Of a DNA stretch of 43,182 nucleotides, positions 1-43,182 are shown one piece after another. The notes under the pieces are model-generated. The model searched no databases. It was given only the letters and a program-made list of their open reading frames with translations, and was not told the origin of the DNA. Source of the stretch: Verrucomicrobiota bacterium (GTDB lineage Bacteria > Verrucomicrobiota > Kiritimatiellia > Kiritimatiellales > Pontiellaceae); NCBI GenBank assembly GCA_024279685.1, contig JAJRRI010000076.1:1-43182 (forward strand). The letters run 5' to 3'. The position numbers and the translations under genes are program-made. Position 1 is the stretch's first letter. Each line of letters begins with the position of its first letter.

Positions 1-169
1 CCGGATAAAATCATGTCCATCCTGTAATCCGGTCTAAATTTTTCTAGTTTAGCCACGTTCGCCATAAAAAAATTCGAAGCGCCTACTTTTTGCGTGGGAG
101 AGCGCAAAAAGCGAATGCGTGAATATTCTTTATGTTTTCGGGCGGTGGCTGTGGTAAAAACCGATCCAT

Positions 170-1093
170 ATGAAAGAAGAAATGAAAGATCCCCAAGTCG
201 CTGAAAAAGCGGGCATCGTGTCGATTGTCGGACGCACGAATGTGGGCAAGTCGACGCTGGTGAACCATCTGCTGGGCGAGAAGGTGAGCATCGTGAGCGA
301 TACGGTGCAGACGACGCGCAACTTAATCCGCGCGATTCTTACTGAGCCGCGCGGTCAGATTGTATTTCTCGACACGCCGGGCGTGCACAAAGCAACGGGC
401 GAGCTGGGCAAGAACCTCAATAAGACGGCGCGGTCAGCGGTTGAGGGGGTGGATGCGGTGCTGTTGGTATTGGATCGCTCGAAAAAGCCAGCGTTGGAAG
501 ACGACGGCTGGTTCCGCCGCATTGCCCGTGAAACGGGGCCTTGCATTATTGCGCTGAATAAATGCGATGTGCATTACGATCGTTCGGCCGACTATAAAAC
601 CTTGTGGGACGAGATTAAGGCGGAGAAGGAGAGTGCTTTGGAGCCGGTTTGGGTGGATGTTTCGGCCTTACATGGCGACGGAATGGAGGGGCTGCTCAAT
701 ACGCTCTTTACGCATACGCCGGAGGGGCCGGCTCTTTTTCCGGATGATATTTTAACGGACTATCCGCGTAAGCTCAACATGGCGGATGTGATCCGTGAAA
801 AGCTTTTCCATCGGTTGCATAGCGAGTTGCCGCATGCGGTTGCGGTTTGGATTGAGAATATTGACGAGCGGGAAAAGAAGTGGACGGTGGATGCGACGAT
901 CTATGTGGAGCGCCATTCGCAGAAGGGCATTGTGATCGGCGAGAAGGGGCGTCAACTTAAGTGGGTGCGCGAGCAGGCTGAGAAGGAGTTGCACGAAATG
1001 TATGGCGTACGCTTTAAGATTAAGCTCTGGGTGAAGGTTGAAAAAAATTGGCGTAAGAATTTTTGGATGCTCAAGAAATTTGGTTATGCTTAG
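170..1093 (+). CDS. era: GTPase Era
   Basis: GRTNVGKSTLVNHLLG P-loop, DTPGVHK, NKCD motifs and C-terminal KH domain (IVIGEKGRQLKWVREQAEKEL). Confidence 0.95.
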   Translation: MKEEMKDPQVAEKAGIVSIVGRTNVGKSTLVNHLLGEKVSIVSDTVQTTRNLIRAILTEPRGQIVFLDTPGVHKATGELGKNLNKTARSAVEGVDAVLLVLDRSKKPALEDDGWFRRIARETGPCIIALNKCDVHYDRSADYKTLWDEIKAEKESALEPVWVDVSALHGDGMEGLLNTLFTHTPEGPALFPDDILTDYPRKLNMADVIREKLFHRLHSELPHAVAVWIENIDEREKKWTVDATIYVERHSQKGIVIGEKGRQLKWVREQAEKELHEMYGVRFKIKLWVKVEKNWRKNFWMLKKFGYA

Positions 1094-1141
1094 TGCTGGG
1101 CGATGGGGTTTTGAGGAAGAGCGCCTTCGCGGAATGAACGC

Positions 1142-2215
1142 ATGAAAAAAACGGAACCCATGGATCGTCCGAGTAAGAGAGCGGAGGTGCGCCCGCTGAC
1201 CACGGATGAGCGCGCATCATTTGTGATCCTGTCGTTCTACATGGCGGCCTTTTGCATCTGCACCTTTTTATTTTTGGATTCGCTGGTGTTGCGGATTTTG
1301 GGTGTGACTTCGGGCGCGGCGGGGCTGTTTCTTTTTGTGGCGGCCTTTTTTAATACCGAGCGGCCGGAGAAGGGGCACTCGATTCATCCCCTGCGTTCTT
1401 ACCTCTTTAGTCTATTCACGACGCTGGTGTGTTTGTTTTTGATCCGATTTGTGGCGGGGATGATTGGTCATACCGTGGCGGCGGTGATCGTGGCCTATGG
1501 CGGGCTGCTGGTGTCGCTGGTTGTTTTGCGTAAGGCGGTAGTGCAGGTCGTCTCGGCCCTACTGGTTTTAACGTTCCTGTTTGTTGTGGTTAGCCACCGA
1601 GGTGCGGTGCTGGCGGGAGATATGAAGTTCAAAAATGTCGTACGGCAGTGCGGTCAGCTGGTCTTGCAGATGGGGCCGATTCAGAATATTTCGAATCTAT
1701 TGCTGACCGGAAGCTACATGAGTTATCTCTCTCGTATCGATTACCGCGATGACCAGATTAATATTTTAGCCATCCGTACGGTGGCCGACTCTGGAGACGA
1801 CGAGATCCGAAAAACGGTGGCCATCCTCAATTTTGTAAGCAACGAAATTTATTATATTTCCGATCCAAACGACGGAATTGAGCATGTCAAAGATCCAATC
1901 ACCACGCTCATTGCTGGGGGCGGGGACTGCGAAGATCAGACCCTCCTCCTCTGCTCCATGCTCGAAAGCGTAGGCGTAAAAACCTATATTGCTTTTACCG
2001 ATGATCATGTTTTTGCTTTGGTTCGATTTAGTCAGGAGGCCCCCGAACTTTCGGTTGCGCCGTACCTCTGGATCGAGGGACGGCCTTGTTATGTGCTTGA
2101 AGCCGCCGACCCGGGGGCAATCCTTGGCTGGAGCGCTACCGTTCCGGGGGATGTAAAGCAGGTTTTTGATGTGCGCGGGAAGTTTCCAGCGAAATTTTCG
2201 CTAGCTCCGGAATAG
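1142..2215 (+). CDS. Membrane protein with transglutaminase-like domain
   Basis: Several N-terminal TM segments followed by GGGDCEDQTLLLCSML (Cys region) and a DDHVFALV His motif. Confidence 0.75.
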   Translation: MKKTEPMDRPSKRAEVRPLTTDERASFVILSFYMAAFCICTFLFLDSLVLRILGVTSGAAGLFLFVAAFFNTERPEKGHSIHPLRSYLFSLFTTLVCLFLIRFVAGMIGHTVAAVIVAYGGLLVSLVVLRKAVVQVVSALLVLTFLFVVVSHRGAVLAGDMKFKNVVRQCGQLVLQMGPIQNISNLLLTGSYMSYLSRIDYRDDQINILAIRTVADSGDDEIRKTVAILNFVSNEIYYISDPNDGIEHVKDPITTLIAGGGDCEDQTLLLCSMLESVGVKTYIAFTDDHVFALVRFSQEAPELSVAPYLWIEGRPCYVLEAADPGAILGWSATVPGDVKQVFDVRGKFPAKFSLAPE

Positions 2216-2256
2216 CGCGGTGGGGTAGGTATTAAGGAAGCAATGAAGGGGCGAGT

Positions 2257-2718
2257 ATGAAAATTATGGTGGCGCGGATTCCTGAAGAAGGGTCGCAACT
2301 TGAAGGAGACGATCCTGGCTTGATGATGGAGTTGGATGAAGACCCGTCCGTTCAGTCCGTCGGCGATGTGCGATACGACGTGCATGTTCAGCAGGTTTCA
2401 GAGGAACTGGTCGTGCGCGGAACACTACGGCTGGCTCTCGATTTGAAGTGCGCAAGATGTTCCCAATTTTTCTCGACAACGGTGACCGATTCCGATTTTG
2501 TACGCGCCTATCCCGCATCTAAGGATACCGAATCGGTAGATACTACGATGGATTTTCGAGAGAATCTCTTATTGCACCTGCCGGCGTTTCCGGTGTGCAA
2601 TGAAGGATGTAAGGGATTGTGTGCGCAGTGTGGAGCGGATCTGAATAAGGGATTCTGCGCCTGCGAAAAACAGGAGCGGCCAAACCCGTGGTCGGCACTG
2701 GACAACTTAGATTTTTAG
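2257..2718 (+). CDS. yceD: DUF177/YceD family protein
   Basis: CxxC pairs (KCARC, CNEGCKGLCAQCGADLN) and position immediately upstream of rpmF. Confidence 0.85.
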   Translation: MKIMVARIPEEGSQLEGDDPGLMMELDEDPSVQSVGDVRYDVHVQQVSEELVVRGTLRLALDLKCARCSQFFSTTVTDSDFVRAYPASKDTESVDTTMDFRENLLLHLPAFPVCNEGCKGLCAQCGADLNKGFCACEKQERPNPWSALDNLDF

Positions 2719-2737
2719 AACGTGAAGGAGGATTGCT

Positions 2738-2926
2738 ATGGCAGTTCCAAAAAGAAAGACCTCGAAGAGTAGAACCGCAAGCCGCAAGGCTCAGAATACG
2801 AAGAAGCCAATCACCCGAGCTTCGAGCTGTGCACAGTGTGGTGCGCCGCAGCAACCTCACCACGCCTGCCCGAGTTGCGGATACTACAGCGGCCGCCAAG
2901 TTCTGACGGTTTCTTCCGACGAGTAG
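2738..2926 (+). CDS. rpmF: 50S ribosomal protein L32
   Basis: MAVPKRKTSKSRTASRKAQ start, zinc-ribbon Cys residues, yceD-rpmF-plsX synteny. Confidence 0.95.
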   Translation: MAVPKRKTSKSRTASRKAQNTKKPITRASSCAQCGAPQQPHHACPSCGYYSGRQVLTVSSDE

Positions 2927-2931
2927 CCCTC

Positions 2932-3945
2932 ATGCGTATCTCAATCGATGCGATGGGCGGCGACTTTGCTCCCCGGGAAATTGTTGCCGGCACCTTGCAG
3001 GCGGCTAAAAGTCTGAAAGGGCTTGAAAAGCTATTTTTGGTGGGCGACGAAACCGCCATTAAAAAACAGCTTAAAAAGCACAAGGGGCCGATCCCCAAAT
3101 GCATCGAAATCATCCATGCTTCCGAAGTGGTGGGCATGGGTGAATCGCCTGCTGTAGCGATCCGACGGAAGAAAGATTCCTCAATTGCCCGCGCTATTGA
3201 GTTGGTCAAGGACGGGAAGGCCGATGCGATTTTTTCCGCCGGAAATACCGGGGCCGCCGTAGCAGCTGCCACGCTCAAGCTCCGCACGCTGAAAGGGGTC
3301 ACCCGCCCAGCGATCGCCACGGTTATGCCCACGACCACCGAGACCCCCTTTGTCCTGCTCGATGCGGGGGCCAACCCTGACAGCACCCCAGAAATGATTC
3401 AGCAATACGCGGTGATGGGGAGTATTTATTCGCGTGAAATTCTTGGAACTGAAAACCCGAGTGTCGGCCTACTCAGCATCGGTGAAGAGGCCGCCAAAGG
3501 GAATGAGACCACCAAGAAATCTTTTAATTTACTCAAGCAAGCCCACCTTAATTTTATCGGCAACGTGGAAAGCCGCGACCTCTTCACGGGCAAAGTCAAT
3601 GTGGCGGTGTGTGATGGATTTGTCGGGAACGTCGTGCTCAAGACCTGTGAATCCGTCGCCCGCATGATTTCCAGTGGGCTTCAGGAGCTGTTCCGGAAAA
3701 ACCCGCTGCGCATGCTGGGCTATCTATTTTCGCGCGGGGTCTTTAAAGAGATGAAAAAAAAATCCGCCCCTTCCAGTTATGGGGGCGCACCCTTGCTCGG
3801 TGCAAATGGAGTGGTGATCATTGGTCACGGCTCGTCGAACGCCCATGCCGCCTTTAATGCAATCCGCGTGGCCAGCGAAGCGATTGATCATGATGTAAAC
3901 CATTTGATTGAAGCAGAACTAAAGCGTATAAACAACGGAACCTAG
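2932..3945 (+). CDS. plsX: Phosphate acyltransferase PlsX
   Basis: MRISIDAMGGDFAPREIVAG start at internal ATG 2932; DGFVGNVVLKTCE and GHGSSNAHA motifs. Confidence 0.95.
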   Translation: MRISIDAMGGDFAPREIVAGTLQAAKSLKGLEKLFLVGDETAIKKQLKKHKGPIPKCIEIIHASEVVGMGESPAVAIRRKKDSSIARAIELVKDGKADAIFSAGNTGAAVAAATLKLRTLKGVTRPAIATVMPTTTETPFVLLDAGANPDSTPEMIQQYAVMGSIYSREILGTENPSVGLLSIGEEAAKGNETTKKSFNLLKQAHLNFIGNVESRDLFTGKVNVAVCDGFVGNVVLKTCESVARMISSGLQELFRKNPLRMLGYLFSRGVFKEMKKKSAPSSYGGAPLLGANGVVIIGHGSSNAHAAFNAIRVASEAIDHDVNHLIEAELKRINNGT

Positions 3946-3964
3946 ATCTTCACGAGACGCGACT

Positions 3965-4960
3965 ATGGAACCGACCCGCACAGTTTCAATTATTGGAACC
4001 GGATCGTATGTGCCTGAAAAGGTACTCACGAACCAAGACCTCGCCAAAATCGTCGACACTTCCGACGAATGGATTCATTCCCGCACGGGGATGCGCGAGC
4101 GGCATATCGCCGCCGCCGATCAGGCGACCTCAGACTTGGGTACGGAAGCCGCCAAAGCGGCGCTGGCCGATGCTGGAATTGACGCCGAAGAAATCGACCT
4201 GCTCTTCGTTGCCACCCTTTCTCCCGATATGTTTTTCCCGAGCACCGCCTGTTTTGTTCAAGATAAAATCGGGGCTAAAAATGCTTTTTGCTATGACCTC
4301 GGCGCGGCTTGCTCAGGATTTTTATACTCCCTCGAGACCGCCAAAAATCAGATTGCTTGCGGTGCCGCAAAAACCGCCCTCGTAATTGGCGCGGAAAAAA
4401 TGAGCACCTTTATCGATTGGGAAGACCGATCCACCTGCATCCTGTTTGGCGACGGTGCAGGAGCGGCGGTTATACAGGCCGGGGGCGAAGGCCGCGGAAT
4501 TATGCAGGCGGCGATGGGGTCCGATGGATCACTGGCGAACCTACTCTGGACGCCGGGCGGCGGAAGCCGCAATCCCATTTCGCACGAGATGATCGACCAG
4601 CGTCAGCACTATTTAAAGATGCAGGGGCGGGAGGTCTTCAAGCATGCCGTCGTTCGCATGGCCGAGGCCGTGAATCAGGCGCTGGAAAAAAATAACCTCC
4701 GAGCTGACGAGATCAAATGTTTTATTCCGCATCAGGCCAATATTCGAATTATTGATGCGATTGTTAAGCGATTGGGCATTGCGGGGCGGGTCTATACGAA
4801 TGTTGAAAAATATGCTAACACCTCCTCCGCCGCGCTGGCGATTGCGATGGATGAAGCCGCTAAGGATGGAACCATCCAGCAGGGCGACTTGGTTGCATTG
4901 ACCGTGTTTGGCGGTGGTTTTACTTGGGGTGCTAACGTATTGGAATGGAGTAAATCATGA
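3965..4960 (+). CDS. fabH: Beta-ketoacyl-ACP synthase III
   Basis: Cys motif DLGAACSGFLYSL, His motif IPHQANIRII, Asn motif YANTSSAALAIA. Confidence 0.95.
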   Translation: MEPTRTVSIIGTGSYVPEKVLTNQDLAKIVDTSDEWIHSRTGMRERHIAAADQATSDLGTEAAKAALADAGIDAEEIDLLFVATLSPDMFFPSTACFVQDKIGAKNAFCYDLGAACSGFLYSLETAKNQIACGAAKTALVIGAEKMSTFIDWEDRSTCILFGDGAGAAVIQAGGEGRGIMQAAMGSDGSLANLLWTPGGGSRNPISHEMIDQRQHYLKMQGREVFKHAVVRMAEAVNQALEKNNLRADEIKCFIPHQANIRIIDAIVKRLGIAGRVYTNVEKYANTSSAALAIAMDEAAKDGTIQQGDLVALTVFGGGFTWGANVLEWSKS

Positions 4961-5862
4961 AACGAGCCATCGTATTTCCCGGACAGGGATCGCAATGTGT
5001 AGGCATGGGGCAGGATTTTGCTGAGGCTCTTCCAGAGTGCAAATCCATCTTCGATCAAGCCAACGAAATTCTCGGCTATGATCTCGCTAAAATTTGTTTT
5101 GAGGGTCCGCAGGAGAAGCTCAATAAATCCAACTACGCGCAGCTCGGATTGTTCGTGGCGAGTGCTGCGGCCTTCCGCACGCTGGAACTTCGGCAACCGG
5201 AACTTGAATACGACCTCCTCGCTGGGCATAGCCTCGGCGAATGGACCGCGCTCTATGTGGCGGGTGTGGTTAGCTTTGAGGATACGATCAAAATTTTACG
5301 AATCCGCGGCGAAGCAATGCAGGCCGCATGCGAAGAAAATCCGGGCGCCATGCTCGCTGTGATGGGCATGGATGGCGCCGATTTGGTCAAGCTGGCTCGT
5401 GAAGCGGGATGCTACGTGGCCAACTTTAATTCGCTGGCACAGACGGTTCTTTCCGGTACGGCGGAATCGATTGCTCAAGCGGAAGCTCTCGTGAAGGGTG
5501 CGGGGGCCAAACGGGCCATCCGCCTTCCCGTGGCTGGCGGATTCCACTCGCCGCTGATGCAACCTGCCGCCGACACCATGGCCGCCTTCCTGGCCGACCT
5601 TGATTTTGCGGAAACGAAGATTCCCGTGCTTTCAAATGTGACGGCCCAGGTGCATAAAAATAGCTCCGTGAAGGAGAATATGGTCAAGCAGATCACCTCT
5701 TCTGTGCAGTGGGTTTCAAGCATTCAATGGCTGGTTACGGATGGCGTGGAAGAGATCGTCGAGTGCGGGCCGGGCAAGGTGCTGGCAGGACTTATAAAGC
5801 GGATTGACAAGACCTGTTCAGTCCGTAACATCGGCCAATTAACAGATGTGGAAAATAAATAA
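4957..5862 (+). CDS. fabD: Malonyl-CoA:ACP transacylase
   Basis: FPGQGSQ and GHSLGEW motifs; overlaps fabH by 4 nt. Confidence 0.95.
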   Translation: MKRAIVFPGQGSQCVGMGQDFAEALPECKSIFDQANEILGYDLAKICFEGPQEKLNKSNYAQLGLFVASAAAFRTLELRQPELEYDLLAGHSLGEWTALYVAGVVSFEDTIKILRIRGEAMQAACEENPGAMLAVMGMDGADLVKLAREAGCYVANFNSLAQTVLSGTAESIAQAEALVKGAGAKRAIRLPVAGGFHSPLMQPAADTMAAFLADLDFAETKIPVLSNVTAQVHKNSSVKENMVKQITSSVQWVSSIQWLVTDGVEEIVECGPGKVLAGLIKRIDKTCSVRNIGQLTDVENK

Positions 5863-5871
5863 GGACGACCT

Positions 5872-6582
5872 ATGTTTGAACTAACCGATAAAGTGGCTTT
5901 GGTAACGGGCGCAGCGCGTGGACTGGGACAGGCGATTGCTCTTAAATTAGCGGCGGCCGGTGCGGATCTGGCCTTATGCGATCTAAATGCCGAATGGGCG
6001 GAAGAAACCGCCGCGCAAGTTAAGGCTTTAGGGCGTCGAGCTGAGTGCTACGGCGTGAACGTGGCTGAGGGCGAAAGCGTCACCGCAGGCGTCAAGGCGA
6101 TCGAAAAAGATTTTGGAAAGATTGATATTCTCGTCAACAACGCAGGGATTACCAAAGATGGCCTGCTGATACGTATGAGCGAGGATGATTGGGATGCGGT
6201 GCTGAATGTGAACCTTAAGGGAACCTTTCTCTGCACCAAAGCCGTTATGCGCGGGATGATGAAGAAGCGCTCTGGAGCCATCGTCAATATTGCTTCGGTG
6301 ATTGGCCTGATGGGCAATGCTGGGCAAGCGAACTATGCGGCCTCGAAGGGCGGTGTAATTTCTTTCAGCAAAACCGTGGCCAAGGAGTTGTCCTCCCGTA
6401 ACGTCCGCTGTAACGCGGTTGCGCCAGGGTTTATCCGCACTCCGATGACCGATGCATTGGGCGAAGACGTTCAGAATAAAATGAAAGAGCTCATCCCACT
6501 CAGCCGCTTTGGCGAGCCGGAAGATGTAGCTAATGTGGTTCTTTTTTTGGCCAGTGATGCCTCCGCGTACGTTACGGGATAA
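5872..6582 (+). CDS. fabG: 3-oxoacyl-ACP reductase, C-terminally interrupted by in-frame TAA; canonical tail continues to 6615
   Basis: SDR motifs [22 protein letters not shown] stops at ...SAYVTG-TAA and the same frame continues VISTCGGMVM-TAG (6583-6615). Confidence 0.9.
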
Positions 6583-6655
6583 GTGATCTCAACGTGCGGC
6601 GGAATGGTAATGTAGTATTCAAACCTGTAAACCTAAGTAAAAGGAGATAGAAACC

Positions 6656-6895
6656 ATGGGACTCGAAGATAAAGTAAAAGAGATTATTGTTGAACAACTC
6701 GGCGTTAATGCAGACCAAGTTAAGCCTGATGCATCCTTCATTGAAGACCTCGGGGCAGATTCACTGGATACCGTGGAGCTGGTTATGGCATTCGAAGAAG
6801 AGTTCGGCGCTGAAATTCCGGATGAAGACGCTGAAAAAATGACCTCCGTGGGCGGAGTTGTCAAATACCTGACCGAAAAAGGCTTCGATAAATAG
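6656..6895 (+). CDS. acpP: Acyl carrier protein
   Basis: [21 protein letters not shown] phosphopantetheine site. Confidence 0.98.
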
Positions 6896-6918
6896 TTCGG
6901 CCTGTAAGGTTTTAAATG

Positions 6919-6951
6919 GCCGGAACCATCCTATGGGTGTTCCGGCTCTTT
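6919..6951 (+). terminator. Rho-independent terminator after acpP
   Basis: GCCGGAAC-loop-GTTCCGGC followed by TCTTTT. Confidence 0.75.
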
Positions 6952-6982
6952 TGGATTTTAGTTTCATAGTGAGGGATGAGTC

Positions 6983-8230
6983 ATGGAGCGGCGTGAAGTA
7001 GTAGTCACAGGTTTGGGCGTGGTTACGCCTGTAGCGAGCGAACTCGATCGATTTTGGGAAGCCATCAAAACCGGCCAGTCCGGGATTTCCCACGTTGAAA
7101 ATGTGGTGGATATCGATCAGTACCCCGTCACGATCGGCGGCGAGATTCGCGACCTGGATATTGAAAAATTCGTCGACAAGAAAGACGCCCGTAAGATGGA
7201 TCCCTTTTCCATTTGGGGCGTTGCTGCCGCCGCGATGGCCGTGGAAGATTCCGGTCTCGATCTCAATGCGGTCGATCTCCAGCGCGTCGGTGTGATTGCC
7301 AGCTCTGGCATCGGCGGCATGCAGTATATGCAAACGCAATCTGCCCGAGCGGTTGCGGGAGGACCGCGCCGCATTTCCCCGCAACTGATCCCTCAGATGA
7401 TCGTCAACATCCTCTCCGGATACGTGGCGATCAAGTATGGCTTCAAAGGCCCTAATTTTAGTGTCACCAGCGCCTGTGCTTCGGGTACGCACTCCATTGG
7501 CGAATCGATGCGCATGATCCAATACGGCGATGCCGATGTAATGATTGCGGGCGGAGCCGAAGCCTCGGTCGCGATGCTGGGGATCGGCGGCTTTGCTGCG
7601 ATGCGCGCCACGAGCCGGCGCAATGACGACCCGCAAGGCGCTTCCCGCCCGTTCGATAAAACCCGCGATGGTTTTGTCATGTCCGAAGGCGCCGGTATTA
7701 TTGTCCTTGAAGAGAAGGAGCACGCTCTTAAGCGCGGCGCAAGAATTTATTGCGATGCGGCCGGGTATGGCCGTACCTGCGATGCGTATCACATTACGGC
7801 GCCGTCTGAAGAGGCGGTCGAGGCCGGCCGAGGTATGTCGCTCGCCATTGCCGATGCCGGACTAAACCCCGCGGATATCGACTATATCAATGCGCATGGA
7901 ACCTCCACGCCGTACAACGATAAAGGCGAGACTCTTGCCATCAAGCGTGCCCTCGGGGAAGAGCTAGCCTATAAAGTGGCCATTAGTTCCACTAAATCGA
8001 TGACCGGGCACATGCTCGGCGCGGCAGGCGGAGTGGAAGCCGCCATCTGTGCCCTCGCGGTCCGCGATAGCATTGCGCCGCCGACCATTAACTATACCAC
8101 GCCTGATCCCGACTGCGACCTGGACTATGTCCCGAATACCGCGCGGAAAATGAATATTGATGCCGCACTGAGCAACTCGCTCGGGTTTGGCGGGCATAAC
8201 GCCACGCTCTGCTTCACGAAAAACAAGTAG
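6983..8230 (+). CDS. fabF: Beta-ketoacyl-ACP synthase II
   Basis: VTSACASGTHSIGE active site, NAHGTSTPYND, SSTKSMTGHMLGAAG. Confidence 0.95.
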   Translation: MERREVVVTGLGVVTPVASELDRFWEAIKTGQSGISHVENVVDIDQYPVTIGGEIRDLDIEKFVDKKDARKMDPFSIWGVAAAAMAVEDSGLDLNAVDLQRVGVIASSGIGGMQYMQTQSARAVAGGPRRISPQLIPQMIVNILSGYVAIKYGFKGPNFSVTSACASGTHSIGESMRMIQYGDADVMIAGGAEASVAMLGIGGFAAMRATSRRNDDPQGASRPFDKTRDGFVMSEGAGIIVLEEKEHALKRGARIYCDAAGYGRTCDAYHITAPSEEAVEAGRGMSLAIADAGLNPADIDYINAHGTSTPYNDKGETLAIKRALGEELAYKVAISSTKSMTGHMLGAAGGVEAAICALAVRDSIAPPTINYTTPDPDCDLDYVPNTARKMNIDAALSNSLGFGGHNATLCFTKNK

Positions 8231-8251
8231 TTTTTCGTTTGGGAAAAAGCA

Positions 8252-8284
8252 AAAGGCGCTCGGCATTCGCGGGGTGCCTTTTTT
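8252..8284 (+). terminator. Probable terminator after fabF
   Basis: AAGGCGC...GGTGCCTT stem (one wobble) followed by T-run. Confidence 0.5.
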
Positions 8285-8405
8285 TCGTTCTACTCAGCAT
8301 AAAAAGCCTTCTCGCCCTATCGACCCGCAGCCATATCAGAGTAGATTTTGATTGCTTGAAAGGGGATAATGTTTTATACGATATTTAAATTTCAACTGGA
8401 GATAT

Positions 8406-9011
8406 ATGATGAAAGGTCTGACCAAAAGTTTATTGAGCGTGGCAGTCATGGGGGGTGTTGCAGTGTCCAGTGCGGCGGAGTTTCCGCTCCGGGTAGATAT
8501 CGATGTTTCCACCAAACGGCATACTAACCAAATCGGCGCAGGCAATAGTGGAGAGGCCAAAATCGAGAACGTTCAGGTTTGTGTAAAAATCCGCAAGGCC
8601 GGTGGACAAGCCTACGAAGGTCAATTGACTGCGGAACTCCATATAATCGGACAGCAGATCCAGAGCGGCTTCTACGGCATCATCGATGTTGTGTCGGAAA
8701 ATTTCTACTTCACGAAGGAGAATGACAACACATTTGAGTTTAATACAAAGATGTACGCGATCGGTAAAACGAGCGGAAATATTAACGTAGGCGGAAAATA
8801 TGAAACGTACCTACTGGTTCTCGTTGACGCGGACGGAAAGGTCATTGAAACCCGCTCTGGCCGTTCGATTGGAGAGAAGGGCATTGCCTTTATCCGTGAG
8901 CTAGGGCCTATGACCCTATTTGACGAGGATGGAAATGTGATCGGCAAGGTGGAGAATCCAGGAGCCGCCTTCAAGGCCGCTGTTCCTGCGGCAACCTACT
9001 CCGGTGAGTAA
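8406..9011 (+). CDS. Hypothetical secreted protein
   Basis: 201-aa ORF with N-terminal signal peptide (LLSVAVMGGVAVSSAAE). Confidence 0.65.
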   Translation: MMKGLTKSLLSVAVMGGVAVSSAAEFPLRVDIDVSTKRHTNQIGAGNSGEAKIENVQVCVKIRKAGGQAYEGQLTAELHIIGQQIQSGFYGIIDVVSENFYFTKENDNTFEFNTKMYAIGKTSGNINVGGKYETYLLVLVDADGKVIETRSGRSIGEKGIAFIRELGPMTLFDEDGNVIGKVENPGAAFKAAVPAATYSGE

Positions 9012-9157
9012 TCCCCCGAGCTGTGAATGGCTTGGAAAGGCGGCTCTTGGTTAGGGTCGCTTTTTTTATTCAAATGGGCCAGTAGACGGCGCACCCCAAA
9101 ACGGTTGGTTTTGCACTGATACTTCTCATAGACTCTACTTTTAGTACGTCATAAGGA

Positions 9158-9613
9158 ATGAAACAGAAAATGAATCTAAAAAAAGTACTTTCACCGGATG
9201 TGGTGTGGGTCGATCTCAAGGCCGACAGCAAGCAGGGGATTATCGAGGAGATGATCGCTCGCCTGGGTGCGGCGGGCAAGATCAAGGATCGTGATGCCGC
9301 GCTGCAATCGGTGCTTGACCGCGAAGAAAAAATGTCTACCGGGATGCAGAATGGAGTCGCCATCCCGCATGGTAAAACAGATGCCGTGAAGTCGCTTGTT
9401 GTCGCGGTTGGTCTTAACAAAGCAGGGGTCCACTTTGACTCGTTAGACGGTTCTCCCTGCACGATTTTTATCATGACGCTCTCGCCCCTTAAGCGCCAAG
9501 GGCCGCATATACAGTTTTTAGCCGAGATCAGCCAGTTGCTCGGTCAGTCTGCCGCGCGCGAAAAACTACTGGCTTGCCAGACCTCGGGCGATATTTACGA
9601 CCTCCTGACTTGA
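9158..9613 (+). CDS. PTS IIA domain protein (nitrogen/fructose type)
   Basis: MQNGVAIPHGKTDAV active-site His motif; KQGIIEEMIARL. Confidence 0.85.
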   Translation: MKQKMNLKKVLSPDVVWVDLKADSKQGIIEEMIARLGAAGKIKDRDAALQSVLDREEKMSTGMQNGVAIPHGKTDAVKSLVVAVGLNKAGVHFDSLDGSPCTIFIMTLSPLKRQGPHIQFLAEISQLLGQSAAREKLLACQTSGDIYDLLT

Positions 9614-9625
9614 AGATAACGTACG

Positions 9626-11035
9626 ATGCAGGAGGCCACCACAACTCAGCTTATTCACCAGGTCTCCGAGGCCTCCGCCCATAACATCACGCATATGATG
9701 ATGCTTCTGGTTCTTCAGTTAGCCATCATTATTATTGTTGCCAAGATCGGTGGCTATTTGTTCCAGCGCCTCCTTAAAATGCCGTCCGTACTGGGCGAAC
9801 TGGCCTCGGGTATGATCATCGGCCCCTATGCGTTGGGCGGAAAAATAGTCTTGCCCGGAATGGGGTTTTTATTTACGGAGCATGCTGGATTCGCCGCTTC
9901 GGCAGAGCTGTATGGCATCGCCACGCTCGCCTCGATTGTTCTATTGTTTCTTGCGGGGCTTGAAACCGACCTCGCCGCATTTCTCCGCTACTCCGTGGTC
10001 GGCTCGTTTGTGGGCCTCGGCGGGCTCATTTCCGCGTTTGTGTTGGGTGATTTTGTTGCCGTCCTATGGCCGGGTAACGGCATCGACTCGTTCATGGATC
10101 CGGCCGCGCTATTTCTCGGTGTGATTTCCGTTGCGACCTCCGTCGGGATCACCGCGCGTATTCTGGCCGAAAAACAGAAAATGTCCTCGCCGGAGGGGGT
10201 TACCATCCTCGCCGGTGCTGTGTTCGACGATGTCTTAGGTATTGTCACTCTCGCCGTTGTGATGGGCATGGCCAAGGTCAGCATGGACGGGGGGGAGGTC
10301 AACTGGGGCGAAATCGGCATCATCGCCGCCAAGGCGATTGGTTTTTTCGTGGTGGTCACCTCTTTGGGTCTTATCTTTGCCCGCAAGATTACGGCGGTGA
10401 TCAAGAAATTTAAATCGACCGAAATTATTGTGGCCATCTGTTTTGGACTGGCTCTCTTGCTCGCTGGACTTGCTGAAATGGCTGGGCTGGCGATGATCAT
10501 CGGGGCCTACATTATGGGACTGGCTCTTTCCCGCACCGACCTCGCCCACGAGATTCAACACCACCTGCAAGGGGTCTACAGTATTCTTGTTCCCATCTTT
10601 TTCTGCGTGATGGGCATGATGGTCGACTTTTCGGTCATGAAACCGATGCTGGTTTTTGGTTTAGTCTATTCGCTACTGGCTATTCTTTCCAAGGTGGTTG
10701 GATGCGGTCTTCCGGCCTATATGATGAAGTTTAATGTACGCGGCTCGCTACGCATTGGTCTCGGTATGCTTCCGCGCGGTGAGGTTGCGTTGATTATCGC
10801 CGGAGTCGGTTTGGCCAGCGGAATCATTGACCAAGGCGTTTTTGGTGTCGCCATCATGATGACCGTCATTACCACGATGCTTGCGCCGCCGCTCCTGGTG
10901 AAATCCTTCGATGGAGGCTCTGGATTACGCAAGGAGATAGAAGGCGTCAGCGACGATATTGAAACCATCGTTCTCGAATTTCCCTCGCGCGACATCACGG
11001 AATTTCTGTTTAACCGCTTTGTCCGCGCCCTGTAA
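9626..11035 (+). CDS. Cation:proton antiporter (CPA2 family)
   Basis: Polytopic membrane protein with LGELASGMIIGPYALG, FLAGLETDL, MLPRGEVALIIAGVG. Confidence 0.88.
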   Translation: MQEATTTQLIHQVSEASAHNITHMMMLLVLQLAIIIIVAKIGGYLFQRLLKMPSVLGELASGMIIGPYALGGKIVLPGMGFLFTEHAGFAASAELYGIATLASIVLLFLAGLETDLAAFLRYSVVGSFVGLGGLISAFVLGDFVAVLWPGNGIDSFMDPAALFLGVISVATSVGITARILAEKQKMSSPEGVTILAGAVFDDVLGIVTLAVVMGMAKVSMDGGEVNWGEIGIIAAKAIGFFVVVTSLGLIFARKITAVIKKFKSTEIIVAICFGLALLLAGLAEMAGLAMIIGAYIMGLALSRTDLAHEIQHHLQGVYSILVPIFFCVMGMMVDFSVMKPMLVFGLVYSLLAILSKVVGCGLPAYMMKFNVRGSLRIGLGMLPRGEVALIIAGVGLASGIIDQGVFGVAIMMTVITTMLAPPLLVKSFDGGSGLRKEIEGVSDDIETIVLEFPSRDITEFLFNRFVRAL

Positions 11036-11050
11036 GCCGAAGAGTTTTTT

Positions 11051-11287
11051 GTGCACCGCCTGCACACAAACACTCCGACCTGCCGCGTGCTTAAGGATGA
11101 TATTGCCTTCACGCTGATTCAAGACGGAGAGACGTTACGGATTCATGTTTCAATCGCCAGCCAGCACGTGGCCCGCATGATCTTGCTCGAAGAGCTACTC
11201 GCCCTCTCCGATCTGCTCGAATCTACCAAGCAAATGAAGGGTCTTGATGAAATGGGTTCCGACCTGATGTCCGGACTTTTTGTTTAA
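11051..11287 (+). CDS. Hypothetical protein (GTG start)
   Basis: 78-aa ORF immediately after the antiporter, same strand. Confidence 0.45.
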   Translation: MHRLHTNTPTCRVLKDDIAFTLIQDGETLRIHVSIASQHVARMILLEELLALSDLLESTKQMKGLDEMGSDLMSGLFV

Positions 11288-11295
11288 GGATCGCC

Positions 11296-11949
11296 CTAGA
11301 AGTTGAGGATCAGGGCGGTTAGGATTTGGTTAATATTTTTCCACTCGGCGGGGCCGCGGACGGCGATCCAGCGGTAGCCCAGCCGTAGTTTTACCGATCT
11401 CGTGGTGGTATAGTAGAGTCCGCCGGTTAGCCAGTTCTTTTCGATCCGTGCACTATTCTTTCCGTAGAAAAACTCTTCTTCAAAATAGGGTTTGATATCG
11501 AAGGGCAGTATCGCCCAAGGGAGCTCGGCACGGGTGCGGTTGCGCAAGCGGAGGTCGTCTTTCTTGGCCCATGAATAATCACGAAACTCAATGCGGCTTC
11601 GATTAGACAGACGGATGTCTTCAATCGAGCCGAACCCGGTTAGGTTGATCAGCGGGCGTTGTTCCGTTAACCAGTCATCGGCCGGTTTCACCTTCGCCTC
11701 ACGGTAGGCCGCTTCGATGCGCCAGGCGGGGTGAAACGTGTAGCCGATGCCGAAATCGACATAGCCGAAGAAGCCGTCGCTGAAATCGTTCCATAACACG
11801 GCCTGTGCGCTGGAATAGACCGACCACTTTGCGCTCAGCGTCGCACGGACAACGAGATCGTGCGTGGTGCCCCAGTCGAGACTTTTTGCGCCTGCGGGGA
11901 AGGGGAGAATAAGCGTTAAGGCAAGTGCGGCGAGCCGGAGTCTACACAT
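11296..11949 (-). CDS. DUF2490-like outer membrane beta-barrel protein
   Basis: Signal peptide, RNRTRAELP/NRSRIEFRDY strands typical of the family, C-terminal aromatic residue. Confidence 0.65.
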   Translation of the reverse strand: MCRLRLAALALTLILPFPAGAKSLDWGTTHDLVVRATLSAKWSVYSSAQAVLWNDFSDGFFGYVDFGIGYTFHPAWRIEAAYREAKVKPADDWLTEQRPLINLTGFGSIEDIRLSNRSRIEFRDYSWAKKDDLRLRNRTRAELPWAILPFDIKPYFEEEFFYGKNSARIEKNWLTGGLYYTTTRSVKLRLGYRWIAVRGPAEWKNINQILTALILNF

Positions 11950-12562
11950 GGGTTTCGAGGCCCTTAATCAACGCGTCCGAACCTGCGCCACAGGAGATCA
12001 CCGAGCGCATGGCATCCTCTACCGAAACGTTGACGGGGTGAACATATTTTTGATCGAGGTGATAGATGAAGCCGGAGGTGGGGTTCGGTCCTGTCGGAAC
12101 AAATACGGTGATCGTGTCGTTATCATGCCGGTCGGTGATGAAGGCCGTGACCTGGGTGTCGTTCTCGAAAATCTGTACCAACGCCACCGAGGAGAAGGGC
12201 GATGTTTTCATGCCGAGAAACTGGTTTACGGTTTCTTTGATCATTTTATAGCCCGGCGCCTTGCTCAGTAGGCTACGTTCGAAGCCGTCGTAAATCCAAC
12301 GACCGATACGCGTTTTTACGAACAGTCCGACGGCGAAGAAACTTAGGATAATCACGGATAGAACAATCATCATGGCGATTAGATCCTCGTATTGCTCCGG
12401 AAAATTAATCCAGCTCACCACTAGATTCGTGAGCGGCTTGATTCCATCCCCCACCTTCCCGAAGAGCCATTTAAAGGCAAGGCTCAGAATAATAGCGGGT
12501 AAAATGACGATGACTCCGCCGAGTAGCGTCGTCCTGAAAAAGTTTTTAGTACGAGTCAACAT
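11942..12562 (-). CDS. DUF502 family membrane protein
   Basis: LLGGVIVILPAIILSLAFKWLFG, two TMs, FVPTGPNPTSGFIYHL motif. Confidence 0.85.
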   Translation of the reverse strand: MLTRTKNFFRTTLLGGVIVILPAIILSLAFKWLFGKVGDGIKPLTNLVVSWINFPEQYEDLIAMMIVLSVIILSFFAVGLFVKTRIGRWIYDGFERSLLSKAPGYKMIKETVNQFLGMKTSPFSSVALVQIFENDTQVTAFITDRHDNDTITVFVPTGPNPTSGFIYHLDQKYVHPVNVSVEDAMRSVISCGAGSDALIKGLETHV

Positions 12563-13221
12563 GGGGCGTATGATATGGGGGCTATGAATCGTGATCGAGA
12601 AGAATAAGCCGTTTGATTTTTTTTAGGTATGCATATTGCGTAACTCGGGACGGGTACTCGAAGGAGGGGTAGGATGTATTTTTCGCCTTCGACGGTAATC
12701 CCCAAAGCCACGATGGCGCAGGGGCATTGCTCAGGAAGCGGTTTTTTTTGAGTGTTAAAAGTTGAGTGTAGTCCCCTCGTCTGGCCGATAGGCTGGATCT
12801 TTTTACACCCCATAAAAAGGAGGCCACACGATGGATAACGCTTGCCCCCGATTTTTAGACTACAGGCTTAAGTAGATTCTGCGTCCTTAAAACAGGAAAA
12901 AGGACGAATGCAGATAGGAAGAAAACGAAGAATATTTACGGATAGTTTGTAACCCATGTCCCACGTCAGACAGGGGTATAAAAACATTGGCTGAACGGGC
13001 TCCGAATATCAGGGTCACCCGCCATAGCATTTTAACAGCTTTACGATCTATCTTATCTCTCAAGTGTTAGTATCCCTGCCTGCACATGCAGGTATTGGGT
13101 TAAAGCGGGGCGCTTATGACGAGCACGAGACCTCTATTTTTCTTCTAGCTAGCATTTATTTTCTAAACGGTGCGTTGGCTTGAGCTACGGCATTTATCCT
13201 ATTGGAAGGGGTATAGACGAA

Positions 13222-13332
13222 ATGATGAAAATCATACTGGCCTGCATGGGGGGATGCTTTGCAATCGGTGCGGTACTTTCTTTTTCACGAGTCTTGATTG
13301 AATTCCAAAGGGCTAAAAATAAGTTAAATTAA
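13222..13332 (+). CDS. Possible 36-aa membrane peptide
   Basis: ATG ORF encoding MMKIILACMGGCFAIGAVLSFSRVLIEFQRAKNKLN, followed by a hairpin and T-run. Confidence 0.35.
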   Translation: MMKIILACMGGCFAIGAVLSFSRVLIEFQRAKNKLN

Positions 13333-13365
13333 CCGCACTTCGAACGAGATTCTCGTGCGGTGTTT

Positions 13366-14322
13366 TTAGTGGAGTTCCTGCCAGAAGCCGTCCGGTTCTT
13401 GGCCAATGCGCCAGTAGGCCGTGCCGCGAATCGGGTGTTGGGCGTAGAGGGCGAGCTTGGCCTTCAGCGATTGGACGGTTTCGTAGTGGACATTGATGGT
13501 GACGGTCTCGGTGAAGGAGTAGCTTCCGCCCGTCTCGGGCTCCCACGTAGAGGTCAGGCTCTTTTTTAGCAGCTCTTTCACGACCTCGGAGTTTTTATAG
13601 GCCCGCGCGAGAGTAGGAGTTTGCCAGCCGCGGCCGTAAAGGGGGATGCCCATGATGAGCTTATCGGGGGGGATGGTGGAAAGTGCGTAGGCATAGATTT
13701 TCTTGCACCAGGGTAACGAGGCAATTGGACCGGGGCCGCCGCCGCGATAGTGCTCATCGTAGGCCATGATGATCACGCGGTCGGCGATCATACCGATGAA
13801 GGGGTAATCGAAGGCATCGTTAGGGTTTTTCTGTTTATGCCCAGCCCATCGCGCCATGACGGCCACGCTGAAGAGTTTGTCTTTGGGTAGAGCTTTTTTG
13901 ACGGCGGTAAGAAAGTTAAGGAAGGCGGTTCCATCTTCTTTTCCAATACTTTCAAAGTCGATCTGGATGCCGTCAAAAGGGGCTGAACGTTCTACAATAT
14001 CAGTAACAATCCGCTGGTGGAAGGGGAGCTCGGGGTTGAGATAGATATGCGCCAGCGTCGAATTCCAGGGAATGGTAATCACGAGGTGGTAGCGGGTGTC
14101 GGCGTGCGCACCAGGGAGGGCGGGGGGACGCAGGTGGCCGCCCTGGAGATGGCCGTCGCCATCGACCTTCGCGCTGAAGCAGGCGACATCGGTGATGGGC
14201 GATTGGGCGGGAAAGAACTGCTCTTCTCCTTTCATGAGATAGGCCCATGTTTCGGGAGTCGGGGCGGCGTGGCTATACGTTGTGGAGAAGCTCAGTAGGA
14301 GTACGCTAATAATAATTTTCAT
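13366..14322 (-). CDS. Glycoside hydrolase family 18-like secreted protein
   Basis: Signal peptide; DGIQIDFESIG catalytic motif; IMGIPLYGRGW. Confidence 0.8.
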   Translation of the reverse strand: MKIIISVLLLSFSTTYSHAAPTPETWAYLMKGEEQFFPAQSPITDVACFSAKVDGDGHLQGGHLRPPALPGAHADTRYHLVITIPWNSTLAHIYLNPELPFHQRIVTDIVERSAPFDGIQIDFESIGKEDGTAFLNFLTAVKKALPKDKLFSVAVMARWAGHKQKNPNDAFDYPFIGMIADRVIIMAYDEHYRGGGPGPIASLPWCKKIYAYALSTIPPDKLIMGIPLYGRGWQTPTLARAYKNSEVVKELLKKSLTSTWEPETGGSYSFTETVTINVHYETVQSLKAKLALYAQHPIRGTAYWRIGQEPDGFWQELH

Positions 14323-14425
14323 AGCCGCTCACGGTAGATGGAGGTGGGGAGCCTGTCAAGAATGAGCGCGGATTATGCCGTTCTATCCCTGCATTTTGTT
14401 AGACTCATTTTTTTGGAGAATTTTG

Positions 14426-15664
14426 ATGCCCTATAAAAACCAATTGATCCTCTTTACGCGTTTTCCAACGCCGGGGAAAACGAAGACCCGTTTGATCCCG
14501 CACCTGGGCGCGGAGAGAGCGGCGCAACTGCAAAAGGAAATGACGGGATACACCGTCCGGCAAGCGCGAAAAAGCGGGTCAGAAGTCGAAATTCGCTTTA
14601 CGGGCAGTTCGTTGGAGCAGATGCGTGATTGGCTCGGCGAAGATCTTCACTATGCCGAGCAGGGGCCGGGCGACCTTGGCGAGCGGATGGAAAGAGCCTT
14701 TGCCGATCATTTTTCCGCGGGGGCCGAACGGGTGGTCGTCATCGGATCCGATTGCCCTGCGAATGATGGCGAACATATGGAAAAGGCGTTCCGAGAATTG
14801 GAAGGTTCCGAGTGTGTAATAGGTCCGGCAAACGATGGCGGCTACTATCTGATTGGCCTGAATGCACCTGCGCCGTATTTATTCCAAGGGATGAGCTGGG
14901 GCGACGAACAGGTCTTTGAGCAAACGATGAATGCAGCCTCTGCGCTGATCGTTTCAAAATTGAAGCCTCTCAATGATGTCGATCTTTTCGATGATATTCC
15001 ACCGCGAATCTCCGTCGTCATCCCCACGCTTAATGAGATGGAGACGTTGCCTAAAACGCTAGAAAAAGTGAACGAGGGGTTTAATATTGAGGTATCGGTT
15101 GTGGATGGCGGAAGTACGGATGGAACGTGCTCGATCATCCCTGAGGGTCTGGAATGCCTTGATGGTCGTGCGGCCCAGCAGAATAGGGGAGCCGCCTCCG
15201 CGACCGGTGAAATTTTAGTATTCCTTCATGCCGATACCGAGCTGCCGGACGGCTGGGATTGGATCGTCCGGGATGCACTGTCCGATCCATCCGTGGCTGC
15301 TGGAGCCTTTTCATTTAAAATCGCCGGCGATTTTTTGGGGCAAAAGTTTGTCGAAAACAGCACCAACTGGCGTTCCAAAAAAATCGGATTGCCGTATGGC
15401 GATCAAGGCTTATTTCTTTGCCGAGAAACCTTTGATAGGGCGGGCGGGTTCCCGGACCTACCCATCATGGAAGACTATGCCTTTGTCCGCACCCTCCGCC
15501 GTTACGGGAAAATCGTAACCGTTCCGCATCCCGTCATAACCTCCGGCCGACGCTGGCAGCAGCATGGGGTGTTCAAGGTGACCGTGGTGAATAAACTCAT
15601 GATCCTCGGCTACCACCTCGGTCTTTCGCCGGAGCGTCTGGCGAGGTTTTATCGTAAGCGTTAA
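14426..15664 (+). CDS. Fusion glycosyltransferase: N-terminal DUF2064 (TIGR04282-like) plus C-terminal GT2 (TIGR04283-like)
   Basis: LFTRFPTPGKTKTRLIP...GSDCP...GPANDGGYYLIGL, then ISVVIPTLNEMETLPKTL...VVDGGSTDGT...FLHADTELP; preferred start at internal ATG 14426. Confidence 0.88.
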   Translation: MPYKNQLILFTRFPTPGKTKTRLIPHLGAERAAQLQKEMTGYTVRQARKSGSEVEIRFTGSSLEQMRDWLGEDLHYAEQGPGDLGERMERAFADHFSAGAERVVVIGSDCPANDGEHMEKAFRELEGSECVIGPANDGGYYLIGLNAPAPYLFQGMSWGDEQVFEQTMNAASALIVSKLKPLNDVDLFDDIPPRISVVIPTLNEMETLPKTLEKVNEGFNIEVSVVDGGSTDGTCSIIPEGLECLDGRAAQQNRGAASATGEILVFLHADTELPDGWDWIVRDALSDPSVAAGAFSFKIAGDFLGQKFVENSTNWRSKKIGLPYGDQGLFLCRETFDRAGGFPDLPIMEDYAFVRTLRRYGKIVTVPHPVITSGRRWQQHGVFKVTVVNKLMILGYHLGLSPERLARFYRKR

Positions 15665-15675
15665 TCGAACGTTTA
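15613..15675 (+). repeat. 63-bp direct repeat, left copy (GT2 3' end through downstream junction)
   Basis: 61/63 identical to 17403-17465. Confidence 0.92.
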
Positions 15676-15688
15676 ATTAGTCGATGTT

Positions 15689-15711
15689 GCCGAGGGGGAG
15701 TATCCCTCGGC
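15689..15711. other. Perfect 8-bp hairpin GCCGAGGG/CCCTCGGC just inside the left repeat
   Basis: Seen directly in sequence. Confidence 0.5.
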
Positions 15712-15831
15712 GGGTACGAATTATGTTCATTTGAATCTAATGTGGGCAAAGGTTCGGAGAGATTGGTGTTTTGGAATCCCCCTCCAAATTGGGGGGGTAA
15801 GGAACTTTCAAAATAGGGATGATTACAAGTT

Positions 15832-16938
15832 TCAATACGTATCGAATTGGTTGTTGTCGGATTTAAGCAGAGTCATGAGTTTGGGGTGGACAAATATTTT
15901 TTCTCGGCCGAGTGTTATTTCACGTACCACGCCAATTTCACATAATTTATGTAGGTAGATGGATGCCATTTGACGCTTTGCGATACCAGCATCAGTTAAA
16001 TTAAAAATTCGTGAGTAGGGTTGGGTAAAGATCAGTTCAACAAGCTCATAACTGTAGATAGAGGGAAGTTCCTTCTTAACGTGATCACAGGTATGATGTA
16101 GAAGATCGCGTATAGATCGGATTTTAGAGGAGGTCCATTTAGCAGTATCTTCAATGGCATCGAGCATATAAAGAATCCACTCTTCCCATTCTCCCATTTC
16201 CGTCACGCCACGTAATCGATTATAATACTCTACTTTAGTTTGGAGAATATAACGGCTCAAGTAGAGCACCGGGATCTCTAACAAGTCCTCTTGAATTAAA
16301 TAGAGAAGATTCAGGATCCTCCCTGTTCTTCCGTTCCCATCAGAAAAGGGATGAATGGCCTCGAACTGGTAGTGCATGATTGCGAGACGAATTAAGGGAT
16401 CAATGTCTAATGTGTTGTCATTTAAAAAGATTTCCCAGTTCGCAAGCTTATCGTTAATAAGATCGATTCCTTCGGGAGGGGTGTAGATTACTTCATAGGT
16501 TTCCTTATTTGCAATTTTGGTTCCCGAGGTGCTGCGAACCCCAAGGTCGGTGTTTCGAACTGTTTGGCAGACCTTGATTGCCGTTGCAGAGCACAATGGT
16601 TTTTTCTTCAGGTGAGTAAAGCCTTCGTAGAGAGCTCGGCGATAGCGCAGGGTTTCTTTGATTGTTGAGTTATGAGCATCCTTTTCATTTCCTGCATATT
16701 GGAATAATTCATCGGTTGTGGTGACAATATTTTCTATTTCCGAACTTAATTGTGCTTCTAGCAATGGGATCGTGTTAATTAGTACGGCTTGATTTTGAAT
16801 GAGCTCACCAGCCTGTTTAAGTTCTGCTAATGCCCGTGATGACGTAATGGCTTTCCGCAGAATACTCGTGGTCTCAATATCCTTCTTGGGTGGCAGTGGT
16901 GGCAAATCATTGTAGGGGGTATTTCTATTAAAACTCAT
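15832..16938 (-). CDS. Fic family protein (AMPylase-like), N-terminal inhibitory motif
   Basis: HPFSDGNGRTGR Fic motif; N-terminal SSEIEN fits the (S/T)xxxE(G/N) inhibitory motif; likely start ATG at 16938 with AGGA upstream. Confidence 0.9.
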   Translation of the reverse strand: MSFNRNTPYNDLPPLPPKKDIETTSILRKAITSSRALAELKQAGELIQNQAVLINTIPLLEAQLSSEIENIVTTTDELFQYAGNEKDAHNSTIKETLRYRRALYEGFTHLKKKPLCSATAIKVCQTVRNTDLGVRSTSGTKIANKETYEVIYTPPEGIDLINDKLANWEIFLNDNTLDIDPLIRLAIMHYQFEAIHPFSDGNGRTGRILNLLYLIQEDLLEIPVLYLSRYILQTKVEYYNRLRGVTEMGEWEEWILYMLDAIEDTAKWTSSKIRSIRDLLHHTCDHVKKELPSIYSYELVELIFTQPYSRIFNLTDAGIAKRQMASIYLHKLCEIGVVREITLGREKIFVHPKLMTLLKSDNNQFDTY

Positions 16939-17402
16939 ATTTATTATCCTATTTGCATATGGGAAAATCATAGATTGATCAAATGAATATCCAAAGGCTA
17001 TATGTCGATTATTTTTTAATTTATAAATATGTTTTTCCGATGTGCCCATCGAATCGACATATTCGACTGATATATCGAGGAATTAAGGTAATTTAAATAC
17101 ATCACTAGATGTGCTACTTAACTAGTTTATACCTCCACTATATGTGGTATATTGGTTTTTATGTAAGCGGAGTTAGCTTCGAATTTACAGAGGAACCGGA
17201 CCCGCCGGTGAGCTATTCTCATGTTGTTTATTGCCTTCGCCAGATCAAGCCTTGCTTCGCGTGTAGTACTTTATTTCACCACCCTTTCCGGCATTACGCA
17301 CCGTGCATGCCGAGTATCTGCTCGATCGTACTGCCGCACCCTCGAATATGGGTACGATATTCTTGATCGTCTTCTGAGAGATTTACGCCTTAAAACTCCG
17401 CC

Positions 17403-17465
17403 CCACCTCGGTCTTTCGCCGGAGCGTCTGGCGAGGTTTTATCGCAAGCGTTAATCGAACATTTA
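17403..17465 (+). repeat. 63-bp direct repeat, right copy, ending at the agcS stop codon
   Basis: 61/63 identical to 15613-15675. Confidence 0.92.
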
Positions 17466-18884
17466 TGACTTTTTAAACGCGCCACTTTTCAAGCGAGCGT
17501 AGTAGCTTTTGGTTTCACGGGCGACGACCCCGGAGAGTAGAATTAGGCCGATGAGGTTGGGGATGGCCATGAGTGCGTTAAAGATGTCGGCCATGGTCCA
17601 GATCACGCGTAGGCCGCCAACGGCTCCGATGGTGATGCAACCGACGTAGACCCAGCGATAGAGGGGGATAGCCTTTTCGCCGAAGAGGAATCCGGCGCAG
17701 CGGTCGCCGTAATACGACCAGGCAATCAGCGTGGAGTAGGCGAAGAAGACCAGGCCGAAGCCCACGAGATATTGGCCGTATCCAAACAGACCCTTTTCAA
17801 AGGCGTATGCCGTCATTGCCCCCCCATCATGTTCGCTCAGGTTTGCGCCGGTCACGAGGATCACCAGTGCGGTCATGGTGCAGATGATCAGCGTGTCGAT
17901 GAAGGGGCCGAGCATGGCGACGATGCCTTCGCGCACCGGCTCGTTGGTTTTGACCGCGGCGTGGGCGATCGGAGCCGATCCAAGTCCGGATTCGTTGGAA
18001 AAAACACCGCGTGCCACGCCGAAGCGGATGGCTTGAGAAACGGCGATCCCTGCCACGCCACCGCCTGCGGCGAAGGGCGTGAAGGCGTGGGTGACGATTT
18101 GGGCCAGTGCGGCGGGGATGGCTTCGATATAGAGGATTAAAATAGTCACTGCGCCGATGACATAGAACGAACACATGAACGGAACAATCACCCCCGCGAC
18201 GTTGGCGATGCGCTTAATGCCGCCGAGGATCACGATGCCTGTTAGGAATGAAAGGGTGAGTCCGGTGGCGAGGCTCATCCAAGAAATGGTAAAGCCTTCC
18301 CAGAGGGCGAAGCCTCCGGCGTGTGCGGCTTCCGGCAGGAGGTAGCCGAGTCCGCCGACGACCGAGTTGGCCTGAACCATATTGCCAATTCCGAAGGAGG
18401 CTATCATGCCGAACAAGGCAAACGAGCCGCCGAGAAATGCACCGAGTTTTTTATTTTTCAACCCCAACGAAAGAAAATACATCGGCCCGCCGCTGGCCGA
18501 TCCATCGTCATGGATCTTACGGTATTTCACCGCCAGCGTGCAGGAGGTAAATTTGGTGGCCATGCCGATGAGTGCCGTAACCCACATCCAAAAAACCGCG
18601 CCGGGTCCGCCGAGTGCGATGGCGGTTGCGACTCCGGCAATGTTCCCCGTCCCGATCGTAGCGGAGAGAGCAGTGGCGAGGGCCTTGAAGTGGGAGATGT
18701 CGCCGCTTTCTTCGGCTTGATCGTACTTCCCCATGACGCAGGCTATGGCATGGCCAAGCAGGCGAATTTGAATAAAGAGCAGTCGTACGGTGAGGAATAA
18801 GCCGGTTCCGACGAGCAGTCCAATGGTGCTCCAGCCCCATACCATTTTATTGGTCGCGTCCAGTAATTCGTTCAGCCATTCCAT
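17463..18884 (-). CDS. agcS: Sodium:alanine symporter family protein
   Basis: GTGNIAGVATAIALGGPGAVFWMW and NESGLGSAPIAHAA motifs. Confidence 0.92.
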   Translation of the reverse strand: MEWLNELLDATNKMVWGWSTIGLLVGTGLFLTVRLLFIQIRLLGHAIACVMGKYDQAEESGDISHFKALATALSATIGTGNIAGVATAIALGGPGAVFWMWVTALIGMATKFTSCTLAVKYRKIHDDGSASGGPMYFLSLGLKNKKLGAFLGGSFALFGMIASFGIGNMVQANSVVGGLGYLLPEAAHAGGFALWEGFTISWMSLATGLTLSFLTGIVILGGIKRIANVAGVIVPFMCSFYVIGAVTILILYIEAIPAALAQIVTHAFTPFAAGGGVAGIAVSQAIRFGVARGVFSNESGLGSAPIAHAAVKTNEPVREGIVAMLGPFIDTLIICTMTALVILVTGANLSEHDGGAMTAYAFEKGLFGYGQYLVGFGLVFFAYSTLIAWSYYGDRCAGFLFGEKAIPLYRWVYVGCITIGAVGGLRVIWTMADIFNALMAIPNLIGLILLSGVVARETKSYYARLKSGAFKKS

Positions 18885-18954
18885 ATCTAGCCCCCTTCAA
18901 GAAGGAGGGCAGAGTAAGGGAAAGCATAGAGGACTACAAACCTCCCCATAAAAA

Positions 18955-18978
18955 ACTCCGGGCGATACCGCTCGGAGT
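18955..18978 (-). terminator. Terminator of the small secreted protein gene 19007-19258
   Basis: ACTCCG...CGGAGT stem followed by T-run on the minus strand. Confidence 0.6.
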
Positions 18979-19006
18979 CGTCAAGTCCACGAGCGACCTG
19001 CTCTTT

Positions 19007-19258
19007 TTATTTTTTGCGAGGCTTGGCCTTGGGTTTATCGCACTGCTTACAGATTTTATATCCGGCCTTTTGGGCTTCGGTTTCCGAATTGAAAGCTTCG
19101 GTAGATCCCTTGGCGGCGTAGTGCTTACAGGCGGGTTTATGGTAGATCTTGCTACTTTTATTTCCTTTGACCGCCGCACCGTCGGCAAAGACCATGCTGG
19201 CCCCAACCAATGCAGTAGCCACGAAAAGTTTCAGTACACTTCTTTTTTTCATTCCCAA
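19007..19258 (-). CDS. Small secreted protein with Ada-like metal-binding Cys/His motif
   Basis: Signal peptide; SSKIYHKPACKHYAAKGSTEAFNSETEAQKAGYKICKQC. Confidence 0.7.
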   Translation of the reverse strand: MGMKKRSVLKLFVATALVGASMVFADGAAVKGNKSSKIYHKPACKHYAAKGSTEAFNSETEAQKAGYKICKQCDKPKAKPRKK

Positions 19259-19453
19259 TCTCCTTTGGATTAACGGGCGGCGCCTTTACCGCACACCTAG
19301 AAGGGATACGGTAAAGGGAATGAGTACGCAAATAAAAACAAAGAATATGTTATGATTTTCCAATCACACAATCCTTAAAGAAGTCTTCATTTTTGTTTAG
19401 CGGGCAGGCGCGTTGCCGCACGTTAACTTTTCCTCGGTTCACCGAGCGAGCCA

Positions 19454-19786
19454 CTATACGATGTGCACTCCTCGTTCTCCGGTCTGGATGCTGACGGCTT
19501 GATCGATGGAACTCACATAGATTTTTCCATCGCCGCGAAGGCCGGTGTGGGCGGCTTGTTCGATAACGGAAATGATGGCCTCGGCCTGTTCGTCTTTACA
19601 GACGATTTCGATCTTGGCGTGTTTCACCAAGTCCTCCATCTGGCACATTTTACCTTCTTCGATGTGCTGTGATCCGCATCCGCGAACCTCCACGACGCTG
19701 AAGCCGGGAAGCTCTTCGAGTTTGTGCAACGCCAATACGACGGCGTCGAGTTTGTGTTCTTTAATGTAGGCTTTGATCTCTTTCAT
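19454..19786 (-). CDS. PII-like protein of the heavy-metal-pump-associated type
   Basis: PII-like fold signature (VVEVRGCGSQ..., GLRGDGKIYVSSIDQAVSIQTGERG), located at the end of the RND operon. Confidence 0.82.
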   Translation of the reverse strand: MKEIKAYIKEHKLDAVVLALHKLEELPGFSVVEVRGCGSQHIEEGKMCQMEDLVKHAKIEIVCKDEQAEAIISVIEQAAHTGLRGDGKIYVSSIDQAVSIQTGERGVHIV

Positions 19787-19847
19787 GTTTGTTCTCCTTC
19801 CTCATTCTACAGCCGACGAGGCTGGACGCCTCGCCGGCCTTTTATAT

Positions 19848-22800
19848 TTAGGCCTTCACATCCTCGATCTTGAACCATTTGTAAAGGGATGGAATCACCA
19901 GCAGGGTCAGGATCGTGGAGGTGATGAGCCCTCCGATAACCACCGTGGCGAGCGGGCGCTGGACTTCGCTCCCCGTGCCGGTGGCGAGCAACAACGGAAT
20001 CAGCCCGAGCGCGGTCGTGATGGCGGTCATCAGCACCGGACGCAGGCGTAGGGTCGCCCCCTTCACCGAGGCTTCGTCGACGGGAACGCCGTCGCGGAGC
20101 AACTGGTTGAGGTAGGTGACGAGCACCATCCCATTCTCCACCGCAATACCAAACAGGGCGATGAATCCGACCGAGGCGGGGACGGACATATTTTGCCCGC
20201 TAACCCACAGAGCAATTACCCCGCCAACCAACGCCAACGGAATATTGAGTAGGATGAGCAAGGTATTCATGATGGAGTTGAAGCTGGTGTAGAGCAGCAG
20301 TGCAATGATGCCTAAGGTGATCGGCACCACCACGGCGAGGCGTTTATTGGCCTCTTGCTGCAGGCGGTATTCCCCGCCCCAGGTGGTGAGATAGCCGACC
20401 GGCAGGTCGATCTCAGCATCGATCTTGGCCTGCGCTTCTTCCACGAACGAGCCGATGTCGCGATCGGTCACATTGCACTGGATGGTAATAAAGCGCTGGT
20501 TGTTTTCGCGGGTAATTTGGCGCGGACCGACGATTTCCTCAATGGAAGCAAGCTGGGCGAGCGGCACACGCATGCCATTGGGAGCCTGTACGAGGATTTC
20601 CTTGATGGCGGCAATGTTGTTACGGGCTTCGGGCATGTAGCGCACGACGATATCGTACTGCCGGATGCCCTCGAAGATGGCTCCGGATGTCGCCCCGCCG
20701 ACCGCGGCTTGGATCACCTCTTGCACATCGGAGAGGTTGAGGCCGTAGCGAGTAATGGCCTCGCGGTCGGGCTGAATGAGCAATTGCGGAACTCCGCCCA
20801 TTTGCGCCACCTGCACGTCGGCCGCGCCGGGCACGTCTTGCACCACGGCCGCAATGCGATCGGCCGTTTGCTTCAGCACGTCCAAATCGTCGCCAAAGAG
20901 TTTGATGGCGAGCTCGGCGCGAACGCCCTCAAGCAGCTCGGCCACCGTCATCTCGATGGGCTGGGTCAGGTTCGACAACACGCCCGGCAGATAGCCGAGT
21001 TCATCGCGGATGATATTTTCCATCGCCTCTTGATTCCCAGGTTCTCGCCACTCGGCTTTAGGTTTGAGCAGCACATACATTTCCGCCGAGTTGACGGGGT
21101 CGGAGTGCGCGCCGACTTCGCCGCGGCCAATGCGGGTGACGACTTCGCGCACCTCAGGAATCTTCATCAGGCGGCGTTCGGCAATCAAAGTGACGCGCTT
21201 GGATTCGGTGAGCGCAATCGACGGGGCCATCGTTAGGCGGACCACAATGGTGCCTTCGCGCAGCTTAGGCGTAAACTCGCTTCCAAGTTTGGGGAAAACG
21301 AGCGCCCCAATCAGCATCAAGAGCACGGCGAGCCCAACCGCGAGCGCACGGAAGCGGACGAACAGCTTAACGACGGGAAGATAGAGCTTCGTCAGCCCAC
21401 GGATGAGTAGCGGTTCCTTGCCGCCTTTTCCACCCTTTGGACGGCGCATTAAAAGGTGTCCAAAAACGGGGGCCTGAAGTACAGCAAAGACCAGCGAACC
21501 GAGCATGGCGAGCGCGACGGTGTAGGCCAGTGGCTTGAAGGTTTTTCCTTCGACGCCCTGCAAGGTGAAGAGCGGAAGAAAGACCACAATGATGATGGCA
21601 ATGGCGAAGGCGATCGGGCGCAACACCTCTTGGCTGGCGCGGCGCACGACGTGGATGCGCGGCTCGGAGGGGTCGGACTCGCGCAGGGTGCGGTCGATAT
21701 TCTCGACCATCACGATCGTGCCGTCGACCATCATCCCGATGGCAATCGCCAGGCCGCCGAGCGACATGAGGTTGGCCGACATGCCCAGCTGCTTCATGGC
21801 AATGATGGCAAACATGACCGAGAAGGGAATCGAAGCGGCAACCACGATGCTCGGGCGGAACCCACCCATGAAGACGAGTAAAACTAAGGCGACAAGAATA
21901 ATCCCTTGGATCAGCGCGCTCAAGACGGTTTTCACCGAGGATTCCACGATATCCTTCTGCTGGTAGTATGGAACGATGTTCACCCCTTCGGGCAACATTC
22001 CGTTGATCTCTTCGATCTTATCTTCCACCCGCTGAATCACGGTGGAGGCATTGGAGCCAAACAGCTTGATGACCATGCCAGACACCACCTCGCCTTCGCC
22101 GTTGCGGGTTTGCACTCCGCGCCGGATCGCGCCGCCGATTTTTACGGTGGCAATATCACGCAGATAGACGGGACGTCCATCGACGGTCTTCACGACAATG
22201 GCGTTCAGATCGTTGATGCCCGTGGCGAGGCCAACGGAGCGGACGATCAACTCTTCCGCGTTTTTTTCGATAAACTGCGCGCCGACATTGAGGTTGTTGG
22301 CCTCGATGCGTGCGATGACATCGCGCAACGTCAGGTTGTACCGCTGCAGATTAGCTGGATCCACATCCACCTGATACTGCTTTTCAAACCCCCCAATACC
22401 GAGCACTTCCGTCACCCCCGGAACCGTCTGGAGGTTGAACTTGATGACCCAGTCCTGGATGGAGCGCAGATCTTCCAGCGAATGGGTCCCGGTGGTATCA
22501 TCGAGATAGTAGAAGAGCACGAGCCCCATTCCGGTGGAGATCGGGCCCATTCCGGGATCGCCAAATCCTTCGGGGATCTGCTCGCGGGCCTCCGCCAGCC
22601 GTTCACTGACGACTTGGCGACAGAAGTAGATATCCAATCCATCCTTGAAATAGATATTCACCACGGAGAGGCCAAAGTTGGAGACACTGCGGACTTTTTC
22701 CACCCCCGGCAATCCGGCCATGGCGGCTTCGACGGGGTAGGTAACATATTTTTCCACCTCTTCCGGCGCGAGGCCTTCGGTGGTGGTGAAAATCTGCACA

Positions 22801-22934
22801 AGGTTGGGCGAAACATCCGGGAACGCATCCACCGGAAGTTGCCGGTAGCTAAAGTAGCCGGCGATAATTACGATCAGCGTCAGCACCACGATGACTAACC
22901 GCCGCTGAAGTGCAAAATGTACAATTCCTGACAT
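19848..22934 (-). CDS. Heavy-metal RND efflux transporter (CusA/CzcA family), copy 1
   Basis: RND architecture; LGGLAIAIGMMVDGTIVMVENIDR; FPDVSPNLVQI; start at MSGIVHFALQRR (22934). Confidence 0.93.
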   Translation of the reverse strand: MSGIVHFALQRRLVIVVLTLIVIIAGYFSYRQLPVDAFPDVSPNLVQIFTTTEGLAPEEVEKYVTYPVEAAMAGLPGVEKVRSVSNFGLSVVNIYFKDGLDIYFCRQVVSERLAEAREQIPEGFGDPGMGPISTGMGLVLFYYLDDTTGTHSLEDLRSIQDWVIKFNLQTVPGVTEVLGIGGFEKQYQVDVDPANLQRYNLTLRDVIARIEANNLNVGAQFIEKNAEELIVRSVGLATGINDLNAIVVKTVDGRPVYLRDIATVKIGGAIRRGVQTRNGEGEVVSGMVIKLFGSNASTVIQRVEDKIEEINGMLPEGVNIVPYYQQKDIVESSVKTVLSALIQGIILVALVLLVFMGGFRPSIVVAASIPFSVMFAIIAMKQLGMSANLMSLGGLAIAIGMMVDGTIVMVENIDRTLRESDPSEPRIHVVRRASQEVLRPIAFAIAIIIVVFLPLFTLQGVEGKTFKPLAYTVALAMLGSLVFAVLQAPVFGHLLMRRPKGGKGGKEPLLIRGLTKLYLPVVKLFVRFRALAVGLAVLLMLIGALVFPKLGSEFTPKLREGTIVVRLTMAPSIALTESKRVTLIAERRLMKIPEVREVVTRIGRGEVGAHSDPVNSAEMYVLLKPKAEWREPGNQEAMENIIRDELGYLPGVLSNLTQPIEMTVAELLEGVRAELAIKLFGDDLDVLKQTADRIAAVVQDVPGAADVQVAQMGGVPQLLIQPDREAITRYGLNLSDVQEVIQAAVGGATSGAIFEGIRQYDIVVRYMPEARNNIAAIKEILVQAPNGMRVPLAQLASIEEIVGPRQITRENNQRFITIQCNVTDRDIGSFVEEAQAKIDAEIDLPVGYLTTWGGEYRLQQEANKRLAVVVPITLGIIALLLYTSFNSIMNTLLILLNIPLALVGGVIALWVSGQNMSVPASVGFIALFGIAVENGMVLVTYLNQLLRDGVPVDEASVKGATLRLRPVLMTAITTALGLIPLLLATGTGSEVQRPLATVVIGGLITSTILTLLVIPSLYKWFKIEDVKA

Positions 22935-23100
22935 GGGAAAACTCCTTATGCGGCTTTGCCGCACCGTTTAGATTTTAGATTGCCGATTGCTGATTTGTGG
23001 GGCTGCGACGCCTTTGTTTGGAAACGGCCAACGCCGCTTGAGTTCCACAAATCGGAAATCAAAAATCGACCATCGGAAATATTGGGGGGGTTGCATGGGA

Positions 23101-24009
23101 TTAGTGGGAATGGCCAGAATTCATCTCGCCGCGGTCGAGTTCGGCCTTGAGCGTGAAGGCTCCTTTAGAGACATAGCGCTCGCCCGCCTTGAGGCCGGAG
23201 AGCACTTCCACCTGCGTACGGTTGGCGTGACCGAGTTTAACGTGGCGCGGCTTGAAGCCTTGATCGGTTTCAACAAAGACCGAGATCCCTTCTTCCAAGG
23301 TTTGGAGGGCGGTGAGTGGAATAACCACTTGGGCCGCTTCGGTGCCGATTTGCACTTCGGCGGTAATGAACATGCCCGGTTTCCACGTTCCATCTGGGTT
23401 GGGCAGCACCACGCGGGCATAGCCGGTGCGGGTGCGCTCGTCGAGCGTGGGGCTGACGTAGTCGATCACGCCCTGCGCCGGTTCCAGATGCTCGCCGCCT
23501 GAGACGGTGACGGTCTGTCCTTTGCGAACCCGCGCCAGATCCTTTTGGTAGAGCGTCACATTCACCCAGACATCGCTCAGGTCGGCGATGGAATAGATGC
23601 TCCGGTCGGTCTGAAGGCTTTCACCGAGCGTGATGTGCTTGTCGGTCACCACGCCGTCAACCATCGCCTTGAGCGGATAAGGCGTCAGGCTATCGTTGCC
23701 TTCTAATATTGCGACGACCTCACCTTTTTTAACCGGATCGCCAATGTTTTTCTTCACCTCCAGTACCACGCCCGGATAGCGCGGAACGACATGCGCCAGC
23801 CGATCCTGATTAATCTGAATTTCGCCCGGAAGCACCGTCTCCATGGTGAGGGTTCCGCCCGCCGCCGTGGCTAGCTCAATGCCGAATTCCTTCAGCACTT
23901 CGGGCGAGAGCTGGATGGCTTCTTCTTCGTGTTCCTTATGCCCCTGTTCTTCTGCCGTTACTCCGCCAACCCCGCAGGCCAGTCCCATCATCAAATAGAT
24001 TATCTTCAT
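23101..24009 (-). CDS. RND efflux periplasmic adaptor subunit, copy 1
   Basis: Signal peptide, RYPGVVLEVKKNIGDPVKKGEVVAILEG, C-terminal GLKAGERYVSKGAFTLKAELDRGEMNSGHSH. Confidence 0.9.
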   Translation of the reverse strand: MKIIYLMMGLACGVGGVTAEEQGHKEHEEEAIQLSPEVLKEFGIELATAAGGTLTMETVLPGEIQINQDRLAHVVPRYPGVVLEVKKNIGDPVKKGEVVAILEGNDSLTPYPLKAMVDGVVTDKHITLGESLQTDRSIYSIADLSDVWVNVTLYQKDLARVRKGQTVTVSGGEHLEPAQGVIDYVSPTLDERTRTGYARVVLPNPDGTWKPGMFITAEVQIGTEAAQVVIPLTALQTLEEGISVFVETDQGFKPRHVKLGHANRTQVEVLSGLKAGERYVSKGAFTLKAELDRGEMNSGHSH

Positions 24010-25268
24010 TATTCTTCTCCTGTGGTCTTTATTTTGAACTCTTCATTCGTAATTGTCCCCGCGCCCACGAGACTTTCCAGCTCCGCGCGGGCTTGGTGGT
24101 AGGCGAGTAGGGCGTTGACATAGCGGATCTCCTGCCCGAAAAGTCCGCGCAAGGCATCGAGCAGGTCGAGCGAACTGAACAGCCCTTTTTCATAGCCATC
24201 GGTTGCTTCCGCGTATGCTTTTTTGGCGGTGGGTAGTTGTTTTTCCTGCAAGCTGGAAATCTGTGCATAGGCCGTTTGTACCTCGCGGGATTTATCGAGT
24301 AGCGTCTGCTGCAATTCCAGCCGAACGGCCATCCGCTCGTCCTCCGCCTGCAAGGTGCGGATGCGGGCGGCCTCGCGGTTGCCCTGGTTCCGGTTGCCAA
24401 AGGTAAGTGGAACGGAGAGGCCGAATACAAACGCCTGATCGTCGCTTTCTTCCAAGAGTCGAAATCCTGCACCTAGATCAATGCTCGGAATTCGCTCGGC
24501 ATCGGCCGCAATCGCTTCCGCCTGCCGCTGGCGAATCCGGGTTTCGGCTCGGAGTAGGGCGGGATGCCGATCCAGCCGCGCCATGAGTTCCGCTGCGGAA
24601 TCTGGGGCAACGATCTGCTCCAGATGACCTTCGAGCGCGGTCACTTCGACCGCGCTTCCGCCCCACAGAGCGGCAAGCATGGTTTTGGCCGCGTCGAGCG
24701 CGAGCACCATGTTTTGGACTTCGAGTTCGGCATCGGCGAGTTCAAGGTTGGCTCGGCTGATTTCCAGTCGATGGGCGCGACCCGCCGTAACGCGTTGTTC
24801 CGCCTTTTTCACGACACGTTGTGCGATCTCCACCTGCCGGGCGGCGAGCGCCAGCCGCGACTCCGCCGCGAGGGCGGTATAGAAGGCTCGGATGGTCACT
24901 CGTTCCAGCGCCAGACGGCGGCCGTCGAGGTTCCATTGAGCCACCTCACCGCGCAACAGCGCGGCCTTTTTGCGCTTCGAGCGCTTGCCGCCCAGCTCGA
25001 AGGTTTGGCTGAGCATGAAGGTATATTCGGCGGAATCTCCGCCCGAAAATCCGCCCGACCCGAACACGTTTTCCGCCTCGGCACCCAGCACGGGATTGAG
25101 CCAAAGGCCAGCTTGCAAGGCTTCCGCCTGCGTGGCCAGAATTTCCGCTTCGGCCACCGATAGCGCCGGGTGATTGCTCACCACCCGTGAGATCGCCGTC
25201 GGCAGATCCAGCGGGGCGGCCAGCGAACTACTTGCCGCCAGACCCAAAAGTATAATCATTTTCTTCAT
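24009..25268 (-). CDS. TolC family outer membrane protein, copy 1
   Basis: ALSVAEAEILATQAEALQAGLWLNPVL...LSQTFELGGKRSKRK; start at internal ATG 25268. Confidence 0.9.
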   Translation of the reverse strand: MKKMIILLGLAASSSLAAPLDLPTAISRVVSNHPALSVAEAEILATQAEALQAGLWLNPVLGAEAENVFGSGGFSGGDSAEYTFMLSQTFELGGKRSKRKKAALLRGEVAQWNLDGRRLALERVTIRAFYTALAAESRLALAARQVEIAQRVVKKAEQRVTAGRAHRLEISRANLELADAELEVQNMVLALDAAKTMLAALWGGSAVEVTALEGHLEQIVAPDSAAELMARLDRHPALLRAETRIRQRQAEAIAADAERIPSIDLGAGFRLLEESDDQAFVFGLSVPLTFGNRNQGNREAARIRTLQAEDERMAVRLELQQTLLDKSREVQTAYAQISSLQEKQLPTAKKAYAEATDGYEKGLFSSLDLLDALRGLFGQEIRYVNALLAYHQARAELESLVGAGTITNEEFKIKTTGEE

Positions 25269-25363
25269 ACGTTTCTCCTTATAGACACACGGTTCCCTAA
25301 AACTGGGAAATAGAGCACAAACCTCCATTCGTGGAATGGAGGTTTGATGAAAAGGAGAACGGA

Positions 25364-25738
25364 TCAAATACGAAGAATAATCGTATTGAGATGCCAGAGG
25401 GTATGAGAGGGGGGATTGGGCGAGGAGGCCCTCCGGACGGAATCACCCCGCAGTCGTTGCGGAGTGTCGAACGGAAGGATTATGCTCACGGCCAGGGGCG
25501 GCATCAAATCGAGCGTTTTAATCTGCGACGTATCATCGCGGAACTCGTGTTCATGCGAACCCGCGTTCGCCGAACAGTCGCACAGATCTGGACATTCCAA
25601 GCCTACCGCGCACGTTATGCAATCCCGCTCGGCGCCGAAAGAACCGTGGGGGCACATTAACAAGCCAAGCAACAGGGTCATGAATAGAATCACCCCGCTT
25701 TTCTTTAAAAATCCTTTGGCTACTACACGCATAAACAA
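25364..25738 (-). CDS. Small Cys-rich secreted protein
   Basis: Signal peptide; CITCAVGLECPDLCDC cluster; first gene position of the RND operon. Confidence 0.55.
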   Translation of the reverse strand: MFMRVVAKGFLKKSGVILFMTLLLGLLMCPHGSFGAERDCITCAVGLECPDLCDCSANAGSHEHEFRDDTSQIKTLDLMPPLAVSIILPFDTPQRLRGDSVRRASSPNPPSHTLWHLNTIILRI

Positions 25739-25823
25739 ACAGACCTTAAACCCATTTTAGTGTTCAATAATACACTCATCTCCAAGGGATGGAAGGGTTT
25801 TTCCACCCCTTGGAGTGCGGAAC

Positions 25824-28800
25824 TTAATGCGTTTCCCTTTTTTGGCGGTTCTCGACCCACTCGTAGATGGAGGGCAGGACGAAGAGGGTTAGGAAGGTTG
25901 ATGTGGCCAGACCAAAAACCACCACGGCGGCGAGCGGACGTTGTACCTCGGCACCCGCACCCCGCGAAAGCAGGAGCGGAAGCCACCCAAACAAGGTGGT
26001 GAGCGTGGTCATAATCACCGGCCGAAAGCGAATGAGACTTCCGTTAATGACCGCATCTCGGACGTTTTTTCCCTCGCGCCGCTGGTCGTTGAAGTCGGTC
26101 AGCAAGACCATGGAATCTTGCATGGCGATTCCGAAGAGCGCAATGAAACCGATGGAGGCAGGGACGGAAAGATATTGTCCGGTAATCCATAGGCCGAGCA
26201 CTCCACCGATGAGGGCCATCGGCACGTTAAACAGAATCATGGCGGCGTGTCGCAAGGAGTGGAAGGTAATCCACAACAAGATGAAGATCGAGAGGATCAC
26301 GATTGGGACAATAACCGACAAACGCTTCATCGCCCGGCGCTGTTGCTCGAACTGTCCGCCGTATTCGATGAAGACTCCTTTGGGGAGCTCGATCTTTTCG
26401 GCGACGACGGCTTGGATGTCGCTCAGTACTTCGCTCAGCGCGCGGTCCTTAATGTTGCCTTGCACAATCCAGCGCCGCTGGTTTTTCTCGCGGTTGATCT
26501 GCAAGGGGCCTTCGGATTGTTCGATATGAGCCAGTTGGTCGAGCCGGAGCAACGCGCCATCGGCGGAGCGGATGAGTAATTCGCGCAAGTGCTCGGGCGT
26601 GGAGCGGAACTCCGGCGCGAGTCGTACGTGGATGCCATAGCGTCGGGTGTTTTGATAGAGCGTACCCACCACCTCGCCGCCAATCGCCATTTCAACCTGC
26701 TCCAATACGGTATCGCCCGGCACGCCGTAGCGGGCGAGCGCTTCGTGATCGAGCATGACCTTAAATTGAGGCTGACCAAAGCTTTGCTCTACCGAGAGAT
26801 CGACCAATCCATCAATGCTGGAAAGGGCCGCGCGCATGTCCTCCGCCACCCCACGAATTTCGTCGAGCTCTTCGCCGTAGATCTTGATCGCGCGCTGCGC
26901 GCGAACGCCCGAGAGCATCTCATCGAACAGATGTTGAATCGGTTGTGAGAAGTTCACCTGCACGCCAGGGAAGGCTTCGAGGCGCGGACGAAGTTCGTCC
27001 ACGATCCGTGCTTTCTCTTTCTTGGAATCAAGCTCAATGTGAATCATGGCAAAGTTAACCGGGTGCGGATGACTGCCCGCCTCCGGGCGGCCAATCATGG
27101 CCACGACTTCGCGAATGCCTTCGACCTCCATGATTTCGGTGGTCAGTTGTCCAATCGTTTTTTCGGCGGCTTCGAGGGAAATCGAAGGGGTCATGCCCAC
27201 ATCGACGGTGATGGCCCCTTCGTCACGTACAGGGATACATTCTGTGCCGAGCTGTCGGAGGGTGAATCCGGCCAAAAGGATCAATGCCCCAATGAGCAGG
27301 AAGACTACAATCTTGGCATTGAGCGCGGCGGTGAGCAAGCGGCGGTAGCCGGCGAGTAACCCACGGAAGAACGCGGAGTCTTTTTTCGACTTTGCTTTGA
27401 GGAGGAAGCTGGCCAGCACGGGGCCGATCGCCAACGCAAAGACGATGGATCCGGCGAGGGCCAGCATGACGGTGTACGCTAGGGGCTTAAACATTTTTCC
27501 TTCGGTGGCATCGAACGAAAGAATCGGGAAAAAGACCACGATCACAATCATAATAGCGAAGGCGATGGGCCGCCCAACCTCTGTGACGGCGGCGCAAATG
27601 ACTTCCATTCGAGGTTTTCCCTCTTCCTGTTTCATGCCCATGAAGCGGTGGATGTTTTCGGTGACCACAATCGATCCATCGACCAAGAGGCCGAGCGCGA
27701 TCGCAATGCCGCCGAGCGACATGAGGTTGGCGGAAATACCGAAGTAGTTCATGCCAATGACCGCAACCAACGCACAAAAGGGCATCGCCAAGGCGACGAT
27801 AATCGCGGCGCGAAAACAGCCGAGAAAGGCGAAGAGCACCAGCAAAACCAACGCCATACCTTGTAGCAGCGCGGTTTTAACCGTGTTCGTGGCATTGGCC
27901 ACGAGGTCGGCCTGTTCGTAGTACGGCACGAGCTTCACGCCTTCGGGCAGGCCTTCTTTCAACTGCTCGACCTTTTCATATAAAGCCTCGATGACATCGG
28001 AGGAGTTGGCTCCAAAGAGCTTCATCACAATGCCGGAGACGACTTCTTCGCCTTCGTTGAGCGTCACCACGCCACGGCGCAGCTCGGGGCCATATTCCAC
28101 TTCCGCCACGTCCGCAATGGAGACGGGCGTGCCATCTTCGGTTTTAAGGGTGATGCCACGAATGTCGTCGAGCGTGCGTAGAAATCCAATGCCGCGAACC
28201 AAATGTTCCTCGGAGTTCAGTTGCAGATACTGCCCGCCGACGTTGCGATTATTCGCCTGTACAGCAGTGGCCACATCTTCGATGACCAATCCATATTGGT
28301 GCAAGAGGAACGGGTCGACTTGGATTTGATATTGAAGTACAAATCCGCCCGCGCTGAGGATTCCAGTCACTCCGGGGATGGTTTGTAACTGCCGCTTGAC
28401 CACCCAATCGTTGACATCGCGCAGGTAGGTTAGCTCATCCATCCCAGCGGTATCCGCTCCCTCTTCGAGTTCGAGGTAATAGAGAAACACCTGCCCGAGG
28501 CCGGTTGAAATCGGCCCGAGTGCCGGAGGTTCTAATCCCGCGGGCAGACTTGCCATGGCCGAGGTCAGTCGTTCCGAAACCAACTGCCGCGCAAAGTAAA
28601 TGTCGGTGTCGTCGGTGAAGTAGACATAGATCACCGCCATGCCAAAGGCCGACGTCGATTTGATCAACGTCACGTTGGGTAGGCCGTTCATCGCGGTTTC
28701 GATCGGATAGGTGATGAGCTGCTCAATCTCTTCCGGCGCCATGCCGTCCGCTTCCGCAAAGACGGGAACCATGATCGGGGAAATATCGGGAAAGGCCTCC

Positions 28801-28907
28801 ACATCCAGCCGTTGATATTCATAGATTCCAAGTCCTACGACCGCCAGTAAAGCCAGTAAGACCAGGCCGCGATTATTTAATGCCGCTTTAATTATACGTT
28901 CAATCAT
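25824..28907 (-). CDS. Heavy-metal RND efflux transporter (CusA/CzcA family), copy 2
   Basis: RND architecture; LGGIAIALGLLVDGSIVVTENIHR; AFPDISPIMVPV. Confidence 0.93.
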   Translation of the reverse strand: MIERIIKAALNNRGLVLLALLAVVGLGIYEYQRLDVEAFPDISPIMVPVFAEADGMAPEEIEQLITYPIETAMNGLPNVTLIKSTSAFGMAVIYVYFTDDTDIYFARQLVSERLTSAMASLPAGLEPPALGPISTGLGQVFLYYLELEEGADTAGMDELTYLRDVNDWVVKRQLQTIPGVTGILSAGGFVLQYQIQVDPFLLHQYGLVIEDVATAVQANNRNVGGQYLQLNSEEHLVRGIGFLRTLDDIRGITLKTEDGTPVSIADVAEVEYGPELRRGVVTLNEGEEVVSGIVMKLFGANSSDVIEALYEKVEQLKEGLPEGVKLVPYYEQADLVANATNTVKTALLQGMALVLLVLFAFLGCFRAAIIVALAMPFCALVAVIGMNYFGISANLMSLGGIAIALGLLVDGSIVVTENIHRFMGMKQEEGKPRMEVICAAVTEVGRPIAFAIMIVIVVFFPILSFDATEGKMFKPLAYTVMLALAGSIVFALAIGPVLASFLLKAKSKKDSAFFRGLLAGYRRLLTAALNAKIVVFLLIGALILLAGFTLRQLGTECIPVRDEGAITVDVGMTPSISLEAAEKTIGQLTTEIMEVEGIREVVAMIGRPEAGSHPHPVNFAMIHIELDSKKEKARIVDELRPRLEAFPGVQVNFSQPIQHLFDEMLSGVRAQRAIKIYGEELDEIRGVAEDMRAALSSIDGLVDLSVEQSFGQPQFKVMLDHEALARYGVPGDTVLEQVEMAIGGEVVGTLYQNTRRYGIHVRLAPEFRSTPEHLRELLIRSADGALLRLDQLAHIEQSEGPLQINREKNQRRWIVQGNIKDRALSEVLSDIQAVVAEKIELPKGVFIEYGGQFEQQRRAMKRLSVIVPIVILSIFILLWITFHSLRHAAMILFNVPMALIGGVLGLWITGQYLSVPASIGFIALFGIAMQDSMVLLTDFNDQRREGKNVRDAVINGSLIRFRPVIMTTLTTLFGWLPLLLSRGAGAEVQRPLAAVVVFGLATSTFLTLFVLPSIYEWVENRQKRETH

Positions 28908-28916
28908 GAGGGTCTC

Positions 28917-30080
28917 CTAATGTCCGTGTCCGGCATGAGGATCCATGCCACTGGTGATCATCTCAGCCTTCAAGGAAAACGACCCTTGTGCGACATATTC
29001 TTCGCCCGCTTCGAGGCCTTGCACGATCTCGACAAAATGGGGTTCGCCGATCCCAACTTTGACCTCCCGGCTTTCAAAGCCCGTTTCAGAAGGCACAAAA
29101 ACTAACCACTCTCCATCCACTTTTTGTACCGCGTTGCGCTCAATACGCACCGGCACTGAGGCGGATCCGGTCATGATTCGGGCTCGTACAAAGGCGCCCG
29201 GCGCGAAGTCATCATCGACTCCATCGAGGATGCACCGTGCCGTAAAGGTACGCGTTTCCTCGGAAATAAGCGGGCTCACGAATTTGATGGTGCCCGAGGC
29301 GGTATGTCCATCGTGGGCAATGAAATCTACCTACATGCCTTTGCGGATAACGTGCATGAAGCGCGGGAAAATACTAATATCCGCCCAGACGGTTGAAAGG
29401 TTGGCCACCTCAAATAGCACCTTATCTTCTCCTGCGGCCTCGCCGGTGGAAATAAAACGGGTGACAATGACGCCATCCAACGGAGCCGTTACGCTGTAGA
29501 CGGCGAGGGTGGCTCTGTTTTCAAGCGAAGCGAGGAGATCCCCCTTTTTTACTTCATCGCCAATTTCCACAAAAACCTCCCGCACCACGCTCGAATAGCG
29601 CGGCGAAATAGCGGCCGACCGGTCGCGGTTTAAACGAATTTCAGCGGGTAATATGACCGACGTCGAAATCGACCCCGCGCTCGCCGTGCCCAGCTTTAGA
29701 TCCATTTTTTGTATAATCTCCGGCGAAAGATAAATGGCCCCGCCGCCTTCATCGCCATGATCATGCCCCGCGTGATCGTCGTGTCCATCCGAGCCATGGT
29801 CGTGCCCCGCGTGGTTGTCGTGTTCTGCATGATCATGACCCTCATGCGCGGCATGGTCGTCATGTTTTTCCGCAACGGGGTCATGGCCGTGGTGTTCCAG
29901 CTTCTTTTGCTCCATTTCTTTTTCGAGTCCTGCCAAACTAGGTAGGGTATATTTTTCCCCGGTGGCCTGTTGTTCGAGGCAGGTCGGGCAGTCGCAGGTT
30001 GTTTCTCCCGCGTGGTTGTGTTGTGCAAATGTACTGAGGGCAAAGCAGAGGCTTCCGAGTATCCAGATTGATTTTTTCAT
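28917..30080 (-). pseudogene. RND efflux periplasmic adaptor, copy 2, split by an in-frame TAG at 29331-29333
   Basis: 29331-30080 ends ...VIRKGM-TAG; same frame continues VDFIAHDGHTASGTIKFVSPLISEETRTFTAR through 28917. Includes His-rich N-terminal segment. Confidence 0.85.
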
Positions 30081-30082
30081 TC

Positions 30083-31288
30083 TTAAATTCCTTCTTTTAT
30101 AAATTTTGAGAGTTGAGCGTGTATGATGTGGGCATCGCGAAGATATTCAATATAGCCGATGCGTATTTCAGCGAGGTTTTGCTGTGCTGAGATCAGTTCT
30201 AGCCAAGAAAACCGCCCCATTTCATAGCCCTTTCGGCTGACCTCATAGGCCTTTGTTGCGGCAGGGATAAGGGTTTCTGCGCTGATTTGAACGCGCATTT
30301 TGGAGCCATCATAGAGCGCGAGCAAGGTGTATAACTCCTGCTCTAATTGCCGCCTAAATTCATCGCGATAAGCCAGTGTTGCATCCGCCTCTAACACTCC
30401 GGCCGCATATTGAGCCCGCCCGCGCTTGTAGAAACTCAGGGGCATCGATGCCGAAAAGACCAGGGTGTTAATATCTCCCGCCGCTTCATAGCGATAGCCC
30501 GCTCCCAGCGAGATATTAGAGGTGTCTTGCGCTTTGGCGAGTGCCGCTAAATTACGAATGCGTTCCGCCTCGGACTCCAACCGCTGGAGTCCCGGATAGT
30601 CCTCCGAAATAACCAGGCCCTTTAAATCGGCCAGTAGGTAGTAGGGCATCGCGAGCGGCGGAAGATCGAGTGCGGCCCGTCCTATTTTCGAGGCCAACGT
30701 TTCTCGCGCCGCCTGCAAATCGCCAAAGCAGCAACTCTGCAAGAGCAACGCTTTGCCCAAGGCGACCTCGGCTTGCACCACATCGAGCTCAGAATTACTT
30801 CCCGCTTCGTAGCGGCGCGTGGCCACATCAACAAAGGCTTGCGCGAGTTGGACCTGTTCCGTGCGGACGAGGCTGGTTTCTTGCTGAACCATCACTTCTA
30901 CAAACGCCTGATGGATATCGGCCATCAGCTGAAGTTCTTTTTCGAGCACGGCTTGCCGCGAGGCTTCAATCGCCTCGGAGGTCACCGCCCGGTCCTTTTT
31001 TTGCTTCCCGCCCCGTTGGAATTCCTGAGACAGCGCGGCGGTATATTCGCCCTGACTAAACAGGTCGTTGTCCCAGCCCAATCCTTCGGCATCTAGGATG
31101 AGTTTGGGATTCATCCACCGGCCCGCCGCATCCATCCCTTTTTCAACGGACTGAAGTTGCAGGCGCGCGGCGCGTAGTTCGGGTGAACTGGCACGGGCTT
31201 GTGCCAAGGCCTGTTCCAGCGTTAATATGTTGGGTTCGGCGAATCCTGCGACGGAAAGGCCGCAGAGTAAAACGATAATTTTGTTCAT
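30083..31288 (-). CDS. TolC family outer membrane protein, copy 2
   Basis: LTLEQALAQARASSPELRAARLQLQSVEKGMDAAGRWMNPKL; LSQEFQRGGKQKKDR. Confidence 0.9.
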   Translation of the reverse strand: MNKIIVLLCGLSVAGFAEPNILTLEQALAQARASSPELRAARLQLQSVEKGMDAAGRWMNPKLILDAEGLGWDNDLFSQGEYTAALSQEFQRGGKQKKDRAVTSEAIEASRQAVLEKELQLMADIHQAFVEVMVQQETSLVRTEQVQLAQAFVDVATRRYEAGSNSELDVVQAEVALGKALLLQSCCFGDLQAARETLASKIGRAALDLPPLAMPYYLLADLKGLVISEDYPGLQRLESEAERIRNLAALAKAQDTSNISLGAGYRYEAAGDINTLVFSASMPLSFYKRGRAQYAAGVLEADATLAYRDEFRRQLEQELYTLLALYDGSKMRVQISAETLIPAATKAYEVSRKGYEMGRFSWLELISAQQNLAEIRIGYIEYLRDAHIIHAQLSKFIKEGI

Positions 31289-31340
31289 ATAGACTCCTGA
31301 TTTAAATGGGTTTTGCTACGTTAAAAAAACGGAGCATCCA

Positions 31341-31685
31341 TCAAATCAGAAGCTGAACGGTCTGGAGCGCGGCCAACATACCGGCGGGCCAAAGGGGCGC
31401 CTGCCGAACGACAGGCTTGGTTTCATAAAATACAATCCGTTGAAGGGGGCGGGGCGGAACCACGACCGTTCCCATAACCCCGGGAATTTCCAGCGGCATT
31501 ACCCTCGTATCATTGCACCGCGTGTCATCGCACGAATGGCAGTCTTGGGTATGGGCCGCACTGATTTCGGGGGCCGCAGTGGGGGCGTGATCATGAGTGG
31601 CATGGGCGGCATGGGCGGCATGACAACACGGCATGGCCGCAACCAGTACCGCCAACACCACTAAGATGTGCTTTAATCCCTTCAC
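31341..31685 (-). CDS. Small His/Cys-rich secreted protein
   Basis: Signal peptide, HAAHAAHATHDHAP and CHSCDDTRC; first gene position of RND operon 2. Confidence 0.55.
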   Translation of the reverse strand: MKGLKHILVVLAVLVAAMPCCHAAHAAHATHDHAPTAAPEISAAHTQDCHSCDDTRCNDTRVMPLEIPGVMGTVVVPPRPLQRIVFYETKPVVRQAPLWPAGMLAALQTVQLLI

Positions 31686-31726
31686 GATTCCCTGATAGAC
31701 TATGAAGTTTCAGATTTGTTCAAGAA

Positions 31727-31757
31727 AAAACCGCTCGGCGGAAGCGGAGCGGTTTTT
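31727..31757 (-). terminator. Terminator after rubredoxin gene
   Basis: AACCGCTC...GAGCGGTT stem with A-run/T-run on either side. Confidence 0.65.
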
Positions 31758-31774
31758 AAAACGTGCGGAGGATG

Positions 31775-31939
31775 TTACATTTCGATGACGGAGAAGTCAT
31801 CTTTTCCCACACCGCATTCAGGGCATTCCCAATCGTCGGGGATGTCTTCGAACTGGGTGCCGGGGGCGATTCCGCTATGAGGGTCGCCGACTTCGGGGTC
31901 GTAGATCCAACCGCATACGTCGCAAATATATTTTTTCAT
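31775..31939 (-). CDS. Rubredoxin (54 aa, missing from the supplied ORF track)
   Basis: Manual translation: [54 protein letters not shown]; two CxxCG knuckles. Confidence 0.96.
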
Positions 31940-32036
31940 GGTAGAGACTCCTTGGTTTAAAAAGCGGGCATCATTCCTCGCTTTGGAACCGGCCGCAAGG
32001 TCTTTTTAGTTGGAAGTAGAGGGGCATTATATAAAA

Positions 32037-32063
32037 CGCCTCGGCATGGGGCATGCCGAGGCG
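32037..32063 (-). terminator. Terminator after glnK
   Basis: Perfect 12-bp stem CGCCTCGGCATG/CATGCCGAGGCG followed by TTTTATAT on the minus strand. Confidence 0.8.
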
Positions 32064-32089
32064 CTTCAGGATGAGAGCAAACCGCTCGA

Positions 32090-32431
32090 TTAACCTACGG
32101 CTTCGGTGCCTTTCTCGCCGGTGCGGATGCGGATGCATTCGGGCAGGTCGAGCACGAAGATCTTGCCGTCGCCAATCTTGCCGGTGCGGGCTCCTTTAAT
32201 GATGGCGTCGGTGGTGGTTTCGACGTATTCGTCGTTGATGGCGATTTCTAGGCGAACCTTTTTCAGGAGATTCACTTCGATGTCGGCACCGCGATAGGTT
32301 TCATGGAAACCCTTTTGCTGGCCGCACCCCATCGCGTTGGTGATGGAGAGCTTGTAGACTTCGATCTCATAGAGGGCTTGTTTTACCTCGTTGAGCGCTT
32401 CGGGCTGTATGTATGCAATAATCAATTTCAT
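32090..32431 (-). CDS. glnK: P-II family nitrogen regulator
   Basis: [30 protein letters not shown]-loop region; [13 protein letters not shown]; adjacent to amtB. Confidence 0.92.
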
Positions 32432-32449
32432 GATAAGTTCCTTTACTGG

Positions 32450-33775
32450 TTAGACGTTCGTGAAGAACTGGAATCCATGATAGGCTTCCTGACCATGTTC
32501 GCCCAAGTCGAGGCCTTTCATTTCTTCCTCTTTGCTTACGCGGATGCCGACGGTTTTCTTCAAGATGTAGAAGATGAATAGGGCCGTAGGGAAACAAACG
32601 GCGGCGTAGGAAACAATACCGATAACCTGAGGCATCAGGGTGTGGTCCGGGCTGACCGCCACGAACAGCGTTCCAATAATACCGCACACTAGGTGGACGG
32701 TGGTGGCTCCGACGGGGTCGTCGAGCTTCATGCGATCGAAGGCCATAACGGAAATCACAGCCACCGCGCCGCAGACTAGGCCAATGACCACAGCCCAAGG
32801 AACAGAGACTACGTCCGCGCCGGCGGTGATGCCCACGAGTCCAGCCAAGCAGCCGTTCAGAACCATGGTCAAGTCGGGCTGCTTCTGGATGGTCCAGGAA
32901 GCCGTCATGGAACCGATGATGCCGGCCGCAGCGGCCAGACACGTCGTAACGAGCACGTAAGATACCGCTCCGGGATCGGCAGAAAGTACGGAGCCGCCGT
33001 TAAAGCCGAACCAGCCTAACCACAGCAGGAATGCGCCGATGGTCAGTAGCGGCATGTTGTGGCCCATGATGGCCTTGACTTGCCCGTTAACATATTTGCC
33101 AATACGCGGGCCGATCACGATGATACCGGCGAGTGCGCCCCAGCCGCCGACAGAGTGAACTAGAGTGGAACCAGCAAAGTCGTAGAAACCTTGGGCATCT
33201 AACCAACCGCCGCCCCATTTCCAGGACCCCACGAAGGGATAGACAATTCCCACATAGATCGTGCAGAAAATCAAAAACGGCCCGAGCTTAACGCGCTCCG
33301 CTACCGCACCAGAAACAATCGTGGCGGCGGTGGCGGCGAACATGCCTTGGAACAGGAAGTCGGTCCAATAGGAATATTGGCCATCCGCATAGTCGATCAG
33401 GCCAGCGGCGCCTTCTGGAGCGGCTATTCCAAATCCAGCAAACGCAAAGATTCCTGCGGAGCCTTCCGCGAATCCCGGATACATGAGGTTAAAGCCCATC
33501 AGCGCATAGGTCAGCAGGCCGATTGCGACAATCGCGGTGTTCTTGAACAAGATGTTAACCGTGTTCTTGGCGCGGGTCAGTCCGGTTTCCACCATGGCAA
33601 AACCGAGGTGCATAATGAATACGAGGAAAATGGAGACCATCATCCACGTATTGTTGACGGTGAACATAACGTCCGCCGCCGTGATTGCGGGGATTTCCTC
33701 CGCAAAAGTGGCCATGGGCAGCGCCAAGGCACACAGCGCGAACAGCCGCGCGAATGTTTTCTTTGTACAATGCAT
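32450..33775 (-). CDS. amtB: Ammonium transporter
   Basis: Amt motifs FAGSTLVHSVGGWGALAG and GWFGFNGGS; start at MHCTKKTFARLF with signal peptide (33775). Confidence 0.95.
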   Translation of the reverse strand: MHCTKKTFARLFALCALALPMATFAEEIPAITAADVMFTVNNTWMMVSIFLVFIMHLGFAMVETGLTRAKNTVNILFKNTAIVAIGLLTYALMGFNLMYPGFAEGSAGIFAFAGFGIAAPEGAAGLIDYADGQYSYWTDFLFQGMFAATAATIVSGAVAERVKLGPFLIFCTIYVGIVYPFVGSWKWGGGWLDAQGFYDFAGSTLVHSVGGWGALAGIIVIGPRIGKYVNGQVKAIMGHNMPLLTIGAFLLWLGWFGFNGGSVLSADPGAVSYVLVTTCLAAAAGIIGSMTASWTIQKQPDLTMVLNGCLAGLVGITAGADVVSVPWAVVIGLVCGAVAVISVMAFDRMKLDDPVGATTVHLVCGIIGTLFVAVSPDHTLMPQVIGIVSYAAVCFPTALFIFYILKKTVGIRVSKEEEMKGLDLGEHGQEAYHGFQFFTNV

Positions 33776-33994
33776 GTTGCATTCTCCTCTATTAGTTACA
33801 CAAATATCGTCCAAACCCCTATGGCTGGAATGAACGCCTTTTCGCAGGAGGTGTGCCAAGGATAGAGTCGATCTGCAAGGTGCTTTAGGGCAAGTAGTAA
33901 TGTAAACACGAAGAAGGGCGCGTAATTCCTTTATAGGACATATTTGTCTCACAAAGGAATAGATATACATTTTTGAGGTTTATAAAAGGCGGGG

Positions 33995-36283
33995 CTAAAT
34001 CGCTTGTTCCGCACGAAGGTTATGGGCGTCCAAAAACGCTTCAACCTCGCTGATTCGGCCCAGTTTAAGCATGGATTCAGCAATTTCTTCAGCTTCCTCG
34101 AGCGAGTAGGCCTGCACGAGCCGCTGGACGGTCGGTGTATTGATGCTGTCGATGCTGAACTTTCTGAGGCCAATACCCATGAGGAACGGGAGCATGCGCG
34201 GGTCGGCAGAAAGATCGCCGCAGATCGAAATATCTTTTTCGTGTATTCGGGCGGCGGCAACAATCCGGTTAATGGAGCGCAGCACGGCGGGGTGGTGCGC
34301 CCGGTAGAGGTTGGAAACCTGTTCGTTGGTTCGGTCGACCGCCAGCATGTACTGAATTAGATCGTTGGACCCGATCGAGAGGAAATCGGCTTCCTGTGCC
34401 AACTCGACCGCGACTTCGACCGCCGAGGGAAGCTCCATCATAACGCCGAGCTGGGTGTTGCGGCTGAAAGGTTGTCCTGCCGCTTCCAGCTCGTTCATGC
34501 ACTCGTGGGCAATGGTCCGCGCCTCGATAAAATCGTCTACCGAAGCAATCAGCGGGAACATGATCCGCGTGTTGCCCGCCGCTCCGGCACGCAGGAAGGC
34601 GCGCAGTTGCTGGCAGAAGATATCCTTGTTCTGCAGCGAAAACCGAATGGCCCGCATGCCGAGGAAGGGGTTGGCTTCGTGTACGTTCGAGTAGTAGGAA
34701 AGCATCTTGTCCCCGCCGATATCGAGCGTGCGGAAGGTGACACTTTTGCCCTCCATCTGGTCGACGAGTTTCTGGTAGATGACGTACTGCTCCTCTTCGC
34801 TAGGAAAATCGTTGCGGACAATGAAGGGGAATTCGGAGCGGTATAGACCCACGCCCTCGGCCTTAAATTTGCGGGCCGGCTTGAGGTCGCTGAGCAAGTT
34901 AATATTGGCGTGGATATAGATCCGCTCGCCGCACTTGGTGCGGGACTTTTCTTTCACATGGGCGGCATTGTGCGCCGCCTGCCACGCCTCGTCGTGGTCG
35001 ACATATTTTGCATAGACCGCTTCGCTGGGCTGTAGATAGACCAGGCCTTGCTCGGCATCCATCAGCATTTCTTCGCCCTCGACAATACCGTCAACCAGCT
35101 CGCGGCCAAGGGCCACCATCGGAATGCCCAAGGAGCGGCAGATGATGGCGTTGTGTGAGGTTACCCCGCTACTGACAATGAAACCTTCCACATTTTCGGC
35201 CGAAAGTTTCAAGATATCAGATGGCAGCAGTTCGTGGGCAATAATGATCTGTCCGCGGTAGTCGCTTGAGACGGATTTTTCATTCAGCAGGTTACGTGTT
35301 AGGCGGTTGCCTAGGTCTTTAACATCCAACACCTTTTCGCGGATTAGGGGCATTTTGCTGTTGGAAAAAATTTCGACATATTCGTTCACCACGGTCGAGA
35401 TCGCTTGGAGAGCGGGAGTGCCGGTTTGAATCAGGCCCGAAATACGCCCCGTAAACTGCTCATCTTCGAGGATGAGCAGGTGTGCGCTGAAAATCAAGAT
35501 GGCCACATCGGCCAGCTCCTCGCCGGTCTGTCGCTGGAGCTGGTTGATCTGCTGAGTCGTCTGTTCGAGTGCTTCTTTAAAGTCCTCGATCGTATGGGGT
35601 TTGGCCGCGGGGTCGGGGAGAGGACAACGTTCATGCTGTCCGGCACCCAGCGTTAAGGCTTGGCCTTTCGCGGTTCCGGAGCTCGCAGAGCGACCCCGGA
35701 GGATGCTTTGGCGGATGGCCTTTTTCGTCGGGGAAGTTATTTCTTTCGGAGCGGTGAATGTTTCGCGAGCCTCGCTCAGGAGCTGCGCGTTTTCAATCGT
35801 CGTGGCCAGCTGGGCGGCAATGGCGCGCAACGCCTTCGTATCGTTGGAGCTAAAGTAGTTTTCCTCGCGCGCTTGCACCACCAGCGCACCGATGCGCCGC
35901 AACCCGCGCAAGATCGGCACCGCTAAAAAGGCATTGTATTGCTCTTCGTTGATTCCCGGAAAATGCTTATACGCCGAACTCTGCGAGGCCCGCCCCGTCG
36001 AGATAGCGCGCAACTCGCGCACCGCCTGCCCAGTAATACCTTCGCCCAGCTTCAATTTCACGCGGCCGATGGCTTCCGCGCTCAAGCCCTGAGTGGCGCG
36101 CAGCGTCAGCTCCTCGTCTTCTTCGTCATAGATATAGATCGAACAGACATCGGCGTGCATGTGCTGACCCACCGAGACGACGACGCTCTGGAGCAGCTCC
36201 TTACGATCCCGGCCAGGTTCTGATTGGGAAATCAGCTCGGCAATATCGCATACTAAATCTACATTTCTCCTTTTCATAGGCAC
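33995..36283 (-). CDS. ptsP: Phosphoenolpyruvate-protein phosphotransferase with GAF domain (PtsP / EI-Ntr type)
   Basis: N-terminal GAF, SSGVTSHNAIICRSLGIPMVALG, RTLDIGGDK, SIGSNDLIQYMLAVDR. Confidence 0.92.
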   Translation of the reverse strand: MPMKRRNVDLVCDIAELISQSEPGRDRKELLQSVVVSVGQHMHADVCSIYIYDEEDEELTLRATQGLSAEAIGRVKLKLGEGITGQAVRELRAISTGRASQSSAYKHFPGINEEQYNAFLAVPILRGLRRIGALVVQAREENYFSSNDTKALRAIAAQLATTIENAQLLSEARETFTAPKEITSPTKKAIRQSILRGRSASSGTAKGQALTLGAGQHERCPLPDPAAKPHTIEDFKEALEQTTQQINQLQRQTGEELADVAILIFSAHLLILEDEQFTGRISGLIQTGTPALQAISTVVNEYVEIFSNSKMPLIREKVLDVKDLGNRLTRNLLNEKSVSSDYRGQIIIAHELLPSDILKLSAENVEGFIVSSGVTSHNAIICRSLGIPMVALGRELVDGIVEGEEMLMDAEQGLVYLQPSEAVYAKYVDHDEAWQAAHNAAHVKEKSRTKCGERIYIHANINLLSDLKPARKFKAEGVGLYRSEFPFIVRNDFPSEEEQYVIYQKLVDQMEGKSVTFRTLDIGGDKMLSYYSNVHEANPFLGMRAIRFSLQNKDIFCQQLRAFLRAGAAGNTRIMFPLIASVDDFIEARTIAHECMNELEAAGQPFSRNTQLGVMMELPSAVEVAVELAQEADFLSIGSNDLIQYMLAVDRTNEQVSNLYRAHHPAVLRSINRIVAAARIHEKDISICGDLSADPRMLPFLMGIGLRKFSIDSINTPTVQRLVQAYSLEEAEEIAESMLKLGRISEVEAFLDAHNLRAEQAI

Positions 36284-36399
36284 CGGTCAGCATAGCCCAG
36301 CCCAAAGCGTCTTGTCAAAAGATCAAGATTGTTCAAATTGTGCATAGACCAACACCCCCTTGCCGTCTTACTATTTACGGCTAATAAAAGGCTGGAAAT

Positions 36400-39300
36400 A
36401 TGATGAACACACCGACTACGGAAAATCTGCTCGAAATCTACCGCCCGATGGTGGCCTCGCGCTACACCGATCACCTTCAAGCGGACGCTGCCCAACGCGG
36501 AGAGGTCTTTTTCTACGTCCCCTCATCCGGTCACGAAGCCGCCGCCGCCCTCGCGCCGCACCTCATCGAGGCCGATTGGTTACACCTCCACTACCGCGAC
36601 CGCGCGCTCGCCTACGCCCGCGGCGTCACCTTCGAAACCGCCTTCTACGGCCTCTTTGGCAAGGCGGAATCCTGCTCTGCCGGTCGCCGTATGCCCGGTT
36701 TTCCCTGCGACCAGGCGCTCCATATTATGAGCACCCCGACGCTCGTCGGCCCTAACGTACTTCAGGCGGTAGGCGTAGCCACCACCCTTAAAGACGCCGC
36801 CGAAAGCCCCTTCGTACTCGTCTCTCTCGGCGACGGAGCCACCCAGCAGGGCGACTTCTACGAAGCCGTCGCGGAAGCCGTCCGCGCCAACCTGCCCGTG
36901 CTCTTTCTGGTCGAAGACAATCGCTTTGCGCTCTCCACCCCAACCCAAGGCAACACCTTCTACTCCCTGCCCGATCGCGAAGTAGACACCTTCTACGGCC
37001 TGCCCATCCATCGGGTCGACGGCTCCGATGCTTCCGCCGCCTACGAAAAATTTGGCGAGGTAGTTTCCAGCTTACGAGCCACCCGAGGCCCGCAGATCGT
37101 CGTCTTTAAGGTCGAACGGCTCACCAGTCATACCAACGCCGACGACCAAACCGTTTATCGAACCGAAGCCGATCTCCAGCACGCGATGGAAAATGCCGAC
37201 CCTTGCGCCAACCTACGGGTTCAGCTTCTTAACACCGGCGTCGCCGAAGAGCAGCTCAAAGCCATCGAAAATGAAGTGCAGGAACAGATCGACGCCGCTT
37301 TCCACACCGCCCGCAAAGGCACCATGCCCAAAGCCGTACTGACCGCCAAGAAAGCGCTGCCCGAACCCCGCGCCGAATATCTCGGCACCGCAGACCACCG
37401 CGAACTCAGCATGCTCGAAGCCATGCGCGAAACCCTCAAGGCGCGGCTCGCCAAAGATCCAAAGACCACATTACTCGGCCAAGACATCGAAGATCCCAAA
37501 GGCGATGTCTTCGGCCTCACCCGCGGCCTCAGCCAAGAATTCCCTACGCAGATCAGTAATGCCGCACTCGCCGAAGACACCATCCTCGGCGTCTCCACCG
37601 GACAAGCGCTCGCCGGCGGCCATCCCATTGCCTTCATGCAGTTTTCCGACTTCCTGCCCGTGGCCTACAGCCACATCCACTCCGAAATCGGCGCCATGTA
37701 TTGGCGCACCAACGGCCAGTGGGAATCACCCGTTCTGATTATGTCCATCTCCGGCGGCTACCGCCCCGGACTTGGCCCCTACCACGCCCAGACGATGGAA
37801 TCGATCTGCGCGCACGTTCCCGGTGTTGATGTCTTTATGCCCTCCACCGCCGCCGATGCCGCTGGCCTGCTCAACGCCATTGCCGAATCGGGCCGACCCT
37901 CCGTCTTCTTTTTTCCCAAGAGCCTGATTAACGATCGATCGAACACCACCTCCGCCGATGTGGAAAAGCAGTATGTCCCCATCGGTAAAGCGCGGATCGC
38001 CCGCACCGGTAGCGACCTAACCCTCGTGGGATGGGGCGGAACCATGCCCATCTGCGAGCGCACCGCCGAAGCCCTCGCTGAAATAGGAATCAACGCCGAG
38101 GTCATCGACCTGCGCACCATTTTCCCGTGGGACGAAGAAACCATTCTCGCCTCCGCCCAAAAGACCGGTAAACTCATCATCGTCCACGAAGACAACCAGA
38201 CGTGCGGCATGGGCGCCGAGATCTCCGCCACCATCGCCGAAGCCGCGATGGGCGCCGTGCAGATCGCCCGCGTCACCCGCCCCGATACCTACATTCCGTA
38301 CGACTACGCCTGCCAGATCGAGGTCCTTCCCTCCTTCAAGCGCACGCTCACCACCTGCTGCAAAATGCTCGAAATCGACCTACGCTGGAACAAGCCCATC
38401 GAAGACGAAACCGGCATCGTCACCGTCAAAGCCATCGGCTCCAGCCCGTCCGACGAAACCATCACCATCACGAGCCTGTCCGTGGCCGTCGGCGATGCCA
38501 TCGCAGAAGGCGACCTACTCGTTTCCGTTGAAGCCGACAAAGCCTCGATGGACATCACCGCTCCCGTCAGCGGAACCCTCATCGAGCTCCTGGCCGAAGA
38601 GGGGGATGTCCTCACCGTCGGCACGCCCATGCTTAAAATTTCCTCCGACGAAGCCGCCCAGCTCAAACCCCTCATCCAAGAAGATCCCGGCACCCCCATC
38701 ATGGAAAGAAAGCGAGTTGCGCAAGCGAACGCTCCCCAAGCCCCAAGCCTAAAGCCCAAAGCCTCCATCTACATCTCCAACATCGCCACCGTCTTCGGTT
38801 CGCGCCATTTGAGCAACGAGGAGCTGCTGCAAGGCCACGGGGAATGGGATTCCGAAGCCATTCGAAAACGCACCGGCATCGAGAATCGCTACTGGATCGA
38901 CGGCGATGAAAACGTACTAACGCTCGCCGTGCAAGCCACCCGCGACCTGCTCGAAAAGGAAAATCTCCATATCTCCGACATCGGAGCCATCATTTGCTCC
39001 ACCGGCACGCCACTAGCGATGACTCCCTCACTCGCGTGCTCCGTCCTGCACGAACTCAGCCCCGGCAAGGGCGAGGTCCTCATGCAAGCGCACGATGTCA
39101 ACGCCGCTTGCTCGGGCTATATGTACGCCCTGCAATCCGCCTATGACTTCCTCACCAACGCGCCCGACAAAAAGGTCCTCGTCATTACTGCCGAAACCCT
39201 CTCGCCGATGGTGAACCACAACGACCAGAAAACGCTAGCCCTCTTTGGCGACGCCGCCACCGCCTCCCTCGTCAGCTGCGAGCAACGCCCCGGCGACATC

Positions 39301-39726
39301 GGCGTGAAGCTCAATCGCCCCTTTCTTTCCGCCACCGGCGTCGAAGAAAAGGTGCTCTACGTGCCCAACATGGGCAGCGGCGAAGTCATCGAAATGGAGG
39401 GTTTAACCGTCTTCAAGCTCGCCGTGCGCAAGATGATCGATGTGCTCGACAGCGCCTGCACCGAGCGCGGCATCACCGTCAATCAACTCGACAAAATCGT
39501 TCCGCACCAAGCCAACGAACGCATCATCGAAGCCATCCGCAAAACCATCAAATGCCCGCCCGAAAAAATGTTCAACCACATCCGTACATACGGTAACACC
39601 TCTTCTAATACCATCCCCATCGCCCTCACCGAGCTCATGCCCGAGATCGCCCCCGAAGCCCTCATCGGCCTCACCGCCTTCGGCGGCGGCTTCACCTTCG
39701 GCGCCGCCGTCATCGAAAAGATATAG
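36400..39726 (+). CDS. Fusion protein: 2-oxoacid dehydrogenase E1alpha + E1beta + lipoyl domain + beta-ketoacyl-ACP synthase III
   Basis: GDGATQQGDFYEAVAEAVRANLPVLFLVEDNRFALSTP (ThDP, E1alpha); GLGPYHAQTMESICAHVPG (E1beta); EADKASMDITAPVSGTL (lipoyl, Lys714); DVNAACSGYMYAL (Cys904), VPHQANERII (His1036), YGNTSSNTIPIAL (Asn1066). Confidence 0.92.
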   Translation: MMNTPTTENLLEIYRPMVASRYTDHLQADAAQRGEVFFYVPSSGHEAAAALAPHLIEADWLHLHYRDRALAYARGVTFETAFYGLFGKAESCSAGRRMPGFPCDQALHIMSTPTLVGPNVLQAVGVATTLKDAAESPFVLVSLGDGATQQGDFYEAVAEAVRANLPVLFLVEDNRFALSTPTQGNTFYSLPDREVDTFYGLPIHRVDGSDASAAYEKFGEVVSSLRATRGPQIVVFKVERLTSHTNADDQTVYRTEADLQHAMENADPCANLRVQLLNTGVAEEQLKAIENEVQEQIDAAFHTARKGTMPKAVLTAKKALPEPRAEYLGTADHRELSMLEAMRETLKARLAKDPKTTLLGQDIEDPKGDVFGLTRGLSQEFPTQISNAALAEDTILGVSTGQALAGGHPIAFMQFSDFLPVAYSHIHSEIGAMYWRTNGQWESPVLIMSISGGYRPGLGPYHAQTMESICAHVPGVDVFMPSTAADAAGLLNAIAESGRPSVFFFPKSLINDRSNTTSADVEKQYVPIGKARIARTGSDLTLVGWGGTMPICERTAEALAEIGINAEVIDLRTIFPWDEETILASAQKTGKLIIVHEDNQTCGMGAEISATIAEAAMGAVQIARVTRPDTYIPYDYACQIEVLPSFKRTLTTCCKMLEIDLRWNKPIEDETGIVTVKAIGSSPSDETITITSLSVAVGDAIAEGDLLVSVEADKASMDITAPVSGTLIELLAEEGDVLTVGTPMLKISSDEAAQLKPLIQEDPGTPIMERKRVAQANAPQAPSLKPKASIYISNIATVFGSRHLSNEELLQGHGEWDSEAIRKRTGIENRYWIDGDENVLTLAVQATRDLLEKENLHISDIGAIICSTGTPLAMTPSLACSVLHELSPGKGEVLMQAHDVNAACSGYMYALQSAYDFLTNAPDKKVLVITAETLSPMVNHNDQKTLALFGDAATASLVSCEQRPGDIGVKLNRPFLSATGVEEKVLYVPNMGSGEVIEMEGLTVFKLAVRKMIDVLDSACTERGITVNQLDKIVPHQANERIIEAIRKTIKCPPEKMFNHIRTYGNTSSNTIPIALTELMPEIAPEALIGLTAFGGGFTFGAAVIEKI

Positions 39727-39784
39727 ACGAGGAGGGTTCTACGTAGAAATTTGTGGTGGAGAGCACGTAGTAGGAGAGTTTTTA

Positions 39785-39959
39785 GACAGGATGAACAGAA
39801 TCTACAGGATGGATATCTTGCTAATCTCATAAAAAACAAGGCTCTAGCAGAGAATAACTACAGGACCATAAAGCAGTAAATTCAAAGAAAATCGCTGGAA
39901 TTAAGCTGTGATTGAACAGGATTATTCAACCGCATCCTGTAGATTCTGTTAATCCCGTC
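39785..39959. repeat. Inverted-repeat pair (GGATnAACAGAATCTACAGGATG) bracketing an AT-rich non-coding segment
   Basis: Arms about 39788-39811 and 39933-39955, 22/23 complementary. Confidence 0.7.
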
Positions 39960-40002
39960 AAAAGAAAAGTAGATGCAGAGCTACCCTAAAAATATTCGAA
40001 GA

Positions 40003-40191
40003 GCCCTTCCGAACCGCAATCTTCACCGCCTTTTGTAACCCCGACTCCAAAACATGATGCCGCATTGTTTTCCCGGAGCGCGGATCAACCGAACGGCTCT
40101 TCGCGGGAAAGGCATACTGCCAACCGATTTCACGGCAAGCATTCGGATATTTCCGCGCCAGCGCCTCCGGAATATAAACGTCCCCGAAGCC
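40003..40191 (-). pseudogene. Integron-type tyrosine recombinase (IntI) fragment
   Basis: [63 protein letters not shown] matches the integron-specific extra domain; catalytic C-terminus absent. Confidence 0.85.
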
Positions 40192-40389
40192 AACGAATTC
40201 CTCCGCCGCTTTACCCTGCACATCTTACCGTCCGGATTTATGAAAATTCGTAGCTTCGGCTTCCTTTCCAACACCAACAAAAAGTGGGCGCTCATCACCA
40301 TCCGTAAATCCCTGGACGTCGCCCACTGCCCAAACTGTAAAAGTAAACTCGTCTCCGGCCCGTTGCCACTTCCCGAACGCCCACCTTAA
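40183..40389 (+). pseudogene. IS91-family (Y2) transposase C-terminal fragment
   Basis: [33 protein letters not shown]...CPNCKSKL resembles the IS91 EFIRRFLLHVLPKGFxxIRHYGFLANR...CPxCG tail. Confidence 0.75.
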
Positions 40390-40639
40390 TCATGATCCCG
40401 AACCACGACATCCAGATCACAGAAAAAGGCTCCGCCACACGCCTTTTGGGTCACCTGTGTCTAACGCCCGAAAAAGAGGGGCTCCCAGCCCTAAAGCAAG
40501 CCGCCCAAAGCCCATTCGATCACGACCACCGACCGCACGGCGGGCAGTTGTTGGAAAGAAACAAACAGAAAACCATGGAATCGCCCCCCGGCATTCCATA
40601 CAATCCCCATATGTAAGTTGGGGCGTGCCGAGAGGCTCA

Positions 40640-40731
40640 GTCCAACCAAATTTTATCCATCCAGCCGCCAGCCTCTGCGTAGATTTTGGTGTTTTCGTGA
40701 AGCTGGACGGATAAAATCCTAATCGTTAGCC
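40640..40731 (+). other. attC-like recombination site 0
   Basis: R'' GTCCAAC; 16-nt arms ATTTTATCCaTCCAGC / GCTGGAcGGATAAAAT (15/16); R' GTTAGCC. Confidence 0.75.
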
Positions 40732-40741
40732 GTAGGAGAAT

Positions 40742-41800
40742 ATGATGATAGAACAACTGTGGCGCAACGTGCTGGCCGCCTATGAAATGGGAGAGACGCT
40801 CGTGGCGTCCAACGAGGTGGATGACGTGGTCTCGCTCATGGTCGAAAACAAGATAGACATTCAGAAGTTCGGCGGGAATCTGTCCGCACTCATCAGCAGA
40901 GGCATGCCTACAATGGCCTCTCTGTTTGGCGGGGAGACCCCCGCCTTGCCGACCACACCGTCAATTGACCAGTACATTTCGATAGTAAACCGCCCGCTAT
41001 CCCCTCTTTGGCTTCTGGCCGGCTTCCCGGATGTGATCACTTGGCTGAACGAGAAACAGAAGTCATTTCTCGGTCCATCCGTTGACGAGAATGAATCCGC
41101 CACAGCCATCGCAGAGTTGTACGGATTCGATCTCGATGCACCTGACAATCTCAGCGAAGATGACGTTGAGAATCCCGACGGAAGCCTACGTGCATGCTAC
41201 TACCGTAATCTCGTGCGCAACTATGTTGCGCAAACAGGACAGAAACTGGAGGTCGCCGTCGAGGAGGGAACGGAAGGCGACATCTACCTTGGACAGGAGT
41301 TCCTCCAGATGACAGGGGAAGAGAGCAACTTCACCCTGATAGCGACGGTCACAACCAAATACTACATGGAGTTGAAGACACACTACGCCGCCTCGCTTCC
41401 TGACGAGACCTCCCTTCTCGCCATGTCTGGCATACTGGACGCTAACGTTTACATCTTGGGCACAGGTCAGCTTGACCCAACTCAGATTGTCGAGTTGGCA
41501 AAGGCCACCCAAGGGGAAGATGATCGTTTGCTGGAGGTCATGATTCAGTTCGAGGCGCTGTTGCTCTCCGTCCATACGCCGGAGCTTCCTCATGAAGAAG
41601 TTCTAAACGCATGTCGTGAGCAAGCAGACGCAATACAGAATAGTATTCATAATGCGATGGGAACCTACCGAGGAGAGCCAAAGATTGCCAATGATACCCG
41701 TGCCCTGATGACTTCGCCCCAATTCCGCGACTTGAGGAACACGGCGGGCGTGTCCACGGCCACATTATTGGGCAGATTGAAGAATATGATATTCGGCTAA
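40742..41800 (+). CDS. Cassette 1 hypothetical protein (352 aa)
   Basis: ATG with AGGAG upstream; stop codon lies inside the R'' box of attC1. Confidence 0.75.
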   Translation: MMIEQLWRNVLAAYEMGETLVASNEVDDVVSLMVENKIDIQKFGGNLSALISRGMPTMASLFGGETPALPTTPSIDQYISIVNRPLSPLWLLAGFPDVITWLNEKQKSFLGPSVDENESATAIAELYGFDLDAPDNLSEDDVENPDGSLRACYYRNLVRNYVAQTGQKLEVAVEEGTEGDIYLGQEFLQMTGEESNFTLIATVTTKYYMELKTHYAASLPDETSLLAMSGILDANVYILGTGQLDPTQIVELAKATQGEDDRLLEVMIQFEALLLSVHTPELPHEEVLNACREQADAIQNSIHNAMGTYRGEPKIANDTRALMTSPQFRDLRNTAGVSTATLLGRLKNMIFG

Positions 41801-41874
41801 CAAGAGCATGGACAGCGACAAGAAATAGCCGCGCAAGCGCGGCCATTTCTTGCGCGTCATGCTGGCCGTTCGAT
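41795..41874 (+). other. attC-like recombination site 1
   Basis: R'' GGCTAAC; near-perfect hairpin AAGAAATaGCCGCGC/GCGCGGCCATTTCTT plus outer AGCATG/CATGCT; R' GTTCGAT. Confidence 0.85.
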
Positions 41875-41965
41875 TTGATCAGGAAATAATTATTGAAAAA
41901 GAACTTAAACAGAAACTCAACACGGACGCCCGAGCTAATTTTACCGAGAACCTAAACAGAAAAAG

Positions 41966-42052
41966 ATCGAACCAGAGCACAGACTTTACGGTGAAAACGC
42001 CGCTGATCCGGTCAATATTTTACGCACCGAAAGTCATGCTTAAACGTTGGGA
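41966..42052 (+). other. attC-like recombination site 2
   Basis: R'' ATCGAAC; arms AGCACAGACTTTACGGTG / CACCGAAAGTCATGCT with bulged bases; R' GTTGGGA. Confidence 0.8.
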
Positions 42053-42067
42053 TCAAATATAAAAATA

Positions 42068-42352
42068 ATGAATATAGTTAAATACATTATACATTTGTCT
42101 TTAACCATTGGCGTAACGTTCGGGTTCTTTGTGTGGCTCACTGGCCATGAACTCGATAACTTAGGTCAGGCTATAGGTTATGGTTTTGTATATTTTGGTA
42201 TCCCAACAATTGTTCTCTGCGTTGTTGGATTATTCTTTAAGGTAATCATACTTTCCAAAGTTTCATGGTACCGTATTACATTACTTCTGCTGACCTATTC
42301 CGTGATATGGAATCTATACTGGCTTATATTTTTTAGCTCGATTGATATGTGA
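42068..42352 (+). CDS. Cassette 3 small membrane protein (94 aa)
   Basis: MNIVKYIIHLSLTIGVTFGFFVW... with about three predicted TM helices; lies between attC2 and attC3. Confidence 0.6.
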   Translation: MNIVKYIIHLSLTIGVTFGFFVWLTGHELDNLGQAIGYGFVYFGIPTIVLCVVGLFFKVIILSKVSWYRITLLLLTYSVIWNLYWLIFFSSIDM

Positions 42353-42364
42353 TGAATAAAATAA

Positions 42365-42455
42365 ATCCCAACCAATCAATTGAGTTTACCGTGTTAGACG
42401 CACGCAAATATGCCAATCGTCCTTTGCACGGCAAACTCATCTCGAACGTGGGATC
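42365..42455 (+). other. attC-like recombination site 3
   Basis: R'' ATCCCAAC; arms TGAGTTTaCCGTG / CACGGCAAACTCA; R' GTGGGAT (one T short of GTTGGGAT). Confidence 0.78.
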
Positions 42456-42464
42456 AGATAAATA

Positions 42465-42949
42465 ATGAAAAGAAAATCAGTCATCCGGGTGATCATTATT
42501 ATTCTGTCGGTCCTAACCATTTCAGCGGGACTTATCCTCTTTCACATAGAATACGGTCTTTGGTGGGATAGACCTGATTTAGGAAACAACATTGTAAGAT
42601 AGAAATAAGAGAAGGCGGTTTTGTTCCTCCAGGGGTTGAATATATGACCGTTATGCTGACACCTGACTCCCCAGAATTTCAGAACATCATCAGCACAATC
42701 GAAGGTGGCTGGAGAGATAATAAATATCTCGCAGGTATAAAAGTAGCGTCCCATATAGTGGAGATCACCTATGAAGATGGATCTGAAACGAGAATAGATG
42801 TGGAAGGAAAAACTATGAGAATCGAGTCAAATAGTGATGTTCGACTTTACCGATCATTACGCAGTGTTTCAGGCATGATTGAAGATGAACTCAAAGTAAA
42901 CAATCCCAACCAATCAATTGAGGCTATCGTGACAACGCCAGTCGATTAG
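42465..42949 (+). pseudogene. Cassette 4 membrane-anchored protein, apparently frameshifted near 42594-42602
   Basis: Frame 1 gives MKRKSVIRVIIIILSVLTISAGLILFHIEYGLWWDRPDLGNNIVR-stop; another frame continues KIEIREGGFVPPGVEYMTVMLTPDSPEFQNI... to 42949. Confidence 0.55.
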
Positions 42950-42991
42950 ATTGGAGTCGTTTGCACTCAGCCTCATCTCAGACGTTCATAT
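42903..42991 (+). other. attC-like recombination site 4
   Basis: R'' ATCCCAAC; 21-bp identity with the 5' half of attC3; inner arms TGAGGCT/AGCCTCA; R' GTTCATAT. Confidence 0.78.
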
Positions 42992-43182
42992 GGTTGAAGT
43001 AATGTCAACCGGGCAAAAAAATAGTAGCCCTGTTTTTTTAGGGTTCAAAAACGGGCTAAACGATCGTAATCGGAGGGCGCGGGGAACACACGCAGGGTGA
43101 GCGGTTTTTCCGCATGCAGGGTATGCTCATATCCGTGGACTTTTGTGCCCGCCGAAGCGGACTACCCCATTTGAACCGTTCC

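Follow-up and report, generated by a model that had tools for sequence, protein, structure and literature searches.

Bacteria are known to make branched fatty acid primers with the BCKDH/Bkd complex and a separate FabH. Chains in which an E1 is joined to an acyl-transfer module are also familiar, the actinobacterial OdhA/KGD proteins being E1-E2 fusions that make succinyl-CoA, and an NRPS-linked fused E1 loads glycolyl units from ketose phosphates. Here we describe a gene of the Kiritimatiellota in which E1alpha, E1beta, a lipoyl domain and a KAS III domain form one polypeptide. It lies in the window, the whole stretch of 43,182 nucleotides that was analysed, within a genome of 2.69 Mb (Table 1). 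With the BCKDH/Bkd and FabH route the fusion shares a BCKDH-type E1alpha-beta and a lipoyl carrier and, if it works as proposed below, KAS III condensation with malonyl-ACP and the overall outcome; it differs in being one polypeptide, in a chain that has no E2 or CoA step and in lacking the clamp for the CoA adenine. OdhA/KGD, which the predicted structure of the fusion also matches in Foldseek, resembles it in carrying E1 and an acyl-transfer module in one chain, whereas those proteins have a different E1 class, an E2 module, a succinyl-CoA product and no KAS III. No earlier description of the four-part architecture was found in the literature searched, most subscription journals lying outside that search; the component parts are of known kinds, while the combination and the lipoyl-to-ketosynthase transfer that it implies would be new.

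Table 1. Features of the window, with positions counted from its first nucleotide
Feature	Position	Strand	Evidence
Stand-alone canonical FabH; W32, R151 and F87 intact	3965..4960	+	PRK09352, 438.7 bits
Whole fusion gene, E1alpha-E1beta-lipoyl-KAS III, 1108 aa	36400..39726	+	ORF, Pfam; kept in 50 distinct homologues
E1alpha, PF00676, aa 15-311	36442..37332	+	Pfam, alignment
E1beta, PF02779 and PF02780, aa 335-637	37402..38310	+	Pfam, alignment, PDB match
Lipoyl domain, PF00364, aa 689-747; Lys714 in EADKAS, codon 38539-38541	38464..38640	+	Pfam, alignment
Lipoyl-to-KAS III linker, aa 750-788	38647..38763	+	Pfam, AlphaFold2
KAS III domain, aa 789-1108; Cys904-His1036-Asn1066	38764..39723	+	Pfam, alignment

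Architecture of the fusion protein

The reading frame runs for 1108 codons without an internal stop. The initial annotation had seen in it four modules in order with no E2 acyltransferase or E3 domain, and had proposed a domain search and a structure prediction as checks; both agree with it. Pfam places six domains in order, each far over its cut-off, namely E1_dh (whole-protein E 1.6e-44), Transket_pyr (aa 335-510), Transketolase_C (529-637), Biotin_lipoyl (3.8e-16), ACP_syn_III (899-965) and ACP_syn_III_C (1021-1106; 5.8e-25), and in NCBIfam aa 790-1106 score 268 bits, over the cut-off, as PRK09352, beta-ketoacyl-ACP synthase 3. Pfam detects neither an E2 catalytic nor an E3-binding domain (PF00198, PF02817) in the 1108-residue chain, and the linker leading to KAS III likewise yielded no E3-binding domain. 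As E2 and E3-binding domains are found neither in the chain nor in an adjoining gene, the locus does not encode a complete 2-oxoacid dehydrogenase complex. The AlphaFold2 monomer model is confident (mean pLDDT 88, pTM 0.67), in which aa 773-786 of the linker are predicted to be disordered. In Foldseek parts of the model match the branched-chain E1 beta of T. thermophilus and the FabH of Aquifex, E. coli and others, and the KAS III fold is recovered with a target TM of 0.91-0.92 against 2ebd.

The N-terminal half has the three domains, the ThDP motif (GDG at aa 144-146, followed by N174) and the catalytic His and Glu of a 2-oxoacid dehydrogenase E1 of the alpha2beta2 type. Its subtype is that of BCKDH: E1alpha carries the GRxMP insertion (GRRMP, aa 95-99), the best PDB matches are to T. 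thermophilus BCKDH, including the branched-chain E1beta, and the pocket residues F38, Y65 and M98 correspond to T. thermophilus F66, Y95 and M128. Two further positions differ from that enzyme, His131alpha being Phe or Met in most fusions and Y86beta being F. The substrate is likely to be specifically 2-oxoisovalerate. The adjoining lipoyl module has the lipoyl fold and a lysine in a DKA motif (K714) and is predicted to be lipoylated; LipA, LplA/LipB and dihydrolipoamide dehydrogenases (E3) are present.

Fifty distinct intact homologues, 45-89% identical, were found across Kiritimatiellae and a few other Verrucomicrobiota, and these full-length proteins were aligned after removal of identical copies. 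Throughout 44 aligned sequences Lys714, the ThDP residues G144, D145, G146 and N174, Glu392, His462, Cys904, His1036 and Asn1066 are invariant, as is His244 of the E1alpha loop; the lipoyl lysine and the Cys-His-Asn triad stand where they had first been placed by reading the DNA. The spacer between E1beta and the lipoyl domain is 17 residues in all 50 fusions, and 36-53 residues separate the end of the lipoyl domain from the start of KAS III.

The CoA site of the fused KAS III domain

In FabH the CoA adenine is stacked between Trp32 and Arg151, and Thr28 and Arg36 also touch CoA (PMC4606726). The fused KAS III domains were aligned with 14 stand-alone KAS III proteins, comprising E. coli FabH, the FabH encoded in the window and relatives, and E. 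coli numbering is used here. Both adenine-binding residues are lost from every one of the 50 fused domains, W32 giving way to A, D, E, G or K and R151 to Q, P, Y, F, A or T. The pair is kept in 13 of the 14 stand-alone proteins, including those of E. coli and of the window, and in B. subtilis FabHA and S. aureus FabH, both of which take branched acyl-CoA substrates. In the fusion of the window the replacements are A820 and Q943, and T875 stands at the acyl-pocket gate F87, a position that is Thr in 50/50 fused domains and mostly Phe in the stand-alone proteins. Phe87 narrows the acyl pocket of E. coli FabH, and Thr at this position goes with a wider pocket in mycobacterial FabH.

The Cys-His-Asn triad, R249 and N247 are present in all 50 fused domains, Lys or Arg occupies position 256 in 44 and position 214 in 41, and most ACP-docking positions are kept. 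R36, which contacts the CoA phosphates, is still Arg in 44 of the 50; the retention of R36 and N247 suggests that some pantetheine or CoA contacts remain, which malonyl-ACP or the lipoyl arm may make use of. A tryptophan one helical turn before the W32 position, W816, is conserved in 41 of the 50 fusions and could in principle stand in for W32. Taken as a whole, the domain resembles FabH (E. coli FabH, B. subtilis FabHA and FabHB) in fold, triad and Arg249, at about 30-36% identity, and differs from it in the loss of W32 and R151, in Thr for Phe at 87 and in its covalent lipoyl arm. In a tree the fused domains form one group apart from FabH, at a point where long branches meet. A separate stand-alone KAS III-like protein (L086, frame from 932, genome G040) also has neither W32 nor R151 (K and K); it carries Phe at the R249 position and sits on a very long branch.

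Distribution, genomic setting and relatives

Among 288 sampled genomes of the class, by our count 61 carry the fusion, whole or as fragments at contig ends, at no less than 45% identity. It is missing from just two sampled genomes of the genus to which the window belongs, both incomplete (84% and 72%), is present in all sampled genomes of a second family (f2), and also occurs in Pontiella desulfatans and in Pontiella sp. MAGs. Outside the class but within the phylum, six genomes have it at full length. Sampling covered the phylum Verrucomicrobiota, and the one broad contig scan used patterns drawn from one protein, which distant relatives would escape. None of 72,556 plasmid records covered 80% of the query. 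An assembly chimera, or absence from close relatives, had been named at the outset as grounds for discarding the annotation. The fusion recurs uninterrupted in dozens of independent genomes, which rules out the chimera, and neither concern holds: because it is widespread among the sampled genomes, the fusion is neither a chimera nor a local oddity.

Gene content was compared in six genomes, that of the window and five that are nearly closed. No BCKDH-type E1 besides the fusion is present in any of the six; a single further PF00676 protein, of 817-832 residues, occurs in four and none in the other two. Each encodes a canonical FabH as well as the fused KAS III, with a third, distant KAS III-like frame in one, and the separate canonical fabH that had been annotated in the window stands confirmed. 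This stand-alone FabH presumably serves the acetyl-CoA primer route. The idea of a genome devoid of E2 and E3 was rejected, both being present in separate complexes: the genome's two E2s lie on other contigs, one adjoining an AceE-type PDH gene and the other in the operon of the 817-residue E1, which is of a different type and adjoins an E2 and E3 of its own. That operon (L098:1045-7036, contig C81) encodes a fused E1alpha-beta with an adjoining E2, and an E3 that has an N-terminal lipoyl domain.

Comparison of neighbourhoods revealed no conserved operon partners of the fusion gene beyond close relatives. By eye, the gene is flanked in Pontiella by a GAF-PTS enzyme I and an ammonium transporter, and in another family by mre/rod-like cell-shape genes. 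In the window, upstream and on the opposite strand (32090-36283), a GAF-domain PTS enzyme I lies by ammonium-transporter-like and PII-like genes, and in several Pontiella genomes the enzyme I gene is again found next to the fusion. Further away, at 29331-30080, a short efflux-adaptor-like frame with a very His/Asp-rich stretch lies near outer-membrane and pump-like genes; this region is probably concerned with metal efflux.

The phylum scan also uncovered, in about 27 genomes outside the class (taken as Verrucomicrobiae), uninterrupted frames of about 1010-1140 residues, with a few longer, that match the fusion over E1alpha-E1beta(-lipoyl) only. One of these (L106, genome G300; about 1030 residues) comprises E1_dh, Transket_pyr, Transketolase_C, Biotin_lipoyl and then 2-oxoacid_dh, the E2 acyltransferase, with no E3-binding domain detected in it by Pfam; two more (L107 and L109, genomes G288 and G429) also end in E2 by eye. 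The usual E2 catalytic motif is DHRxxDG, and by eye all three have DHRxxNG at that site. In the E1 tree, which was midpoint-rooted for drawing, the KAS III fusions form one clade (100/100). This clade joins (100/100) the E2 fusions and two NRPS-adjoining E1alpha-beta proteins of Streptomyces in a group from which split BCKDH, acetoin and other E1s stand apart; L120, at first labelled an E2 fusion, falls outside this group. The single chains of Verrucomicrobiae share the E1alpha-E1beta-lipoyl order with the fusion and differ in ending in E2, with CoA as acceptor, rather than in KAS III, with a Cys as acceptor. Since the fusions group with E1alpha-E1beta-lipoyl-E2 proteins, KAS III would seem to occupy the place that a CoA acyltransferase holds in related chains. 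The simplest reading is that an E1-lipoyl chain may have changed its terminal acyl acceptor, in either direction, between a CoA-directed E2 and KAS III.

The two Streptomyces proteins are encoded on plasmids (L126:5944-7956 on NZ_CP061282.1; L127:4878-6911 on NZ_CP108424.1), directly before NRPS genes, and we take them to be NRPS-linked E1alpha-beta proteins with NapB-like loading. Neighbours of the former include aminodeoxychorismate synthase, chorismate mutase, prephenate dehydrogenase and ornithine cyclodeaminase and resemble a streptogramin-type cluster. What the two proteins have in common with the fusion is a fused E1alpha-beta that probably supplies a carrier-protein assembly line and not central metabolism; they differ in standing alone beside the NRPS without KAS III.

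A putative primer synthase and its alternatives

The mechanism that we infer for acyl transfer, substrate and the E3 step would begin with decarboxylation of a branched 2-oxoacid, most likely 2-oxoisovalerate, on the ThDP of E1alpha-beta. E1 would then reductively acylate lipoyl-Lys714 of its own chain or, within a dimer, that of the partner, to give isobutyryl-dihydrolipoyl, and the lipoyl arm would swing over the flexible linker and pass the acyl group to Cys904, replacing the acyl-CoA of ordinary FabH. Condensation with malonyl-ACP by KAS III would yield 4-methyl-3-oxopentanoyl-ACP, which would enter the fatty acid cycle and lead to even-numbered iso fatty acids; the dihydrolipoyl group would probably be reoxidised in trans by free dihydrolipoamide dehydrogenase (E3).

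The primer of even iso acids is isobutyryl, which derives from 2-oxoisovalerate, and that of straight acids is acetyl. The main acids of Pontiella desulfatans, P. sulfatireligans and P. agarivorans are C18:0, i-C12:0, i-C14:0 and i-C18:0, with i-C16:0 also a main acid in P. sulfatireligans; Tichowtungia aerotolerans has C18:0, i-C12:0, i-C18:0 and i-C16:0, K. glycovorans has i-C14:0 and C18:0 with i-C18:0, and odd iso or anteiso acids are absent from the main acids named (PMC7356697, PMC10880615). C18:0 together with even iso acids is the pattern expected from an isobutyryl primer. The cultured species can probably be paired with fusion-bearing genomes, and their two classes of primer would then match the two KAS III proteins. 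The even iso acids could alternatively derive from isobutyryl-CoA made by a 2-oxoacid:ferredoxin oxidoreductase.

Quite probably, then, the fusion would act as a self-contained branched-chain primer synthase, with the lipoyl arm delivering its acyl group directly to Cys904 and no CoA involved. In favour of such channelling, the fused domains have lost W32 and R151 and yet retain the triad and most ACP-docking positions. The initial annotation had already put forward a primer synthase for branched or unusual acids that bypasses E2 and free CoA, and the clamp loss, the relatives with E2 in the same position, the sole BCKDH-type E1 and the even iso lipids all point the same way. On balance we also favour the broader view that fatty acid synthesis may be started without acyl-CoA, a ketosynthase being primed by acyl-lipoyl of the same chain and KAS III having replaced the E2 module.

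Three other accounts are less likely than a branched-chain primer synthase of this kind. The KAS III domain might use free isobutyryl-CoA, the fusion merely tying expression or localisation together and the E2 of another complex passing acyl-lipoyl to CoA. Such an arrangement would suit the largely retained R36 and N247 equivalents and the occurrence of E2 proteins elsewhere in these genomes, but it sits poorly with the loss of W32 and R151 from every fused domain when even the branched-chain FabHs of B. subtilis and S. aureus keep them, and both E2s of the genome belong to the AceE-type PDH and the 817-residue E1 operon; we regard it as unlikely. The same mechanism might instead operate on pyruvate, an aryl or other 2-oxoacid or a ketose phosphate, and prime a minor lipid or secondary metabolite, as the NRPS-adjoining relatives in Streptomyces, with the glycolyl loading by an E1 of that kind, and the replacement of His131alpha would allow. 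A solitary gene without conserved neighbours past close relatives, conserved across whole families in the manner of a housekeeping gene, in hosts that have even iso lipids and no other BCKDH-type E1, makes that very unlikely. Least probable of the three is that KAS III serves as an acyltransferase, moving the acyl group from lipoyl to Cys to ACP so that isobutyryl-ACP primes FabF without condensation: some KAS III homologues are acyltransferases and the ACP-docking Arg (R249) is invariant, yet the Cys-His-Asn triad for decarboxylative condensation is intact in 50/50.

If the fusion is indeed a branched-chain primer synthase, it would lead from an amino-acid precursor to primers for branched fatty acids by one merged route that bypasses CoA, and the even-numbered iso lipids found throughout a lineage of little-studied anaerobes would be accounted for. 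Branched lipids could then be made with a single compact gene, and transfer from lipoyl to a ketosynthase would become tractable to test. The arrangement also suggests a simple evolutionary move: behind E1 and the lipoyl domain, one module that accepts the acyl group is exchanged for another.
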